Positions 1-64,000 of a stretch of DNA of 64,000 nucleotides are shown one piece after another. The position numbers and the translations under genes are program-made. This stretch comes from Micromonospora echinospora (GTDB lineage Bacteria; Actinomycetota; Actinomycetes; Mycobacteriales; Micromonosporaceae), in NCBI RefSeq assembly GCF_014203425.1, contig NZ_JACHJC010000001.1:6651501-6715500 (forward strand), read 5' to 3'. Every line of letters begins with the position of its first letter. The stretch's first letter is position 1. The notes under the pieces were generated by a model. The model was not told the origin of the DNA. It made no database searches and saw only the letters and a list, made by a program, of their open reading frames with translations.

Positions 1-2906
1 GCGCCCGGCGGCACTGTGAACTCGCCGTAGCCCGGGTAGGGCGACTCGGCGAGCAGCTTGCCGTTGCGGTAGAGCCGGGTCTGCTCGGTGTCGTTGAGCG
101 AGCCGCCCGGGTGGCCGGCCGCGTCGCTGTGCACCGGCAGCGAGACCACGAGGTTGTCGCCGGTACGGGTGATGCTCTGCTCCGGCCAGCGCGGCTGCGG
201 GAACGACGGGCCGAAGGGGCCCTTGTTCCACTCCTCGGTGTAGGTGTGCCCGGCCCGGTAGCGGGTGGGCCCGGACCGCAGCACCGCCCGCGGCTCCAAC
301 CAGCCGTCCTCGTCCCGCTCACCGAAGTCCAGCTCGGCGCTCCAGCGGGTCTTGGCGGTGGAGAGGTGCTCGATCCGCTTACCGGGCACCTGGACCGGCA
401 GGACGATCGCCGAGCCGCCGATGTCGTAGTCGGACTCCGGGTACACGGCCCGTTCGTTCTCCATCCCGGTGTAGCCGGCGGCGAACCGGCTCGTGACGGT
501 GGCCAGATCGGCGGGCCGGTAGTGCCGGACGAAACCGGTCGGGAACCGGCCCGGGAACAGCTCGTTCAGGCCGTAGAAGTACGGGCTGCGCTCGGGCGCC
601 CTCGCCTCGGTCCACTGGCTCGCGACCGCGCCGACGAAGAGGTTGCCGGAGACGTTGCGGCCGACCTGGGCCGAGTAGAGGCCGTCGAACGTGTCGGCCC
701 AGAGCCCGAAGCTGGCTTGGAAGTCGTCGAGCTTCCAGGCCGCGGTGAGGTCGATCAGCAGCGGCACCGCGCCGCGCTGCGGCACCGTGGTACGGATCGG
801 CTTCCCCGCCCGCGCGTCCAGCGTGAGCCGCTGGTTCCCGGTCACCACCAGCTCCGGCTGGGCGAGGAAGGTGACTTCCGACCAGCCCTGCTCGCCGGCC
901 TGGAAGATCAGGCTCTGCACGCCGTACCGGCCCTTGGGCACCCGCAGCCGGGCCTCGCCGTCGGCGTCGTACACGTCGCGGTAGCTGGCGTCGTCGAGCC
1001 CGAGCAGGCTCGTGAAGTAGTCACCGGTCAGGGCGCCGGAGCGGTTGCGGTGCGTCACCGTCAGGTCGTAGCTCTCCACCTCGCGGTCGACAGCGAGCGG
1101 GGTCACCGTCACCGCGTCGCCGGCGCGGGCGACCAGGCGGCCGGTCCAGTAGCCGTCGGCGCCACCGAGCCGGGTGTCCACGACCACTGTCACCTGGGCG
1201 CTGCCGCCCGCCGGGACGGTGAGCCGGGAGGCACTGAGGGTGAGCATGCCGGCCGGCGCGGACCGCCCGCCCGGACCGGTGAACTCGGTGCTCAGGTCCA
1301 CCGTGAGCGGGGCGTTTCCGCCGTTGCGGTAGGTGACCGTCCGGCTGATCGGCTGGTCGTCGGTGTGCGGCCAGGTCGCCAGGCCGAACGAGACGGAAGG
1401 CGGGTCGCTGGTCACCTGCTGGGTGATCGCGCGAGCGAGGTCGACCCGGCCGGCGCCCTGCTGGAACGCGGTCTGCTCCGGGTGCGGCTTCGCCGAGGCC
1501 ATCAGCGTCGCCTTGTAGCGGGCAGGCGTCCAGCCGGGGTGCTGCTGGGCGAGGAGCGCGACCGCGCCGGCCACGTGCGGCGTGGCCATCGACGTGCCGG
1601 ACAGCGAGGCGTACTTGTCGCCCACCGGGTCGCCGATCTCGCCGTGCGCCGCCCGGGCGGCCACGATCTCCACGCCGGGCGCGGTGATGTCCGGCTTGAT
1701 CGCTCCGTCGCCGACCCGGGGGCCGCGGCTGGAGAAGTCGGCGAGCGCGTCGTCGCGGTCCACCGCGCCGACCGCGAGCGCGGCGTCGGCGGTGCCCGGC
1801 GAGCCGACCGAGCCGTCGGCGCCGTCGTTGCCGGCGGCGACCACGAAGAGCGTCCCGTGCTGCTCGGTGAGCGTCCCGATCGCCTCCTCCAGCGGGTCCA
1901 CCTCCGGGGAGTCGCCGCCGCTGAGGCTCATGTTGACCACCGCGGCGTGCTGCTCGGCGGCGGCCCACTGCATGCCGGCCAGGATGGCCGAGTCGGTGCA
2001 GCCGTAGATCTCGCACACCTTTCCGGACAGCAGCGTGGCGTCCGGCGCGACGCCCCGGTACTTCCCGCCGGAGGCGGCCCCGCTGCCGGCGATGGTCGAG
2101 GCCACGTGGGTGCCGTGCCCGACGATGTCGTCCGGGTTCGTCTCCTCGGTGAAGTTGCGCGACTCGGCGACCTTGCCCGCCAGGTCCGGGTGGGTGAGGT
2201 CGACGCCGGTGTCGAGCACCGCGACCCGGACGCCCTTGCCGGTCCAGCCGGCGGCCCAGGCGGTCGGCGCGCCGATCTGCGGCACGCTGTGGTCGAGCGT
2301 CACCCGCCGCCGGCCGTCGAGCCAGATCCGCTCGACACCCCCCGCCGCGTCGAGCCGGGCGCCGGAACGGTCGGCGCTGACCGCGTTCCAGAGCGCGCCG
2401 GTGTCGCTCTTGGACGCGACGACCGCCGCGCCGGTGATCGCCGGCAGGTCGCGGGTCACCCGGACGCCGGCGAGCGGGGCCGCCGTCCGCCGGTTCGCCC
2501 CCGGCCGGTACGACACGAGCAGCGGTACGGTGTCGCGCCGCGCGTCGTCGTAGCCGGCCTCGATCAGCCCGGTGACGTCGAACAGCCGCCGGTCGAGCTT
2601 GCCGGAGCGGACCAGCGGGAGCGCGTCCTGCGGCAGTACGGTGAGGCGGCCGCGCTCGCGGCGGACCATGAACTCGATGCCGGTACGGCCGGCGCCGGGG
2701 CGTACCGCGGCGCGGCCTCCGGCGGCGACGGTGACCCGGTCCCCGGTGATCAGGGTGACGGTGGTCGCGCGGCTGCCGGCCCGGTCGGACGGACCGGTGA
2801 GCGCGGACGGGCCGGTGGGCGCGGCGGCCTGCGCGGGCACGGGCAGACCGAGCGCCAGCGCCAGGGCCATGCCCAGCGCGGCCAGTTTTCTGCGATTCCG
2901 GAGCAA
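1..2906 (-). CDS. Secreted S8 (subtilisin) family serine protease, partial
   Basis: Exported subtilisin-type endopeptidase; the 3' end runs off the left edge, so about 968 N-terminal residues are present. The catalytic triad is readable: Asp232 in VLDTGVD, His264 in GHGTHVAS and Ser439 in GTSMATPH. A prodomain-like region precedes it, and beta-sandwich-type sequence follows. The TTG at 2906 is chosen because it gives a signal peptide (LLRNRRKL, a hydrophobic stretch, then an AQA cleavage site) and sits directly behind AAGGAGGAAGG; the in-frame ATG at 2870 would remove the positive N-region. The family and secretion are secure. The substrate cannot be told from the sequence. Confidence 0.93.
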   Translation of the reverse strand, partial: MLRNRRKLAALGMALALALGLPVPAQAAAPTGPSALTGPSDRAGSRATTVTLITGDRVTVAAGGRAAVRPGAGRTGIEFMVRRERGRLTVLPQDALPLVRSGKLDRRLFDVTGLIEAGYDDARRDTVPLLVSYRPGANRRTAAPLAGVRVTRDLPAITGAAVVASKSDTGALWNAVSADRSGARLDAAGGVERIWLDGRRRVTLDHSVPQIGAPTAWAAGWTGKGVRVAVLDTGVDLTHPDLAGKVAESRNFTEETNPDDIVGHGTHVASTIAGSGAASGGKYRGVAPDATLLSGKVCEIYGCTDSAILAGMQWAAAEQHAAVVNMSLSGGDSPEVDPLEEAIGTLTEQHGTLFVVAAGNDGADGSVGSPGTADAALAVGAVDRDDALADFSSRGPRVGDGAIKPDITAPGVEIVAARAAHGEIGDPVGDKYASLSGTSMATPHVAGAVALLAQQHPGWTPARYKATLMASAKPHPEQTAFQQGAGRVDLARAITQQVTSDPPSVSFGLATWPHTDDQPISRTVTYRNGGNAPLTVDLSTEFTGPGGRSAPAGMLTLSASRLTVPAGGSAQVTVVVDTRLGGADGYWTGRLVARAGDAVTVTPLAVDREVESYDLTVTHRNRSGALTGDYFTSLLGLDDASYRDVYDADGEARLRVPKGRYGVQSLIFQAGEQGWSEVTFLAQPELVVTGNQRLTLDARAGKPIRTTVPQRGAVPLLIDLTAAWKLDDFQASFGLWADTFDGLYSAQVGRNVSGNLFVGAVASQWTEARAPERSPYFYGLNELFPGRFPTGFVRHYRPADLATVTSRFAAGYTGMENERAVYPESDYDIGGSAIVLPVQVPGKRIEHLSTAKTRWSAELDFGERDEDGWLEPRAVLRSGPTRYRAGHTYTEEWNKGPFGPSFPQPRWPEQSITRTGDNLVVSLPVHSDAAGHPGGSLNDTEQTRLYRNGKLLAESPYPGYGEFTVPPG

Positions 2907-3046
2907 CCTTCCTCCTTCGTCGAACGTTTCATCGATGAAGGACACATCGATGCGGGTATCAGCATTACATACCGCGTATGCATCGGGAAGTCGCTGATCC
3001 GACGGAACCGCCACCACGCTCCCGACCGGGCCGGGACGATCGAGCG
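2907..3046. promoter_or_regulatory. Divergent promoter region between protease and acetyltransferase
   Basis: This gap between divergent genes is clearly more AT-rich than its surroundings. It holds a short palindrome CATAC-CGC-GTATG at 2968-2980 and two direct copies of CATCGATG. These are plausible promoter or operator sites for one or both genes. No regulator is encoded next door, so the regulator is unknown. Confidence 0.35.
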
Positions 3047-3613
3047 ATGACCTCCATGAAGGACCGGATGCTGGCGGGCGAGCAGTACATCGCCGACGAT
3101 CCCGCGATCATCGCCGACCTGGAGCGCGCGGCCCGGCTCAGCGAACGCTTCAACCGCAGCTCCGCCGACGACCCGGTGGGCCGCCTCGCCGCGCTGCGCG
3201 AACTGCTCGGCTCGCTCGGCGAGGACGCCTGGGTCCGGCCGCCGCTGCACTGCGACTACGGATACCAGACGCACATCGGCCCGCGTACGTTCGTCAACTT
3301 CAACGCGGTCCTCCTCGACGTCGCCCGCATCACCATCGGCGCCGACGTCCAGATCGGACCGAACGTGCAGCTGCTCACCGCCACCCACCCGGTCGAACCG
3401 GAGGCACGCCGAGCCAAGTGGGAATCCGCACAGCCGATCACCATCGGTGACAACGCCTGGCTCGGCGGAGGAGTGATCGTCCTGGCCGGGGTGGCCATCG
3501 GCGAGAACACGGTGGTGGGCGCCGGCGCGGTGGTAACCCGCGACCTGCCGGCCAATGTCGTGGCGGTGGGTAACCCCGCTCGTCCGATCAGGAGCCTGAC
3601 CAAACCATCCTGA
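3047..3613 (+). CDS. maa: Sugar O-acetyltransferase (maltose/galactoside type)
   Basis: Cytoplasmic acetyl-CoA-dependent O-acetyltransferase of the left-handed beta-helix (hexapeptide repeat) fold. The N-terminus (MKDRMLAGEQYIADDP) is the typical Mac domain that precedes the helix in maltose and galactoside acetyltransferases. Hexapeptide periodicity follows (ITIGADVQIGPNVQL, ITIGDNAWLGGGVIV), with the expected His in TATHP. The 188-residue length is normal for the family (about 183-200). The ATG at 3047 was chosen; MKDRM four codons later is an alternative, and neither has a strong ribosome site. The physiological acceptor sugar is unknown. Confidence 0.88.
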   Translation: MTSMKDRMLAGEQYIADDPAIIADLERAARLSERFNRSSADDPVGRLAALRELLGSLGEDAWVRPPLHCDYGYQTHIGPRTFVNFNAVLLDVARITIGADVQIGPNVQLLTATHPVEPEARRAKWESAQPITIGDNAWLGGGVIVLAGVAIGENTVVGAGAVVTRDLPANVVAVGNPARPIRSLTKPS

Positions 3614-3695
3614 GCTGCATAAACACCGTTCCAGCGGATGCGTATCCCGAAACCGGCATGCACTCTGAGTAGTAGAGCGTTTACCGGGAGGCGCT

Positions 3696-6281
3696 ATGGA
3701 ACGGGTCCTCGAACTGCGGGTGCACGGAGTCTCCAACACACCGCCGGATCAGCTGCTCGGCCTGAGGGCCGGCGCGAACGGTGACGGTGGGCAACCAGCA
3801 CTTGTCGCCGGCGGTCAGGTGACCGGCTTCTACCGGTCCACCACGGCCGGCCGGGACGACCCGATCATCGTCGAGGCGTACAGCTGGGGGCAGCTGACCT
3901 CCGGCGCGCGGACCCGGCGGGACGTGGAACGGGCGCTCTGGACGCTGATGCTCCCTTTCGCGCTGGCGAACGTCGCGCTGCACGCCCGCGCGAGCATCCC
4001 GCCGGACCCGGACCAGGAACGCTGGGCCAGCCGGTCCGGCATCACCGCCTGGCTCATCCGCCTGTTCTGCCTGAGCCTGACCTGCACGCTCGCCATGACC
4101 GTCACCGGTGTCGGCGTGGACCTGATCGGCTGGCAGTGCGTCGAGGCGGACTGCCTCGGCCGACTTCCCGGTCCGTGGGAGTTCCTCGGCGACCCCTGGT
4201 GGCGGCAGGGCACCCGGACGCTCGCGCTCGGGCTGCTGCTGCCGCTGCTCGTGCTGGCCGCGATCGGACTCGTCGCCTTCCGCACCTACCAGTACGAGGC
4301 ACAGATGCCCGCCGACCCGCACCACCACGCGCCCGTCCCGGAGAACGGCGAGCCGGCCGAACGACCCGAGCCGCGCGAACCGCCGGAGAACCCGCTCCAG
4401 GACCCGACGTTCTGGAACGGGGAAGGGCAACTACGCCGAGCCGCGGTGCTGCACCTGTGCACCGGGGCGGTCACCGCCGCCGCCGTACCCGTCGCCGCGG
4501 TCCTGATCATGGATCCGCCGCGCGGCCTGCGGGCCGCTGTCGCCTGGCCGACCGTCGCGCTGCTCGCCGCCGTGGTGGCGATCGCCGTGGTCGCAGTGGC
4601 CCGGCCCTGGTTGAGCCGGCGCCAGGGCGCGACCCCGCTCGGCCGGTGGAGCGCTGCGGTCGCGGCGCTCACCACGCTCGGCCTGGTCGGCACGTTCGTC
4701 CTGCTGCTGGTGCCCGAAGGCCCGGCCGGCGAACCGCTGTCGACGTACCGGCCACCGGTCGGGTGCGCGGAGCAGCCGGAGGCCGCCGGCTGCCGTGCCG
4801 ACCGGTCACTGCCCGGGTACGACACCGCCACCGCCTGGCTCGTCGCCTACCAGGTGCTGCTGCTGGCGGCCATCGCGGCGGCGAACCGCTCCGGCCGGCG
4901 GGCACTGGCCGGTCCCGCCGGCGGGGCGCTGCTGCTGCCGCTGGGCGCGACCTGGATCGAACGAGGAATGCCCGGCCTGCCCGACGCGCCGGACGCGCTG
5001 CACACCTGGATGCTCGTCGGCCCGGTCGCCGCGCTGGCCGGCGCCGGACTGCTCCTGCCCCGCCTGCGCCCGGCGGTGCCGACCCAGCCGCTCGGCGCGT
5101 ACACCGATCTCGCCTGGCGGGGGTGCGCCCCGGCGGTCATCGCCGGTTTCGGCTGGATGATAGCGGTGGCCTACTGCGCCGGACTGCTCTACTGGGTCAG
5201 CGACCGGCTGGACGCGTCGGCCGAGCCGAGCGGCCCGAGCCGGGTGGTTCCGCCGCTCGCCGTCTTCTGGGCCGGGCTGGCCTGCGCGGTCGGCCTGCTC
5301 GCGCTGATCGGGCTGCTGATCCGGGTCGCGGTCCTGCTGCACCGCCTGCGCCTGGTGGAGTACGCCCGGCTCACCGCCAACCCCCGCCTGTCCGCGCACG
5401 ACCGGCGACGCTGCCGCGACGTCAGCACGTACCGGGCGCTGCACCGGCTGGTCGGCGAGCACGCGGTCCGGCTGATGGGCTGCTACGCCGCGTTCTGCGC
5501 GATCCTGGTCACGCTCTGCTGCGCCGCCGCGCTCTCCGGCGAACGGCCGAGCCCGCTGTCCCCGTCCGGCTGGCAGACCGCGATCCACTGGACCGCCGAA
5601 CGGGGGGACGCCATCCTCGGCTGGCTGCCGGTGGTGATGGCGGCGCTCGGGCTGCTGGTCTACCGCACCGACTCGGTACGCCGCTCGGTCGGCGTGATCT
5701 GGGACGTTTGCACGTTCTGGCCCCGGGCCGCGCACCCGCTCGCCCCGCCCAGCTATGCCGAGCGCGCCGTACCGGAACTCCAGACCCGGGTCGCGGGCCT
5801 GCTGGCGCTGCCGCCGCACCACAGCGACCGGATGGACGGCGTCATCCTCTCCGGGCACAGCCAGGGCACAGTCATCTGCGCCGCAGTGCTGCTGCAACTG
5901 CCCCGCCGGTGGCGGATGCGCACCTGGTTCTTCTCCTACGGCTGCCAGCTCACCCGGCTCTACGGGCGGGTCTTCCCGTCCTACTTCGGACCGGAGCGGC
6001 TACGTACGCTGGCCGGCGCGCTCACCTGGCCCGGCGGCCACGTGGCCTGGACGAACTTCTGGCGGGACACGGACCCGCTCGGCTGGCAGGTCAGTGCCGG
6101 GCAGCGGGACGTACCGGTGGTGGACCCGGAGGCGCTGCACCCGACCGGCGGCGAGGTGGCCGACCCGCCCATCCGCAGCCACAGCGGCTACCCGGAGGCG
6201 GCGGAGTTCACCCGCGAGCGCGCCGTGGTGGCCCGGCTGCTGCGCCGCACCGTGCCCTCGCCCCGGCAGCGGGCCGGCTGA
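3696..6281 (+). CDS. Large polytopic membrane protein with alpha/beta-hydrolase-like C-terminus
   Basis: An 861-residue protein with a GGGAGG ribosome site before its ATG. It opens with LELRVHGVSNTPPDQLLGL, which resembles the first strand and oxyanion turn (xHGV) of lipase-like hydrolases. It then has roughly a dozen hydrophobic segments between residues 85 and 655 with a Glu/Pro-rich loop near 205-235. It ends in a soluble region carrying a nucleophile-elbow motif SGHSQG (Ser722) plus later Asp and His residues. The first strand and the nucleophile thus lie on opposite sides of a large transmembrane insert. A membrane-bound esterase or lipase is my inference; no named family was recognised. 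It converges on the next gene with 6 bases between. Confidence 0.75.
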   Translation: MERVLELRVHGVSNTPPDQLLGLRAGANGDGGQPALVAGGQVTGFYRSTTAGRDDPIIVEAYSWGQLTSGARTRRDVERALWTLMLPFALANVALHARASIPPDPDQERWASRSGITAWLIRLFCLSLTCTLAMTVTGVGVDLIGWQCVEADCLGRLPGPWEFLGDPWWRQGTRTLALGLLLPLLVLAAIGLVAFRTYQYEAQMPADPHHHAPVPENGEPAERPEPREPPENPLQDPTFWNGEGQLRRAAVLHLCTGAVTAAAVPVAAVLIMDPPRGLRAAVAWPTVALLAAVVAIAVVAVARPWLSRRQGATPLGRWSAAVAALTTLGLVGTFVLLLVPEGPAGEPLSTYRPPVGCAEQPEAAGCRADRSLPGYDTATAWLVAYQVLLLAAIAAANRSGRRALAGPAGGALLLPLGATWIERGMPGLPDAPDALHTWMLVGPVAALAGAGLLLPRLRPAVPTQPLGAYTDLAWRGCAPAVIAGFGWMIAVAYCAGLLYWVSDRLDASAEPSGPSRVVPPLAVFWAGLACAVGLLALIGLLIRVAVLLHRLRLVEYARLTANPRLSAHDRRRCRDVSTYRALHRLVGEHAVRLMGCYAAFCAILVTLCCAAALSGERPSPLSPSGWQTAIHWTAERGDAILGWLPVVMAALGLLVYRTDSVRRSVGVIWDVCTFWPRAAHPLAPPSYAERAVPELQTRVAGLLALPPHHSDRMDGVILSGHSQGTVICAAVLLQLPRRWRMRTWFFSYGCQLTRLYGRVFPSYFGPERLRTLAGALTWPGGHVAWTNFWRDTDPLGWQVSAGQRDVPVVDPEALHPTGGEVADPPIRSHSGYPEAAEFTRERAVVARLLRRTVPSPRQRAG

Positions 6282-6287
6282 CGCGCG

Positions 6288-6935
6288 TCACTCCGGTGCC
6301 GGGTCGGCCAGGCGTACCACCAGGTCGGCGTGCACCGCCGTGGCCGCGACCAGCCGGGCGTTCTCCTCGTCGCTGCCCAGCGCCCAGGCGCGGGCCTGCT
6401 CCGGCGACTTCCCGTACGCCTCGTGCCGCGCGGTGAGCCGGCGCACCCGCACCTCCGCGTCCAGGTCGAGGAACCACACCTCGTGCAGGAGCGTCCGCAC
6501 CTCCTCCCACGGGTCGTCCCGCAGCAGCAGGTAGTTGCCCTCGGTGACCACCAGGCGCGCCTCGGGCGGGACCTCGATCGCCCCGGCGACCGGCTCCTCC
6601 AGGTCACGGCGGAACTCCGGCGTCCACACCGACGTCGGTTCGAGCCGGCGCAACCGGCGCAGCATCGAGGCGAAGCCGTTGACGTCGAACGTGTCCGGCG
6701 CGCCCTTGCGCCCCGCCCGGCCGAGCCGCTCCAACGCCGTCCCGGCCAGGTGGAAGCCGTCCATCGGGACCAGCCGGGCGACCGGGCCGAGCGCGGCCAC
6801 CACCCGCTGGGCGAGCGTCGACTTGCCCGCCCCCGGCGCGCCCGCGATGCCGAGCAACTGCCGCGGGCCCGCCCCGGCCAGCGTCCGCGCCCGGGCGACC
6901 AGCTCGTCGAACGGGAGCACCTGTGCCGGCGGCAT
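6288..6935 (-). CDS. P-loop nucleoside/sugar kinase family protein
   Basis: Cytoplasmic P-loop kinase of the uridine kinase/pantothenate kinase-like superfamily, 215 residues. The Walker A motif is GIAGAPGAGKST (about residues 28-39), followed by PMDGFHL and a Walker-B-like VVTEGNYLLL. The layout matches actinobacterial nucleoside/nucleotide kinase family and fructose-kinase-like proteins, but the substrate is not determined by sequence. Its ATG overlaps the stop of the upstream SIMPL gene by one base, so it is the last gene of the fdxA-dapC-tyrA-SIMPL-kinase operon. Confidence 0.82.
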   Translation of the reverse strand: MPPAQVLPFDELVARARTLAGAGPRQLLGIAGAPGAGKSTLAQRVVAALGPVARLVPMDGFHLAGTALERLGRAGRKGAPDTFDVNGFASMLRRLRRLEPTSVWTPEFRRDLEEPVAGAIEVPPEARLVVTEGNYLLLRDDPWEEVRTLLHEVWFLDLDAEVRVRRLTARHEAYGKSPEQARAWALGSDEENARLVAATAVHADLVVRLADPAPE

Positions 6936-7573
6936 CAGTCCAGCACCGGCTCGCTGATGGTGAACCGCGCCTCGACCGCCGCCTGCACCGGCTGCGGCGC
7001 CGGGTCCAGCTCCAGCTCCGGCTGCTCGCCGGAGCGCGCGTACGCCGCCTTGACCATCATCGGCGGGGACGCGCTCAGCCCGGTGTCGGCCAGCTCCCGC
7101 AGCGCTGTCACCCGGGCGCCGAGCGCCTCGGCGTACTCCCGGGCCCGGATCAGCGCGTCCGCGATCGCGGCCTGCCGCGCCTCCCGGTAGGCCGGGCTGT
7201 CCGGCCGCAGCGACCACACCGGGCCGGCCACCTCGACCTGCTCCTGATCGGCCAGGCGGAGCATCAGCTCGCCGAGCGCGGTGAAGTCGCTCGTCGTGAC
7301 TGTGGTGCTCACGCTGCCCTGGTAGGCCACCACCCGGTCGCCGGAGCGCTTAGTCACCGGCCAGACGTGGACCTGGCCGGTCTCCCGCCGCTCCACGGCC
7401 GGCTCCGCCGCATCGAGCAGCGCCCGCACCGCGGCGGCCCGTTCGGCCAGCCGGGTCAGCGTGGTCTCACGATCCCGGTCCCGGGCCGTCGCCGTCACAG
7501 TGAACCGCGCCAGCTCGGGCGCCACCTCCCGGTACGCCTCACCGCGTACCGCCACGACCGGTGCGTCCGCCAT
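6935..7573 (-). CDS. SIMPL domain (DUF541) protein
   Basis: A 212-residue protein with the SIMPL/DUF541 layout: an N-terminal strand region (VVAVRGEAYREVAPELARF) and a C-terminal region rich in Ala/Arg helices with the usual ARFTISEPV-type end. Unlike the exported relatives (OMP26, BP26) no signal peptide is visible, so it is probably cytoplasmic. It lies 5 bases downstream of tyrA and overlaps the kinase start by one base. Family assignment is good; the role of cytoplasmic SIMPL proteins is unknown. Confidence 0.85.
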   Translation of the reverse strand: MADAPVVAVRGEAYREVAPELARFTVTATARDRDRETTLTRLAERAAAVRALLDAAEPAVERRETGQVHVWPVTKRSGDRVVAYQGSVSTTVTTSDFTALGELMLRLADQEQVEVAGPVWSLRPDSPAYREARQAAIADALIRAREYAEALGARVTALRELADTGLSASPPMMVKAAYARSGEQPELELDPAPQPVQAAVEARFTISEPVLD

Positions 7574-7578
7574 GCCGA

Positions 7579-8595
7579 TCAGCCTAACGGCGGGGTGGCC
7601 GGCAGGTGCCCCGTGTAGGTGACCGCGCCGCGCGCCTCGCGTACCTCGGTCAGGTGGCCGCCCGCGGCGCCCAGCTCCCGCAGGTACGCCAGCTCGCCGA
7701 CATGGTCGGCGGCGCGCAGGAACTCCCGCCGGTGCGCGGTGAACTCGCGCGCCCGCAGCGTGGACCGGGTCTGCCGCCCCTCGGCGAGCCGGTCGGCCAG
7801 CGTGGCGGCGTCGCCGGCGCGCAGCGCCTCGGTCAGCTCGCCCAGGAAGACGCCGAGCGCGTCCAGCTCGGCGAGTACGCGGTCCCGGTTCCCGAGCAGC
7901 ATGTTCGCGGTCCGTTCGGGCGGCCCGCCGGCGACCCGGGTGCCGTCGGAGAAGCTTCCGGCGGCGAGCGTCAGCACCGCGTCCCGCAGCGCCGACCGGT
8001 GCACGGTGCCGGCCAGCGCCCCGGCGAGCACGTGCGGCACATGCGAGGCGAGCGCCGCCGCTCCGTCGTGCTCCGGGGCGGACATCGGCACCACCCGGGC
8101 GTGGAAGACGTCCACGAGCAGCGCGGCCAGCCGTCGGAAGGCGTCCAGCCCGGTCGGCCCCGGGCAGAGCACCCAGGCGGCGCCGGCGAGCAGATCCGGG
8201 TCGGCCGCGTCCGGTCCGGCCCGGTCGGCCCCGGCCATCGGGTGGCCCGGCACGAACCGGTGACCGAGCCCCTGCACGGTGGCGGCGGTGCTCACCTCGG
8301 CCTTGACGCTGCCCACGTCGGTGAGCACGCACGTGTCGTCGGTGACGGCGGCGACCCGGGTCAGCGTCGCCGGCAACGTGGGCAGCGGGCCGCAGAGGAA
8401 CACCACGTCCCGCCCGGCCGCCGCGTCCTCGACCGTGTCGGCCACCACGACGCCCCGTTCGCGTACCCGACCGCGGATCGCCGGGTCCGGGTCCCAGCCG
8501 GTGACGTCGAGCCCGGCGTCGCGCAGCCGGAGCAGCACCGAACCGCCGATCAGCCCGGTGCCGAGCACCGCCGCCCGTGCCAGCTCGCCCGCCAT
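7579..8595 (-). CDS. tyrA: Prephenate dehydrogenase
   Basis: Oxidative decarboxylation of prephenate to 4-hydroxyphenylpyruvate in tyrosine synthesis. The N-terminal Rossmann motif GTGLIGGSV (about residues 10-18) binds NAD(P). GHPMAGADRAG and the helical C-terminal domain (ASHVPHVLAGAL) are characteristic of TyrA. There is no fused chorismate mutase or ACT domain that can be recognised with certainty, although the last 60 residues are extra to the catalytic core. The ATG at 8595 is one base after the dapC stop, which argues for translational coupling. The 338-residue length is normal. Confidence 0.92.
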   Translation of the reverse strand: MAGELARAAVLGTGLIGGSVLLRLRDAGLDVTGWDPDPAIRGRVRERGVVVADTVEDAAAGRDVVFLCGPLPTLPATLTRVAAVTDDTCVLTDVGSVKAEVSTAATVQGLGHRFVPGHPMAGADRAGPDAADPDLLAGAAWVLCPGPTGLDAFRRLAALLVDVFHARVVPMSAPEHDGAAALASHVPHVLAGALAGTVHRSALRDAVLTLAAGSFSDGTRVAGGPPERTANMLLGNRDRVLAELDALGVFLGELTEALRAGDAATLADRLAEGRQTRSTLRAREFTAHRREFLRAADHVGELAYLRELGAAGGHLTEVREARGAVTYTGHLPATPPLG

Positions 8596-8596
8596 G

Positions 8597-9706
8597 TCAG
8601 AACTCGGCGAGCCGCCCGGCCACCGCGTCGACACGCTCGTCGGACTCGGTGAGCGCCACCCGGACGTGCCGGGCGCCGGCCGGGCCGTAGAAGACCCCGG
8701 CCGCGACCAGGATGCCCCGGCGGGCCAGCCAGTCCACGGTGTCCCAGCAGTCCTCGTCCCGGGTCAGCCAGAGGTAGAGGCCGGCCTCCGAGTGCTCGAC
8801 CGTGAAGCCGGCTCCGGTGAACGCGGCCCACAGCTTCTCCCGCCGGACCCGGTAGCGCTCCCGCTGGGCGTCGGCGTGCTCCTGATCGCCGAGCGCGGCC
8901 ACCATCGCGGCCTGCACCGGGGCCGGCACGATCAGGCCCGCGTGCTTGCGGATCTTGAGCAGCTCGGCCACCAGCGCCGGGTCACCGGCGACGAAACCGG
9001 CCCGGTACCCGGCCAGGTTCGAGCGCTTGGACAGCGAGTGCACCGCCAGCACGCCGTCGTACGAGCCGCCGCACACCTCGGGCGAGAGCACCGAGACGGG
9101 TTCGGCGTCCCAGCCCAGCGGCAGGTAGCACTCGTCGCTGGCGACCACGGCCCCGCGCTCACGCGCCCACTCGACCACCTTGCGCAGGTGGGCGGTGGGC
9201 AGCACCCGGCCGGTCGGATTACCCGGCGAGTTGACCCAGACCAGCCGCACCCGGGGATCCGGGCCCAGCGCGGTCAGCGAGTCGGTGCGTACGGTGGTCG
9301 CGCCGACCAGCCGAGCCCCGTCCTCGTACGTCGGGTAGGCCACCGACGGCACCACGACCACGTCGCCGGGGCCGAGCCCGAGCAGCGTGGGCAGCCAGGC
9401 CACCAGCTCCTTGGAGCCGATCGTGGGCAGCACGCCGAGCCCGTCGACGCCCGCGCCACAGGCCCGCGCGACCCAGGCCCTGATCGCGTCCCGCAGGACG
9501 GCGGTGCCGGCGGTCAGCGGGTAACCCGGCGCGTTCGACGCGTCGGCCAGCGCCTGCCGGATCAGCTGTGGCACCGGGTCGACCGGCGTGCCCATCGACA
9601 GGTTGATGAGACCGCCCGGGTGCGCCGCGGCCGTGGTGGCCGCGGCGTCCAGGGTGTCCCAGGTGAAGTCGGGCAGCCGCGCCGAGACCGGCGTGGGCCG
9701 GTTCAG
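8597..9706 (-). CDS. dapC: Succinyldiaminopimelate transaminase
   Basis: PLP-dependent class I/II aminotransferase that converts N-succinyl-2-amino-6-ketopimelate to N-succinyl-LL-diaminopimelate in lysine/peptidoglycan precursor synthesis. Visible motifs are NSPGNPTGR, SDECYLPL and the PLP-lysine region HSLSKRSNLAGYR. Actinobacterial relatives begin close to the ARLPDFTWD motif, and no ATG, GTG or TTG lies near it in frame. The only candidate is CTG at 9706, which overlaps the fdxA stop as CTGA with GAGGG just upstream. I therefore assign a CTG start and 369 residues. Confidence 0.9.
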   Translation of the reverse strand: MNRPTPVSARLPDFTWDTLDAAATTAAAHPGGLINLSMGTPVDPVPQLIRQALADASNAPGYPLTAGTAVLRDAIRAWVARACGAGVDGLGVLPTIGSKELVAWLPTLLGLGPGDVVVVPSVAYPTYEDGARLVGATTVRTDSLTALGPDPRVRLVWVNSPGNPTGRVLPTAHLRKVVEWARERGAVVASDECYLPLGWDAEPVSVLSPEVCGGSYDGVLAVHSLSKRSNLAGYRAGFVAGDPALVAELLKIRKHAGLIVPAPVQAAMVAALGDQEHADAQRERYRVRREKLWAAFTGAGFTVEHSEAGLYLWLTRDEDCWDTVDWLARRGILVAAGVFYGPAGARHVRVALTESDERVDAVAGRLAEF

Positions 9707-10029
9707 TGGCCCTCGCCGCGCGGCGGCTGCGCGGCGACGAAGGTGGCGTCCTTCTCCACCTTGCCGATCTTCGAGGCGCCACCGGGCGAGCCCAGGTCCT
9801 CGAAGAACTCGTAGTTGGCCCCGGTGTAGTCCTTCCACTGCTCCGGGACGTCGTCCTCGTAGAAGATCGCTTCGACCGGGCAGACCGGCTCGCAGGCACC
9901 ACAGTCGACGCACTCGTCGGGGTGGATGTAGAGCATCCGGTTGCCCTCGTAGATGCAGTCGACCGGGCACTCCTCGATGCATGCCTTGTCGAGCACATCC
10001 ACGCACGGCTCGGCGATGATGTAGGTCAC
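9703..10029 (-). CDS. fdxA: 7Fe ferredoxin (3Fe-4S/4Fe-4S)
   Basis: Small acidic electron carrier, 108 residues. The paired motifs CVDVLDKACIEECPVDC and CVDCGACEPVCPVEA give the cysteine spacing of FdxA-type seven-iron ferredoxins: one 3Fe-4S and one 4Fe-4S cluster. The long acidic C-terminal extension is usual for actinobacteria. The GTG start at 10029 follows GGAGAAGACCG and gives the conserved N-terminus VTYIIAEPCVD; the in-frame upstream ATG would add an Arg-rich stretch absent from the family. It leads the five-gene operon; partner enzymes are not evident here. Confidence 0.95.
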   Translation of the reverse strand: MTYIIAEPCVDVLDKACIEECPVDCIYEGNRMLYIHPDECVDCGACEPVCPVEAIFYEDDVPEQWKDYTGANYEFFEDLGSPGGASKIGKVEKDATFVAAQPPRGEGH

Positions 10030-10106
10030 CGGTCTTCTCCTCCGCAGACTCGTCGCGATCACCGCAACGGTAAGAGCCTAGTATCTCGCCGGGGAGGGGG
10101 TCGATC

Positions 10107-11069
10107 GTGCTCCGACAGCAGGACGTGGGACACCGGATCGTGGTCCGCCGGATTGTGGGGATTCGTGAGGGCCGCACGCTGTTCTCCGACGCGCTCGGCG
10201 AGCTCGTCGAGCTGAGCGAGACCCACATCACCCTCTCCACCGACGCCGGTCCGCTGCGCGTACCGGTCGCCGAGGTGCACCGGGCCAAGCGGGTGCCGCC
10301 GGCCCGCCGGCCCACCGCCGCCGCCGTGGTCGCGCTGGAGCTGGCCGCCGACGAGGCGTGGCCCGCACCGGTACGCGGACGGCTCGGCGACTGGCGGCTG
10401 CGCTGGGCCGACGGCTGGACCGGCCGGGCGAACAGCGCACTGCCGGTCGGCGACCCGGACCGTCCCCTGCCCGCCGCGCTGGACGCCGTGCAGCGCTGGT
10501 ACGCCGAGCGCGGCGGCACCGCCCTGGTGAACACCCCGCTGCCGCTGGCCGCCCCGGTCGGCGCCGAGCTGGACGCGCGCGGCTGGACGGCCCGGCCACC
10601 GGTGCTGGTGCAGACCGTCCCGCTGCGCGCCCTGGCCGCGCCGGACCCCGCCCCCACCAAGCCGCCGCCGGTCACGCTCGCCGACGCGCCCGCCGACGAC
10701 TGGCTGGCGATCGCCGCCGGCCGCAAGGGTGGCCTGCCGGACGCCGCGCGACACGTGCTCACGGCCGTCGACCGGGTCCGCTTCGCGGAGCTGCGGATCG
10801 ACGGCCGGCTGCTCGCGGTCGGCCGGGGCACGGTGACCGGCGAGGGTCGCTGGCTCGGCGTCAGCCTGCTCGAAGTGCTGCCCGAGGCGCGTCGGCGGGG
10901 ATTCGCCGTCGCGGTCGTCCGCGCCCTGGCCGGCTGGGGCGCGGCCGAGGGCGCAACGCGCGCGTTCCTGCAGGTGGAGCAGAGCAACACCGGCGCGGTC
11001 GAGCTCTATCGCAGGCTCGGGTTCACCACCCACCACACCTACCTGACCCGGGTCGCCCCGGCCCCCTGA
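10107..11069 (+). CDS. GNAT family N-acetyltransferase
   Basis: A 320-residue acetyl-CoA-dependent acetyltransferase. The C-terminal third contains the GNAT core: VSLLEVLPEARRRGFAVAVV (motif A with R-R-x-G-x-A) and VEQSNTGAVELYRRLGF (motif B). The first ~65 residues (IVGIREGRTLFSDALGEL and following) look like a small beta-barrel, and a degenerate second GNAT-like region lies between. Start GTG follows GGGGAGGGGGT. A TAGTAT hexamer at 10079-10084 is a likely -10 element in the 77-base divergent gap with fdxA. The acceptor is unknown. Confidence 0.85.
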   Translation: MLRQQDVGHRIVVRRIVGIREGRTLFSDALGELVELSETHITLSTDAGPLRVPVAEVHRAKRVPPARRPTAAAVVALELAADEAWPAPVRGRLGDWRLRWADGWTGRANSALPVGDPDRPLPAALDAVQRWYAERGGTALVNTPLPLAAPVGAELDARGWTARPPVLVQTVPLRALAAPDPAPTKPPPVTLADAPADDWLAIAAGRKGGLPDAARHVLTAVDRVRFAELRIDGRLLAVGRGTVTGEGRWLGVSLLEVLPEARRRGFAVAVVRALAGWGAAEGATRAFLQVEQSNTGAVELYRRLGFTTHHTYLTRVAPAP

Positions 11070-11084
11070 GCGGCGGGCCGGCGG

Positions 11085-11549
11085 TCAGCGGCGGACGATC
11101 CGGCGCGGCCGGGAACGCCGCATCTCGGCGTACCGCTTGAGCTGGCGGGACCGGTAGTCCCGGCCGAGCGCGGTGAGGATCAGGTAGCCGACGAGCACAC
11201 CGGCCGCGGTGGCGGCGAGATAGAGCCAGATCTGCGCGAAGAAGAGACCGGCGCCCCCGCCGAACGGGTTCTCCCCGACCACCAGCGGACCGACGAACAC
11301 GGTGAGCGCCAGCGCCACCCCCACCGCGGCGGCCAGGTCACCGGCCAGGCGGCCGAGCGGCCGGTCGGCCCCCCACCGGAACGCGGCGCCCGCCAGGATC
11401 AGCCCGATCACCAGGAACATCACCAGCGAGACCCGGTCGGACGCGGCGTCGTCGTCCGGGAACGCGAATCTGGTCACCAGCCGGGCCACCACGTTCACCA
11501 CGAACAACGCGGCCGCCAGCACGCCGACCGCACGCCACCGCTGACCCAT
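11085..11549 (-). CDS. Small integral membrane protein
   Basis: A 154-residue protein with four predicted transmembrane segments (around residues 7-25, 43-59, 70-90 and 102-125). It ends in a short basic, Arg-rich cytoplasmic tail (RSRQLKRYAEMRRSRPRRIVRR region). The ATG has a GGGAGGCG sequence just upstream. No family recognised. It follows the mshB/DUF6113-like pair by 85 bases on the same strand and may be co-transcribed. Confidence 0.7.
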   Translation of the reverse strand: MGQRWRAVGVLAAALFVVNVVARLVTRFAFPDDDAASDRVSLVMFLVIGLILAGAAFRWGADRPLGRLAGDLAAAVGVALALTVFVGPLVVGENPFGGGAGLFFAQIWLYLAATAAGVLVGYLILTALGRDYRSRQLKRYAEMRRSRPRRIVRR

Positions 11550-11634
11550 CGCACGCCTCCCGCCGTACCGCCCGCTTCCTCCGCGGGCCTCTGGCAGGAA
11601 TGTCTACCACCGTCGCCTGTGTGGCGTCAGCACC

Positions 11635-12129
11635 TCATCGGCCAGGCGGCGGCGTCACCAGGTGCCGGAAGCCGACCACGGCGAACGTGACCGCGCCGGC
11701 CACGATCAGCGCCAGGCCGAGCACGTTGTCGCCGACCAGCGCGAGATCACCCTCGACGGTCCGGACGCCGCCCGCCACGATCACCAGGAACCACGGCAGC
11801 GCGGCAAGCACCACCGCCCAGCGGCCGCCGGTCGAGCGGTGCGCGAACGAGCCCAGCAGCACCGTCGCCGCCACCACCACCGGTACGCCGACGACCACCG
11901 CGCCCACCCCGACCAGCGCCTGCGCCGCGCCGGAGCGGCCCTGCACCAGCTCCCAGGCCCAGGTCGCGAAGATGAGTTCGAGCAGTGCGAGCAACACGCC
12001 GGCCCAGACCGTCAGCACGCCGCCGGTCACCCGCAGCGCGCGGTCGAGCGTCCGCTCCGCCCGGCTCGGCGGCGCGGCCTCCGGCGGCTGCTCGGCAACT
12101 GTCGACACGGGTACGGCCGGCAGCGTCAC
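11635..12129 (-). CDS. DUF6113-like membrane protein coupled to mshB
   Basis: A 164-residue membrane protein with a hydrophilic Pro/Ala/Glu-rich N-terminus of ~30 residues, followed by four hydrophobic segments. Its start overlaps the mshB stop by four bases (ATGA). A small four-helix membrane protein directly behind mshB is a common actinobacterial arrangement, usually labelled DUF6113; I assign that on context and topology. Function unknown. Confidence 0.72.
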
Positions 12130-13049
12130 CGGACACCGGCCGCCGCGACCGGGGACCGGTCCGGGGCGTCCAGGGCGATTCCGGCGAAGAGGTCGTCCTC
12201 CCAGCCGTACGGGCCGCGGCCCGGCCCCTTCTCGCCCACCGCGAGCGTGAAGTACTCGACGCCCATGAACTCGCCGCCGAAGTTCCCGGCGATCGAGTAG
12301 AGCCAGGAGTTCGCCGGGATCTGCGTGGCGTGGGCCCGCATCGCCGCCTCCTTGGCGGCGTGCTGCTCGGTGCCGTCGATCCGGGCCGCGATTTCCGCGT
12401 CCGGCGTGCCGAACGGCAGCTCGTCGGCGCTCTCGATGCCGGCGAACGGGTTGTCCGAGGACTCGGTGAACGTCTCCAGCCCTACGTCGAGCACGCTGCG
12501 CGGCATGGCCGTCCAGTAGACCTTCGCCGGGGCGATCCCCTCGGCCGCGGCCAGCTCGACCGCCCGCATCGCCACCCGGTGGGCCTGGATGTGGTCCGGG
12601 TGGCCGTAGAAGCCGTGCGGGTCGTACGTGACGAGCACCTGGGGGCGGACCTCGCGGATGACCTCCAGCAGATGGCCGGCGGCGACGTCCAGGTCGGCCT
12701 GCCAGAACGCCCGCGGATGCTCGTTGGTGGCCATGCCCATCATGCCCGAGTCGCGGTAGCGGCCCGCGCCGCCGAGGAACCGGTGGTCGGTGACGCCGAG
12801 CGCGGCGCAGGCGTCGGCCAGCTCGCCGATCCGGTAGCCGCCGAGCTGGTCCGCCTCGGACGCGCAGAGCTGAGCCAGCTCCGGGACGTGGATCTCGCCC
12901 TCCTCGCCCAGCGTGCAGGTGACGAGCGTGACGTGGGCGCCGGTGGCGGCGTAGTGCGCCATCGTCGCGCCGGTGCCGATCGACTCGTCGTCGGGATGCG
13001 CGTGGACCAGCAGAAGGCGTCGGTCGGGCAGCGTCGTCACGCCCGTCAC
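12126..13049 (-). CDS. mshB: GlcNAc-inositol deacetylase (mycothiol biosynthesis)
   Basis: Zinc-dependent deacetylase (PIG-L/LmbE fold) that converts GlcNAc-Ins to GlcN-Ins in mycothiol synthesis. The zinc motif HAHPDDE is near the N-terminus and the third ligand is in [10 protein letters not shown]. The C-terminal region ([19 protein letters not shown]) is typical of MshB. I chose the GTG at 13049 ([15 protein letters not shown]). An in-frame start at 13103 would add 18 residues that family members lack and leave little room for the divergent promoter; GTG 13040 is another option. The 307-residue length fits. Confidence 0.92.
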
Positions 13050-13122
13050 TCTAACCGGCGGTCCTGCCCGCTCGACGGTGATGCGTCCGCGCAGGTCGGC
13101 CACATCACCTCCGGCGCCCGCC

Positions 13123-13128
13123 TACGCT
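13123..13128 (+). promoter_or_regulatory. -10 element of a leaderless S9 peptidase transcript
   Basis: TACGCT lies 6 bases before the GTG at 13135, with no ribosome site between. This spacing is what actinobacterial leaderless mRNAs show (TANNNT 6-8 bases before the start codon). Confidence 0.5.
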
Positions 13129-13134
13129 GCAGGC

Positions 13135-15279
13135 GTGGACTTTCCCGAGCTGGCCGCCCGTACTCGTCGGTTCAGCCACGGGGCGCCGCGCGCCGTCGCC
13201 GTCTCCGGCGACGGCTCCCGGGTCGTCTTCCTGCGCTCCGCGGGACCGGAGGACCCGGCCGACGCGCTCTGGCTGCTCGACATCGACAGCGGCGAGGAAC
13301 GCTTAGTAGCCGATCCGGCGGTGCTGCTTGGCACGGACGCCGATCCGGCCCCTCTGGCCCCCGGTGAGCGGGCGCTGCGCGAGCGGCTGCGGCTCAGCTC
13401 CGGCGGCATCGGCTCGTACGCCCTGGACGCGGCCGGCCGGGTGGCCGCGTTCGCGCTGGCCGGACGACTGTTCCGGGCCGACCTGGTGCACGGCGACGTG
13501 GTCGAGGTGGCCGCCGGCGGGCCGGTGATCGACCCCCGGCCCGACCCGACCGGCGAGCGGCTGGCCTACGTCACCGACGCCGCCGAGGGCGTACGCCGGG
13601 GCCAGCTGCGGGTGGTGGAGCCGGACGGTACGGACAACCTGCTCGCCGGTGAGGACAGCGGCGTGACCTGGGGGCTGGCCGAGCACATCGCCGCCGAGGA
13701 GTTCCACCGCTACCGCGGCTACTGGTGGGCGCCGGACGGGCGCAGCGTGCTGGCCGCCCGGGTCGACGACTCCCGGCTGGAACGCTGGTACCTGCACGAC
13801 CCGGCCGACCCGGCGAGCCCGCCGACGTCGCTGGCGTACCCCGTGGCGGGTGGCCCGAACGCGGAGGTCAGCCTGCACCTGCTCGACCTCGACGGCGGCT
13901 GGGTCGACGTGCACTGGGACCGGGAGACCTACCCCTACCTGAGCTCGGCGGACTGGGCCGACGGTGGGCCGCTGATCACCGTGCTGCGCCGCTCACAGCA
14001 GCACGGCCTGGTGCTGGCGGTGGACCCGCGCACCGGGGAGACGCAGGTGCACGCGGAGCTGGCCGACCCGCGCTGGGTGGAACCGATCCCCGGCACCCCG
14101 GCCCACCTGCCCGACGGGCGGGTGCTGGTCGGCGGCGAACTGGCTCACGACGGGTACGACGCACGCTGCCTGTTCGCCGACGGCACACTGCTCACCCCGC
14201 CCTCGCTGTACGTGCGGCGGGTGGTCGGGCGGCTGCCGAACGGCCCGAGCGCGACCGCCGACCTGCTGGTGGAGGCGAGCGAGGGCGAGCCGAGCCAGCG
14301 CCACCTCTACCGGGTGCGGACCACGATCGGCGGCGGCATGGACGCCCGCCGGATGGGCAGCGACCCCGGCTGGCACACGGCCGCGATCGGCGGCTCCACG
14401 CTGGCGGTGGGCGTCGCGTCGCTGGAGCACCCCGGGGTCCGCTGGCGGGTGTGGCACGGCGACCACGAGGTGGGTGAGCTGCGCTCGCTGGCCGCCACCT
14501 GCTCGTACGCGCCGCGGCCGACGATGGTCCGGGTCACCGACCGGCGGCTGCCCAGCGCGGTGCTCTACCCGGCCGAGCACGTCAAGGGCACCCGGCTTCC
14601 GGTGCTGCTGGACGTCTACGGCGGCCCCGGCCACCAGGAGGTCGTCGCGGCCCGCAGCGTCTGGCTGGAACGGCAGTGGTGGGCCGAGCAGGGCTTCGCG
14701 GTGGTCACCATCGACAACCGGGGCACCCCCGGCATCGCGCCCTCGTTCGAGAAGGCGATCCACCGCCGGGTCGCCGACGTGATCCTCACCGACCAGGTGG
14801 ACGCGCTCACCGCGCTCGCCGACAAGCACCCCGACCTGGACCTGGAACGGGTGGCGGTGCGCGGCTGGTCGTTCGGCGGCTGGCTGGCCGGGCTGGCGGT
14901 GCTGCGCCATCCGGAGTTGTTCAAGTGCGCGATCGTCGGCGCGCCGGTCACCGACTGGGCGCTGTACGACACCGCGTACAGCGAGCGCTACCTGGGCATG
15001 CCCGACGACGGCATGGACGTCTACGCCCACCACTCGCTGGTCGAGCTGGCCGCCGAGCCGCTCGGCGACCCGGCGCAGGCCCGGCCGATGCTGCTGGTGC
15101 ACGGCCTGGCCGACGACAACGTGCTGGCCGCGCACACGCTGCGGCTGTCGGCGGCGCTGCTGTCCACCGGCCGCCCGCACGCGGTGCTGCCGCTGACCGG
15201 GGCGAGCCACCTGGCCGCGGGCGGGGTGTCCGAGCGCCTGCTCCGGCTGGAGCTGGACTTCCTACGCCGCTACTTGTAA
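13135..15279 (+). CDS. Prolyl oligopeptidase family peptidase (DPP-IV-like, S9)
   Basis: A 714-residue cytoplasmic peptidase with an N-terminal beta-propeller (residues ~20-440, DPPIV N-terminal type) and a C-terminal alpha/beta-hydrolase domain. The nucleophile is Ser579 in GWSFGGW, the Asp is in LLVHGLADDNV, and the His is in GASHLAAGG. LDVYGGPGHQ matches the DPP-IV oxyanion region. The GTG start appears leaderless (TACGCT 6 bases upstream). No signal peptide is visible. It probably releases N-terminal dipeptides; a link to the downstream peptide importer is possible but inferred. Confidence 0.9.
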   Translation: MDFPELAARTRRFSHGAPRAVAVSGDGSRVVFLRSAGPEDPADALWLLDIDSGEERLVADPAVLLGTDADPAPLAPGERALRERLRLSSGGIGSYALDAAGRVAAFALAGRLFRADLVHGDVVEVAAGGPVIDPRPDPTGERLAYVTDAAEGVRRGQLRVVEPDGTDNLLAGEDSGVTWGLAEHIAAEEFHRYRGYWWAPDGRSVLAARVDDSRLERWYLHDPADPASPPTSLAYPVAGGPNAEVSLHLLDLDGGWVDVHWDRETYPYLSSADWADGGPLITVLRRSQQHGLVLAVDPRTGETQVHAELADPRWVEPIPGTPAHLPDGRVLVGGELAHDGYDARCLFADGTLLTPPSLYVRRVVGRLPNGPSATADLLVEASEGEPSQRHLYRVRTTIGGGMDARRMGSDPGWHTAAIGGSTLAVGVASLEHPGVRWRVWHGDHEVGELRSLAATCSYAPRPTMVRVTDRRLPSAVLYPAEHVKGTRLPVLLDVYGGPGHQEVVAARSVWLERQWWAEQGFAVVTIDNRGTPGIAPSFEKAIHRRVADVILTDQVDALTALADKHPDLDLERVAVRGWSFGGWLAGLAVLRHPELFKCAIVGAPVTDWALYDTAYSERYLGMPDDGMDVYAHHSLVELAAEPLGDPAQARPMLLVHGLADDNVLAAHTLRLSAALLSTGRPHAVLPLTGASHLAAGGVSERLLRLELDFLRRYL

Positions 15280-15328
15280 GGAAGGGCCCCTTCTTAACGC
15301 CTGGCGTTAAGAAGGGGCCCTTCCTTAC
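15276..15328. terminator. 26-bp perfect inverted repeat, bidirectional terminator
   Basis: Two perfect 26-base arms (15276-15301 and 15303-15328) are separated by a single T. Arms begin GTAAGGAAGGGCCCCTTC. The left arm contains the TAA stop codon of the S9 peptidase, and the right end is 15 bases from the stop of the convergent lipoprotein gene, so one hairpin can serve both. Its length and exact symmetry are more than a usual terminator; it looks like a dispersed repeat family of the genus (inference). Confidence 0.85.
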
Positions 15329-15342
15329 AGCTCAGCTGCGGG

Positions 15343-17088
15343 CTACTGCTTGACGTACGCGTTCACGAAGCTGGGCCAGCCGAAGATGCTGCCGATGAAG
15401 ATGCCACCGGCCTTCTCGCCGTGCGCCACGGAGACCACCTCGTTGTAGAGCGGCACCGCCGGCGCGGACTCCTTCATCAGCTTCTCGTCCAGCTTGCTCC
15501 ACTCCTCGGCCTGCTTGGCCGGGTCCAGCGCCAGCACCCGGTCGAACTCGGCGTTGATCGCCTCGTTGTTGAGCTGGGACGTGTTGCTGTTGCCCTCGGC
15601 CTTGAGGCTGCGGCCGTCGAAGAGCACCGGCAGGATCGAGGCGCCGCTGGGCCAGTCGGCCGCCCACGAGTCGACCCACAGGTCCCACGGGTTGCTCTTC
15701 TTCTTCACGAAGTCGAGGTAGCCGTCCTCGGGGATCGGCTTGACGGTCACCGTGAAGCCGGCCTTCTCCAGCGCGTTCTTGACCTGGGTGGCGGTCTCCT
15801 GCGAGGCGGTGTCGTCCGAGGTGCCCAGCACCAGGTTCACCGACTTGCCGCCCAGCGTCTCCTTCGCCTTCGCCGGGTCGCCGCTCTCACCGGCCGGGTA
15901 CGCGTCGAAGTTCTTGTACCCGAGCGTGGTCGGGGGAAGCAGCGTGGTCAGCGGCACCGCGCCGTACGGTCCGCCGAGGTTCTTGGTGATGCTGCTGCGG
16001 TCGATCGCGTAGTTGATCGCCTGCCGCACGGTCAGGTCGGTGACCCGGGTGGTGTTGATGCTCAGCCGGTACGCGTTGGGCGTCGCCGCGACGATCATCC
16101 GCGCCTTGAGCGCCGGGTCGCCGGTCACCTTCGCGATCAGCTCGGGCGGTACGCCGCCGGTGGCGACCGCCGCCGCGTCGTTGCCGGTGCCGGCGAGGAC
16201 CCGGTTGGTCTGGGTGGTGTTGTCCGAGCCGAGCGCCCAGACGAACTTGTCCGGGTACGCGTGCCGCACCGGGTCGGTGGCCGGGTCCCAGTTCGTGTTG
16301 CGCTCCAGCACCATCTCCACGCCGGGCTGGATCTTGGTGAACCGGTACGGCCCGGACGAGAACGGCATGTTGTCCAGGTTGACGCCGGTGTCCTTGTCCG
16401 GCGGCAGCGGCGCGGTGGCCGGCAGCGACACCGCGAACGGCAGGTCGCAGCGGGGCTTGTTGAACTCGAAGCGCAGCGTGCGCGGGTCCGGCGTGGTCAG
16501 GCCGGGCGGCAGCGAGGTCTTGTTCTTCTTGAAGTCCCACTTGGTGTCGTACTGCGGGCTGTCGGCCAGCCACTCCTGCAGGTAGGTGGGGCCGCCGGTC
16601 AGGTCCGGGTCGAACGAGCGGGCGATGCCGTACGCGATCTCCTTGGAGGTGATCGGACGGCCGTCCTCGAACTTGACGCCCTCCTTGATCGTGAACTCCC
16701 AGACCTTGCAGTCGTTGTTCACGTTCTTGCCGGGCGTCTCGGCCAGGTCGCCGACCAGCGTGACGTTGCCCTTGCCGTCGTCCTTGAAGGTGGTGAGGAA
16801 CCGGGCGTAGAGCTGGCTGCCCATCAGGCCGGCGAACGAGTAGACCCGCTGCGGGTCCAGGTGGGAGATCTTGCTCTCGCGCAGGATGTAGAAGGTTCCG
16901 CCCTTGGCCGCGCCGGGCACGTCGGCCGCGGGGCCGAGCGAGTCCTTCGGGTCGGTCGCGATGGCGCCGCTGCGGGGCTTGTTCGTGTCCGCGGTGTCGC
17001 CGTTGTCGCCGGTGTTCTTGCTGCACGCACTGAGGGCGACCACCAGTGCCATCGCGCCGCCCACGGCGGTGGCGAGTCTTGCTCGCAT
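15343..17088 (-). CDS. Peptide ABC transporter substrate-binding lipoprotein (SBP family 5)
   Basis: Extracytoplasmic binding protein of an oligopeptide importer, 581 residues. The signal peptide ends in the lipobox LSAC, with Cys22 as the lipid anchor. The SBP_bac_5 signature region is present (GVKFEDGRPITSKEIAYG; TLRFEFNKP; INYAIDRSSI). The start ATG at 17088 has GAGGAG 6 bases upstream. It is the last gene of the minus-strand operon ATPase-ATPase-permease-permease-binding protein. A 107-base gap with its own hairpin precedes it, which would allow separate abundance control. Confidence 0.93.
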   Translation of the reverse strand: MRARLATAVGGAMALVVALSACSKNTGDNGDTADTNKPRSGAIATDPKDSLGPAADVPGAAKGGTFYILRESKISHLDPQRVYSFAGLMGSQLYARFLTTFKDDGKGNVTLVGDLAETPGKNVNNDCKVWEFTIKEGVKFEDGRPITSKEIAYGIARSFDPDLTGGPTYLQEWLADSPQYDTKWDFKKNKTSLPPGLTTPDPRTLRFEFNKPRCDLPFAVSLPATAPLPPDKDTGVNLDNMPFSSGPYRFTKIQPGVEMVLERNTNWDPATDPVRHAYPDKFVWALGSDNTTQTNRVLAGTGNDAAAVATGGVPPELIAKVTGDPALKARMIVAATPNAYRLSINTTRVTDLTVRQAINYAIDRSSITKNLGGPYGAVPLTTLLPPTTLGYKNFDAYPAGESGDPAKAKETLGGKSVNLVLGTSDDTASQETATQVKNALEKAGFTVTVKPIPEDGYLDFVKKKSNPWDLWVDSWAADWPSGASILPVLFDGRSLKAEGNSNTSQLNNEAINAEFDRVLALDPAKQAEEWSKLDEKLMKESAPAVPLYNEVVSVAHGEKAGGIFIGSIFGWPSFVNAYVKQ

Positions 17089-17113
17089 ACTCAACTCCTC
17101 GGGTCCGATGAAG

Positions 17114-17133
17114 GAAAGCTTCGCTTAGCTTTC
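17114..17133 (-). promoter_or_regulatory. Hairpin in the leader of the binding-protein gene
   Basis: GAAAGCT-TCGCTT-AGCTTTC is a perfect 7-bp stem in the otherwise AT-richer gap between the permease and the binding protein, 26 bases before the ATG. It may stabilise or set the 5' end of a processed mRNA, giving more binding protein than permease, or be an operator half-site pair. The role is inferred. Confidence 0.4.
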
Positions 17134-17195
17134 ACTCGCGGTAAATTTCGAGCAGGTAACGGGGCCACAACGATCGACCACCGGCGACGCCCGGA

Positions 17196-18182
17196 TCAGC
17201 CCAGACGCACCCGCGGGTCGATGAACGCGTAGAGCAGATCGACAACGATGTTCGCCACCACCACGAACAGCGCCGACACCAGGACGGTGGCCATGATGGT
17301 CGGCAGGTCGCCCTGGCGCACCGCCTCCACCGCCGTACGCCCGAGCCCCTGGATGCCGAACGTCGTCTCGGTGATGACAGTGCCGCCCAGCGCCGCGCCG
17401 ACGTCGATTCCGGCGATCGTCACGATCGGCGTGATCGCCGCGCGCAGCGCGTGCCGTCCGTACACATTGCGTTTCGCCACGCCCTTGGCCCGCGCGGTCC
17501 GCACGAAATCCTCGGAGAGCGTCTCCAGCATCTGCGCCCGCGACAGCCGGGCGTAGATCGCGGAGAAGAGCAGCGCGAGCGTCACCCACGCCAGCACCAG
17601 GCCGCGCGCCCATTCGATCGGATTCTCCAGGAACGGCACGTAGCGGGGTGTCGGCAGGATCTTCAGCGAGTACACGAAGACCAGCAGCAGCACGGCGCCG
17701 ACGAAGTAGAGCTGCAGCGAGGCGAACGTCAGCGTCAACCCGATCGAGATGCGGTCGAGCAGCGAGCCCCGCCGTAGTGCCGAGATCATCCCGAGTCCCA
17801 CCCCGAGCGCCAGCCAGAGCACCGCCGCCGGGAGCACGATGTTCAGCGTCACCGGCAGCACCCGGGCGAACGTGTCGGTCACCGACTCGCTGTTGACGTA
17901 GGAGTAGCCGAGGCAGGGCGCCTCGCACTTGCCGCCCTGCGCGCTGCCCAGGTCACGGCCGACGAAGATGCCCTTCATGTAGTTGACGTACTGCGTCGGC
18001 TTCGGGTCGTTGAGCCCCAGTTCCGTACGCACCCGTTCCAGCCGCTCGGCGTTGCAGTTCTTCGGGCACATGCCGGTCACCGGGTCGCGGGGCAGCGCGA
18101 AGAACATGAGGAAGCTGACGATGCTCACCGCCAGCAGCACCGAGACGGCGAGCAGCAGCCGCTTCAGCAGAAACCGCACCAT
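17196..18182 (-). CDS. Peptide ABC transporter permease (OppB/DppB type)
   Basis: Inner-membrane permease of 328 residues with six hydrophobic segments. The N-terminus (MVRFLLKRLLLAVSVLLAVS) is the typical first helix of DppB. The EAA loop region (DFVRTARAKGVAKRNVYGRH) is the contact site for the ATPase. The periplasmic region between helices 1 and 2 contains four Cys (CPKNC; CEAPC), which could form disulfides. It lies 13 bases downstream of the OppC-type gene. Confidence 0.93.
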   Translation of the reverse strand: MVRFLLKRLLLAVSVLLAVSIVSFLMFFALPRDPVTGMCPKNCNAERLERVRTELGLNDPKPTQYVNYMKGIFVGRDLGSAQGGKCEAPCLGYSYVNSESVTDTFARVLPVTLNIVLPAAVLWLALGVGLGMISALRRGSLLDRISIGLTLTFASLQLYFVGAVLLLVFVYSLKILPTPRYVPFLENPIEWARGLVLAWVTLALLFSAIYARLSRAQMLETLSEDFVRTARAKGVAKRNVYGRHALRAAITPIVTIAGIDVGAALGGTVITETTFGIQGLGRTAVEAVRQGDLPTIMATVLVSALFVVVANIVVDLLYAFIDPRVRLG

Positions 18183-18195
18183 GGCGTCGAACCCC

Positions 18196-19200
18196 CTACC
18201 GTGACGACTTCGGGTCGAGCGCGTCGCGCAGCGCGTCGCCGAAGAGGTTGAACGCCAGCACGAGCGCGAAGATGGTGATGCCGGGGAAGAAGACGTACGC
18301 CGGGTCGGTCTGCAGGTAGTCGATGCTCCGGTAGATCATCCGGCCGAAGCTCGGCACCGACTCGGGCAGGCCGACACCGAGGAAGGACAGCGCCGCCTCG
18401 CCCGTGACGTACGACGGCACGGCGAGCGAGAACGCCACCAGGATCGGGGCCCAGATGTTCGGCAGCAACTGCCGGAACAGCATGTGCCCGAGCCCGGCGC
18501 CGCTGGCCCGCGCCGCCTCCACGAACTCCCGCTCGCGCAGCGAGACCACCTGGCCCCGGACGAGGCGGGCCGTTCCGGTCCAGCCGAACGCGGCGAAGAC
18601 CACGATCAGCGTGGTCACCGCGAACCACGTCGGCACCGCGTCCCGGGGGCCGTAGAAGCGCAGCGAGAACGTCGGCACCACTGCCAGCGCGAAGATGAGG
18701 AACGGCAACGCCAGTGCGACGTCGGTGATCCAGCTGATCACCGAGTCGACCACGCCGCCCAGGAAGCCGGCGACGATCCCGAGCACCACGCCGATCGTCG
18801 TGGTGACGAGCGCGGCGCCGAGCGCGATCAGCAGCGACGTCCGGATGCCGTAGATCATCCGGATGAAGATGTCCCGGCCCAGGCCCGGTTCCAGCCCGAA
18901 CCAGTGGTCGCCGCTGACGCCGCCCACGTAGCCCAGCGGCATGCCGGTGGCGTCCAGCAGCTCACCGAACTGCTGGTTCGGCGACACGCCGTAGAGCCGC
19001 TGGATCAGCGGCGCGGCAACCGCCACCAGGATGAACAGGGCCAGCACGATGCCGCTGACCATGGCGGTGCGGTCGCGCCGCAGGCGGGCCCAGACGAGCT
19101 GGCCGGGTGAGCGGCCGACCAGCCGCTTCTTCTCGTCCGGCTCCTGCCCGGGGGACTCGATCTCGGCGAGCGCCACGCCCTCGACCGGCGACAGGCTCAT
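18196..19200 (-). CDS. Peptide ABC transporter permease (OppC/DppC type)
   Basis: Second permease of the importer, 334 residues, six membrane segments. A hydrophilic N-terminal cytoplasmic stretch of ~45 residues ends at the [11 protein letters not shown] motif common to OppC proteins. The EAA loop is readable ([20 protein letters not shown]). Its ATG overlaps the stop of the upstream ATPase gene by four bases, and OppB follows after 13 bases. Confidence 0.93.
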
Positions 19201-20219
19201 TTCGACACCTCCACGGGTTCGCCGGTCGGCACGCCGACCGGTCCGCTCTCCGGGTAGTGGCAGGCGGTGAGCTGCCCGCCGCCGTCCCGGGTGACCAGCG
19301 CCGGCTCCTCGGCGGCGCAGTGGTCGGTGGCCTTCCAGCAGCGGGTACGGAAGCGGCAGCCCGACGGCGGGTTCAGCGGGGTGGGGACGTCACCGGTCAG
19401 ACGGATGCGGCCGGCGGGGCCGAGCGCTGTGACGTCGGGGATCGCGGAGAGCAGCGCCCGGGTGTACGGGTGCTGCGGCCGGGTGTAGATATCGTTCCGG
19501 TCGCCGATCTCGACGATCTTGCCGAGGTACATGACGGCGACGCGGTGGCAGAAGTGGCGGATGACGGCCAGGTCGTGGGCGATGAACACGAACGCCAGGT
19601 CGAGGTCGCGTTGCAGGTCGCGCAGCAGGTTGATGACCTGCGCCTGGATCGACACGTCCAGCGCCGAGACCGGCTCGTCGGCCACGATGAGCTTGGGTTT
19701 GAGCGCGAGCGCGCGGGCGATGCCGATGCGTTGGCGCTGCCCGCCGGAGAACTCGTGCGGGTACCTGTTGTAGTGCTCCGGATTCAGGCCGACGAGTTCG
19801 AGCAGTTCCTGGACCCGCTTCTTGACCCCGCCGGGCGGGGTGATCCCGTTGACCTGCAACGGCATGGCCACGATCCGCCCGACCGTGTGCCGCGGGTTCA
19901 ACGACGCGTACGGGTCCTGGAAGATGATCTGCAGGTCCTGCCGCAACGCGCGCAACTCACGCCGCCCACCGTGGGTGATGTCCCGCCCCGCGAACTCGAT
20001 CGACCCGGCGGTGGGCTCCAGCAGGCGCACCAGCATCCGCCCGGTCGTGGTCTTCCCACACCCCGACTCCCCCACCAGGCCCAGCGTCTCGCCCGGACGC
20101 ACGTCGAAGTCCAGGCCGTCCACCGCCCGCACCGCACCCCGGGCGCGCAGGCCCTGCCGCACCGGGAAGTGCTTCGTCAGCCCCCGCACCCGCAGCAGCG
20201 GCTCGGTTTCGGCGCTCAT
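19197..20219 (-). CDS. Oligopeptide ABC transporter ATPase (OppF type)
   Basis: ATP-binding subunit of the peptide importer, 340 residues. Walker A is GESGCGKTT, the signature is FSGGQRQ, and Walker B is [12 protein letters not shown]. The C-terminal oligopeptide extension has the Cys-containing [15 protein letters not shown] region (iron-sulfur-like Cys pattern seen in Opp/Dpp ATPases). ATG 20219 gives [18 protein letters not shown]. It overlaps the upstream ATPase gene by four bases and OppC by four bases, so expression is tightly coupled. Confidence 0.94.
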
Positions 20220-21331
20220 CGGGCCACCCCCACCTGTGCGACCTCGTCGCGGTAGATCCGCTCCCGGTCGGCCGCCGACAGGTGGCAGGCCACCAGGTGA
20301 CCGGGTGCTCCGGCCGGCCCCAGCTCGGGCACGTCGGTGCGGGAGCGGTCGCCGTTGACGTCGGCGTACCGGCAGCGCGGGTGGAACGCGCACCCCGACG
20401 GCAGGTTGATCAGACTGGGTGGGTTGCCGGGGATCGGCACCAGATCCGCGTCGGCGTCGGCGTCGGCGTCGGCGTGCAACGACGGCACGCTCGACAACAA
20501 CCCCCAGGTGTACGGATGCTGCGGCGCCCGCAACACCCGCTCCACACTGCCGTGCTCCACCGCCCGCCCGCCGTACATCACCAGCACGTCATCAGCCACC
20601 TGCGACACCACACCCAGGTCATGGGTGATCAGGATGATCGCCGAGCGGAACTCCTCCTGCAGGTCGCTGAGCAGGTCCAGGATCTGCGCCTGCACCGTCA
20701 CGTCCAACGCCGTCGTCGGCTCGTCGGCGATCAACAGATCCGGGTCGTTGACGAGCGCCATCGCGATCATCGCGCGCTGCCGCATCCCACCCGAGAACTC
20801 ATGCGGATACTGGTCGAACCGCTTGGCCGGCTGCGGAATGCCGACCCGGTCCAGCATGTCCACCGCCCGCGTCCGCGCCTCGCGCCTGCCGGCCCTCGGG
20901 TGGTGCACCCGGTACGCCTCGGCGATCTGCTTCCCCACCGTGTAGTAGGGGTGCAACGCCGACAACGGGTCCTGGAAGATCATCGCCATGTCCCGGCCCC
21001 GCAGCCGACGGATCTCCTCCTCGGACAGCCCGACGAGCTGACGCCCACCGACGGAGATCTCCCCCGAGATGGTCGTGCGCTTCGCGTTGTGCAGACCCAG
21101 GATCGCCAGCGACGTGACGCTCTTGCCCGACCCGGACTCGCCCACGATCCCGAGCGTGCGGCCCCGCTCGACAGCGAACGACACGCCGTCCACGGCCTTG
21201 ACCACGCCGTCCTCGGTGTCGAACCGCACCCGCAGGTCTCTGACCTGGAGATAGGGCCCGTCGCCGGATCGCTGCTCCGGCACCTCCGGACGGTCCGGCT
21301 CCCCGGACGGCACCGCCTCCGACCTGCCCAT
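20216..21331 (-). CDS. Oligopeptide ABC transporter ATPase (OppD type)
   Basis: First gene of the five-gene importer operon, 371 residues. Walker A is GESGSGKS, signature FSGGMRQ, Walker [13 protein letters not shown], and the C-terminal Cys cluster [22 protein letters not shown] precedes the ATG. A run of alternating Ala-Asp residues (about residues 285-294) is encoded by a short tandem repeat of a GTCGGC unit (20447-20474) just before the conserved [10 protein letters not shown] motif. It lies outside the nucleotide-binding core, so it probably does not affect catalysis. Confidence 0.94.
20447..20474. repeat. GTCGGC hexanucleotide tandem repeat inside the OppD-type gene
   Basis: About four and a half head-to-tail GTCGGC units encode the Ala-Asp dipeptide run on the minus strand. 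Because the unit is six bases, copy-number change keeps the reading frame. Confidence 0.75.
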
Positions 21332-21571
21332 TGACCGCCTCCCCTTCGGTGATGAAGAGAACCTACAGGAAAACCCAGGAGGCGAAAATAAGCTACATCG
21401 AGCGGTCTGTCAGCGGCCTGAGCGTAACGACTGGGTTTCCGTCTCGCACGCCCGTCACCTGGGACATCCACGCCCGCGACTGCCCGTCGTCGCCTCGCCG
21501 CCGCACCCGTGGTGCGACGATGGTCCCGGCGACGAAGGGACGATTCCCGTCGGCACGAGGTGGAGGCGACC

Positions 21572-21792
21572 ATGACCGCGGCGGTGTTCGGCCACGACGG
21601 CCGGCCTGGAACTACTACGCCGCCGCGGGCATCGAGTGGTACCTGCTGGTGGAGCAGGAGACCGGCACGCTGCACCTCCACCGGCGGCAGGGTCGGCACT
21701 ACCGGGAGGTGTCGGTGACCAAGCCCGGTTCCGTGCTGGAGCTGACCGAGCCCGTCCGGGCCACGATCCGGCCGGAGGATCTCGTCCCCTGA
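21572..21792 (+). pseudogene. Uma2 family (DUF820) nuclease-like gene, internally deleted remnant
   Basis: A GAGGTGGAGG ribosome site leads into MTAAVFGHDG, the standard opening of actinobacterial Uma2/DUF820 proteins. The frame then breaks, and in another frame the sequence continues with the family's C-terminal part (YYAAAGIEWYLLVEQETGTL to the RPEDLVP end). The middle ~110 codons, including the PD-(D/E)xK-like core, are missing. A clean internal deletion that also shifted frame explains this. About 70 codons remain. Confidence 0.75.
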
Positions 21793-21824
21793 CGGATGTC
21801 GGCCCGCTCGCCTAGGGTCGGGCG

Positions 21825-21911
21825 CATGAGCGAGCGTCAGCGAGCGAATCATCGGGGCAGCGCGAAGGTGCCTCATGCCGGCACGCAGCGCAGCGGAGCG
21901 CCGGCATGAGC
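21825..21911 (+). repeat. Copy 1 of a duplicated pre-gene element (tldD side)
   Basis: About 85 bases that recur before tldE with roughly 80 percent identity. It contains a perfect 11-bp inverted repeat CTCATGCCGGC/GCCGGCATGAG, whose 3' arm carries the tldD start codon. A folded mRNA would therefore bury the start. Confidence 0.7.
21826..21909 (+). CDS. 27-residue leader ORF before tldD
   Basis: A 28-codon ORF (begins MSERQRANHR, ends RSGAPA) whose TGA overlaps the tldD ATG as ATGA. A TAGGGT hexamer 8 bases before its ATG suggests a leaderless transcript that would start translation here and hand over to tldD. An ORF of exactly the same length and related sequence precedes tldE. It could also be a dispersed repeat that merely happens to be open; no function is claimed. 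Confidence 0.4.
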   Translation: MSERQRANHRGSAKVPHAGTQRSGAPA

Positions 21912-23342
21912 GAGTTCGACGCGGCGACCGCCGCCGTCCAGGCCGCTCTCGACGCGGGCGCCCGGTACGCCGACGCCCGGGTCATGCACCGCCGCTACGA
22001 GTCGATGTCGGCCCGCAACGGCGACATCGAGGAGCTGAGCCAGGACGAGAGCATCGGGCTGGGCGTACGCGCGCTCGTCGGATCGGGGTGGGGCTTCCAC
22101 GCCGTACCCGATCTGTCCGACGCGGCGGCCCGCGACGCCGGCCGGCGCGCCGCGGCGATCGCCACCGCGAGCGCGCGGGTTCCCGGCCCGCCGATCGACC
22201 TGGTGCCGGCCGAGGCGGCGGTGGCGAGCTGGGCCTCGGAGTGCGCCGTCGACCCGCTCGGAGTGCCGCTGTCGGACAAGGGTGACCTGCTGGTCCGCGC
22301 CACGGCCACGATGCGTGAGCACGGCGCCGACCTGGCCGAGGGGCTCTACCAGATCTGGGACACCACGAAGTGGTTCGTCTCCAGCGAGGGCCATCGGATC
22401 GACCAGCACATCCGGGAGTGCGGCGGCGGCATCTCCGCCACGTCGATCGGCGACGGCGAGACGCAGCGCCGGTCCTACCCGAGCTACCGGGGGCAGTACG
22501 GCACCACCGGCTGGGAGCTGGTCACCTCACTCGACCTGGCCGCGCACGCCGCCCGGATCGCCGAGGAGTCCCGCGAGCTGCTCACCGCCCCGCAGTGCCC
22601 GGCCGGCGAGACCGACCTGATCCTCGGCGGCGAGCAGCTCGCCCTGCAGATCCACGAGTCGGTCGGGCACGCCATCGAGCTGGACCGCATCCTCGGCTGG
22701 GAGGCGGCGTTCGCCGGCACCTCCTGGCTCGACCTCGCCCGGCTCGGGTCGCTGCGCTACGGCTCGGAGCTGATGAACGTGACCATCGACCCGACCATCC
22801 CCGGCGCGCTGGGCAGCTTCGGCTACGACGACGAGGGCTCCCCGGCGGTCGCCCGGGACGCGGTCCGCGAGGGGCGGTGGGTCGGGGTGCTCGCCGGCCG
22901 GGACTCGGCCGCCGTCGCCGGCCTGGACTACGGCGGCAGCGTACGGGCCGACGGCTGGGCGCGTCTGCCGATGGTGCGGATGACGAACGTGGGCCTGGAG
23001 CCCGGCCCGCACACGCTGGACGAGATCATCGCGGCCACCGACGACGGGGTGCTGATGGACATCAACAGGTCCTGGTCGATCGACGACAAGCGGCTCAACT
23101 TCCAGTTCGGCTGCGAGGTCGGCTGGGAGGTGAAGAAGGGCCGTCGGGGGCGGATGCTGCGCAACCCGACGTACACCGGTATCGGGCCGGCCTTCTGGCG
23201 CTCGATGGACATGCTCTCCTCGGAGACCGTCGCCTGGGGCACGCCCAACTGCGGCAAGGGGCAGCCCGGCCAGGTCGGGCACACCGGCCATCCGGCCGCG
23301 CCGGCCCGGTTCCGGGGCGTCCGGGTGGGGGTGCGCGCATGA
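21906..23342 (+). CDS. tldD: TldD family metalloprotease
   Basis: Zinc metalloprotease subunit of the TldD/TldE heterodimer, 478 residues. The family motif HExxxH is present (H250-E251-S-V-G-H255), followed by the expected AIELDRI. TldD/TldE removes residues from unfolded peptides and matures some RiPPs (microcin B17 leader, CcdA in E. coli); the actinobacterial substrate is unknown and no RiPP cluster is visible nearby. tldE follows 76 bases later. The start lies in the 3' arm of a hairpin and overlaps the stop of a leader ORF. Confidence 0.93.
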   Translation: MSEFDAATAAVQAALDAGARYADARVMHRRYESMSARNGDIEELSQDESIGLGVRALVGSGWGFHAVPDLSDAAARDAGRRAAAIATASARVPGPPIDLVPAEAAVASWASECAVDPLGVPLSDKGDLLVRATATMREHGADLAEGLYQIWDTTKWFVSSEGHRIDQHIRECGGGISATSIGDGETQRRSYPSYRGQYGTTGWELVTSLDLAAHAARIAEESRELLTAPQCPAGETDLILGGEQLALQIHESVGHAIELDRILGWEAAFAGTSWLDLARLGSLRYGSELMNVTIDPTIPGALGSFGYDDEGSPAVARDAVREGRWVGVLAGRDSAAVAGLDYGGSVRADGWARLPMVRMTNVGLEPGPHTLDEIIAATDDGVLMDINRSWSIDDKRLNFQFGCEVGWEVKKGRRGRMLRNPTYTGIGPAFWRSMDMLSSETVAWGTPNCGKGQPGQVGHTGHPAAPARFRGVRVGVRA

Positions 23343-23424
23343 GCGAGCGCAGCGAGCGAATCAGCAGACTCAGGGCGACGGTGCCTCATGACGGCACGGA
23401 GCGAAGCGGAGTGCCGGCATGAGC
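23338..23424 (+). repeat. Copy 2 of the duplicated pre-gene element (tldE side)
   Basis: Matches the element before tldD. The inverted repeat is CTCATGACGGCAC/GTGCCGGCATGAG with one mismatch, again placing the start codon (tldE) in the 3' arm. Confidence 0.7.
23339..23422 (+). CDS. 27-residue leader ORF before tldE
   Basis: A 28-codon ORF (begins MSERSERISR, ends RSGVPA) that starts on the ATG overlapping the tldD stop and ends in a TGA overlapping the tldE ATG. It thus bridges the two genes with an ATGA overlap on each side. It is the same length as the leader before tldD and shares both ends and the central VPH.GT motif. Translation is inferred from the arrangement only. Confidence 0.4.
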   Translation: MSERSERISRLRATVPHDGTERSGVPA

Positions 23425-24828
23425 GCCGAGTTGGGGATCGCCGCGGGGGTGGTGGACCTGGTCCGGCGTACCGCCGGGGCGGATGCCGAGGCCGAGGTGC
23501 TGGTGACCCGCTCCGACCTGGCGCTGACCCGGTTCGCCAACTCGTTCATCCACCAGAACGTGGCCGAGACCGGCGTCGCCGTACACCTGCGGTTGCACGT
23601 GGACGGGCGGACCGCGACCGGCAGCGGTAGCCGGGCCGACGCCGACGGGCTGGCCGCGCTCGTCGAGCGGACCCGGGCCGCGGCCCGGCTCGCGCCGCCC
23701 GACCCGGCCTGGCCGGGACTGACCGCGCCGACCGCGACGCCGTCCGGCCCGGCCGTCGACGAGGCCACCGCGTTCGCCTCGCCCGACGAGCGGGCCGAGC
23801 GGGTACGCGCGTTCGTGGACGCGGTCGACGGGCTGGAGGCGGCCGGCTACTGCCGCACCGCGTACCGGTCGGGGGCGTTCGCCAACTCCGCCGGGCACAC
23901 GGCGGCCGGAAGCGCGGCCGAGGCGGCCATGGACGGCATCGCCCGCGCCGGCGCGGCGGACGGGGTGGCGCGGCTCTGCGCCGACCGGCTCGCCGACCTT
24001 GACGGCGCGGCCCTCGGCGCGCACGCGGCGGCGAAGGCACGGGCCGCGGCCGACCCGGTCGAGCTGCCGCCGGGGCACTACGAGGTGGTGCTCGAACCGG
24101 CTGCCGTCGCCGACCTGCTGCAGAACCTCGCCTGGTTCGGCTTCAACGGCAAGCGGTACGCCGAACGGCAGTCCTTCGCCGAGCCGGGCACCGCCCAGTT
24201 CGACCCGCTGGTGACGCTGGTGGACGACCCGCTGCACGCCGGCACGCTGCCGTTCGACCTGGAGGGCACGCCCCGGCGGGCGCTGCCGCTGGTGGAGGCG
24301 GGCACCACCCGGGCGGTGGCGTACGACAGGCGCGGCGGTGCGGCGGCGGGCGCCGGGTCCACCGGCCACGGTATGCCGGGTAGCGCGACCTTCGGGCCGA
24401 TCCCGCACAACATCCGCCTACTGGCGGACCCGGGCGTCGCCGATGCGGGCGCGACCGTCGCGGCCGGGCCGGTGAGCGCGGGCGTCACCGGAGCGGTGGG
24501 CGACCCGGACACCGCCGCGCTGGTGGCCGGGATGCGGCGCGGGCTGCTGGTGAGCGACTTCTGGTACACGCGGGTGCTGGACCCGAAGCAGTTGGTGGTC
24601 ACCGGGTTGACACGCAACGGGGTCTGGCTGGTCGAGGACGGCGTGCCGACCCGGGCGGTGCGCGACTTCCGGTTCACCGAGTCGTACCCGCGGGCGCTGG
24701 GGGCGGGGCGGGTGCTGGGCCTGGGCCGGGCACCGGTCCGGCTGCCGGGCCGGGTCGACGGGTCCTGGTACGAGGCGCCGGCGTTGCGGCTGTCCTCCTG
24801 GCACTTCACCGGCGGCGCGTCCGGGTGA
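23419..24828 (+). CDS. pmbA: TldE/PmbA family protein
   Basis: Non-catalytic partner of TldD, 469 residues, with the TldD/PmbA fold but no HExxxH motif, as expected for TldE. Conserved stretches include FANSFIHQNVAETG near the N-terminus, and the C-terminal GLLVSDFWYTRVLDPKQLVVTGLTRNG, given here as two pieces GLLVSDFWYTR and VTGLTRNGVWLVEDG. The start at 23419 is fixed by the coupled ATGA arrangement. Confidence 0.92.
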   Translation: MSAELGIAAGVVDLVRRTAGADAEAEVLVTRSDLALTRFANSFIHQNVAETGVAVHLRLHVDGRTATGSGSRADADGLAALVERTRAAARLAPPDPAWPGLTAPTATPSGPAVDEATAFASPDERAERVRAFVDAVDGLEAAGYCRTAYRSGAFANSAGHTAAGSAAEAAMDGIARAGAADGVARLCADRLADLDGAALGAHAAAKARAAADPVELPPGHYEVVLEPAAVADLLQNLAWFGFNGKRYAERQSFAEPGTAQFDPLVTLVDDPLHAGTLPFDLEGTPRRALPLVEAGTTRAVAYDRRGGAAAGAGSTGHGMPGSATFGPIPHNIRLLADPGVADAGATVAAGPVSAGVTGAVGDPDTAALVAGMRRGLLVSDFWYTRVLDPKQLVVTGLTRNGVWLVEDGVPTRAVRDFRFTESYPRALGAGRVLGLGRAPVRLPGRVDGSWYEAPALRLSSWHFTGGASG

Positions 24829-24985
24829 TCCCGGCGCGCCGCCGGGCGCACCGAGGCGCCGGTCGGCGCACCGTTCGACCGACCCGCCACATTGATCATG
24901 AAGTGACTCTTTCCAAGCTGCGGGACACACGGGACACTGCGTTGCGCGGCCGGGCCGTGAAGATCGGCGTAACGTGTGTCACTTA

Positions 24986-25009
24986 GCCGCACCGGTTCGC
25001 CGGTGTGGC
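24986..25009. promoter_or_regulatory. Hairpin upstream of the sdh operon
   Basis: GCCGCACCGG-TTCG-CCGGTGTGGC forms a 10-bp stem (one mismatch) with a stable UUCG loop, 48 bases before the sdhC start. It may terminate upstream transcription or lie in the sdh leader. The 228-base gap between tldE and sdhC otherwise shows only AT-richer patches around 24893-24915 and 24968-24985 that could be promoters. Confidence 0.4.
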
Positions 25010-25056
25010 CTCGTGCGTGCGCAAGACGTGACAGTGACGTCAGGGAGATGACTCGA

Positions 25057-25878
25057 ATGACAACTACGTCGGCCAAGACGCCGAGATCGCAGCCGCGGGG
25101 AGGGCGGGCGCGCGCCGCCATCGCGGCGAAGACCTTGCGGACCGACCGATGGTGGTTCGCTCCGCTGATCACCGTGGTCGGGCTCAGCGCCTGGGTCATC
25201 TACGCGACGGTCCGGGTCTTCATGCACAAGTGGTACTGGGTGGAGCAGTACCACTACCTGACACCGTTCTACTCCCCCTGTGTCACCGACCGCTGCGTCG
25301 AGGGCTCCTCGCACTTCGGCCAGTTCCTGCCCGGCTGGTGGATCATCCCGGACGCGGCGCTCACCCTGCCGTTCCTGCTGCTGTTCCGGCTGACCTGCTA
25401 CTACTACCGCAAGGCGTACTACCGGTCGTTCTGGCTGTCGCCGCCGGCCTGCGCGGTACCGGACGGGCACCAGTCGTACAGCGGCGAGACGCGGTTCCCG
25501 CTGCTCGGGCAGAACCTGCACCGCTACTTCTTCTACGCCGCCGCGATCATCTCGCTGGTCAACACCTGGGACGCGATCCTGGCCTTCCACTCCCCAGAGG
25601 GCTTCGGCTTCGGCCTGGGCAACATCATCCTGGTCGGCAACGTGGTGATGCTGTGGGCGTACACGATCTCCTGCCACTCCTGCCGGCACATCATCGGCGG
25701 GCGGCTCAAGCACTTCTCCAAGCACCCGATGCGCTACAAGGCGTGGACCGGGGTGTCCTGGTTGAACGTCCGGCACATGCAGCTCGCCTGGATCACCCTG
25801 GGCACCCTGGCCCTCACCGACTTCTACGTGATGGCGGTCGCCGCCGGCTGGATCAACGACCTGCGGTTCATCAACTGA
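25057..25878 (+). CDS. sdhC: Succinate dehydrogenase membrane anchor (Sdh1 type)
   Basis: A 273-residue membrane anchor with five hydrophobic segments, directly upstream of sdhA. Length and topology match the single anchor of the actinobacterial Sdh1 complex (Rv0249c in M. tuberculosis is also 273 residues). A Cys/His motif SCHSCRHIIGG lies in the fourth segment region. The ATG at 25057 is preferred over 25048 because GGGAG then sits 9 bases upstream. It anchors the dehydrogenase to the membrane and passes electrons to quinone. Confidence 0.85.
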   Translation: MTTTSAKTPRSQPRGGRARAAIAAKTLRTDRWWFAPLITVVGLSAWVIYATVRVFMHKWYWVEQYHYLTPFYSPCVTDRCVEGSSHFGQFLPGWWIIPDAALTLPFLLLFRLTCYYYRKAYYRSFWLSPPACAVPDGHQSYSGETRFPLLGQNLHRYFFYAAAIISLVNTWDAILAFHSPEGFGFGLGNIILVGNVVMLWAYTISCHSCRHIIGGRLKHFSKHPMRYKAWTGVSWLNVRHMQLAWITLGTLALTDFYVMAVAAGWINDLRFIN

Positions 25879-25888
25879 GAGCCTGGAC

Positions 25889-27802
25889 ATGACTGAGACG
25901 CGAATCGAACGACACCACTACGACGTCGTCGTGATCGGGGCCGGTGGCGCCGGCCTGCGCGCGGCGATCGAGGCCCGGCTGGCCGGCAAGAAGACCGCGA
26001 TCATCTCGAAGTCGCTGTTCGGCAAGGCGCACACGGTGATGGCCGAGGGCGGCGCCGCCGCCGCGATGGGCAACGTGAACTCGCGCGACAACTGGCAGGT
26101 GCACTTCCGGGACACCATGCGCGGCGGCAAGTTCCTCAACAACTTCCGGATGGCCGAGTTGCACGCCAAGGAGGCGCCGCAGCGGATCTGGGAGCTGGAG
26201 ACGTACGGCGCGCTGTTCGACCGCACCAAGGACGGGAAGATCTCGCAGCGCAACTTCGGTGGCCACGAGTACCCGCGCCTGGCGCACGTCGGCGACCGGA
26301 CCGGCCTGGAGCTGATCCGGACGCTCCAGCAGAAGATCGTCTCGCTCCAGCAGGAGGACAAGCAGGAGTTCGGCAGCTACGACGCGCGGATCCGGGTCTT
26401 CTCCGAGACCACGATCACCGAACTGCTGCTCGACGGTGACCGCGTCGCCGGCGCGTTCGGCTACTACCGCGAGTCCGGCGAGTTCGTCCTGTTCGAGGCG
26501 CCCGCCGTGGTGCTCGCCACCGGCGGCGTCGGACGGTCCTACAAGGTCACCTCGAACTCCTGGGAGTACACCGGGGACGGTCACGCGCTGGCGCTGCGCG
26601 CCGGGGCGACGCTGATCAACATGGAGTTCCTCCAGTTCCACCCGACCGGCATGGTCTGGCCGCCCTCGGTGAAGGGCATCCTGGTCACCGAGTCGGTACG
26701 CGGCGACGGCGGGGTGCTGAAGAACTCCGAGGGCAAGCGGTTCATGTTCGACTACGTCCCCGACGTGTTCCGCAAGCAGTACGCGGAGACCGAGGAGGAG
26801 GCGGACCGCTGGTACACCGACCCGGACAACAACCGGCGTCCGCCGGAGCTGCTGCCCCGTGACGAGGTCGCCCGCGCGATCAACAGCGAGGTCAAGGAAG
26901 GCCGGGGTACGCCGGCCGGCGGCGTCTACCTGGACATCGCCTCCCGTAAGTCGGCCGAGGAGATCCGCCGCCGCCTCCCGTCGATGTACCACCAGTTCAA
27001 GGAGCTGGCCGACGTCGACATCACCAAGGAGCCGATGGAGGTCGGCCCGACCTGTCACTACGTGATGGGCGGCGTCGAGGTGGACCCGGACTCCGGCGCG
27101 GCGTTCGGCACGGTGCGCGGGCTCTACGCCGCCGGCGAGGTGTCCGGCGGCATGCACGGCTCCAACCGGCTCGGTGGCAACTCCCTGTCCGACCTGCTGG
27201 TCTTCGGCAAGCGCGCGGGCGGGCACGCGGCCACGTACACCGATCAGCTCACCAGCCGCCCGGCGGTGTCGGTGGCGGCGGTGGAGGCCGCTGTGGAGAC
27301 GGCGCTGGCGCCGTTGCAGCGCGACACCGGCGAGAACCCGTACCAGCTCCAGCAGGACCTCCAGGTGGTCATGGGCGATCTGGTCGGCATCATCCGGCGC
27401 GAGGGTGAGCTGGCCGACGCGCTCGGCCGGCTGGCCGAGCTGCGCGAGCGGGTGGCGAAGGTGAGCGCGGTCGGCGGCCGGCGCTACAACCCGGGCTGGC
27501 ACCTGGCGCTGGACCTGCGCAACATGCTCGTGGTCTCGGAGTGCACCGCGATGGCGGCGCTGGAGCGGCAGGAGTCGCGCGGCGGGCACACCCGGGAGGA
27601 CTACCCGGCGATGGACCCGAAGTGGCGCGGCGTCAACCTGGTCTGCTCGCTGGACGGGGAGACGGTCCGGCTGACCCACAAGCCGCTGCCGAAGATGCGG
27701 CCGGAGCTGATCGGGCTGTTCGACCGGGCCGAGCTGGCCAAGTACCTGACCGACGAGGAACTCGCCGAGTTCGACGCCCTCACCGAGGAGGCGAACAACT
27801 GA
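25889..27802 (+). CDS. sdhA: Succinate dehydrogenase/fumarate reductase flavoprotein subunit
   Basis: FAD-containing catalytic subunit, 637 residues. The N-terminal dinucleotide motif is VVVIGAGGAGLRAAIEA, the FAD-attachment His lies in KSLFGKAHTVMAEGG, and the substrate-binding FLQFHPTGM motif and GEVSGGMHGSNRLGGNSL capping region are intact. It oxidises succinate to fumarate in the TCA cycle. Its stop overlaps the sdhB start by one base (TGATG). The gene order anchor-flavoprotein-iron-sulfur is that of Sdh1. Confidence 0.95.
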   Translation: MTETRIERHHYDVVVIGAGGAGLRAAIEARLAGKKTAIISKSLFGKAHTVMAEGGAAAAMGNVNSRDNWQVHFRDTMRGGKFLNNFRMAELHAKEAPQRIWELETYGALFDRTKDGKISQRNFGGHEYPRLAHVGDRTGLELIRTLQQKIVSLQQEDKQEFGSYDARIRVFSETTITELLLDGDRVAGAFGYYRESGEFVLFEAPAVVLATGGVGRSYKVTSNSWEYTGDGHALALRAGATLINMEFLQFHPTGMVWPPSVKGILVTESVRGDGGVLKNSEGKRFMFDYVPDVFRKQYAETEEEADRWYTDPDNNRRPPELLPRDEVARAINSEVKEGRGTPAGGVYLDIASRKSAEEIRRRLPSMYHQFKELADVDITKEPMEVGPTCHYVMGGVEVDPDSGAAFGTVRGLYAAGEVSGGMHGSNRLGGNSLSDLLVFGKRAGGHAATYTDQLTSRPAVSVAAVEAAVETALAPLQRDTGENPYQLQQDLQVVMGDLVGIIRREGELADALGRLAELRERVAKVSAVGGRRYNPGWHLALDLRNMLVVSECTAMAALERQESRGGHTREDYPAMDPKWRGVNLVCSLDGETVRLTHKPLPKMRPELIGLFDRAELAKYLTDEELAEFDALTEEANN

Positions 27803-28911
27803 TGGGAAACAAGCGCCAGTTCCGCATCTGGCGGGGCGACGAGACCGGCGGCGACCTGAAGGACTACACGGTCGAGGTCAACGAGGGTGAGGTGGTCCTC
27901 GACGTGATCCACCGGCTCCAGGCCACCGAGGCGCCCGACCTGGCGTGCCGGTGGAACTGCAAGGCCGGCAAGTGCGGCTCCTGCTCCATGGAGATCAACG
28001 GCAAGCCGCGGCTGGGCTGCATGACCCGGATGTCGACGTTCGAGGAGGCCGAGACCGTCACGGTGACCCCGCTGCGTACGTTCCCGGTGATCCGGGACCT
28101 GGTCACCGACGTCTCGTTCAACTACGAGAAGGCCCGGGAGACCCCGGCGTTCGCGCCGCCGGCCGACGTGGCGCCCGGCGACTACCGGATGCAGCAGGTC
28201 GACGTGGAGCGCTCGCAGGAGTTCCGCAAGTGCATCGAGTGCTTCCTGTGCCAGAACGTCTGCCACGTGATCCGTGACCACGAGGAGAACAAGCCGGCGT
28301 TCTCCGGCCCCCGGTTCTTCATCCGGGCGGCCGAGCTGGACATGCACCCGCTGGACGCCCGTACCGACCGCCGGGAGTACGCGCAGTCCGACATGGGACT
28401 CGGCTTCTGCAACATCACCAAGTGCTGCACCGAGGTCTGCCCCGAGCACATCAAGATCACCGACAACGGGATCATCCCCATGAAGGAACGGGTCGTCGAC
28501 CGCAGGTACGATCCCCTTGTGTGGCTCGGTAACAAGATCTTCCGGAGGGGTCAGGTGCCTCAGACCAGCGCGACCAGCGGGCATTCCAGCGGTGCCGTCA
28601 CGTCCGGAGGGGCGCACGGCGGGGCGCACGCGCACTCCGGCGGGACGCACTCGCACGGCGGGGTGCACTCGCACGCGGGCGGCTCGCACGACAGCGCCGC
28701 CGAGCGGCAGGCCCAGCAGGGCGTCAACTGGCACCGCGAGGTGCCGCACCCGACCGCCCCGGCGGTGGACGCCAACGGCAAGCTGCCGCTGACCGAGCTG
28801 ACGTTCAACCGGGCCGCCGCGCCGTCGCCGTTCGGCGACGACGTGACGTTCCCGCTGCCCCCGGAGCACCTCAACTTCGCTCACCCGCAGCAGGACGAGC
28901 CGAAGCACTGA
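27802..28911 (+). CDS. sdhB: Succinate dehydrogenase iron-sulfur subunit with His-rich C-terminal tail
   Basis: Electron-transfer subunit. Residues 1-245 are a normal SdhB: the 2Fe-2S motif CRWNCKAGKCGSC and the cluster motifs CIECFLCQNVC and CNITKCCTEVCPEH. The family is usually about 240-260 residues (Rv0247c, 248), but this protein has 369. The extra ~115 residues hold a Gly/His block (His at 272, 276, 278, 283, 285, 289, 291 and 296) and then a Pro-rich acidic end. The frame is continuous and codon use is unchanged, so the tail is probably real; metal binding is inference. Confidence 0.92.
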   Translation: MGNKRQFRIWRGDETGGDLKDYTVEVNEGEVVLDVIHRLQATEAPDLACRWNCKAGKCGSCSMEINGKPRLGCMTRMSTFEEAETVTVTPLRTFPVIRDLVTDVSFNYEKARETPAFAPPADVAPGDYRMQQVDVERSQEFRKCIECFLCQNVCHVIRDHEENKPAFSGPRFFIRAAELDMHPLDARTDRREYAQSDMGLGFCNITKCCTEVCPEHIKITDNGIIPMKERVVDRRYDPLVWLGNKIFRRGQVPQTSATSGHSSGAVTSGGAHGGAHAHSGGTHSHGGVHSHAGGSHDSAAERQAQQGVNWHREVPHPTAPAVDANGKLPLTELTFNRAAAPSPFGDDVTFPLPPEHLNFAHPQQDEPKH

Positions 28912-28928
28912 GCAGCGGCGCGACGACG

Positions 28929-28962
28929 ACGGGGGCCAGCGGCACACGCCGCCGGCCCCCGT
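28929..28962. terminator. Terminator after the sdh operon
   Basis: Two 15-base arms (28929-28943, 28948-28962; one mismatch) with loop ACAC, GC-rich, without a clear T-run, as is usual in actinobacteria. It lies between convergent sdhB and the NUDIX gene. Confidence 0.8.
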
Positions 28963-29000
28963 CCCGTTTCGGCCCGGCTGTCCGGCTCGGCCCGCCGCGC

Positions 29001-29441
29001 TCAGTCGGCGGCGAGCAGCGGGCGCAGCGCGGCCACGATCGGCACGTCGGCCGGCAGCCAGTCGACGCTGTCCAGCTCGGCGGCGGAGAGCCAGCGCAGG
29101 TCCGCGTGTTCCAGGGCCTTCGGCTGGTCGCCGTGGAGCAGCCGGGCGGCGTAGACGCGCAGCACGGACCGGCCATGAGCCATCCGTACGTCGCGACCGA
29201 CGCGGGCGCCGACAACCACCCGTACGCCCAGCTCCTCGGCGCACTCGCGGGCCAGCGCGTCGGTCTCGGCCTCACCCGGCTCGACCTTTCCGCCGGGGAA
29301 CTCCCACCGGCCCGCCACCTCGGGGGGCGCGGAGCGCTCGCACGCCAGCACCCGGCCGCCCTCGATGATCGCGGCTCCGACGACCACCCTCGGCTCCCGC
29401 CGGTCGGCCTGCCCGTTCCCGCTAATCCGTTCGGTCCGCAC
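29001..29441 (-). CDS. mutT: NUDIX hydrolase, MutT-like (d)NTP pyrophosphohydrolase
   Basis: A 146-residue NUDIX protein. The box GKVEPGEAETDALARE-CAEELGV fits G-x5-E-x7-REUxEExGU exactly, and RWEFPGGK just before it is the 8-oxo-dGTPase-type sequence. It probably removes oxidised nucleotides from the pool. The start is GTG at 29441. It is a monocistronic minus-strand gene; assignment to MutT rather than another NUDIX type is based on length and the EFPGGK context. Confidence 0.87.
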   Translation of the reverse strand: MRTERISGNGQADRREPRVVVGAAIIEGGRVLACERSAPPEVAGRWEFPGGKVEPGEAETDALARECAEELGVRVVVGARVGRDVRMAHGRSVLRVYAARLLHGDQPKALEHADLRWLSAAELDSVDWLPADVPIVAALRPLLAAD

Positions 29442-29625
29442 GGGCCACCAGCGTGCCAGATCAATCGGCGGTTTGGGTAGCTGCGTCGACCGTCAGGTCA
29501 GCAGAACACGGAAGTGTGGGCGTGGACACACCATCTGAGTGGCGAGAGACTAGAGGGCGTCGACTGGGACACGGGATGGCGACGATTTGGCCACAAGCCG
29601 GCAACGACGCCTGGGAGGTGCGGTG

Positions 29626-29934
29626 ATGCGCGTGCTGTTCAGCGGCCGTGCGAAGCACGACTACCTCAGCGACGCACTGGCCCTGCTGTCCGGATGGACG
29701 CGCGAGGGCGAACAGATCCGCCGCACGATCGTTCTCGACGACACCCAGCACGCCGCGCTCACCGAGCGGGTCGCGGTGGTCGCCGACGCGCTGCGGCTGC
29801 GCCCGGAGATCAGCCGCCGGGCCGATCGTACCCAGATCCGGCTGGGCCACGGCGACGGCGAGCCGCTCACCGAGGGTGAGGTGCTGCTCGCGGCACGCAT
29901 CGAGGACGCGGTCCGCGCGGTCACCGAGACCTGA
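29626..29934 (+). CDS. Pterin carbinolamine dehydratase-like small protein, catalytic motif missing
   Basis: A 102-residue protein with a GGGAGGTG ribosome site. Its layout (LSGWTREGEQIRRTI, a long helix, then a strand region and the AARIEDAVRAV end) resembles pterin-4a-carbinolamine dehydratases. However, the conserved His-His-Pro-(Asp/Glu) motif reads RLRPE, so dehydratase activity is unlikely. It may be a structural or regulatory paralogue (DCoH-like). The fold assignment is tentative. Confidence 0.65.
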   Translation: MRVLFSGRAKHDYLSDALALLSGWTREGEQIRRTIVLDDTQHAALTERVAVVADALRLRPEISRRADRTQIRLGHGDGEPLTEGEVLLAARIEDAVRAVTET

Positions 29935-29952
29935 GCGCTGGCGCGCCCCGCC

Positions 29953-29958
29953 TACCCT
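29953..29958 (+). promoter_or_regulatory. -10 element, leaderless PH-domain gene
   Basis: TACCCT is 7 bases before the ATG at 29966, and no ribosome site is present. Confidence 0.5.
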
Positions 29959-29965
29959 CGGGTAC

Positions 29966-30328
29966 ATGTCTGGCCCCACGTACGACCGCAAGGAACAGTT
30001 CCAGCAGATCCAGAGCGGGCTGCTGCCCGGTGAGCAGATCATCGCCGTCTACGACGCGGTGGGCACCGGCACCGGCTTCATCGGCCTGACCGACCGGCGG
30101 GTGATCATCCAGGACCGCTCCTTCGTCGGCAAGCGGTACGCGATCACCAGCATCCCGTACTCGAAGATCACCAGCGTGAGCGTGGTGAGCAACAAGTCCT
30201 GGGGCGGCTCGTTCTTCTCCACCGGGTCGATCGCTGTGCACGTCGGCACGCACACCTACGAGGTGGAGTTCCGGGGCGCGGAGAAGAGCCACCACGTGCA
30301 CAACGTGATCCTGCACCACATCTCCTGA
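29966..30328 (+). CDS. PH-like domain protein
   Basis: A 120-residue single-domain bacterial PH protein: the beta-rich sequence GTGFIGLTDRRVIIQDRSF and KRYAITSIPYSKITSVSVVS, followed by a C-terminal helix (AEKSHHVHNVILHHI), is the bPH pattern. No membrane segment, so it is cytoplasmic. It appears leaderless. The role is unknown; PH-like proteins of this type are common single genes in actinobacteria. Confidence 0.82.
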   Translation: MSGPTYDRKEQFQQIQSGLLPGEQIIAVYDAVGTGTGFIGLTDRRVIIQDRSFVGKRYAITSIPYSKITSVSVVSNKSWGGSFFSTGSIAVHVGTHTYEVEFRGAEKSHHVHNVILHHIS

Positions 30329-30338
30329 CCCGCGCTGG

Positions 30339-30344
30339 CACAAT
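30339..30344 (+). promoter_or_regulatory. -10 element, leaderless SanA-like gene
   Basis: CACAAT lies 7 bases before the ATG at 30352, consistent with a leaderless mRNA. Confidence 0.45.
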
Positions 30345-30351
30345 CGCCGCC

Positions 30352-31065
30352 ATGCGAGGGCTGACGGCGCGATGGCGGGCCTGGCGGGGCGACCATCGGC
30401 AGGCCGTACGCCTGGTCCGCCGGCTGCTGGTGCTCGCCACGGCCGCCGTGGTCCTGCTGGGCGCCGCCACCGTCGCCAGCGTGACCTGGGTCCGCGGCGC
30501 CGCCGAGGGTCGCCTGTTCGACGCCGCGGACGTGCCCGAGACGCCGGTGGCGCTGGTGCTGGGCACCAAGGTGGAGCCGGACGGCACCCCGGCGCCGTTC
30601 CTGGCCGGCCGGCTGGAGATCGCCCGCCAGTTGTACGCCGCCGGCAAGGTCCAGGTGCTCCTGCTCTCCGGCGACCACATGGACTGGGACTACGACGAGC
30701 CGGACGCGATGCGGCGCTGGCTCGTCGACCGGGGCGTCCCGGCGGAGAAGACGGTGCTGGACCACGCCGGCTTCGACACGTACGACTCGTGCGTCCGCGC
30801 GCACCGCGTCTTCGGAGTCCGGCGGGCCACAGTGGTCACCCAGTCGTTCCACCTGCCGCGCGCGGTGGCGCTGTGCCGGGACGCCGGCATCGAGGCCGTC
30901 GGCGTCGGCGACGACACCGCCCGCCGGTACGCCGACCAGTGGCGGATCAGCTCCACCCGGGAGCACGCCGCCTGCGTCAAGGCCGCCGTGGACGTGCTCA
31001 GCGGGCGTGATCCGGTGCACCTCGGCCGCCGGGAGACCGGTGTGGACGACGCGCTACGGGCGTAA
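30352..31065 (+). CDS. SanA/YdcF-type membrane protein (DUF218)
   Basis: A 237-residue protein with an N-terminal basic segment, one transmembrane helix (LVLATAAVVLLGAATVA region) and an extracytoplasmic DUF218 domain: LVLGTKVEPDGTP, LLLSGDHMDWDYDEPDAM, TYDSCVRAHRVFG and VVTQSFHLPRAVALCRDAGI. SanA-class proteins support the cell-envelope barrier (vancomycin exclusion in E. coli). The exact activity is unknown. It probably acts on the outer face of the membrane. Confidence 0.87.
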   Translation: MRGLTARWRAWRGDHRQAVRLVRRLLVLATAAVVLLGAATVASVTWVRGAAEGRLFDAADVPETPVALVLGTKVEPDGTPAPFLAGRLEIARQLYAAGKVQVLLLSGDHMDWDYDEPDAMRRWLVDRGVPAEKTVLDHAGFDTYDSCVRAHRVFGVRRATVVTQSFHLPRAVALCRDAGIEAVGVGDDTARRYADQWRISSTREHAACVKAAVDVLSGRDPVHLGRRETGVDDALRA

Positions 31066-31133
31066 TCCGGTTGTCCCCCCGGACGGCTGCTGGTCTGCTG
31101 GACCCCTCGAAGCCGACCGGAGGGAGCACCGCC

Positions 31134-31226
31134 ATGCCACACGCTGCGAAGCCCAGCCGACCCGTCGTCACCCTTGCCGAAACGAGGCTTCGTGTTTCCG
31201 TACCCCATTCCGGCGGAGGTCGCTGA
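31134..31226 (+). CDS. 30-residue ORF with strong ribosome site
   Basis: A GGAGGGAG sequence stands 6 bases before the ATG of this 31-codon ORF (MPHAAKPSRP to HSGGGR). Its codon choice is less GC-biased than its neighbours, so it may not be old coding sequence. It ends 45 bases before the methyltransferase gene and could be a leader peptide or the vestige of one. There is no protein-level evidence. Confidence 0.35.
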   Translation: MPHAAKPSRPVVTLAETRLRVSVPHSGGGR

Positions 31227-31271
31227 CCTCGCGCCGCGTCCTGCCCCTTCCGCCCGGCGGGAGGGCGTGTG

Positions 31272-32003
31272 ATGTCCGTCTTCGACGATCCCGGCCTGTT
31301 CGGCCGGCTCTGGGCCGACACCTACGACGGCCCCGGCAATCCCGACCCGGCCCCGGCCGTCGACTTCCTCGCGCCGCTGGCCGACGGCGGCCCGGTGCTC
31401 GAACTGGCAGTCGGCACCGGCCGGGTGGCCCTGCCGCTGGCCGCCCGCGGTCTGACCGTGGAGGGCGTCGAGGCGTCCCCGGAGATGGTCGCGCACCTGC
31501 GCGCCAAGCCGGGCGGCGCGGACCTGCCGGTGACCATCGGCGACATGGCGGACGTCCCGGTCACCGGGCCGTACCGTCTGGTCTTCCTGGTGTTCAACAC
31601 GCTGTTCAACCTGGTGTCCGAGGAACGCCAGGCGGCCTGCTTCCGCAACGTCGCCCGGGTGCTCGCGCCCGGCGGCGCGTTCGTCATCGAGACCTTCGTG
31701 CCCGACCCGGCGGACTTCGACCGGGACGAGCAGGTCCAGGTGCGGGAGGTGACCGAGGACTCGGCCACCATCCGCCTGCACCGGTACGACCGGGCGGCGC
31801 AGACGTTCGTGCGGCAGACCGTCACGTTCGACGCCTCCGGCGTGCACCTGAAGCCGTTCGCGATGCGCTACGCCTGGCCGGAGCAGGTCGATGAGCTGGC
31901 GGAGCGGGCCGGGCTCCGGCTCGCCGAGCGGTACGCCGACTGGGACCGGTCGCCGTTCGACGCGGACAGCAACTCGCACATCTCCGTCTACCGGCGGCGG
32001 TAG
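31272..32003 (+). CDS. Class I SAM-dependent methyltransferase
   Basis: A 243-residue methyltransferase with a Rossmann-type SAM site: motif I VLELAVGTGRVALPLA, motif II acidic VEGVEAS, and GDMADVPVTGPYRLVFLVFN for motifs III-IV. The C-terminal region (FAMRYAWPEQVDELAERAGL) resembles small-molecule methyltransferases of actinobacteria. The substrate is unknown. The ATG at 31272 is taken; the GTG directly before it adds one residue. A strong hairpin follows the stop. Confidence 0.88.
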   Translation: MSVFDDPGLFGRLWADTYDGPGNPDPAPAVDFLAPLADGGPVLELAVGTGRVALPLAARGLTVEGVEASPEMVAHLRAKPGGADLPVTIGDMADVPVTGPYRLVFLVFNTLFNLVSEERQAACFRNVARVLAPGGAFVIETFVPDPADFDRDEQVQVREVTEDSATIRLHRYDRAAQTFVRQTVTFDASGVHLKPFAMRYAWPEQVDELAERAGLRLAERYADWDRSPFDADSNSHISVYRRR

Positions 32004-32012
32004 CGCTCACGT

Positions 32013-32044
32013 CGAGGGGCCGGGCATCACGTCCCGGCCCCTCG
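32013..32044. terminator. Terminator after the methyltransferase gene
   Basis: A perfect 12-bp stem CGAGGGGCCGGG/CCCGGCCCCTCG (32013-32024, 32033-32044) with an 8-base loop, 10 bases after the stop codon. Confidence 0.85.
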
Positions 32045-32090
32045 GCGCGCGACTACGCTGACGACCGCCGGGTCCGGACAGGGGGAACCG

Positions 32091-32585
32091 ATGACCGTCA
32101 CCGTCGCCGCCATGGACGACTCGCACGCCGACGCCGTGCTGGAGATCTACCGTCTGGGAATCGCCGAGGGCAACGCCACGTTCGAGACCGAACCGCCGGA
32201 CTGGGCGCGGTTCACCGCCACCCGTCTGCCCGGCCACCGCTGGGTGGCGCTCGACGAGGCCGGCGACGTGCTCGGCTGGGTGGCCTGCTCGGCGGTCTCC
32301 GACCGCTGCGTCTACGCCGGGGTGGTCGAGCACTCCGTCTACGTGCATCCGCGCGGGCGTGGGCGCGGGGTCGGCCGGGCGCTGCTGGAGGCGTTGATCG
32401 CCTCGACCGAGGCGGCCGGGATCTGGACCATCCAGTCCGGCGTGTTCCCGGAGAACACCGCGAGCCTGGCGCTGCACGCGACGTGCGGCTTCCGCGTGGT
32501 CGGCACCCGGGAACGGGTCGGCCGCCACCACGGCCTCTGGCGCGACGTGACTCTGCTCGAACGCCGCAGCCCGCGCGTCACCTGA
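32091..32585 (+). CDS. GNAT acetyltransferase, phosphinothricin/methionine sulfoximine type
   Basis: A 164-residue GNAT protein of the Pat/Bar/MnaT subgroup. It shows EIYRLGIAEGNATFETEPP near the N-terminus, the acetyl-CoA loop VYVHPRGRGRGVGRALLEAL, the SGVFPENTASLALHATCGFR motif, and HHGLWRDVTLLERR at the end. Relatives N-acetylate phosphinothricin or methionine sulfoximine; the natural substrate here is unknown. GGGGGAA precedes the ATG, and TACGCT at 32054-32059 is a likely -10. Confidence 0.88.
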   Translation: MTVTVAAMDDSHADAVLEIYRLGIAEGNATFETEPPDWARFTATRLPGHRWVALDEAGDVLGWVACSAVSDRCVYAGVVEHSVYVHPRGRGRGVGRALLEALIASTEAAGIWTIQSGVFPENTASLALHATCGFRVVGTRERVGRHHGLWRDVTLLERRSPRVT

Positions 32586-32716
32586 GCCGGCTGCCGTCGC
32601 TGATCACCGGGACGGCCGGTCAGCCGCCGACCAGGTGCCGGCGTACCAGGGCGTGCGAGCCGTGAGCGGCCGCGCGTACCCGAAGAAGACTTGACGCCCC
32701 GGCCCGCGAGCGCCAT

Positions 32717-32740
32717 GGTTAGTTACATGAGTAATGAACC
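32717..32740. promoter_or_regulatory. Probable YtrA/GntR operator
   Basis: A 24-base interrupted palindrome GGTT-N2-TTAC-N4-GTAA-N2-AACC in a conspicuously AT-rich patch, ending 11 bases before the start chosen for the regulator. GntR-family dimers bind such sites, so autoregulation of the regulator-ABC operon is likely (inference). Confidence 0.65.
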
Positions 32741-32751
32741 AAAGAACCAGG

Positions 32752-33111
32752 ATGGATGACGGCCGGCCGATCTTCGTCCAGATCGCGGAGATGATCGAAA
32801 ACTCGATCATCGACGGGACGTACGCGGAGGAGACCCAGGTGCCGTCGACGAACGAGCTGGCGGCGTTCCACCGGATCAACCCGGCGACCGCCGCCAAGGG
32901 GATCAACCGCCTGGTCGATGACGGGCTTCTCTACAAGCGCAGGGGGATCGGAATGTTCGTGGCAACGGGCGCCGTCGAAACACTCCGGGAACGCCGCCGG
33001 CGCGAGTTCTCCGACCAGTACGTGCGGCCCCTCATCGAGGAGGCACGCAAGTTGGGCATCGGCACCGAGGAGCTGAAGAAGCTCATCGACACAGGGGAGG
33101 AACAGCGATGA
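32752..33111 (+). CDS. GntR family transcriptional regulator, YtrA subfamily
   Basis: A 119-residue regulator with an N-terminal winged helix (PIFVQIAEMIENSIIDGTY; QVPSTNELAAFHRINPATA; LVDDGLLYKRRGIGMFV) and only a short helical C-terminus, as in YtrA-type members. YtrA regulators sit next to and control ABC transporters, as here. The ATG at 32752 is preferred; the ATG at 32734 lies inside the palindromic operator and would put coding sequence in it. Its stop overlaps the ATPase start by four bases. Confidence 0.9.
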   Translation: MDDGRPIFVQIAEMIENSIIDGTYAEETQVPSTNELAAFHRINPATAAKGINRLVDDGLLYKRRGIGMFVATGAVETLRERRRREFSDQYVRPLIEEARKLGIGTEELKKLIDTGEEQR

Positions 33112-33986
33112 GCGTCGTGGCGGCAGCCGGACTCACGAAGCGGTTCGGCGAGGTGACCGCTCTCGATGACGTCACCTTCACGTTGACGGGCGACAAGATC
33201 TATGGGCTTCTCGGCCGCAACGGCGCCGGCAAGACGACGCTGATGCAGCTGATCACCGGCCAGAACAGCGGCACCAGCGGCGACCTCATGCTCTTCGGTG
33301 AGCGGCCGTACGAGAACGAGCGGGTGCTGTCGCGGGTGGTCTTCATCAAGGAGAGTCAGACGTACCCGACCGCGTACCAGGTCCGGCACGTGCTGAGCCT
33401 GGCCAAGCGGCTGTTCCCCAACTGGGACGAGGACTTCGCGCAGTCCCTGGTGGACGACTTCGACCTGCCGCGCAAGCGCAAGGTACGCAAACTGTCCCGC
33501 GGCATGCTGTCCGCGCTGGGCGTGACGATCGGCCTGGCCGCACGCGCGCCGCTGACCTTCTTCGACGAGCCGTACCTCGGTCTCGACGCGGTCGCCCGGC
33601 AGCTCTTCTACGACCGGCTGCTCGCCGACTACGCCGAGAACCCGCGCACCGTCGTGCTCTCCACGCACCTCATCGACGAGGTGGCCGACCTGATCGAGCA
33701 CGTGCTGCTGCTCGACCGCGGCAAGCTGCTGCTCGACGCGCCCAGCGACGAGCTGCGCGGCGAGGTGGTGGAGGCGTCCGGCCCGGCCGCTGCGGTGGAC
33801 GAGTTCGCCGCCGCGCACCAGGCGCTGCATCGTGAGCAACTCGGCGGCGCAGTCCGCGCGTCGCTGCGCGGGTCGTTCGACGACGCCGAACGGACGCGCG
33901 CCGAGAAGCTCGGCATCGACCTGGCGCCGGTGTCGCTCCAACAGGCCGTGGTGCGCCTGACGACGGAAAGGACGAACGCGCGATGA
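33108..33986 (+). CDS. ABC transporter ATPase
   Basis: A 292-residue ATPase with Walker A GRNGAGKTT, a deviant signature LSRGMLSALG in place of LSGGQ, Walker B LTFFDEPYLGLD, and the switch His in VLSTHLIDEV. The C-terminal ~70 residues are an extension after the ATPase core. It pairs with the permease that overlaps it by four bases. YtrA-linked transporters often respond to cell-wall stress; the substrate here is unknown. Confidence 0.92.
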   Translation: MSVVAAAGLTKRFGEVTALDDVTFTLTGDKIYGLLGRNGAGKTTLMQLITGQNSGTSGDLMLFGERPYENERVLSRVVFIKESQTYPTAYQVRHVLSLAKRLFPNWDEDFAQSLVDDFDLPRKRKVRKLSRGMLSALGVTIGLAARAPLTFFDEPYLGLDAVARQLFYDRLLADYAENPRTVVLSTHLIDEVADLIEHVLLLDRGKLLLDAPSDELRGEVVEASGPAAAVDEFAAAHQALHREQLGGAVRASLRGSFDDAERTRAEKLGIDLAPVSLQQAVVRLTTERTNAR

Positions 33987-34678
33987 CTCGTATCCTCGAC
34001 GTCGCCCGGATGCACACCATCGCCTGGGTCAGCCAGTTGGCCTGGCCATGGGCCATCATGGCCATCTCGCTCGGCGTCAACCTGCTGATCTTCGCCTCGA
34101 TCGACGAGGCCTCGCCGGGCAAGAACACCACGGGCGGTCTGGCCAGTATCTACATCGTCTGCTCGATCGTCGCCGCCGCCTCGATCAGCCAGGCGTTCCC
34201 GTTCGCGCTCGGCATGAGCGTCACCCGGCGCACCTTCTACCTCGCCACGGTGCTCGTCAACGTGGTGCAGGCGGTCGTCTACGGCGTCCTGCTCTACCTG
34301 CTCAACCTGATCGAGGGCGCCACCGGCGGCTTCGGGATCCAGCTGCGGTTCTTCCGGATCCCGTACGTCGACGTCGACAACGGGCTGCTGCAGATCGCCG
34401 TCTACGCGGTGCCGTTCCTGTTCCTGAACTTCGTCTCCGTCTTCGTCGCCGTCTGGTACGTCCGGTTCGGCATGAACGGCCTGTTCGGGGCCGGCGCGGC
34501 CCTGATCCTGGTGACCGGCCTGCTCGTCGCGTTGATCACCTGGCAGGGATGGTTCGGTGACATCTGGCAGTGGCTGAGCAGCCAGCACCAGGTCAGCCTG
34601 CTGGTGGGGTGGCCCGCCCTGATCGCCGCGGTGGCCGCCCTCGGGGGGATGGCGGCCATCCGCCGGGCCAACGCCTGA
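33983..34678 (+). CDS. ABC transporter permease
   Basis: A 231-residue membrane protein with six hydrophobic segments (near residues 15-35, 50-75, 90-110, 135-160, 170-190 and 205-225), typical of ABC-2-like permeases. It contains no recognisable catalytic motif. It is the last gene of the regulator-ATPase-permease operon, with a four-base overlap to the ATPase. Confidence 0.88.
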   Translation: MTRILDVARMHTIAWVSQLAWPWAIMAISLGVNLLIFASIDEASPGKNTTGGLASIYIVCSIVAAASISQAFPFALGMSVTRRTFYLATVLVNVVQAVVYGVLLYLLNLIEGATGGFGIQLRFFRIPYVDVDNGLLQIAVYAVPFLFLNFVSVFVAVWYVRFGMNGLFGAGAALILVTGLLVALITWQGWFGDIWQWLSSQHQVSLLVGWPALIAAVAALGGMAAIRRANA

Positions 34679-34821
34679 CGGCGGGCACGGATGGTCGGCC
34701 GACGATCCGCGCGATGCGGGTCGTCGGCCGCCACCCGCAGCTCCCCGGTTCGGTCGCATCGACAGCTGTTGTCGGACCCGCTCGCTAGCATTGCCGCGAT
34801 CGCCGACGGGAGGGGTGCGCC

Positions 34822-35541
34822 GTGGACCAGAGTGACCTCACGACGTTCGTGGACAGGGACCTGCAAGGCGCGCGCTTCACCAGGTCGACGCTGGCCGGCG
34901 CGGTGATGCGCGGCGTCGACGTGCGCGGGCTCGACATCGACGCGCCGTGGCTCACCGACGGCGCGCTGCTGGTCAACGGTGTCGACGTCGTGCCGCTCGT
35001 CGAGGCCGAACTCAACCGGCGGTTCCCCGGGCGCGAGCTGAGGCATGCCGAGGATCCCGACGGCCTGCGCGCGGCGTGGGCGGCGCTCGAACGAGCCTGG
35101 GCGGCCGCGGTCGACCGGGTCGTGTCCATGCCCGACGGCGCCGCCGACATCTCGATCGACGGCGAGTGGTCGTTCGCGCAGACCCTGCGCCACCTCGCGT
35201 TCGCCACCGACGCCTGGCTCGGCAAGGCGATCCTGCGACTGCCGCAGCCCTTCCATCCGCTCGGGCAGCCACACGCCGAGTACGAGACGGACGGACTCGA
35301 CATGTCGATCTTCCCCGCGGCGCGTCCGAGTCTCGCCCAGGTGCTCGATCTGCGGGCCGAGCGGCAGGCCATGGTGCGGGAATTCCTCACGGGCGTCACT
35401 CCAGAGCTGCTCGCCGAGCCTCGACCGACAGCGTGGTCACCCGGACACGAGAAGCCGGTCCTGCACTGCCTCCACGTCATCTTCGACGAGGAGTGGGAAC
35501 ACCTCCGCTTCGCAGTGCGCGACCTGGACGCGCAGGAGTAG
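34822..35541 (+). CDS. DinB-like protein with short pentapeptide-like N-terminus
   Basis: A 239-residue protein. Residues 1-45 (LQGARFTRSTLAGAVMRGVD) have the A(D/N)LxG-like rhythm of pentapeptide repeats, though short. The rest is a four-helix DinB-type domain with possible metal-site His residues in LRHLAFATD and in the EEWEHLRF motif near the end. Actinobacterial DinB proteins are often mycothiol-dependent enzymes; that activity is possible but not shown. The GTG start follows GGGAGGGG. Confidence 0.78.
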   Translation: MDQSDLTTFVDRDLQGARFTRSTLAGAVMRGVDVRGLDIDAPWLTDGALLVNGVDVVPLVEAELNRRFPGRELRHAEDPDGLRAAWAALERAWAAAVDRVVSMPDGAADISIDGEWSFAQTLRHLAFATDAWLGKAILRLPQPFHPLGQPHAEYETDGLDMSIFPAARPSLAQVLDLRAERQAMVREFLTGVTPELLAEPRPTAWSPGHEKPVLHCLHVIFDEEWEHLRFAVRDLDAQE

Positions 35542-35547
35542 CGTCCG

Positions 35548-35997
35548 GTGTCCACGTGGACCGGCCTCGCATCGGAGGCCTCGTCGGACGGCTCTGGCAA
35601 GGCACGCATCGTCACCGGGTTGCTGTGCGACGGCGACCGGATACTCCTGTGCCACCGCTCTCCCCTGCGTCGTGTGCTGCCCGACGTCTGGGACCTGCCC
35701 GGCGGGCACGTCGAGCCCGGGGAACCGCCCCGTGTCGCACTTGCTCGTGAGCTCCGAGAGGAACTGGGCGTCGACGTGGCGGTGCCGTCGGGTCCGCCCG
35801 TGCACGAGGTTCACGCCGACACGTTCTCCATGCGGATCTGGCTGGTCGAAGCGTGGACGGGGTATCCGGCCAACCTCGCGCCGGAGGAACACGACGCCAT
35901 CGGCTGGTTCACCGAAGACGCGCTCGGAGCGCTACCGCTGGCTCATGCCAGCTACCCCGCCCTGTTCCGCAGGGTCCTTGCCGAGCGTCGCGCCTGA
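35548..35997 (+). CDS. NUDIX hydrolase
   Basis: A 149-residue NUDIX protein whose box GHVEPGEPPRVALAR-ELREELGV fits the consensus. VWDLPGGH precedes it, and the substrate is probably a nucleotide or nucleotide sugar. The start is GTG at 35548, 6 bases after the DinB-like gene; an alternative start is the GTC-adjacent region near codon 20 where homology begins. Co-transcription with the upstream gene is likely. Confidence 0.85.
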   Translation: MSTWTGLASEASSDGSGKARIVTGLLCDGDRILLCHRSPLRRVLPDVWDLPGGHVEPGEPPRVALARELREELGVDVAVPSGPPVHEVHADTFSMRIWLVEAWTGYPANLAPEEHDAIGWFTEDALGALPLAHASYPALFRRVLAERRA

Positions 35998-36115
35998 CCA
36001 CGACGGACACGTTTCTCGGCACGAGCGCGCGCAGGGGGAGCCTGCGGCTCGGTCGATCCCTCGCCGGGCTGGGACCAAGGCTGAAGCAGGCTACCGGCGG
36101 CCCGGGTGGCGGTGG

Positions 36116-36454
36116 TCAGCGACGTCGCAGCCAGTCCGGCGTCGGCGGCGACGAGACCCGGATCGGTCCGCGGCGGTCGCGGACGTACGTCGCGTAGTCC
36201 GCGACATGACGGCGGCGGCTCAGGTAGTGCGGGTAGTGGTCGAAATGCCACCGGCACTCCTCGATGAACCCGGTGTGGTCGTCGAGTCCGAGGCGGGCAC
36301 AGGTGCGAGCGAACTCGTCCAGACCGTCCAGCATCTCGGCGCACTGTGCGGGTGTAGCGCCGTCGGTGCCCCACAGCACCCCGGCCGGAAGCTCGTGCAC
36401 CGCGTGTTCGAGCCACCGGCGGTCATGCCGGTAACGGTCCTGGTCAGCGCTCAC
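36116..36454 (-). CDS. Hypothetical protein
   Basis: A 112-residue acidic/aromatic protein with many His and Trp residues (DRYRHDRRWLEHAVHEL; CRWHFDHYPHYL). The GTG start overlaps the end of the upstream membrane-protein gene by 11 bases. No family recognised and no membrane segment. It lies in the accessory run that begins near 36 kb. Confidence 0.6.
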   Translation of the reverse strand: MSADQDRYRHDRRWLEHAVHELPAGVLWGTDGATPAQCAEMLDGLDEFARTCARLGLDDHTGFIEECRWHFDHYPHYLSRRRHVADYATYVRDRRGPIRVSSPPTPDWLRRR

Positions 36455-36725
36455 GTCGCGCCTCGCGCCACAACTCGTGGCCGCGCATCAGCCAGCCGAC
36501 CCAGAACACCGCGAACATGATCAGGAAGCACGCGAACAGCACCACGGCGAGCACCGCCGCGATCGGCTGGAACCGCCCTGCGTCGCCGTTCCATCCGCTC
36601 GCCGCAAGGGTCCCGAGGCCACCACAGACGATCATGGAGATGAGCAGGCCCGGCCGGTCAACCGGGTGGGGCTCACGGGGCAGACGCACATCGGCTCCTC
36701 GGTCGATGAGACACGAGACGTCCAC
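36444..36725 (-). CDS. Small membrane protein
   Basis: A 93-residue protein with two hydrophobic segments (about residues 27-45 and 55-80) and a charged tail (HELWREARRER). It overlaps the next minus-strand gene, suggesting coupling. No family recognised. Confidence 0.6.
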   Translation of the reverse strand: MDVSCLIDRGADVRLPREPHPVDRPGLLISMIVCGGLGTLAASGWNGDAGRFQPIAAVLAVVLFACFLIMFAVFWVGWLMRGHELWREARRER

Positions 36726-36773
36726 ACACGGCCGCCTCCGACGGCCTGCATCGTCGCAGTGCCAGCCAAGAGA

Positions 36774-37025
36774 TCAAAGACCCGGAATCCGGCGTACGGG
36801 AGCCCGACCGCTCGGACCGATCGCCGGCCTGGCCGAACCCTCTCGCTGCCACTGCGCCGCCCGGTCGTCCCGCTCCCGCTCCCAGCGCTCCTGACCCCGC
36901 TCGCGTTCCAGCTCCCATCGCCGGTCTTCGCGACGCGTCGTCAGGACCTGAGCCGAGATGGCGGCCCCGAGAGTGCCGACAACGCCGAGCGCGGCGACGA
37001 GAGGCACTGGCCAGATCTGGTTCAT
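36774..37025 (-). CDS. Small membrane-anchored coiled-coil protein
   Basis: An 83-residue protein with one N-terminal transmembrane helix (PVPLVAALGVVGTLGAAISA), followed by a highly charged Arg/Glu-rich helix (RREDRRWELERERGQERW region). Proteins with this anchor plus charged-rod layout recur in actinobacterial accessory regions; function unknown. The ribosome site is weak. Confidence 0.5.
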   Translation of the reverse strand: MNQIWPVPLVAALGVVGTLGAAISAQVLTTRREDRRWELERERGQERWERERDDRAAQWQREGSARPAIGPSGRAPVRRIPGL

Positions 37026-37096
37026 GGTGGCAGTGTCCAGCCCTGATGCAACGAGACCCGCACCCGACCCGCGGCTGCGAACCGGAGGTGACGCGC

Positions 37097-37627
37097 GTGG
37101 ATACCGGCCGGCTGGTGACCTGGCGGGAGGATCTGCGGAAGGCGGTCGCTTCCGCGGTGCTCGACTTCGAGCACCGCTACGGGTACCCGCCTGGCGAGAA
37201 CGCCGTCAGTGAGCCCGCGACGACCTCAGCCGCGCTGATCGCCGCCGCCCGTCCCACCGTCCCCGCTGTCCTTGCCGGCCTGTACGCGGTGGTGGACGCC
37301 GTCGACCTGGCCGACATCGACAACGGGTTCTTCCTGCACAGCGCCTCCCACATGGTCCACGTCCACGAGGCACGGGACCTCTGGCGCGTACGTGGCCGCC
37401 ACGACGCCGACGTCGTCGTGTTCGCCAGCGACGGCGGCGGCACACAGTACGCGCTGGCGACTCCGGACGGGTCGCCCGTCTACCGGCTCCCTCCCGACCT
37501 CGTCCTCGACGGCATCTACACCTCGGAGGACCCGCGCTTCGACGTGGCGGCCCCGGACCTGGCCACCTTCCTCGACCGCTTGCTCCAGGACGTGAAGACG
37601 TTCGCTGCGTCGAGCACGTGTCGGTAG
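37097..37627 (+). CDS. SMI1/KNR4 (SUKH)-like protein
   Basis: A 176-residue protein. The stretch VVVFASDGGGTQYALATPDG followed by YRLPPDLVLDG and a helical end (FLDRLLQDVKTFA) is the SUKH-superfamily pattern. GTG start with GGAGGT 7 bases upstream. SUKH proteins often act as immunity proteins to secreted nuclease toxins; no cognate toxin is visible here. The next gene starts 9 bases later. Confidence 0.68.
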   Translation: MDTGRLVTWREDLRKAVASAVLDFEHRYGYPPGENAVSEPATTSAALIAAARPTVPAVLAGLYAVVDAVDLADIDNGFFLHSASHMVHVHEARDLWRVRGRHDADVVVFASDGGGTQYALATPDGSPVYRLPPDLVLDGIYTSEDPRFDVAAPDLATFLDRLLQDVKTFAASSTCR

Positions 37628-37630
37628 CCT
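37625..37630 (+). promoter_or_regulatory. -10 element for the gene at 37637
   Basis: TAGCCT (its TAG is also the stop codon of the SUKH-like gene) lies 6 bases before the GTG at 37637, fitting a leaderless start. Confidence 0.4.
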
Positions 37631-37636
37631 CGCGCA

Positions 37637-38176
37637 GTGACATCTGCTGATCGGGAAGGCTGGTCGTTCGCCACCGCACGGGTACCCGCCGAGTTCGGCG
37701 CTGCGATCCACCCGCTCACACCCGTTGTGCAGCACGCCTGGAACGGCGAGGAAACCCTGTGCGGCCTCATCGAGGATCAGATCGAGTTGTATCGGCACCT
37801 CTTCGACGGCGAAAACGACTCGGCCTGCCCGACCTGCCGGCAGCAGGCCGCCGCCGCCCCGACCCGGCCTTGCGCACAGGAACGCCTGCACGACCGGGTC
37901 CTGGCGACTGCGGCGGGGCCGATGCGCGAGGAGCTGCTCGCCGCTCTGCGCCGAGGCGCCCGGATCAAGCTATGGATCAACGGCCCCGCCGCCAGCCTGG
38001 CCAGGCACTACGCCCGGCTGGACCAGATCGTCGAAGGCGACCCCGCGATGGTCGCGGCACTTGGCGTCAACGGATCGATCGGGCTTGCCCGGGTCGAGCA
38101 CGGACCGTGGCAGTTCATCGTCGTCCTGCCCGACCATGGGGCATCCCGGATCGCTCGCGCAACGGCCGACCGGTAG
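37637..38176 (+). CDS. Hypothetical protein with possible zinc-binding Cys cluster
   Basis: A 179-residue protein. The segment HAWNGEETLCG, followed ~25 residues later by CPTC, gives a His/Cys-Cys-Cys set that could bind zinc. The C-terminal half is mixed alpha/beta without a recognisable motif. No family recognised. Probably leaderless. Confidence 0.6.
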   Translation: MTSADREGWSFATARVPAEFGAAIHPLTPVVQHAWNGEETLCGLIEDQIELYRHLFDGENDSACPTCRQQAAAAPTRPCAQERLHDRVLATAAGPMREELLAALRRGARIKLWINGPAASLARHYARLDQIVEGDPAMVAALGVNGSIGLARVEHGPWQFIVVLPDHGASRIARATADR

Positions 38177-38193
38177 GCGCCCGCCTCCACCAC

Positions 38194-38219
38194 CGGGCCG
38201 TACTCAACGTTGAAGCGGG
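38194..38219. repeat. Possible third, degenerate attachment-site copy
   Basis: CGGGCCGTACTCAACGTTGA and the following AGCGGG resemble the ychF-derived direct repeat (CGGGCCGGATTCAGACGTTG, then AAGCGGAACT), with one missing base and three or four substitutions. It covers the 3' end of the HAD-like gene in the same orientation as the true sites cover ychF. Confidence 0.35.
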
Positions 38220-38722
38220 CTGCTGTCACCAACTCCGCTCGCGCCTGTCAAGTCCTCAGCCCAAAGAAGCACCCGGAGGACTGCGGCTTGAGTCAGCCCC
38301 TCTGCCGGATCGACATCGACCAACAGCGTCGGTGCCTTGCGGCCCTCGGCCCAGGCATGCGCCTCCGGCGTCAACGCATCGTCGATCCACACCGCAGGTC
38401 GTGAGCCGACATAGCTGGCGATGGCAGGCACCTTCTCCCGTGGCTCGAACGGGATCGGAGGAAAGCCGATCACGGGTAGCTGTGGAAGCTGTAGCACCGG
38501 CGCGAGAAGTTGGTTCGCCTCGGCACCCCACCCGGTTGCCCAAGCCATCTCGAACCGGTCACCCAGTTCCCGAAGCCAGGCCACGTGAGCGCGGCACAGT
38601 CGTACCGGCTCCTCGTCAGGGAAGAAGTCGAACTCCTCGTAGCCAGGTGGACACCGGTCGGCCCCGAACGGGTTCAGAACCCCGTCGACGTCCAGCAGGA
38701 GAAGAGGCAGACCGCGTGACAT
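38204..38722 (-). CDS. HAD-like domain protein
   Basis: A 172-residue protein beginning LPLLLLDVDGVLNPFG, with the DxDGV motif of haloacid-dehalogenase-like phosphatases. TGWGAEANQLLAPVL and AVWIDDALTPEAHAW supply the later HAD motifs. Probably a small phosphatase; substrate unknown. The ATG at 38722 is used. Its last codons (CCGCTTCAACGT-TGA) coincide with a degenerate copy of the island attachment repeat. Confidence 0.72.
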   Translation of the reverse strand: MSRGLPLLLLDVDGVLNPFGADRCPPGYEEFDFFPDEEPVRLCRAHVAWLRELGDRFEMAWATGWGAEANQLLAPVLQLPQLPVIGFPPIPFEPREKVPAIASYVGSRPAVWIDDALTPEAHAWAEGRKAPTLLVDVDPAEGLTQAAVLRVLLWAEDLTGASGVGDSSPLQR

Positions 38723-38766
38723 GGCTGCCACGATACGGATCCGGAGCACACGTCGACTCGTCCGTC

Positions 38767-38839
38767 GGTGTGCCCCAGAGCGAGAGGCCGACGTACTGAC
38801 CTGCGGAGCCGGGCCGGATTCAGACGTTGAAGCGGAACT
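38767..38839 (+). repeat. Left attachment repeat with integrase tail remnant
   Basis: A gap-free 73-base alignment to 43620-43692 with 11 mismatches. The last 30 bases (38810-38839) are identical in both and equal the 3' end of ychF. The first part reads, in the plus frame, GVPQSERPTY-stop, which parallels the integrase ending GVPQGEASTS-stop at the right copy. So this is attL of the island plus the leftover 3' end of a second integrase. Confidence 0.8.
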
Positions 38840-38858
38840 TAGAGCCGCACTCCCACCG

Positions 38859-38874
38859 CCAGCGTGAACGCTGG
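38859..38874. repeat. Short inverted repeat at the left end of the island
   Basis: CCAGCGT-GA-ACGCTGG, a perfect 7-bp palindrome 20 bases inside attL. It could be an arm-type binding site or a small hairpin. Confidence 0.35.
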
Positions 38875-39002
38875 TCGGCACCTGCTCACACGGCGTATCT
38901 GGCTGCCATCGTTGGTGGTCGGTTCACGACGTTTGACGCTGTCTTGTGCCCCCTGTGTGCCCCACCGGCCGGTGAGTTCCCCCCGCTTTGATGGAGCGGT
39001 GG

Positions 39003-39248
39003 TTACCTGCTGCCGGCTGGTGCAGGGGTGGCGATAGGTGGCTCGGCTGGCTCGGTTCGGTGGCTGTGCCAGGCGGTCTCGTACTCGTTTGGGCTGAGGT
39101 AGCCCAGTTCCTTCTGGATGCGGCGGGTGTTGTACCAGCCGTCGATGTAGGCGAAGATCGCGTTCTCGGCCTCGTCACGGGTCCGCCATGAGGTGCGGTA
39201 GACGAGTTCGATCTTCAACGTCGACCAGAAGTTCTCCATCAGCGCGTT
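39003..39248 (-). pseudogene. IS3 transposase OrfB, severed C-terminal part
   Basis: Codons NALMENFWSTLKIELV through to the SPNEYETAW end of an IS3-type integrase core. It holds the third catalytic residue (Glu in MENFW), while the two Asp residues are in the other piece at 40570-41250. Separation is due to the IS110 insertion, so neither part can be active. Confidence 0.88.
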
Positions 39249-39262
39249 GACGCTCCTATAGC

Positions 39263-39268
39263 TGTCAA
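39263..39268 (-). promoter_or_regulatory. Consensus -35 box in the IS110 right end
   Basis: TTGACA on the transposase strand, overlapping the transposase stop, 13 bases from the IS end. When the ends join in a circle it would lie 17 bases from GAGACT in the left end, forming the junction promoter known for IS110 elements. Confidence 0.55.
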
Positions 39269-40335
39269 GTGGCGATGGTGGTCGTGCGGAGAGGGCGGAG
39301 CAGGGCCCAGATCTCGCGGGCGAGGAGTCGTTTCAGGCAGCGGATGATCTCAGCTTTGGTCTTGCCGTCTGCGGTGCGGCGGGCGACGTAGGCGCGGGTG
39401 GGTTCGTGGTGTTGCATGCGGACGATGACGGCGCGGTAGAGGGCGGCGTTGGCTTGGCGGTGACCGCCGCGGTTGAGTCTGTGCCGGTTGGTCATGCCGG
39501 AGGAGGCGGGGATCGGTGCGACGCCGCAGAGCCTCGCCCAGGCGGGTTCTGAGCGGACCCGGTCGATGTTGTCGCCGGCGACGATGAGCATCTCGGCGGC
39601 GGTGTCGGCGCCGACGCCGAACGCGGCGACCAACTGCGGCACGAGCTGGCCGGTGAGCTCGACGAGTATCGCTTCGTGGGTTTTGATCTCGTCGTTGAGC
39701 TGTTGCCAGCGGCGGGCGATCGAGCGCAGGGTGTGTTTCGTTGCGGCGAGCACGGTGGTGACCGGACCGGGGCGCAGGCCGGCGCACCGTTCGATCAGGG
39801 CCATCTTCGACAAGGGCTGCAGAGGTTCACGTAGCTCGGGGCTGGCGGTGACCAGCACTGCCTTGAGGGTGATCATCGCGGCGGTGCGGGCCTTGACCGC
39901 GACGTCTTTGGCGACCTTGATCTGGCGGATCATCTCCACGATGCCGTCGTTGGTCTTCGGGACGCTGGTGGAGTTACCGGCCAGCACCGAGCGAGCGGCG
40001 TTCTCGGCGTCGAGGGTGTCGCTCTTGCCGCGTAGCCGACGGTCGCGGCGGTCGGTGCGCAGGACCTCGATGACTCCGAGGCCCCGTCGTCGGACAGCGG
40101 AGGTCAGTCCGGCGCCGTAGGAGCCGGTGCCCTCGATCGCGAAGATCAGCCTCTTCGCCTCGAAGCCGGCCGCCCAGTCGAGCAGCTGTTCATAGCCGCC
40201 TCGGTCGGCGGGGAATGAGCGGGCGTCGAGGCGGCCGCCGATGTCGTCCAGGGCGACGGCGACGTGGACGTGCTTGTGGGTGTCGACGCCGATGACGACT
40301 CGACGTCGACGCGGGTCGGGGCTCATGCTTGACAT
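39265..40335 (-). CDS. IS110 family transposase (DEDD recombinase)
   Basis: A 356-residue RuvC-like DEDD plus serine-domain recombinase. The N-terminus VVIGVDTHKHVHVAVALDD carries the first Asp, and the C-terminal transposase_20 domain contains GVAPIPASSGMTNRHRLNRG with the catalytic Ser in SSGM. Length is normal and the frame is intact, so it may be active. The upstream ATG at 40335 or the one three codons later could be the start. It is expected to work with an RNA from the 5' noncoding end. Confidence 0.93.
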   Translation of the reverse strand: MSSMSPDPRRRRVVIGVDTHKHVHVAVALDDIGGRLDARSFPADRGGYEQLLDWAAGFEAKRLIFAIEGTGSYGAGLTSAVRRRGLGVIEVLRTDRRDRRLRGKSDTLDAENAARSVLAGNSTSVPKTNDGIVEMIRQIKVAKDVAVKARTAAMITLKAVLVTASPELREPLQPLSKMALIERCAGLRPGPVTTVLAATKHTLRSIARRWQQLNDEIKTHEAILVELTGQLVPQLVAAFGVGADTAAEMLIVAGDNIDRVRSEPAWARLCGVAPIPASSGMTNRHRLNRGGHRQANAALYRAVIVRMQHHEPTRAYVARRTADGKTKAEIIRCLKRLLAREIWALLRPLRTTTIAT

Positions 40336-40569
40336 CGCGGGCTCCAGCTCAGACCAGGGCGACAGGGGTTCGTGACGCTGGCCGGCCGGGTGGACGGGAC
40401 TGTGACGGGACCTGCTGCGATCAGGCTCCTATGAGGTCACTGCCCGCCCGGCCAGCACCACTGGTGCTGCACCGCCAGGCAGACGACAGATCAACAGCAA
40501 GGACACCCGAACTGCGGGGTCAGTCGTAAGCAAGAGTCAGGCCGCCTGACGGCGCCTCAAAGTCTCACA
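40336..40569 (-). ncRNA. Candidate IS110 bridge RNA region
   Basis: The 234-base noncoding left end, on the transposase strand, folds into several stems: CGCC-GTCA-GGCG; CAGCACCA-G-TGGTGCTG; and GTGACCT paired with AGGT/GTCAC around a ~20-base loop. The first internal loop has an 8-base match, CAGTCGTA in plus sense (40521-40528), to the insertion flank (40568-40575). The GTGAC-stem loop has GCTCCTAT (40425-40432), also found in the right end (39252-39259). These are the target-guide and donor-guide features expected of a bridge RNA. Confidence 0.6.
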
Positions 40570-41250
40570 GTCGTAGGAGTCGCCGACGGATCCCATCAAG
40601 GGCAGGATCCCGTTGTCCTGTAAGCGTTCCGCGAAGCGAAACGACGTGTAGTTCGACCCGCGATCTGAGTGGTGGATCAACTGGCCGTCGCGGACGTCGC
40701 GCGACCAGATGCCGTATTCGAGGGCGGCGAGGATCAGGTCGGTGTCGCAGCGGTCGGAGGTCTTCCACCCAACGATCCGGCGGGAGAACGCATCGCGGAC
40801 CGCAGCCAACCAGAACACGCCCTCACCGCAGGGGATGCGGGTGGCGTCGGCGACCCAGAGCCGGTTCGGCCCGTCGGCGGTGAACTGCCGGTTGACCAGA
40901 TCCGGCGCCGGCGTGTGCCGGGGATCCTGGCGCGTGGAGCCGCCGCGCCAGCCTCGACGCAGAAACGCCCCCTGCCAGCCCTGCTGCGCCATCAACCGCT
41001 CGACCCGCTTACGGCCCACGCGGATGCCGTCACGGCGTAGCTGCCGGTGGACCCGGTCCGCGCCGTAGGTGCGCCCCGATGTCTCCCAGATCTCGTGGAT
41101 GTTGGAGACCAGACCCAGGTCGACCACGTCGCGGTCGCAGGGCTGCTCGACCTGCTTCACCCACGCGTAGTAGGTCGAGGCGCCGATGTTCAGGACCCGT
41201 AGCAGGAGCGCGACCGCGAACTGGTCACGGTGTTCGTGGATGAACCTCAT
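40537..41250 (-). pseudogene. IS3 transposase OrfB, N-terminal part
   Basis: HTH_21 region (YGADRVHRQLRRDGIRVGRKRVERLM broken here as YGADRVHRQLRRDGI and VGRKRVERLM) and the integrase core with both Asp residues (WVADATRI; HHSDRGSNY). After GDSYD the reading frame runs into IS110 sequence and stops at 40537. The ATG overlaps the orfA stop by four bases. Confidence 0.88.
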
Positions 41251-41558
41251 GACCGTCGCCGGGTCGGGTCGAGCTCCGCCGCGAAATACGCGCTCGCGGC
41301 CTTCAGGATCTCGTTCGCCCGCCGCAACTCGGCGACCTCCCTGCGCAGCCGGCGGTTCTCCTCCGCCATCTCGCTGGTCGGCCGGTCGTGACGCTCGTCG
41401 GCGTCGGCCTCGGCTTGGCGGATCCAGTTCCGCAACGCCTCGTGATGCACACCAAGCTGCTCGGCCAGGCGCCGGATCACCGGCTTCGGATCCGACTCGC
41501 GGTACAAACGCACAGCGCGCTGACGTAGCTCATCGGGGTACTTCTTCGGTGCTGCCAC
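41247..41558 (-). CDS. IS3 family transposase OrfA
   Basis: A 103-residue helix-turn-helix protein: PKKYPDELRQRAVRLYRES and KPVIRRLAEQLGVHHEALRN, followed by a leucine-zipper-like helix (EENRRLRREVAELRRANEIL). The GTG start at 41558 has GGAGGAAG 9 bases upstream. It is intact, but its partner OrfB is broken, so the element cannot transpose by itself. Confidence 0.88.
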   Translation of the reverse strand: MAAPKKYPDELRQRAVRLYRESDPKPVIRRLAEQLGVHHEALRNWIRQAEADADERHDRPTSEMAEENRRLRREVAELRRANEILKAASAYFAAELDPTRRRS

Positions 41559-41625
41559 GGACAACTTCCTCCCCACGGCCATCAGACCATGATCAAGAAG
41601 CTCCATGAAAGCAGGGGTAGCTCAT

Positions 41626-42182
41626 CCGTCGGCAGTCGGCATGTCCCGTCACGGGACATGCTTGACACTGGCGTTCCACCAGATGCTTGACATGATCGGG
41701 GCGCTTTCGGTGAGGACCAGGCTCACCCGGCGATCGCCCGGTCCGGCACGATGAGGCCGTGGGAATGAGTGTGCAGGTCCGGGAGTACAGCGGTGTCGTC
41801 GTAGAGCAACTTACGGACGCCGCGAGCATCGCGTCTCTCTGCTCCTTGGCTGCATCGGAGCCGTCCCGTTACCCGTTGCTCTCCGGAGTCGACCCCTACG
41901 ACGACACCTGGTTCAACAGCCGCCAGACGGCCAGGCTGGCAACCGAACTTCAGTCGATCATCGAGCGATCCAAGGATGACAGAGTGCGAGCAGCCGGCCA
42001 GGCGATACTTCAGCTCGCATCGCTCCTAGAGATCGCGCCTCGACGTCCCCACCACCGACAGCTCCTGTTCAACGGAGACTGACCGCGAAGATTCTGCCGG
42101 CCGGCACTAGGCCATCTGGCAAGCATGTGCTGGGACGGATCTGTCAAGCATGTGGTGGGACTAGACACCGTCGGCAGTCGGC
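41626..42182. mobile_element. Mini-element with symmetric ends around one orphan gene
   Basis: Each end has two copies of TGTCAAGCAT-like decamers exactly 25 bases apart, pointing outward symmetrically: ATGCTTGACA at 41658 and 41683, and TGGCAAGCAT/TGTCAAGCAT at 42117 and 42142. Identical 15-base direct repeats CCGTCGGCAGTCGGC flank the unit (41626-41640, 42168-42182). The ends resemble the repeated terminal sites of IS21-type elements. No transposase is inside, so it would be non-autonomous. Confidence 0.55.
41765..42082 (+). CDS. Hypothetical protein carried by the mini-element
   Basis: A 105-residue, mostly helical protein (SVQVREYSGVVVEQLTDAAS; ATELQSIIERSKDDRVRAAG). GAGG lies 8 bases before the ATG; a GTG two codons upstream is an alternative. 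Codon use is less GC-biased than the core genome. No family recognised. It is the only gene between the inverted ends. Confidence 0.55.
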   Translation: MSVQVREYSGVVVEQLTDAASIASLCSLAASEPSRYPLLSGVDPYDDTWFNSRQTARLATELQSIIERSKDDRVRAAGQAILQLASLLEIAPRRPHHRQLLFNGD

Positions 42183-42233
42183 AGTCGGCCGCATCCGTCG
42201 AGACAGTCCATGTCGGAGGTAGAGTCCGCGACC

Positions 42234-42854
42234 GTGGATGAGGTGACTTGGCTCAATGTCATCACCGTGCTCATTGCCCTGGGCGGCGTGGTCGTGGCGG
42301 TACTGTCCTGGGTGGTGTCGCGTGGCTCACGTAGCGAGGCACGGCGCTCAGCCGACGCTGCCGAGGTGTCGGCAAAGGCAGCGCAGGACTCGGCCCGGGA
42401 GGCCGCCGCTATCGCGGCGATCGAGCGTGACCGTGAGCATGACCGGCTCGGCCCTGGGCCGGTAACCGGCATCGCTCTTGAGTTGGAGCCGAACCCACGC
42501 GATAGCGGTCTGCCCGAGACGCTGTTCGGCACGATCACCGTGCCTCGCGACTACCGCGTGCGCGCCGTCGCCGTACGGGGCAATTCCTCTGCGCCGATCG
42601 GCCTGGACTTGCTGCTGCATGCTGGTCGCCCCTACCGCTTCGCCATCGAGCAGATGCATCCGAATCGCACTGAGCCCGTTGCGGAGTACGTGCTGTTCCG
42701 ATTCTGGCCGCCTGCTGAGATCGATGACGTGGACACGTGGCAATGCCCCTGCGATCGACCACAAGCCGACGGGGATAACCGGCCTGGTCATTGGGAGTGG
42801 CGTGCTCCGGTTGAGTATCGACGGCCACCTACACAGGTGTTCGTGTTGCGCTGA
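42234..42854 (+). CDS. Hypothetical single-pass membrane protein
   Basis: A 206-residue protein with one N-terminal transmembrane helix (WLNVITVLIALGGVVVAVLS), then an Ala-rich coiled-coil stretch (ARRSADAAEVSAKAAQDSAR) and a beta-rich C-terminal domain. The GTG at 42234 is 8 bases after TAGAGT and 13 after GGAGGT; ATG 42210 in the same frame is the alternative. No family recognised. Confidence 0.6.
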   Translation: MDEVTWLNVITVLIALGGVVVAVLSWVVSRGSRSEARRSADAAEVSAKAAQDSAREAAAIAAIERDREHDRLGPGPVTGIALELEPNPRDSGLPETLFGTITVPRDYRVRAVAVRGNSSAPIGLDLLLHAGRPYRFAIEQMHPNRTEPVAEYVLFRFWPPAEIDDVDTWQCPCDRPQADGDNRPGHWEWRAPVEYRRPPTQVFVLR

Positions 42855-42884
42855 GCCGGCGGTGACGGCAGAGCGGCTTGCGGG

Positions 42885-43105
42885 TTAGTTGCGAGTACCG
42901 GGGAACGATGATTGCAAGGCGGTAGCTCGTGACTCGATGAGCTGCATGCGGAGCTGCCACTCTTCGTTCGCGCTCCAGTCGCTCTGGGCCGTGATCTGGT
43001 CCGGGTGCTTCGGTACAACAGCCCTGGCTCCGCGATGAAGTAGCCGTCGGTCACGACTGACGCGGCGATCAACAGCCCAGTGTCTTCCCCACCCGGCAGT
43101 GCCAT
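42885..43105 (-). pseudogene. Glycosyltransferase-like C-terminal fragment, frameshifted
   Basis: One minus frame gives GGEDTGLLIAASVVTDGYF-IAEPGLLYR; a different frame continues KHPDQITAQSDWSANEEWQL to a stop at 42885. Joined, they resemble the end of a family-2 glycosyltransferase (GEDT, then LLYRxHPxQ). A single missing base near 43011 explains the break. The N-terminal part is absent; the fragment abuts the integrase stump. Confidence 0.55.
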
Positions 43106-43116
43106 CCAGCCGCCAA

Positions 43117-43652
43117 GGGCGAGGGCGAATTCTCGCCGGTTGCTCGCGCTTCGGGTGCAGGATGTCGACTTCGCCGCGCGCCTGGTGCGGATCGAGTGGC
43201 AGTTCGCGCCTCAGTCCAAGGTCCGGACGGTGCCCAAGACACCGCGCTCGCGCCGGATCGTGCCGCTGCCCCAGGTCGTCGCCGACGCGCTGCGGGCGCA
43301 CATGGCACAGTTCCCGCCGGCTGATGACGGCACGCTGTTCACGACCCGCTTCGCCGGCCCCTACCGGCATGACTACTACGGCACGCTCATCTTTGGCGCG
43401 GCTGTGCGGAAGGCGGGCCTTCGGGAGAGCATCACGACTCACGACCTGCGTCACCATTACGCCTCGGTGCTGCTGATGCAGGGCGAGTCGGTCATTACAG
43501 TGGCCGAACGGCTGGGGCACGAGAACGCGACGCTGGTCCTGTCGACGTACGGTCACCTGATGCCGGACTCGGAGGAGCGCACCCGCCGGGCGGTCGATGA
43601 GGCGTGGGGTTGTGCCCCAGGTGTGCCCCAGGGCGAGGCATCAACCTCCTGA
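43117..43652 (+). pseudogene. Tyrosine recombinase/integrase, C-terminal stump
   Basis: Catalytic-domain remnant of a phage-type integrase: LLALRVQDVDFAARLVRIEW, THDLRHHYASVLLMQGES (box HxxR) and LGHENATLVLSTYGHLMPD with the Tyr nucleophile region. The N-terminal two-thirds and the first catalytic Arg (RxGE-type motif) are missing, so it is inactive. It ends 11 bases before the right attachment repeat core, the usual integrase position. Confidence 0.85.
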
Positions 43653-43672
43653 CCTGCGGGAACGGGCCGGAT

Positions 43673-43692
<20 letters not shown>
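43620..43692 (+). repeat. Right attachment repeat (attR) at the end of ychF
   Basis: Partner of 38767-38839. The 30 identical bases 43663-43692 contain the ychF stop codon and its last six codons, so the integration site is the 3' end of ychF. Confidence 0.8.
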
Positions 43693-44758
<1,066 letters not shown>

Positions 44759-44816
44759 GACGAATCAGCTTACGCGCCTCGCCGTCACCGCCGGGCAGGC
44801 AGGTACGCGAAGCCGG

Positions 44817-45563
44817 TCACTGCGCCGCGGCGGACAGCAGGCGTGGCTCGATCCGGGTCTCCCGGACGGTGCCGGCCGCGGCGCGGACCAACTCGTACGC
44901 GGCCACGCCCGGCCGGTCGGCCACCACCTCGGCCAGCCGGGTGCCCCGGTAGATCAGTCCGACGCCGTCGTCGGTGCAGTGGCTGGCCGGCAGCGTGCCG
45001 TCGGCGACCAGCCGGTGCATCAGCGGTCGCCGCTGCTCCTCGCTGTCGTAGTGCACGCCGTTGCCGTACGGGAGCCAGCCCAGTCCTTCGGTGAAGGGCC
45101 GCAGCGTCGGGCCGTAGCTGTCGGTGGCGCCGCCGGTGTGCCAGCAGATCGAGCCGGCGGAGACGCCGCCGAGCACCACACCTGCCTGCCAGCACTCGTG
45201 CAGGATGTCCGGCAGGCCATGCACCCGCCAGACCGCACACAGGTTCGCCACGCTGCCGCCGCCGACCCAGATGACGTCCTGCGCGAGCAGGTGGGCGCGG
45301 ATGTCCTCGACGTTCGGCATCGGATAGAGCGCCAGATGGGAGGCGCGGAACCGGGTGCCGGCGAAGGCGCCGTAGAAGACGGTGAACCCGGTCGGCTGGT
45401 CCCCGGTGGCCTGGCCGAGGTAGCAGATGCGGGGTGCGTCACCGGCCCCGGCCAGCTCGGCCATCAGGTCGAACAGGGCGCTGGGCCGGGCGTCCCACGG
45501 GCCGCGGCGCCGACTGGCGAAACCCATGCTGGTGGCGACGATCGTCGGTTCAGTGGCGGGCAC
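44817..45563 (-). CDS. pepE: Peptidase E (S51 family)
   Basis: A 248-residue class I glutamine-amidotransferase-like serine peptidase. The nucleophile Ser lies in GGVSAGSICW, with GGGSVANLCAVWR upstream and HCTDDGVGLIY supplying the later residues. Family members cleave Asp-X dipeptides; the S51 family also includes cyanophycinase-like enzymes. The start is GTG at 45563. It lies 58 bases downstream of ychF in the opposite direction of flow (ychF follows it) and 30 bases after the MarR gene. Confidence 0.88.
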   Translation of the reverse strand: MPATEPTIVATSMGFASRRRGPWDARPSALFDLMAELAGAGDAPRICYLGQATGDQPTGFTVFYGAFAGTRFRASHLALYPMPNVEDIRAHLLAQDVIWVGGGSVANLCAVWRVHGLPDILHECWQAGVVLGGVSAGSICWHTGGATDSYGPTLRPFTEGLGWLPYGNGVHYDSEEQRRPLMHRLVADGTLPASHCTDDGVGLIYRGTRLAEVVADRPGVAAYELVRAAAGTVRETRIEPRLLSAAAQ

Positions 45564-45593
45564 GGGCGTCCTTCCGGCCGATGACAGTGGCGA

Positions 45594-46106
45594 TCATTGT
45601 GCCGGACCGGTGGTGTCGGTGTCGGCCGCGGCGAGCAGCGTACGCAGGAGGTCGGCCAGCCGGTCCTGGTCGGCCGGGGGCAGCACGTCGAGGATCCGCC
45701 GCTGCACCGCGAGCCCGGCCTCGGCGGACTCCTCGACCACCCGGCGACCGGTGTCGGTGAGTGTGACCCGCAGCGCCCGCCGGTCGGCCGGGTCCGGCGA
45801 GCGGCGCACCAGACCGGCCCGTTCGAGGCGGTCGAGCCGCCCGGTCATGCCCCCGGAGGTGAGCATCAGCGAGGCGGCGAGCGCCTTCGGCGCCAGCGTG
45901 TACGGAGAGCCGGAGCGCCGCAGCGCGGCGAGCACGTCGAACTCGCCACGGCCGATGCCCCAGGCCGCGTACACCTTCTCCTGGCCGTCGCCGACCAGCC
46001 GGGCCAGCCGGTAGATGCGGCCGAACACGGCCATCGGCTCGGGCCGCATGCCTGGTCGTTCCCGCCGCCACTGCTCGACGATCGCGTCCACCTCGTCGCC
46101 TGTCAC
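45594..46106 (-). CDS. MarR family transcriptional regulator
   Basis: A 170-residue winged-helix regulator: EFDVLAALRRSGSPYTLAPK, SLMLTSGGMTGRLDRLERAG and the wing RSPDPADRRALRVTLTDTG are the MarR core. The GTG at 46106 is chosen because CACAAT lies 8 bases upstream (leaderless). It is divergent from an EamA transporter and shares with it an operator-like palindrome, so it probably represses both. Confidence 0.9.
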   Translation of the reverse strand: MTGDEVDAIVEQWRRERPGMRPEPMAVFGRIYRLARLVGDGQEKVYAAWGIGRGEFDVLAALRRSGSPYTLAPKALAASLMLTSGGMTGRLDRLERAGLVRRSPDPADRRALRVTLTDTGRRVVEESAEAGLAVQRRILDVLPPADQDRLADLLRTLLAAADTDTTGPAQ

Positions 46107-46155
46107 GGCTGCCGATTGTGCCCCACGTCCCACTTCCCCTTTTCGCTCGGGCCTG

Positions 46156-46176
46156 ATTAGCTTAGCACTAAGATAC
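46156..46176. promoter_or_regulatory. MarR operator between marR and the EamA gene
   Basis: TTAGCTTAGCACTAAGATAC contains the perfect palindrome CTTAG-CA-CTAAG (46161-46172) in an AT-rich patch of the 92-base divergent gap. It resembles operators seen before MarR/transporter pairs in actinobacteria. Confidence 0.65.
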
Positions 46177-46198
46177 TTACGGCTGAGAAAAGAGCGCC

Positions 46199-47392
46199 AT
46201 GAACCGCCGCTGGACCGACGTCGCGCTGACCGCCGCCGCCCCCGTCACCTGGGGCACCACCTACCTGGTGACCGCCGAACTCCTTCCCCCGGACCGGCCG
46301 CTCTGGGCCGGGGCCCTCCGCGCCCTCCCGGCCGGCCTGCTGCTGCTCGCGTTGACCCGAAGGCGACCACACGGCCTCTGGTGGAGGCGGGCCGCTGTGC
46401 TCGGCGCGCTCAACATCGGGGTGTTCTTCCCGCTGCTCTTCCTCGCCGCGTACCGGCTGCCCGGCGGCACCGCCGCCGTGCTCGGCGCCGCGCAGCCACT
46501 GCTCGTCGCGGTGCTCACGGTGGCCCTGCTCCGCGACCGTCCCACCCGGCCGGCGCTGGTCGCCGCCGTGGCCGCCCCGCTCGGCGTCGCCCTCGTGGTG
46601 CTGCGCCCCGGTGCCGGCCTCGACCCGCTCGGCGTCGCCGCCGGGCTCGCCGGGGCCGTGGCGATGGCCGCCGGGCTGGTGCTCACCCGCCGCTGGGGCC
46701 GGCCGCCCGGAGTGGGCGTCCTGGCCGCGACGAGCTGGCAGCTCGTCGCCGGTGGCCTGATGATCGTGCCGGTCGCCGCCGCCGTCGAGGGCGCGCCGCC
46801 CGTGCCTGACGGGCCGGCAGTGCTCGGGTACGCATGGCTCGGGCTGGCCGGCACCGCGCTGGCGTACGTGCTGTGGTTCCGTGGCGCGACGCGGCTGCCG
46901 GTGGCCCAGGTCTCGGTGCTCGGCGCGTTGAGCCCGCTCACCGCGGCGACGCTCGGCTGGGTGGTGCTCGGCGAGGTGCTGGATCCGGTCCAGCTCAGCG
47001 GGTTCGCGGTGGCAGTGGCGGCGATGGTGCTGGCCCAGCTGCCGGACCGATCGTCGCGCCCGCTGCCGACCGGCGACGCGGACCGCCCGACGGCGGCGCT
47101 GGCCGGCGTTCGGACGGGCGGCGGGACGGCGGCCTGGTGGCGGCGCCGTCAGCCGGCTCGCAGCCGGCGCCAGTCGTCCGGCCACGGGTCGGCGGCGACG
47201 CCCTCGGGCAGCACACCGGCCGGTAGTTGCGCCGCGGCGGCCAGCGGCAGCGTGAACCGGTGCGCGGCGGCGGAACCGGCCTCGTACGACCGGTCGAGCA
47301 GCCACCGCACCTCGTCGGCAGTCCAGCCCAGGCCGGAGCGGGCGGCGATCTCCCGGACCAGCCGCAGGCCGACGCGGGTGTCGTCGTCGTAG
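46199..47392 (+). CDS. EamA/DMT family transporter, reading into a convergent gene
   Basis: A ten-helix drug/metabolite transporter: two EamA halves (residues ~8-135 and ~145-280), with WGTTYLVTAELLPPDRPLWAG-type first-helix sequence and the second-half motif GALSPLTAATLGWVVLGEVL. The homologous part ends near residue 285 (VLAQLPDR). The frame then stays open for ~110 Ser/Arg-rich residues, the last ~80 lying antisense over the convergent gene at 47149. That tail is probably non-functional. A substrate efflux role under MarR control is likely. Confidence 0.87.
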   Translation: MNRRWTDVALTAAAPVTWGTTYLVTAELLPPDRPLWAGALRALPAGLLLLALTRRRPHGLWWRRAAVLGALNIGVFFPLLFLAAYRLPGGTAAVLGAAQPLLVAVLTVALLRDRPTRPALVAAVAAPLGVALVVLRPGAGLDPLGVAAGLAGAVAMAAGLVLTRRWGRPPGVGVLAATSWQLVAGGLMIVPVAAAVEGAPPVPDGPAVLGYAWLGLAGTALAYVLWFRGATRLPVAQVSVLGALSPLTAATLGWVVLGEVLDPVQLSGFAVAVAAMVLAQLPDRSSRPLPTGDADRPTAALAGVRTGGGTAAWWRRRQPARSRRQSSGHGSAATPSGSTPAGSCAAAASGSVNRCAAAEPASYDRSSSHRTSSAVQPRPERAAISRTSRRPTRVSSS

Positions 47393-47613
47393 AAGCGCAT
47401 GCACCAGTGATGCGCCCACATGCCGAGCGCGCGCAGCCCGTCCGGGTCGAGCGAGCCGGCCAGCCGGCCGCAGGCGGTGTCGGGGAAGGGGCGACCGGCA
47501 TCACCGGCCCGGTCGCGCTCGATCGCGCCGTACGCGGCCGGCGCCACCATCCTCATCCGCTCGTAGAAGCCCTGCACCACCGCGGCGTCCAACGGTGCCC
47601 GCCCCGATCGCAT
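47149..47613 (-). CDS. Hypothetical protein
   Basis: A 154-residue soluble protein rich in aromatic residues (RALGMWAHHWCMRFYDDDTR; WLLDRSYEAGSAAAHRF). The ATG at 47613 starts MRSGRAPLDAAVV. No family recognised, but codon use is typical of a real gene. Its 3' half overlaps the antisense tail of the EamA transporter frame by 244 bases. Confidence 0.65.
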   Translation of the reverse strand: MRSGRAPLDAAVVQGFYERMRMVAPAAYGAIERDRAGDAGRPFPDTACGRLAGSLDPDGLRALGMWAHHWCMRFYDDDTRVGLRLVREIAARSGLGWTADEVRWLLDRSYEAGSAAAHRFTLPLAAAAQLPAGVLPEGVAADPWPDDWRRLRAG

Positions 47614-47855
47614 CAGCGGACACCCCGCCCGGCCACGCTCGCCATGCCCCGCACCTTTTCTTGAGTTGGTGGCGGGACCGTACCGACCACTTACGACACT
47701 TTCTCGGGTCCGCCGATCATGATCCACGCCATCTCGCCGAGGTGGCGGTGTCCCGGGGTCGGGGATACCGCCAGCTCCCCGAGCTGGCGCGACTGCCACA
47801 CGTCATGTCCGAATACCGCCAGCCGCGGCCGGGGAGCGCGAGGCAGGATCGGGGC

Positions 47856-49307
47856 ATGGAGCTGGACTTTGAACGGTGTTACCGGGCCGTCGACAGCCGC
47901 GACCCGCGGTTCGACGGCTGGTTCTACACCGGCGTGACGTCGACCGGGATCTACTGCCGGCCGTCCTGTCCGGCGATGACGCCGAAGCGGCAGAATGTCC
48001 GCTTCTTCCCGTCGGCCGCCGCCGCGCAGGGAGCCGGGCTGCGGGCGTGCCGCCGGTGCCGGCCGGACGCGGCGCCAGGTTCCCCCCAGTGGGACGTCCG
48101 GGCCGACCTGGTCGGCCGCGCCATGCGGCTGATCGCCGACGGCGTGGTCGACCGCGACGGGGTGCCCGGGCTGGCCGGCCGGCTGGGCTACACCGAGCGG
48201 CACCTGCACCGGATGCTCCAGGCCGAGCTGGGCGCCGGCCCGCTGGCGCTGGCCCGGGCGCAACGCGCGCAGACCGCCCGGATCCTCATCGAGACCACCG
48301 GTCTCGGCCTGGCCGAGGTGGCCTTCGCCGCCGGGTTCGGCAGCGTCCGGCAGTTCAACGAGACGCTCCGTGAGGTCTACGGCGGCACCCCGTCCGAGCT
48401 GCGCGCCGGGCGACGCGGCCCGGCCTCGGCCACCGGGGCGGGCACGCTCTCGCTGCGGCTGGCGTACCGGCCACCACTGCACGCGGTCGCGCTGCTGGAC
48501 TTCCTCGCGCTGCGCGCTCTGCCCGGCGTCGAGGTGGTCCGCGACGGCACCTACCACCGGGCGGTGCGCCTGCCGCACGGTCCCGGCACGGTGGCGCTGA
48601 CCCCGTCCGACGGGCACGTGGCCGCCACGCTGCAGCTGGCCGACATGCGTGACCTGGCCCCCGCGGTGGCCCGCTGCCGCCGCCTGCTCGACCTGGACGC
48701 CGACCCGGTCGCGGTGGACGCCACCCTGGCCGCCGACCCGGCGCTGGCCCCGGCAGTTGCGGCCGAGCCAGGCGTCCGGCTCCCGCACGCGGTAGACGGC
48801 TTCGAGCTGGCCGTCCGCGCCGTCGTGACCCAGCAGGTCTCGCTGAGTTCGGCGCGGACCACGCTCACCCGCCTGCTCTCTGCCACCCGGTCGGCGAGCG
48901 GTTCAGGCACCGACGACCCGGCGGACGGCCTGGTGGCGTTCCCGGGTCCGGCGGAGGTGCTCGCGGCGCCGGACCCGGCGTTCCGGATGCCGGCGGCCCG
49001 CCGGGAGACGATCCGGGCGCTGGCCCGCGCCGTCACCGACGGGAAGCTGGACCTGGAACCCGGGGGCGACCGGGAGGAGACGGTCCGGCTCCTGGCAGCG
49101 GTGCCCGGCGTCGGCCCGTGGACCACCGGCTACCTGGCCATGCGCGCACTCGGCGACCCCGACATCGCCCTCACCACCGACCTGGGCGTACGCCGCGGCG
49201 CAACCGCGCTCGGCCTGCCCGACACCCCGAAGACCCTGCTCGCGTACGCCGACCGCTGGCGCCCCTGGCGGTCCTACGCGACGATCCGACTCTGGAGAGC
49301 AGCATGA
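47856..49307 (+). CDS. alkA: Ada-AlkA fusion: methyl-phosphotriester sensor and 3-methyladenine DNA glycosylase II
   Basis: A 483-residue DNA alkylation-repair protein. Residues 1-80 are the Ada metal domain with four Cys (GIYCRPSCPA; RACRRCRPD). Residues ~85-185 are an AraC-type HTH (GRLGYTERHLHRMLQAELG). The rest is AlkA, with an N-terminal domain and HhH-GPD: VPGVGPWTTGYLAMRALGD, with the catalytic Asp in TTDLGVRRG. It senses methyl phosphotriesters and excises alkylated bases. The start at 47856 gives the family's MELDFERCYRAV. Its stop overlaps the ogt start. Confidence 0.94.
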   Translation: MELDFERCYRAVDSRDPRFDGWFYTGVTSTGIYCRPSCPAMTPKRQNVRFFPSAAAAQGAGLRACRRCRPDAAPGSPQWDVRADLVGRAMRLIADGVVDRDGVPGLAGRLGYTERHLHRMLQAELGAGPLALARAQRAQTARILIETTGLGLAEVAFAAGFGSVRQFNETLREVYGGTPSELRAGRRGPASATGAGTLSLRLAYRPPLHAVALLDFLALRALPGVEVVRDGTYHRAVRLPHGPGTVALTPSDGHVAATLQLADMRDLAPAVARCRRLLDLDADPVAVDATLAADPALAPAVAAEPGVRLPHAVDGFELAVRAVVTQQVSLSSARTTLTRLLSATRSASGSGTDDPADGLVAFPGPAEVLAAPDPAFRMPAARRETIRALARAVTDGKLDLEPGGDREETVRLLAAVPGVGPWTTGYLAMRALGDPDIALTTDLGVRRGATALGLPDTPKTLLAYADRWRPWRSYATIRLWRAA

Positions 49308-49816
49308 GCACTGTGGACAGCACCGTCATCGACACACCCGTCGGCCCGTTGAGCGTGCTCGCCGGCCCCGACGGCGCGGTACGCGCGGCCGGCTTCACGC
49401 CCGACCCGGCGGCCCTGGCGCCGTTGACCCACCAGAGCCTGCGCGGCGACCTGCGGGAGCGGGCCGACCTCGGGCCGGTGACCGCTGCCGTACGGGCCTA
49501 CCTGGACGGAGACCTCGCCGCGATCGACGCGATCCCGGTGGAGCAGCACAGCGGCGGGCTCTTCCTGACGCACGCCTGGCAGGTGCTGCGCGACGTCAAG
49601 CCCGGCGATCCGGTCACCTACACCGGGTTCGCCGCACTGGCCGGGCGACCCGCCGCGGTCCGCGCCGCCGCGGCGGCCTGCGCGCGCAACGCCGCAGCGC
49701 TCTTCGTGCCCTGTCACCGGGTGCTGCGCACCGACGGCACGCTCGGCGGCTACCGCTGGGGCCTGCACGTGAAGAAGTGGCTTCTCGGGCATGAGGGACG
49801 GGTGACGGCTAGCTGA
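49304..49816 (+). CDS. ogt: Methylated-DNA-protein-cysteine methyltransferase
   Basis: A 170-residue O6-alkylguanine-DNA alkyltransferase. The acceptor Cys is in VPCHRVLRTDG and the arginine-finger/recognition helix in PAAVRAAAAACARN. The N-terminal domain is short. The ATG overlaps the alkA stop by four bases, making a two-gene adaptive-response-like operon that repairs both N-alkyl and O-alkyl damage. Confidence 0.94.
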   Translation: MSTVDSTVIDTPVGPLSVLAGPDGAVRAAGFTPDPAALAPLTHQSLRGDLRERADLGPVTAAVRAYLDGDLAAIDAIPVEQHSGGLFLTHAWQVLRDVKPGDPVTYTGFAALAGRPAAVRAAAAACARNAAALFVPCHRVLRTDGTLGGYRWGLHVKKWLLGHEGRVTAS

Positions 49817-49841
49817 CAGCGGAAACGTCACCCCCGACGGC

Positions 49842-49847
49842 TACCGT
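49842..49847 (+). promoter_or_regulatory. -10 element, leaderless ABC exporter
   Basis: TACCGT lies 6 bases before the GTG at 49854, with no ribosome site. Confidence 0.5.
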
Positions 49848-49853
49848 CGGGTA

Positions 49854-51674
49854 GTGCCCGCGCCCAGCGACGGCAACCCCGCGGCGCATATCGACGCCCG
49901 GTCCCAGCCCCTGCGCAACCTCTGGCGGCTGCGGTCCTACCTGCGCCCGTACGCGACCGAGTTCGCCTGGCTGCTGGTGGCGGCGCTCGCGGCCACCGCG
50001 GCGAGCCTGGCCGTTCCGCTCGTGGTGCAGCGGGTGGTCGACGGGCCGGTGGCCCGGCACGACGAGGCCGGGCTGCTGCGGCTCGGCGGCCTCGCGCTGC
50101 TGCTCGGGCTGGCCGAGGCGGTCCTCATCTTCATCCGCCGGTGGACCCAGTCGTCGTCCTCGGTCGGCATGGAGGCGGCCATCCGCGCCGACATCTACGC
50201 CCACCTGCAACGCCTCCCGGCCGGCTTCCACGACCGTTGGCAGTCCGGCCAACTGCTGTCCCGGATCACCAGCGACCTCTCGGTGATCCGGCGGTTCCTC
50301 TCCTTCGGACTGCTGTTCCTGGTGCTCAACCTGATCACCTACGCCGCCGTGGTGGTGCTGCTGATCCGGCTGCACCCCTGGCTGGGGTCGCTCGTCGCGG
50401 CCAGCGCCGTACCGCTGTTCCTGATCAGCCGCCGCTTCGCCCGGCACTACCACGCGGCGTCGCGCCGGATGCAGGACCAGCAGGGTGACGTCGCCACGCT
50501 CGTCGAGGAGACCGCGCAAGGGCTGCGCACCATGCGGGCCTACGGGCGAGGGCCGGAACTGGCGGCCCGGTTCACCGTCGGCGCGCGCCGGCTGCACGAC
50601 ACCGGGATCGGCAAGGCGCGGCTGCTGGCCCGCACCTCGGCGCTGTTCGACCTGGTGCCCAACCTGACCCTCGGCGCGGTCCTGGTGACCGGCGCGGCCG
50701 CGGTCGCCGGTGGCGGGATGTCCATCGGGGAGCTGGTCGCGTTCGTCAGCCTTCAGCTCATGCTGATCTGGCCGGTGCAGTCGCTCGGCTGGATCATCGC
50801 CAACGGTCAGGAGGCCGCCACCGCAGCCGACCGGATCCAGGAGGTGCTCGACACCCGGCCGACGATCGTGGACGCGCCGCACGCCCGGTCGCTGGATCGC
50901 GCCGACGTACGCGGCCGGCTCCGCTTCGAGGGGGTCACCTTCCGCTACCCGGGCACCTCGGCGCCGGTGCTGCACGACCTGGACCTGACCGTCGAGCCGG
51001 GCGAGACGATGGCGATCGTCGGCGTCACCGGCTGCGGCAAGAGCACGCTGCTGTCGCTCGTCCCCCGGCTGCACGAGGTGACCGGCGGCCGGATCACAGT
51101 CGACGGGCGCGACCTGCGTGACCTGCGGCTCGGCTCGCTGCGCCGGCTGGTCGGGGTGGCGTTCGAGGAGCCGACCCTGTTCTCCATGTCGGTCTGGGAG
51201 AACCTGACGCTGGGGCGGCCGGACGCGGGCGAGGAGGAGGTCCGGGCGGCGCTGGCGCTGGCGCAGGCGGACTTCGCGTACGAGCTGCCCTGGGGGCTGG
51301 CCACCCGGGTCGGCGAACAGGGGCTGTCGCTGTCCGGCGGGCAGCGGCAGCGCCTCGCGCTGGCCCGCGCGGTGCTCGGGCGGCCCGCCCTGCTGGTGCT
51401 CGACGATCCGCTCTCCGCGCTCGACGTGCACACCGAGGCGCTCGTGGAGGCGGCGCTGCGCCGGGTGCTGCGGGAGAGCCGCACCACGGCGCTGCTGGTG
51501 GCGCATCGCCCATCCACTGTGGCGCTGGCGGACCGGGTGGCGCTGCTGGACAGCGGCCGGATCGTCGCCGTCGGCACCCACTCGGAGCTGCTGGCCCGGG
51601 TACCGGCGTACCGGGCGGTGCTCTCCGCCGAGCCGGAGCGCCGTTCCGACGGCGTCGGTCTGGTGCGCTCGTGA
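49854..51674 (+). CDS. ABC exporter half-transporter, degenerate Walker B
   Basis: A 606-residue type IV ABC exporter subunit: six membrane helices (residues ~35-310) then an ATPase domain. Walker A is GVTGCGKST, the signature LSGGQRQ is canonical, but Walker B ends LVLDDPLSALD, with Asp in place of the catalytic Glu. This marks the subunit that contributes the degenerate site in heterodimeric exporters. Its stop overlaps the GTG of the second half (GTGA). It is probably a multidrug or lipid exporter; the substrate is unknown. Confidence 0.93.
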   Translation: MPAPSDGNPAAHIDARSQPLRNLWRLRSYLRPYATEFAWLLVAALAATAASLAVPLVVQRVVDGPVARHDEAGLLRLGGLALLLGLAEAVLIFIRRWTQSSSSVGMEAAIRADIYAHLQRLPAGFHDRWQSGQLLSRITSDLSVIRRFLSFGLLFLVLNLITYAAVVVLLIRLHPWLGSLVAASAVPLFLISRRFARHYHAASRRMQDQQGDVATLVEETAQGLRTMRAYGRGPELAARFTVGARRLHDTGIGKARLLARTSALFDLVPNLTLGAVLVTGAAAVAGGGMSIGELVAFVSLQLMLIWPVQSLGWIIANGQEAATAADRIQEVLDTRPTIVDAPHARSLDRADVRGRLRFEGVTFRYPGTSAPVLHDLDLTVEPGETMAIVGVTGCGKSTLLSLVPRLHEVTGGRITVDGRDLRDLRLGSLRRLVGVAFEEPTLFSMSVWENLTLGRPDAGEEEVRAALALAQADFAYELPWGLATRVGEQGLSLSGGQRQRLALARAVLGRPALLVLDDPLSALDVHTEALVEAALRRVLRESRTTALLVAHRPSTVALADRVALLDSGRIVAVGTHSELLARVPAYRAVLSAEPERRSDGVGLVRS

Positions 51675-53644
51675 CCGGCGGCGCGCCGCGGGTGCCCCGG
51701 CCCCGCGACGCGCCAGGCGACACCGGCGCGCGCACCGCCGGGCACCGGAGGTCGCACGACGCAACCGGTGCACGCCACGACGACGCGAACCGCACCGGCG
51801 GACGCGACGACCTCTCCCGCTGGCGCGGACGGGCCACCGACCCGGACGCCGACCGCAGCCGCGCCGAGGACTCCTCCCCGGCGGCGGTGACCCGGCTCCG
51901 CGCCCGCAGCCGGCTGCTGCTGCGGCAACTGCTGCGCCCGCACCGGCGTGCGCTGGGGCTGGCGGTGGCGCTGCTGCTGGCCCAGAACGCCGCCGCGATG
52001 TCCGGGCCGTACCTCGTCATGCTCGGCATCGACCGGGGCATCGGGCCGTTGCGGTCAGGCGATCCCGGCCCGCTGATCGCGGTCGCCGCCGCGTTCGTCG
52101 TCGCAACCGCCGTCGAGTACGCGGCCCGGCGCGCGTTCCTCAGCCTCGCCGCCCGGATCGGCCAGGCCGTCCTGCTGGACCTGCGACGACGGGTGTACGG
52201 GCATTTCCTCCGCCTCGACGTCGGTTTCCACGAGCGCTACACCTCCGGCCGGATGGTGGCCCGGTTGACGAGCGACCTGGAGTCGATCGCCGAGCTGGTC
52301 GACGGGGGCATCGACAAGCTGGTGATGGCGGGGCTGTCGGTGCTGTCCGTGGCGGGCATCCTGCTCTGGCTAGACCCGCCGCTGGCGGCGGTGACGTTGC
52401 TGGCCTTCCCGTTCCTGTTCATGCTGTCGCGCTGGTTCGCCCGCGCCTCGGCGGGCGCGTACCGGCGCACCCGGGAGGCGGTGGCGCTGGTCATCGTGCA
52501 CTTCGTCGAGTCGCTGCGCGGGATCCGGGCGGTGCAGGCGTACCGCCGGGAGCCCCGCAACGAGCGCATCTTCGCCGCCGTGAACGACGACTACCGGCGC
52601 TCCAGCCTGCGCGCGTTCCGGCTGATCGCGATCTACTCGCCGGGTATCCGGCTGATCGGCAACCTGACCACGGCGGTGGTGCTCGGGTACGGCGGGTGGC
52701 GGGTGCTGGGCGGCGGCGTGGAGGTGGGCGTGCTCGCCGCGTTCCTGCTCTACCTGCGCCGGTTCTTCGAGCCGATGGAGGAGCTGAGCCAGTTCTACAA
52801 CGCGCTCCAGTCGGCGACCGCCGCGCTGGAGAAGCTGGCCGGGGTGCTGGACGAGCGTCCGGCGGTGGCCGAACCGGCGGACCCGGTGCCGCTGCCGGCC
52901 GGGTCGCCGCGCGGGGCTGTGACGTTCCGCGCCGTCGACTTCGGCTACCGACGGCAGACGCCGATCCTGTCCGGCCTGGACCTGACCGTGCCGCCCGGGC
53001 AGACAGTGGCGCTGATCGGGCCGACCGGCGCCGGGAAGTCCACAGTCGCGAAACTGCTGGCCCGGTTCCACGACCCGGACGCGGGCGCTGTCGACCTGGA
53101 CGGGGTGGACCTGCGCGACCTGGCCGACGCCGAGCTGCGCCGGGCGGTGGTGCTGGTGACCCAGGAGACCCACCTGTTCAGCGGATCCGTGGCCGACAAC
53201 ATCAGGTTCGGGCGGCCGGACGCCGACGACGAGGCGGTGGTCGCGGCCGCGCGGGCGATCGGCGCGCACGACTTCATCGCCGCGCTCCCCGACGGGTACG
53301 CCACGGACGTGCACCGGCGCGGCGGCCGGCTCTCCGCGGGGCAGCGGCAGCTCGTCGCGTTCGCCCGGGCGTTCCTCGCCGACCCCCGGGTGCTGATCCT
53401 GGACGAGGCGACCTCGGCGCTGGACGTGCCGACCGAACGGCTGGTGCAGCGGGCGCTGCACCAGGTGTTGCGCGACCGGACCGCGCTCGTCATCGCCCAC
53501 CGGCTGTCCACCGTGGAGACGGCGGACCGGGTGCTGGTGCTCGACGGCGGCCGGATCGTGGAGGACGGCCCACCGGCCGAACTGGTCGCGGCCGACGGCC
53601 GCTACGCCGCCCTGCACCGCCAATGGCGCGACTCCCTCCTCTAA
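51671..53644 (+). CDS. ABC exporter half-transporter, canonical Walker B
   Basis: Partner of the preceding gene, 657 residues. A long hydrophilic, Arg/Asp/Gly-rich N-terminus (~75 residues) precedes six membrane helices. The ATPase domain has Walker A GPTGAGKST, signature LSAGQRQ (Gly to Ala change) and Walker B LILDEATSALD with the catalytic Glu. The altered signature faces the Asp-containing site of the partner, so one composite ATP site is degenerate and the other intact. Some of the N-terminal extension may be due to a start too far upstream, but the GTGA coupling supports it. Confidence 0.92.
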   Translation: MTGGAPRVPRPRDAPGDTGARTAGHRRSHDATGARHDDANRTGGRDDLSRWRGRATDPDADRSRAEDSSPAAVTRLRARSRLLLRQLLRPHRRALGLAVALLLAQNAAAMSGPYLVMLGIDRGIGPLRSGDPGPLIAVAAAFVVATAVEYAARRAFLSLAARIGQAVLLDLRRRVYGHFLRLDVGFHERYTSGRMVARLTSDLESIAELVDGGIDKLVMAGLSVLSVAGILLWLDPPLAAVTLLAFPFLFMLSRWFARASAGAYRRTREAVALVIVHFVESLRGIRAVQAYRREPRNERIFAAVNDDYRRSSLRAFRLIAIYSPGIRLIGNLTTAVVLGYGGWRVLGGGVEVGVLAAFLLYLRRFFEPMEELSQFYNALQSATAALEKLAGVLDERPAVAEPADPVPLPAGSPRGAVTFRAVDFGYRRQTPILSGLDLTVPPGQTVALIGPTGAGKSTVAKLLARFHDPDAGAVDLDGVDLRDLADAELRRAVVLVTQETHLFSGSVADNIRFGRPDADDEAVVAAARAIGAHDFIAALPDGYATDVHRRGGRLSAGQRQLVAFARAFLADPRVLILDEATSALDVPTERLVQRALHQVLRDRTALVIAHRLSTVETADRVLVLDGGRIVEDGPPAELVAADGRYAALHRQWRDSLL

Positions 53645-53660
53645 CCCTCCCTCTGGCCCT

Positions 53661-53735
53661 CGCCGATCTTGCACTTACGGCCCACGGGATGCCCCAAAAG
53701 CGGCTTGTGCCGGGGCGGCAAGTGCAAGATCGGCG
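53661..53735. repeat. Long-loop hairpin with 16-bp perfect arms between ABC exporter and valS
   Basis: CGCCGATCTTGCACTT (53661-53676) and its exact complement (53720-53735) enclose a 43-base GC-rich loop that has its own GCCC/GGGC pairing. It may terminate the exporter operon, and looks like a dispersed intergenic repeat. It ends 48 bases before the valS -10. Confidence 0.75.
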
Positions 53736-53783
53736 CGGACGCGCAGGGTGGGGAAAGTCGTGGATCGGGGCAGCCGGGCTGCC

Positions 53784-53789
53784 TACCAT
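53784..53789 (+). promoter_or_regulatory. -10 element, leaderless valS
   Basis: TACCAT lies 6 bases before the ATG at 53796. Confidence 0.5.
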
Positions 53790-53795
53790 CGGCTG

Positions 53796-56360
53796 ATGAC
53801 CGACACGACGATCAGCGCCCGCGGCGGCGTCCCCGAGCGTCCGAGCCTGGACGGCCTCGAGGAGACCTGGGCCCGCCGCTGGCAGTCCGACGGGACGTAC
53901 GCGTTCGACCGCACAAAGGAGCGGTCGGACGTATACGCGATCGACACTCCCCCGCCGACCGTGTCGGGCGAGCTGCACATGGGGCACGTCTTCTCGTACA
54001 CCCACACCGACGCGGTGGCCCGGTTCCAGCGGATGCGCGGGCGGACCGTCTTCTACCCGATGGGCTGGGACGACAACGGGCTGCCCACCGAACGCCGGGT
54101 GCAGAACGTGTACGGCGTGCGCCCCGACCCGGCGCTGCCGTACGACAGGGACTGGCGACCGCCGGCCGCGCCGGTCGACGACGCGGCCCGGAAGAACCCG
54201 ACGGCGATCTCCCGGCGCAACTTCATCGAGCTGTGCGAACTGCTCACGGTGGAGGACGAGAAGGCGTTCGAGGCGCTGTGGCGGCGGCTCGGGCTGTCCG
54301 TGGACTGGTCGCTGACGTACACCACGATCGGGTCGGCGGCCCGCGCGGCCAGCCAGCGCGCGTTCCTGCGCAACCTGGCGCGGGGCGAGGCGTACCAGGC
54401 CGAGGCGCCGACGCTGTGGGACGTCGGGTTCGGCACCGCTGTGGCGCAGGCGGAGCTGGAGGACCGGGAGCGGCCGGGCGCGTACCACCGCCTGCGGTTC
54501 ACCGGTCCGGACGGCCGCGAGGTGCTGATCGACACCACCCGGCCGGAGTTGCTGCCGGCCTGCGTGGCGCTGGTCTGCCACCCGGACGACGAGCGGTACG
54601 CGGACCTGGTCGGCGCGGCTGCGCGTACCCCGGTGTTCGGGGTCGAGGTGCCGGTGCGCGCGCACCCGCTGGCGGACCCGGCCAAGGGCACGGGCATCGC
54701 GATGGTCTGCACGTTCGGTGACCTGAACGACGTGACCTGGTGGCGTGAGCTGCGGCTGGACACCCGGGTGGTGATCGGCCGGGACGGGCGGCTGCTGCCG
54801 GAGCCGCCGGCCGGCGTGCCGGCGGAGCCCTACGCGGCGCTGGCCGGGCAGACCGTCAACGGCGCCCGGCGGACGCTGGTGGAGCTGCTGGCGGACGCGG
54901 GTGACCTGGTGGGCGAGCCACGTCCGATCACCCACCCGGTGAAGTTCTACGAGCGCGGCGACCGGCCGCTGGAGATCGTCTCGACCCGGCAGTGGTATCT
55001 GCGCAACGGTGGCCGGGACGCCGACCTGCGGGCGGAGCTGCTGGCCCGGGGGCGGGAGCTGCGCTGGGTGCCGGAGCACATGCGGCACCGGTACGAGCAC
55101 TGGGTGGGTGGCCTCACCGGTGACTGGCTGGTCAGCCGGCAGCGGTTCTTCGGCGTGCCGGTGCCGGTGTGGTACCGGCTCGACGACACTGGCGAGCCGG
55201 ACTGGTCCCACCCTCTCACACCGGACGAGGCGACACTGCCGATCGACCCGAGCAGCGAGCCGCCGCCCGGATACGAGGAGTCGCAGCGCGGCGTGCCCGG
55301 CGGTTTCACAGGTGACCCGGACGTGCTGGACACCTGGGCCACCTCCTCGCTGACCCCGCAGATCGTCGGCGGCTGGGAGAGCGATCCGGACCTGTTCGCC
55401 CGGGTCTTCCCGATGGACCTGCGCCCGCAGGGGCACGACATCATCCGTACCTGGCTGTTCGCCACAGTGGCCCGCGCCCATCTGGAGCACGGCACGCTGC
55501 CCTGGCACACGGCGGTGCTCTCCGGCTGGATCCTCGACCCGGACCGCAAGAAGATGTCGAAGTCCAAGGGCAACGTGGTCACGCCGATGGCGCTGCTGGA
55601 GCAGAACGGGTCCGACGCGGTCCGCTACTGGGCCGCCAACGGCAAGCCGGGCACGGACCTCGCCTTCGACCCCGCCCAGGTCAAGGTGGGCCGCCGGCTG
55701 GCCACCAAGCTGCTCAACGCGTCGCGGTTCGCGCTCGGGCTGGGCGCCGCCGACGCGCTGCGGGCCGCGGCGACGCAACCGCTGGACACCGCGATGCTCG
55801 CCGAACTGTCCGGCGTGGTCGCGACCGCGACCACCGCCTTCGACGGGTACGACCACACAGCCGCCCTGATGGCCACCGAGGCGTTCTTCTGGCGGTTCTG
55901 CGACGACTACATCGAGTTGGTGAAGGAGCGCGCCTACGGCACCGGGCCGGCGGCGGACTCGGCCCGGGCGGCGCTGGCAACCGCGCTGTCGGTGCAGTTG
56001 CGCCTGTTCGCGCCGGTGCTGCCGTTCGTCACCGAGGAGGTCTGGTCGTGGTGGCGGTACGGCTCGGTGCACCGCGCGCCGTGGCCGACCACGTACGAGG
56101 TGGGCCGCGCGACGCAGGCGCCGGGCGACCCGGAGCTGCTCCGGCTGGCCGCGGACGCGCTGGGTCAGGTGCGCCGCGCCAAGTCGGAACGGAAGCTGTC
56201 GATGAAGGCGGACGTGCCGCTGGCCGAGGCGCTCGGACCGGCGGCGGTGCTCGACAAGCTCGGCACGGTCGCCGACGACCTGCGGGCGGCGGGCCGGATC
56301 GCGAAGCTGGACCTGCTGCCCGACCGCACCACCGAACTGGTCATCGCCTGCGCGTTCTGA
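53796..56360 (+). CDS. valS: Valine--tRNA ligase
   Basis: Class Ia aminoacyl-tRNA synthetase, 854 residues. The HIGH motif is GELHMGHVFSYTHTD and the KMSKS loop is DRKKMSKSKGNV. The CP1 editing domain (VLIDTTRPELLPACVALVCH split as VLIDTTRPELLPA and VALVCHPDDERYADL) is intact. It has the short C-terminus without the long ValS coiled coil, and the FYPMGWDDNGLPTERRVQN sequence of the archaeal-like ValS carried by actinobacteria. The ATG at 53796 appears leaderless; no T-box was expected or seen. Confidence 0.95.
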   Translation: MTDTTISARGGVPERPSLDGLEETWARRWQSDGTYAFDRTKERSDVYAIDTPPPTVSGELHMGHVFSYTHTDAVARFQRMRGRTVFYPMGWDDNGLPTERRVQNVYGVRPDPALPYDRDWRPPAAPVDDAARKNPTAISRRNFIELCELLTVEDEKAFEALWRRLGLSVDWSLTYTTIGSAARAASQRAFLRNLARGEAYQAEAPTLWDVGFGTAVAQAELEDRERPGAYHRLRFTGPDGREVLIDTTRPELLPACVALVCHPDDERYADLVGAAARTPVFGVEVPVRAHPLADPAKGTGIAMVCTFGDLNDVTWWRELRLDTRVVIGRDGRLLPEPPAGVPAEPYAALAGQTVNGARRTLVELLADAGDLVGEPRPITHPVKFYERGDRPLEIVSTRQWYLRNGGRDADLRAELLARGRELRWVPEHMRHRYEHWVGGLTGDWLVSRQRFFGVPVPVWYRLDDTGEPDWSHPLTPDEATLPIDPSSEPPPGYEESQRGVPGGFTGDPDVLDTWATSSLTPQIVGGWESDPDLFARVFPMDLRPQGHDIIRTWLFATVARAHLEHGTLPWHTAVLSGWILDPDRKKMSKSKGNVVTPMALLEQNGSDAVRYWAANGKPGTDLAFDPAQVKVGRRLATKLLNASRFALGLGAADALRAAATQPLDTAMLAELSGVVATATTAFDGYDHTAALMATEAFFWRFCDDYIELVKERAYGTGPAADSARAALATALSVQLRLFAPVLPFVTEEVWSWWRYGSVHRAPWPTTYEVGRATQAPGDPELLRLAADALGQVRRAKSERKLSMKADVPLAEALGPAAVLDKLGTVADDLRAAGRIAKLDLLPDRTTELVIACAF

Positions 56361-56375
56361 CCAGCTCCGCGCACA

Positions 56376-56410
56376 CGAGGGGCGGCCGGCGTGACGCCGG
56401 CCGCCCCTCG
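56376..56410. terminator. Terminator between convergent valS and lipoprotein genes
   Basis: Perfect 16-bp arms (CGAGGGGCGGCCGGCG and complement) around a TGA loop, 15 bases after the valS stop and 12 before the stop of the convergent lipoprotein gene; it can serve both. Confidence 0.9.
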
Positions 56411-56422
56411 GTGGTGCGTGGC

Positions 56423-56893
56423 TCAGTCGGCCGCGCAGGCCGCCTTGAGCTTGTCCCGGGCGGCGGTGAGATCCGCCCTGCTCGGCGCCTTGCCCGGCGC
56501 CTTGGCCCAGGCGTCGGCGAGGTCGGCCATCTCGGTCGCGACGCCCTTCACCGCGCTGTTGACCTCGTCGCTGCTTGTGAAGGCGTGCGTGTAGAGCGTC
56601 GCCGCTCCGGCCGAGTACTGCGCGCTGACCGCGGAATGGCCGGCCGGCGGGCCGATCTTCTCCGCCTCGGCCACCTCCTTCAGGGCGGCCGTGATGTCCT
56701 TCTCCGCCGTCGCGCAGGTCGTCCGGGTGGCGGCGTCGAGACCCGCCGGAGCCGGGGTCACCGGCGGCACGGACGTGGCGGCCGGCGCGGAGGGCGCCGC
56801 CGACCCGGCCGAGGGCGTGTCGTCGCCGCAGCCGGACATGACGATCATCGCCACCGCGGCCGGAGCGAGCAGGGCGAGTCGAGCTGAACGCAA
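56423..56893 (-). CDS. Hypothetical lipoprotein
   Basis: A 156-residue predicted lipoprotein. The TTG start at 56893 has GGGGAG 6 bases upstream and gives a signal peptide ending in MSGC (Cys22). A Ser/Pro/Ala-rich linker follows, then an all-helical domain with two Cys (TTCATAEKDITAALKEV; KLKAACAAD) that probably form a disulfide. The upstream in-frame ATG would add a His/Arg-rich extension not suited to a signal peptide. Function unknown. Confidence 0.8.
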   Translation of the reverse strand: MRSARLALLAPAAVAMIVMSGCGDDTPSAGSAAPSAPAATSVPPVTPAPAGLDAATRTTCATAEKDITAALKEVAEAEKIGPPAGHSAVSAQYSAGAATLYTHAFTSSDEVNSAVKGVATEMADLADAWAKAPGKAPSRADLTAARDKLKAACAAD

Positions 56894-56950
56894 GGTGTTC
56901 TCCCCGTGTCGGTGTCGTAGCCGCCGCAAACTAGCAGACCGGACACGGCA

Positions 56951-56998
56951 GGGCGGAACCCGTTTTCCGTCGCGAACGCCGGAAAACGGGTTCCGCCC
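56951..56998. terminator. Terminator of the ABC-2 transporter operon
   Basis: Perfect 19-bp arms (56951-56969, 56980-56998) beginning GGGCGGAACCCGTTTTCCG, 10-base loop, 6 bases after the stop of the last gene in the operon. Confidence 0.92.
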
Positions 56999-57004
56999 CG
57001 GGGA

Positions 57005-57718
57005 TCAGCTCGTCTCGCCGGCCACGCTGAACGAGCGCAACCGGTCAATCGCCAGCACGGTGAAACCGACCGCCACCAGCGCGGTGAGCACCGCCGCGAC
57101 CGGCACCGAGACACTGGTGCCGAGCAGCGGCGTCGGCGCCATCTTGTCGGCCAGGGCGATCACCCACTGCTGGATCGACAGCACCCGGGTGCCGCCGACG
57201 AACCGGCCGAGCAGGCCCTCCCAGATCAGCACGTAGACCAGGCCGAGCAGCACCGGCCGCCGGGTCACCAGGCTCAACGCCAGGAACAACGCCGAGTACG
57301 CCAGCGCGCCCGCCGCCGAGGCGACGACCAGCGCGAGTCCGAGGCGTACCGAGTCGGCCAGCACGCCCGCGACGTAGATCGGAATGCCCACCGTGACCGC
57401 GCTGACGCCGGCCGCCACCGCCAGCTTCGGCAGCACGATCTGCCAGCGCGGCAGCGGCTTGGTGAGGATGTGCACCACGGTGCCGTCGTCGATCTCCGCG
57501 CCCAGCACGCCGGTGCCCACAACCAGGGCGACCACCGGCAGCACCACTGCCAGGCCGAGGCCGACGAGCACCGGCGGCCCCCACTGGCCCGGGTCCACGC
57601 CGAGCGACCGGCAGAGCACCGCCAGGCCGATCAGGATCAGCGGCAACGGCAGCAGCATGAGGAACCGGCTCCGGCCGAACAGGCCGCGCGCGGTGATCCA
57701 GGTGACTGTCGACATCAT
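57005..57718 (-). CDS. ABC-2 type transporter permease
   Basis: A 237-residue permease with six hydrophobic segments; GAEIDDGTVVHILTKPLPRW is the cytoplasmic loop typical of ABC-2 membrane proteins (coupling helix region). The start at 57718 overlaps the ATPase stop by four bases; the next codon is also ATG. Last gene of a four-gene operon with two ATPases and two permeases. Confidence 0.9.
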   Translation of the reverse strand: MMSTVTWITARGLFGRSRFLMLLPLPLILIGLAVLCRSLGVDPGQWGPPVLVGLGLAVVLPVVALVVGTGVLGAEIDDGTVVHILTKPLPRWQIVLPKLAVAAGVSAVTVGIPIYVAGVLADSVRLGLALVVASAAGALAYSALFLALSLVTRRPVLLGLVYVLIWEGLLGRFVGGTRVLSIQQWVIALADKMAPTPLLGTSVSVPVAAVLTALVAVGFTVLAIDRLRSFSVAGETS

Positions 57719-58674
57719 GCCTCCACCAGATACGAGAAGACGCTCTCCAGCGACTCGTCCTCCGGCAACAACTGCCGGACCCGGATGCCGTGCCGGAGCG
57801 CGATCCGGGGCAGGGCCCGGGTGAACGCGCCGTAGTCGCCGGCCTTGACGGTCAGGCCGGTACGGCCCAGCTCGACGCCGGAGACCGACGCCTCGGCCAT
57901 CAGCGCCACCGCCAGGGCGCGGTCGTCGGTGGAGCGAACCGCGAAGACGTGCGGCCGGTTGGTCATCAGGCGGCGGATGGTCCGGTAGTCGCCGGAGGCG
58001 GCCAGCCGGCCGGCGACCATCACCTGGACGGTGCCGGAGACCTGCTCGACCTCCTCCAGGATGTGCGAGCTGAACAGGATGGTCCGTCCCGTGTCGCCGA
58101 GCCGGTGCAGCAGCGCCATCATGTGCAGCCGCTGGCGCGGGTCCATCCCGTTGAACGGCTCGTCGAGCAGCAGCACCTGCGGGTCGTGCACCAGCGCGGC
58201 GGCGACCCGGGTGCGTTGCCGCATGCCCTTGGAGTAGGTGCCGATGCGGCGGTTCTGCGCGTCCTCCATCTCGACCAGCTCGATCGCCCGCCGCGCCGCC
58301 GCCTCCGGGTCGGGCAGCTGGTGCAGCTTCGCGCTCGCCAGCACGAACTCGTACGCGCTGAGGAACGTGTGCACCGCCTCGCGCTCGCTGACCAGGCCGA
58401 GCTGCCGGTAGACGGCGGGGTTGCGCCAGGTCGGCGCCCCGTCCAGCGTCACCGTGCCGCGCGACGGCGACAGGAAGCCGGCCATCATGTGCAGCAGCGT
58501 CGTCTTCCCGGCGCCGTTGGGGCCGAGGAGACCTGTCACGCCGGGGCCGAGCCGCATGGTGACGTCGTTCACCGCCACCACGTTGCCGTACCAGCGGGAG
58601 ACGCCCGCCAGGTCGAGCGTGCTCGTCGCGGTGGCGGGCGCGCCGGCCGTCGACTGGGTGCTGATCGCCGTCAT
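57715..58674 (-). CDS. ABC transporter ATPase
   Basis: A 319-residue ATPase with Walker A GPNGAGKTT, signature YSKGMRQR, Walker B LLLDEPFNGMD and switch His in FSSHILEEV. A short Thr/Ala-rich N-terminus precedes the domain. It pairs with the permease at 57005 and overlaps both neighbours by four bases. CcmA/NatA-like; substrate unknown. Confidence 0.92.
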   Translation of the reverse strand: MTAISTQSTAGAPATATSTLDLAGVSRWYGNVVAVNDVTMRLGPGVTGLLGPNGAGKTTLLHMMAGFLSPSRGTVTLDGAPTWRNPAVYRQLGLVSEREAVHTFLSAYEFVLASAKLHQLPDPEAAARRAIELVEMEDAQNRRIGTYSKGMRQRTRVAAALVHDPQVLLLDEPFNGMDPRQRLHMMALLHRLGDTGRTILFSSHILEEVEQVSGTVQVMVAGRLAASGDYRTIRRLMTNRPHVFAVRSTDDRALAVALMAEASVSGVELGRTGLTVKAGDYGAFTRALPRIALRHGIRVRQLLPEDESLESVFSYLVEA

Positions 58675-59552
58675 CGGGCGGCCACCTTCCGGTATCGCAG
58701 GAGCAGCAGGCTGACGCAGCCGGCGACCAGCAGCACGGCGACCGCGGCGTAGACCGGCCCGAAGTCGCCGATCGGGATGCCGCCGCCCTGGCCCTGGGTC
58801 AGCGCGTCGCCGAGCGCCCAGTTGCCCACGCCGGCGACGAGCGTCGGCGGCGAGGCGAGGAACGCCAGCTCGTTGACTGTGGTCGACGGCAGGATGCTCA
58901 GTACGCCGACCACCGGCGTGGTCATCAGGAAGACTGCCACGATGCCGCCGGCGGCGAACGCGCGCTTGCCGGTGAGCGAGGCGACCAGCAGGGCGATCGA
59001 GCCGAACACCACCGCCCACAGCCCGGCGTAGAGCAGGCCGGGCAGCAGGTCGAGCAGCTCGTCCCACACCCCGCGTACGCCCCGGTTCGCGGTGAACGCG
59101 GCGCCGAGGAACATCACCAGCTGGGGGCCGCCGAGCAGCAGCCAGAGCGCTGTCACGAGCGCCAGTAGCTTGGACAGGGCGTAGTCGCCGCGCGGCAGCG
59201 GCCGGGAGAAGTACAGCGGCAGCACGCCGCTGCGCAGGTCGCGGGAGACCAGCTCGGGCGCGGCCACCGCGGCGAAGAAGATGACGAGCCAGCTCATCGC
59301 GTCGGCGAACTGGGCGTACGTCATCACCACCTCGCCGATCTGGCTGCGTACCGCGGTGAGCCCGGCGGCCACGACGGTGACCACGGCGACCACCAGCCAG
59401 GGGAAGATCTTCGCCTTGGCGCTGCGGCCGAACCCGAAGACGGTACGCACACCGTGCGCGTAGAGCGCGCCGAAGACCTGCCGGCGGCCGAGCCGCGGCC
59501 CGGTGTAGCGCTGGTAGCCGATGTCGTGGATGACCCCGGTTGCGTCAGACAT
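58671..59552 (-). CDS. ABC-2 type transporter permease
   Basis: A 293-residue permease with six hydrophobic segments. The N-terminus (HDIGYQRYTGPRLGR) and the PELVSRDLRSGVLPLYFSRP loop are typical for this actinobacterial ABC-2 subgroup. It overlaps the upstream ATPase gene by eight bases and the downstream ATPase by four. Confidence 0.91.
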   Translation of the reverse strand: MSDATGVIHDIGYQRYTGPRLGRRQVFGALYAHGVRTVFGFGRSAKAKIFPWLVVAVVTVVAAGLTAVRSQIGEVVMTYAQFADAMSWLVIFFAAVAAPELVSRDLRSGVLPLYFSRPLPRGDYALSKLLALVTALWLLLGGPQLVMFLGAAFTANRGVRGVWDELLDLLPGLLYAGLWAVVFGSIALLVASLTGKRAFAAGGIVAVFLMTTPVVGVLSILPSTTVNELAFLASPPTLVAGVGNWALGDALTQGQGGGIPIGDFGPVYAAVAVLLVAGCVSLLLLRYRKVAAR

Positions 59553-60459
59553 GGCTGGGCTCCCTCGTGGCGAAGAGCTCGGCCACCCGGTGCCGCCGCT
59601 GGTCCAGCCGGTGCAGCGGCAGGTCCAGCTCGGCGACCGCGCCGAGGATCTGGTCGTAGGTGGCGTCGTCGGCGAGCGGGACGAGCAGCAGCCGCCCGTC
59701 GCGGGTCACCGGCAGGTCGAGCGCGGCGAGCCGGGCGGCCAGCTCGTCGGTGCCCTCGCTCACCTCGACGGCGAGCACGTCGGTGGCGGTGGTCATGGCG
59801 GACACCCGGTCCGCGCGCAGCAACCGGCCGCCGTCGATGGCGACGAGCGTGTCGCAGATCCGCTCCACCTCGCCGAGCAGGTGCGAGCAGACCACCACCG
59901 AGATGCCGAATTCCGTGCCGATCCGGTGGATCAGCGCGAGCATGGCGTCCCGGCCGGCCGGGTCGAGGCCGTTGGTCGGCTCGTCGAGCAGCAGCAGATC
60001 GGGATCGTGTACGAGCGCCTGGGCGAGCTTGACCCGCTGCTTCATGCCGGTGGAGTAGCCACCGACGGCCCGGTGCCGCTCCTCGTGCAGGCCGACGTGG
60101 CGCAGCGCCTCGGAGGCGCGTTCCCGGGCGACGGTGCGCGGCAGCCCGCTGATCCGCCCCAGGTGGGTGACCAGCTCGGCGGCGGACAGGTCGGGCGGGA
60201 GGGCGTCGTGCTCGGGCATGTAGCCGACCCGGGCGCGGACCGCGGCCGGATCGGTGGTCGGGTCGAGGCCGAGCACCTGTACCCGGCCGCTGGTCGGCGG
60301 GAGCAGACCCAGCAGGATCTTGATCAGAGTGGACTTGCCGGCGCCGTTCGCGCCCACCAGCCCGATGATCCCCGGCTCGACCGACACGGTGAGGTCGGCC
60401 AACGCGGTGACCCGGCCTCCGTACGTCTTGGTCAGCGACTCGGTCGCGAGCAGTGTCAC
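59545..60459 (-). CDS. ABC transporter ATPase
   Basis: First gene of the four-gene operon, 304 residues. Walker A GANGAGKST, signature YSTGMKQR, Walker B LLLLDEPTNGLD, switch His in VCSHLLGEV. The GTG start at 60459 gives VTLLATESLTKTYGG. With the following permease it forms one transporter; the second ATPase/permease pair in the same operon suggests a four-component or twin exporter. Confidence 0.92.
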   Translation of the reverse strand: MTLLATESLTKTYGGRVTALADLTVSVEPGIIGLVGANGAGKSTLIKILLGLLPPTSGRVQVLGLDPTTDPAAVRARVGYMPEHDALPPDLSAAELVTHLGRISGLPRTVARERASEALRHVGLHEERHRAVGGYSTGMKQRVKLAQALVHDPDLLLLDEPTNGLDPAGRDAMLALIHRIGTEFGISVVVCSHLLGEVERICDTLVAIDGGRLLRADRVSAMTTATDVLAVEVSEGTDELAARLAALDLPVTRDGRLLLVPLADDATYDQILGAVAELDLPLHRLDQRRHRVAELFATREPSHV

Positions 60460-60642
60460 GCCGTTCAGCGTAGGACTCCGGCGCCGCGCCGGAGCCCGTC
60501 CTGACCCGGGCGATCCCCTGATCCCTCGGCTCCGGGCCCCCTAGGTGGCCCGGGACGGGGTAGCGGCGGCGTGAGGAAGCTGCCACCGTGTGTGGGCGGA
60601 ACGGACCGGGCGCCCCGGTCCGATCGGACCGTAGGGGGCGGT

Positions 60643-62190
60643 ATGAGCGGGGGAACCGACCGGCCGGCGGTGAGCGTCGTGGTGCCCACGTACAACTGCG
60701 GGGCCCACCTCGACCCGCTTGTCGCGTCGCTGTCGCGGCAGGGGCTGCCGCCCGGCGGATACGAGGTGATCTTCGCCGACGACGGATCGACCGACGACAC
60801 GCCGCGTCGCCTGGACGAGCTGGCCGCCGCCGACCCGCAGGTACGGGTGCTGCACCTGGAGCACTCGGGCTGGCCGTCGCACCCGCGCAACCAGGGGCTG
60901 GAGCAGGCGCGCGGCGAGTACGTCTTCTTCGCCGACGACGACGACTGGTTCGGCGACGAGGCGCTGGCCCGCCTGCACGCCTGCGCCCACGACCACGACG
61001 CGGACATCGTCATCGGGCGGATGATCGGGCACCGGCGGGGCGTACCGCGGGAGCTGTTCCGGGAGAACCGGTTCGACGCCACGCTGGCGAACGCGCCGCT
61101 GGCCGACAGCATGACCTGCCACAAGCTGTTCCGGCGGTCCTTCCTCGACCGGCACGGGCTGCGGTTCCCGGAGGGCCGTCCGCGACGCCTGGAGGACCAC
61201 CGGCTGATGGCGGCTGCCTATCTGCTCGCCGAGCGGGTCTGCGTGCTGGCCGACCACCCCTGCTACCACCACGCCCGCCGGGAGGACGCGGGCAACGTCA
61301 CCGCCACCCGGATGGACCCGGCGGAGTACTACGCGGCCCTCCGGAAGGCGCTGGACATCGTGGACGCCCACCGGCCGCCGGCCGCGGCCCGCCTCCGGCT
61401 GCACCGGCGCTGGCTGCGCAAGGAGATGCTGAACCGGCTGCGCGGGCAGGCCCTGCTGAGCGCGCCGGAGCACTGGGTCGAGCAGGTGGCGGACGAGGTG
61501 GGGCAGCTCGTGAAGGAGCGTGTCGCGCCGGACGCCGTCGCCGGGGTGCCGCCGATGTACCAGGTGATCGCCCATCTCGCCGCGCAGGGGCGGATGGCGG
61601 ACCTGCGCCGGCTGGCGGAGTGGGAGGTGAGTGTCCGGGCCCACGCCGCCGTCGACCGGTGGCAGGTGGAGGGACGGACGCTGACTGTCGCCGTCTCCGC
61701 CCACCTGCGCGCCGGCGACGAGCCGCTGCGCTTCGACGAGCGAGGGCTGCCGGTGCTCCCGGTGGCCGAGGCGACGCCCGACGGTGTCGTGATGCGGGCC
61801 GGCGGGGCGAGGACCGACGTCGTGATCCGCCGCCGGGAGACCCGGGAGGAGTTCTTCCTGCCGGTCGACGCCACCACCGAGCCGGCCGCCGACGGCCAGG
61901 TCTGCCACCGCAGCACCGCCACCGTCGACTTCGCGGCGCTCGACGGAGGCCGGGCCCGGGGCACCTGGGAGGTCCGGGCCCGGGTGATCCAGGCCGGGTG
62001 GGCCCTGGACGCGAACCTGCCGCTCGTGGTGCGCTGCGCGGCCGACGGCGGCCCGCCCCGGGTGGAGGACCCGCGCCGGCTCCGCGCCCGGATCCGGCGG
62101 GCGGTCCGGCGGATCCGGGATCGCACGCTCGGCCGGACGGCGCGCGCCGGGAGCCGTTCGCACGATCGACCGGCGGCGGCCCGCCGGTAA
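60643..62190 (+). CDS. Family 2 glycosyltransferase with C-terminal extension
   Basis: A 515-residue GT-A enzyme. SVVVPTYNCGAHLD and FADDGSTDDTP form the nucleotide-sugar site, and VFFADDDDWFGDEAL carries the DxD metal motif. RPRRLEDHRLMAAAY supplies the later ED acid. Residues ~330-480 form a beta-rich extra domain like the C-terminal domains of wall-polymer glycosyltransferases, and the end is Arg-rich. The ATG at 60643 follows GGGGGCGGT. No signal peptide or membrane helix; cytoplasmic. Acceptor unknown, possibly a wall polymer. Confidence 0.88.
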   Translation: MSGGTDRPAVSVVVPTYNCGAHLDPLVASLSRQGLPPGGYEVIFADDGSTDDTPRRLDELAAADPQVRVLHLEHSGWPSHPRNQGLEQARGEYVFFADDDDWFGDEALARLHACAHDHDADIVIGRMIGHRRGVPRELFRENRFDATLANAPLADSMTCHKLFRRSFLDRHGLRFPEGRPRRLEDHRLMAAAYLLAERVCVLADHPCYHHARREDAGNVTATRMDPAEYYAALRKALDIVDAHRPPAAARLRLHRRWLRKEMLNRLRGQALLSAPEHWVEQVADEVGQLVKERVAPDAVAGVPPMYQVIAHLAAQGRMADLRRLAEWEVSVRAHAAVDRWQVEGRTLTVAVSAHLRAGDEPLRFDERGLPVLPVAEATPDGVVMRAGGARTDVVIRRRETREEFFLPVDATTEPAADGQVCHRSTATVDFAALDGGRARGTWEVRARVIQAGWALDANLPLVVRCAADGGPPRVEDPRRLRARIRRAVRRIRDRTLGRTARAGSRSHDRPAAARR

Positions 62191-62320
62191 GGATTCGATG
62201 ACCCCGGTTCGTCCTCGGCGCTCTCGCCGGAACGCGCGATTACCGGGAGGCCGGGTGGCGCTCTCGACCGATCGCCGGTGGGCTGCGAAACTGTGTGCCG
62301 GCCGGCGAGTTGGGGGTTCG

Positions 62321-63850
62321 ATGAGCAACGGGTGGCTGCTGCCCGAGGACGTTCTGCGGGATGCGCCGTCGTACGCGCCCAGGCCCGCTGAGCTGGCCGA
62401 TCTCCAGTTGTTGCTGAGTGGGGCGTACGCGCCGCTCACCGGTTTCATGAGCCGGGCCGACCTGACCTCGCTGAGCCGGCGCGGCCGGCTGGCCGACGGC
62501 ACGCCGTGGCCGGTGCCGGTGACGCTCCAGGTGCCGGCCGCGCTGGCCGACGGGCTCGACCCGGCGGACCCGGCCCGCCGGGCGGTGGTGCTCACCGACG
62601 GCGAGGGTGCGCCGGTGGCGGCGATGGACGTGACAGACGTCTGGCCGGGCCGTGAGGGCATGGTGGGCGTCGGTGGCACCGTACGCCGCCTGGGCGACGG
62701 CGGCCACGGACCGTTCCAGCGCCTGCGGCGCGGCCCGGAGGAGGTACGCGGCCTGCTGCCGCCGGGCCGGGTGCTCGGGGTCTTCGCCGACCGTCCGCTG
62801 CACCGCCCGCAACTGGCGCAGATCGCGCACGCGGCCCGCACGCTCGGCGCGCACCTGCTGGTGCTGATCCCGGTGGGCGAGGGGTCGAGCGGTGGTCTGC
62901 CGTCCGAGGCGCTGGTGCGTACCGTGTTCGCCGCCCGCGACCGGATGCCCCCGGCGACGCTGGTGGCGGTGCCGCTGGCCCGTCGGCGCGACGAGATCAG
63001 CGACGCGCTGCTGCGGGCGCGGGTCGCCGCCGCGTACGGCGTGACCCACCTGCTCTCCACCGAGGGCATGCTCTCCGGCGCCGGCCTGCGCGTGCTGGTG
63101 CCCCGCGAGCTGGCCTACGACAACCGGGACGGGCAGTGGCGCTGGCGCGAGGACATCCCGCCGCGCAACCGCCGGCTGGCGCTGAGCGCGGAGGAGATCG
63201 ACGACCTGCTGGACCGGGGCTTCCCGCTGCCCGAGTGGCACACCCCGCCGGCGGTGGCGAAGGAACTGGTCCGGGCCCGCCCGCCGCGGCGGTACCGGGG
63301 TCTGGTGATCTTCCTGACCGGGCTGTCCGGCTCGGGCAAGTCGACCATCGCCCGGGGCCTGGCCGACGTGCTCCGCGAGCAGGGCGACCGCACTGTGACG
63401 CTGCTCGACGGCGACGTGGTGCGGCGGGAGCTCTCCGCCGGGCTCGGGTTCAGCAAGGCCGACCGGGATCTCAACGTGCGCCGGATCGGCTGGGTGGCCG
63501 CCGAGATCGCCCGGCACCGCGGGGTCGGCATCTGCTGCCCGATCGCGCCGTACGCGGCGGCCCGCGCCAACGCGCGGGAGATGGCCGAGGCGGCCGGCGC
63601 GGGCTTCCTGCTGGTCCACGTGGCGACGCCGCTCGAAGTCTGTGAGCAGCGCGACCGCAAGGGCCTGTACGCCCGCGCCCGGGCCGGCCTGCTCACCGGG
63701 ATGACCGGCATCGACGACCCGTACGAGGAGCCGACCGACGCCGATCTCGTGGTGGACACCTCCGACCTGTCCGTCGAGGAGGCCATCGGCCGGGTGATGG
63801 AACACCTCACCGAGACTGGCTGGGTGGAGCCCCGCCTCCAACCCGCCTGA
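62321..63850 (+). CDS. cysC: Adenylylsulfate kinase with degenerate ATP-sulfurylase-like N-terminal domain
   Basis: A 509-residue fusion. Residues ~330-500 are APS kinase: P-loop FLTGLSGSGKST, LLDGDVVRRELSAGLGFSKA and CPIAPYAAARANAR. It makes PAPS from APS. Residues 1-~320 have the PUA-like and catalytic layout of ATP sulfurylase (GAYAPLTGFMSRADL). However, the QxRN motif is absent (VFADRPLHRPQ stands in its place) and no GRDHAG-type motif is seen, so this domain is probably not a sulfurylase. No cysD/N or PAPS reductase genes are nearby. Confidence 0.9.
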   Translation: MSNGWLLPEDVLRDAPSYAPRPAELADLQLLLSGAYAPLTGFMSRADLTSLSRRGRLADGTPWPVPVTLQVPAALADGLDPADPARRAVVLTDGEGAPVAAMDVTDVWPGREGMVGVGGTVRRLGDGGHGPFQRLRRGPEEVRGLLPPGRVLGVFADRPLHRPQLAQIAHAARTLGAHLLVLIPVGEGSSGGLPSEALVRTVFAARDRMPPATLVAVPLARRRDEISDALLRARVAAAYGVTHLLSTEGMLSGAGLRVLVPRELAYDNRDGQWRWREDIPPRNRRLALSAEEIDDLLDRGFPLPEWHTPPAVAKELVRARPPRRYRGLVIFLTGLSGSGKSTIARGLADVLREQGDRTVTLLDGDVVRRELSAGLGFSKADRDLNVRRIGWVAAEIARHRGVGICCPIAPYAAARANAREMAEAAGAGFLLVHVATPLEVCEQRDRKGLYARARAGLLTGMTGIDDPYEEPTDADLVVDTSDLSVEEAIGRVMEHLTETGWVEPRLQPA

Positions 63851-63880
63851 CCGCCGGCCGCGTACCGGCACGTCAGCACC

Positions 63881-63915
63881 GACCGCCGTCGTCCAGCCTC
63901 TGGACGGCGGCGGTC
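63881..63915. terminator. Terminator after the APS kinase gene
   Basis: Arms GACCGCCGTCGTCCAG and CTGGACGGCGGCGGTC (one mismatch) with a CCT loop, 30 bases after the stop. The remaining ~85 bases to the window end are AT-richer (TAGTGTTCGTCTTTGTTGG) and may be the promoter of a gene outside the window. Confidence 0.85.
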
Positions 63916-64000
63916 TCGCGTCGTCCCTCATTGCGCGGTAGTGTTCGTCTTTGTTGGAACACGTTCGACCACGTGACATCGCGCGGTCGGTGACGCTCGG

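Follow-up and report, generated by a model that had tools for sequence, protein, structure and literature searches.

The bridge RNA (seekRNA) mechanism of IS110 elements is already known. For IS621, the available passages of Durrant et al. 2024 (PMC11208160) and Hiraizumi et al. 2024 (PMC11208158) describe a bridge RNA with two loops encoded in the left end (LE), a −35 motif in the right end (RE), left guides that pair with the bottom strand and right guides that pair with the top strand, a CT core in both donor and target, and a target in REP sequences. The seekRNA of ISEc21, an IS110-type element of Escherichia coli, has been proven: according to the available parts of Siddiquee et al. 2024 (PMC11187229), the RNA was recovered with the protein and sequenced, and the element does not move without it. 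ISEc21 is also the precedent for an IS110 element hitting IS3, its target HSD|QG (the bar marks the cut) containing the second Asp of the DDE triad. In our literature search, which did not cover supplements, ISEc21 was the only IS110 element reported to target IS3 genes, and no report was found of the D|NA target described here or of a wider targeting of transposase genes; the supplements of PMC11208160 and PMC11187229 may hold D|NA. The available passages of PMC12500396, which deals with an IS110 in Kocuria, give no target.

The window analysed here, a stretch of 64,000 nucleotides of Micromonospora echinospora DNA, contains what is in all probability an IS110-type element of this kind, with a bridge RNA encoded in its 5′ end and guides directed at GAY|AACGC of an IS3 transposase gene (Table 1). 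The location inside an IS3 transposase gene, proposed in the first-pass annotation, was borne out by Pfam, which places PF00665 on one side of the element and PF13333 on the other (PF13683, beside PF13333, falls just below its Pfam cut-off), and by an uninterrupted IS3 copy (L132). The recombinase combines, at the level of Pfam domains, the RuvC-like DEDD domain and the Tnp domain of the IS110 family (PF01548, E 4.9e-18; PF02371, E 1.2e-14), and its residues 237–347 match the sequences of IS621 and ISCro4 in the PDB; the 234-base noncoding stretch upstream of the recombinase gene assigns the element to the IS110 and not the IS1111 type. With ISEc21 it shares the targeting of an IS3 transposase gene, a right end of the form TTGAC...GTC, a 5′ noncoding RNA matched by the same covariance model (R1, see below) and a recombinase that is 44% identical. 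The target, though, is not that of the ISEc21 lineage: the window element cuts at D|NA, before the presumed catalytic Glu, all four guides differ, and the two elements belong to separate clades. The two-loop RNA in LE, the −35 motif in RE, the recombinase domains and the pairing of left guides with the bottom strand and right guides with the top strand are all as in the available passages on IS621. Unlike IS621 as described there, the element has a TC core in the donor and A[C/T] in the target, which sets it apart from the IS621 subgroup; its target is a coding motif, and its left donor guide is offset from the crossover.

Table 1. Positions in the window of the IS110 element, its host IS3 and the proposed guides and promoter motifs
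Feature	Position	Strand	Basis
Whole IS3::IS110 unit, IS3 outer ends TGAG...CTCA	38973..41624 (about)	−	three own-genome copies and L132
3′ part of IS3 orfB, starting AAC GCG (N A L M E)	39003..39248	−	PF13333, PF13683
IS110-family element, 1321 bp including the shared C at 39249 (1320 without)	39249..40569	−	empty-site comparison
Right end, TTGACA...ATAGGAGCGTC, with −35-like TTGACA at 39263-39268	39249..39268	−	48 distinct right ends
IS110 recombinase, 356 aa	39265..40335	−	PF01548 and PF02371
5′ noncoding end (LE) encoding the candidate bridge RNA	40336..40569	−	RNA model match 40369-40555 (the model includes the window's own RNA)
Right donor guide, 5′-UCACAGUC-3′	40398..40405	−	complement of left-end GAC|TGTGA
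Left donor guide, 5′-AUAGGAGC-3′	40425..40432	−	equals the right end
G, then AU, after the right target guide	40490-40492	−	match the element's right end
Right target guide, 5′-GCUGUU-3′	40493..40498	−	complementary to target AACGC, with one extra U
Left target guide, 5′-UUACGAC-3′	40523..40529	−	same sense as target top strand; covaries with left flank in 51 distinct pairs
Candidate −10, GAGACT (weak)	40561..40566	−	position only
IS3 host element: orfA 41247-41606 and 5′ part of orfB 40570-41250	40570..41606	−	Pfam

Two comparisons fixed the ends of the element, one with L132 and one with a Brevibacterium genome that has both a sibling element and empty sites for it. L132, which comes from another genome of the genus and is 99% identical over the matched part, reads GGCGACTCCTACGAC AACGCGCTGATG, giving TCCTACGAC AACGCG across the cut (TACGAC AACGCG), and the window boundaries read TACGAC|TGTGAG on the left and AGGAGCGTC|AACGCG on the right, with one C ambiguous. 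Brevibacterium sp. CS2 carries three empty copies of one IS3 (L196–L198), all reading TTCGAT|AACGCG, and a filled copy of the same IS3 (L044), in which the left boundary is TTCGAT|TGTCAG and the right boundary GCATC|AACGCG; no empty copy of this host IS3 turned up in a search of plasmids, and it was in the host genome itself that such copies were found. Comparison of these empty and filled copies places the crossover between GAY and AAC, assigns the terminal C to the element and implies that the target is not duplicated. Empty sites without duplication are consistent with a circular intermediate and conservative excision. At the loci read, target bases are retained at the left ends and element bases at the right ends, as if the top-strand joint alone had been inherited, GA[C/T] on the left being partly a product of how the loci were selected. 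The encoded IS3 transposase is split at GDSYD|NALME, and the Glu four codons past the cut is taken to be the catalytic Glu of the DDE triad. Five exact TACGACAACGC sites in the window's own genome are intact and therefore empty; by translation, none of the five lies in an IS3 gene.

Two repeats quoted in the first-pass annotation are indeed found where it put them, CAGTCGTA at 40521-40528 and 40568-40575, and GCTCCTAT at 40425-40432 and 39252-39259. Its reading of TACGACTG as the match to the target holds for TACGAC, but not for the last two bases, which are the element's own first bases, since L132 reads TACGAC AACGCG. Likewise, its assignment of two loops had captured the left target guide and the left donor guide and missed the two right guides. 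The four guides listed in Table 1 were assigned by homology with IS621, as described in the available passages of PMC11208160 and PMC11208158. After each right guide stand bases that match the incoming partner: the G-AU following the right target guide matches the element end [A/G]TC, and G-UC in the right donor guide matches the target GAC, an arrangement similar to the handshake positions of IS621 in the same passages.

The donor guides are complementary to the joined ends, with few independent changes and with some mismatched left donor guides (L030, L057, L162). Subgroups differ in the pair formed by left end and right donor guide (TGTGA/UCACA versus TGTCA/UGACA) and in that formed by right end and left donor guide (AGGAGC/AGGAGC versus AGGGGC/AGGGGC), the latter with joint A/G changes in one subgroup; the corresponding donor pairs in ISEc21 are AGTAA/UUACU and AGAAGGGC/AGAAGGGC. 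These donor-guide changes amount to few independent events. Among 48 distinct right ends, the final 20 bases hardly vary, and TTGAC is present in 47, against 0.9 expected after shuffling, in a set whose search pattern favoured TTGAC with two mismatches allowed. A promoter formed across a circular junction had been proposed from TTGACA and GAGACT; the 17-base spacing between TTGACA (39268-39263, minus strand) and GAGACT (40566-40561, minus strand) across the junction stands, but GAGACT is a poor match to the −10 consensus.

The window's right target guide matches AACGC only with one extra U, whereas other subgroups have the AACGC-matching form. This could be expected if the RNA were a genuine bridge RNA and the element an inactive relic, the alternative that survives best, yet the 356-aa ORF is intact, the genome holds three identical copies, and a 95% identical relative is present in another genus of the Micromonosporaceae, all of which make a relic rather unlikely. 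The columns homologous to this guide predict the right flank in 17 relatives at other targets (see below).

Relatives were collected by keeping the best 80 of 105 confirmed loci, and the 64 with automatically readable ends were found by end patterns. The locus-finding pattern required GA[C/T], which consequently precedes the left end by construction, and it missed L097, where GTC is found at this position. Eight of the 64 loci were dropped before the flanks were counted, seven as duplicates (L031–L034, L078, L166, L169) and L179 as lying outside the clade; three others (L096, L163, L164) are damaged and have a wrong end-to-end distance, so that the two flanks may come from different copies. 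Right flanks start with Asn-Ala in 47 of 51 cases (exceptions L022, L039, L060 and L090), and five of the 53 left flanks (L029, L039, L040, L041, L054) do not look IS3-like by eye. Of the 53 left flanks, 44 are free of stops, and Pfam detected rve in 39 of these; of the 51 right flanks, 34 are free of stops, 31 of them with rve_2 or rve_3. The nine left and 17 right flanks with stops were judged by eye only. The consensus around the cut is HHSDxGSQYTS...GSVGDSYD|NALAE. In L022, L059 and L098, the right end runs straight into the beginning of a left end (TGTGAG or TGTCA), like a circle junction or a tandem copy in the chromosome. In the window's own genus, L102, L103 and G144 are partial relatives with 91–94% DNA identity over the matched part; L102 and L103 occupy the same IS3 site as the window element, and L102 has the left end CGTGAG, not TGTGAG. 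A 77%-identical relative is carried by the Mycobacterium avium mobilizable plasmid pMARIA (L161:1501-2813) at D|NA of an IS3-type gene, and no annotated feature lies under the match.

A shared site would say nothing about guided targeting if there had been one ancient insertion, after which the IS3::IS110 unit spread with the IS110 as a passenger. The own genome offers some grounds for this: the element is present in three copies identical over 1341 bases with flanks, which by themselves are thus not three independent tests, all three units (L213–L215) keep the IS3 outer ends, and L213 and L215 have equal IS3 halves save for one length difference near one outer end. Passenger spread may hold for two of these three copies. 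In L214, on the other hand, the IS3 halves differ from those of the window at 12 sites around an identical 1321-bp element, although gene conversion is possible. For the clade, the passenger explanation was rejected as highly improbable, on account of the own-genome copies, the diversity of the host left halves, which are 22–93% identical to that of the window (the 22% coming from L041, whose left flank is not IS3), the empty and filled copies of one IS3 in Brevibacterium, and the situation in Microbacterium lacus. There, five copies of one sibling element are identical where compared, and the three known right flanks (L026, L028, L035) belong to three different IS3 genes, all at NA..E. Insertion of the same loop sequence at unrelated targets, which would have spoken against guidance, was therefore not seen where it could be checked, the Microbacterium copies sharing one motif in their three IS3 genes.

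Folding of the 205-nt left end of the window element gave two arms with internal loops, with an energy that is unremarkable for the composition (z = −1.33; 20 of 200 shuffles equally stable). Joint folding of 51 distinct left ends with RNAalifold did not yield the two-loop fold because the subgroups differ in length, but 14 window-like sequences gave it. Among the latter, 96.9% of cells are paired, versus 93.6% after shuffling, and both-sided changes occur in 25 cells, versus 10.0 ± 2.7 (0/500 shuffles); in the outer stem of the first arm, both-sided changes affect 6 of 16 pairs. A structured RNA with two internal loops is thus conserved in relatives. The candidate RNA had no match in Rfam. 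The covariance model R1, built from 12 of the 14 window-like RNAs, gave a full-length match upstream of the recombinase in all 32 held-out loci, which were hand-picked from other subgroups and more distant relatives and include ISEc21; four E. coli loci, three annotated as ISEc21 and one as IS110, were matched with rough E-values of about 3e-5 to 5e-5. Among 30 sources other than the window, 29 have a match, eight of which were already among the 32, leaving 21 of 22 new ones, and L181 is the sole miss. At L087:2050-2204, the match is downstream, not upstream, of the recombinase gene. As the ISEc21 RNA is proven and is matched by R1, a bridge RNA is very probably what the homologous region in the window encodes. 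The proposal that the 5′ noncoding end is a bispecific bridge RNA thus gains support from the both-sided changes, from the model matches in every one of the 32 held-out loci and from guides that change along with their targets, and the covariance-model check suggested for 40336-40569 came out in its favour with our own model, which finds the RNA in held-out relatives.

By a rough estimate, the chance of an 8-mer spanning the boundary recurring within 234 bases is a few per cent; each 8-mer match is therefore weak by itself, and the case rests on the relatives. After 12 of 63 rows had been dropped as duplicates or for short flanks, 51 distinct pairs were available for comparing the left guide with its flank. 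At positions −7 to −1, 266 of 357 bases match, against 234.9 ± 4.9 in shuffled pairings, and when G-U pairs are counted the figures are 313 and 290.4 ± 3.3; in neither case did any of 4000 shuffles reach the observed value, in statistics that, like those for the right guide below, ignore relatedness among the elements. The expectation that the guide loop varies with the target among relatives is thereby upheld. Position −7 showed no covariation with the left guide in the 51 pairs. At position −1, a guide C is found with target C in 31 cases and with T in one, a guide A with C and T in one case each, and a guide U with C in 10 and T in seven, as U can pair with both through G-U pairing. The left guide follows departures from TACGAC in L052 (guide and target TGGGAT) and in L039 (both TGCGAC, at a non-IS3 site), and does so in part in L077 and L090, whereas the fit is poor in L024, L025, L041 and L161. 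On the right side, L040, with target AATGC, has GCATT (GGCATT at AATGCC) instead of GCGTT, and L053, L054 and L056 keep GCGTT despite the same target. Target guides read for the bottom strand on the left and for the top strand on the right therefore vary with the target. Natural redirection via changed guide bases is also described for ISMch6 in the available parts of PMC11187229, where it is a single relative of ISEc21 with a modified ISEc21-type target, unlike the clade found here.

Guides of more distant relatives were read by the columns of the RNA model, an earlier automatic motif readout having proved too noisy; after omission of L181 (no match), L171 and L183 (no right end) and L094 (misaligned), 26 of the 30 non-window sources remain. 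In 17 relatives with other targets, the right guide agrees with the flank at 82 of 102 positions, compared with 36.0 ± 5.8 after shuffling (0/20000), and at 77 of 96 when only the 16 distinct pairs are taken, again with no shuffle as good. The left guide, in the eight of these 17 with a readable left flank, agrees at 38 of 48 positions versus 18.7 (1/20000). Transposase genes could be named as targets for several of the distant relatives, and not for L174, L175, L177, L178, L185 and L087. L082 and L170 lie at TNGKV|ERFHR of an rve gene, presumably IS481-like by its motif; L182 at VREN|QTIVIEDL of TnpB (PF01385, PF07282); L172, and likewise L176 by similarity, at YSG|KHKRHG of an IS5-like gene (PF13613, PF13359); and L180 in a gene with a weak HTH_Tnp_4 match under Pfam's cut-off. 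The target of L173 resembles that of L180 and has no Pfam match, nor does that of L179, RYD|KLAV, which we take to be in an IS5-like gene from the motif. All six in-frame target classes, D|NA and HSD|QG included, are cut at a codon boundary. This is likely due to the base before the cut being mostly C, which equals the terminal C of the donor and is common at third positions; C is frequent there in GC-rich genes.

One lineage, defined by the left end AGAGA, departs from this pattern. It comprises nine loci (L184 and L186–L193, with L192 counted in for its AGAGA left end) in genomes of the window's family, and its left guide matches the flank at 52 of 54 bases, whereas the right guide matches at 20 of 54 versus 17.1 ± 2.5, a value reached by chance (4117/20000 as high). 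L192 has a different right guide, which fits at 6 of 6 positions, while the other eight reach 14 of 48 versus 14.4. The lineage thus seems to use the left guide only. In a tree of 90 recombinases, 54 D|NA elements, some so labelled from one flank only, fall into one group of 57 rows (support 100/99), the other three rows being L039, L051 and L059. The HSD|QG (ISEc21) elements form a separate group of seven (100/100), and lineages with other targets lie between the two groups, L082 and L170 adjoining the D|NA group (98/96). This separation suggests that IS3 targeting either arose twice or was kept and re-aimed.

Recognition of the IS3 motif by the recombinase without any RNA, the noncoding end being a leader and the repeats a product of chance, would accord with the weakness of each single 8-base repeat and with the unremarkable folding energy, but it is scarcely credible given that guides vary with the target (L052, L039, L040), that none of the 4000 shuffles for the left guide or of the 20000 for the right was as good, and that stems change on both sides.

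In favour of a guided IS110 element, the sequences directly show where it sits and where it ends, that the target is not duplicated, that the two-loop fold is conserved and that the guides covary with target and ends. On this basis, the element would excise as a circle whose joined ends form a promoter, and the RNA made from this junction promoter would bind the recombinase. One loop would pair with the circle junction, its left donor guide binding the right end of the element and its right donor guide the left end. The second loop would recognise GAY|AACGC in the IS3 gene by pairing its left guide to the bottom strand and its right guide to the top one. The element would then be inserted, with no duplication, by recombination between the Asp codon and the Asn codon. 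The guided codons owe their conservation to their place next to the catalytic Glu of IS3 transposases, and for this reason very many IS3 copies are possible landing sites.

Taken more widely, a broad group of IS110 elements probably hunts other mobile elements by means of a bridge RNA that spells conserved transposase codons, often beside catalytic residues, and has switched targets repeatedly by changes in the guides. The sites concerned would be D|NA and HSD|QG in IS3, NGKV|ERF in IS481-like rve genes, YSG|KHK and RYD|KLA in IS5-like genes and REN|QTI in TnpB, with cuts at codon boundaries in all six. These elements constitute a naturally replicated test of the guide rules of bridge RNAs, with dozens of elements whose target, ends and guides are readable, including relatives with a changed target that represent natural retargeting. 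Reprogramming of IS110 recombinases may profit from the guide/target pairs, from the fact that donor and target cores are not identical, and from the lineage with its apparent reliance on the left guide alone. For the biology of the family, the lineage would exploit what is conserved in the protein of a rival transposase as an address in DNA, and can thereby land in and break many kinds of IS3.
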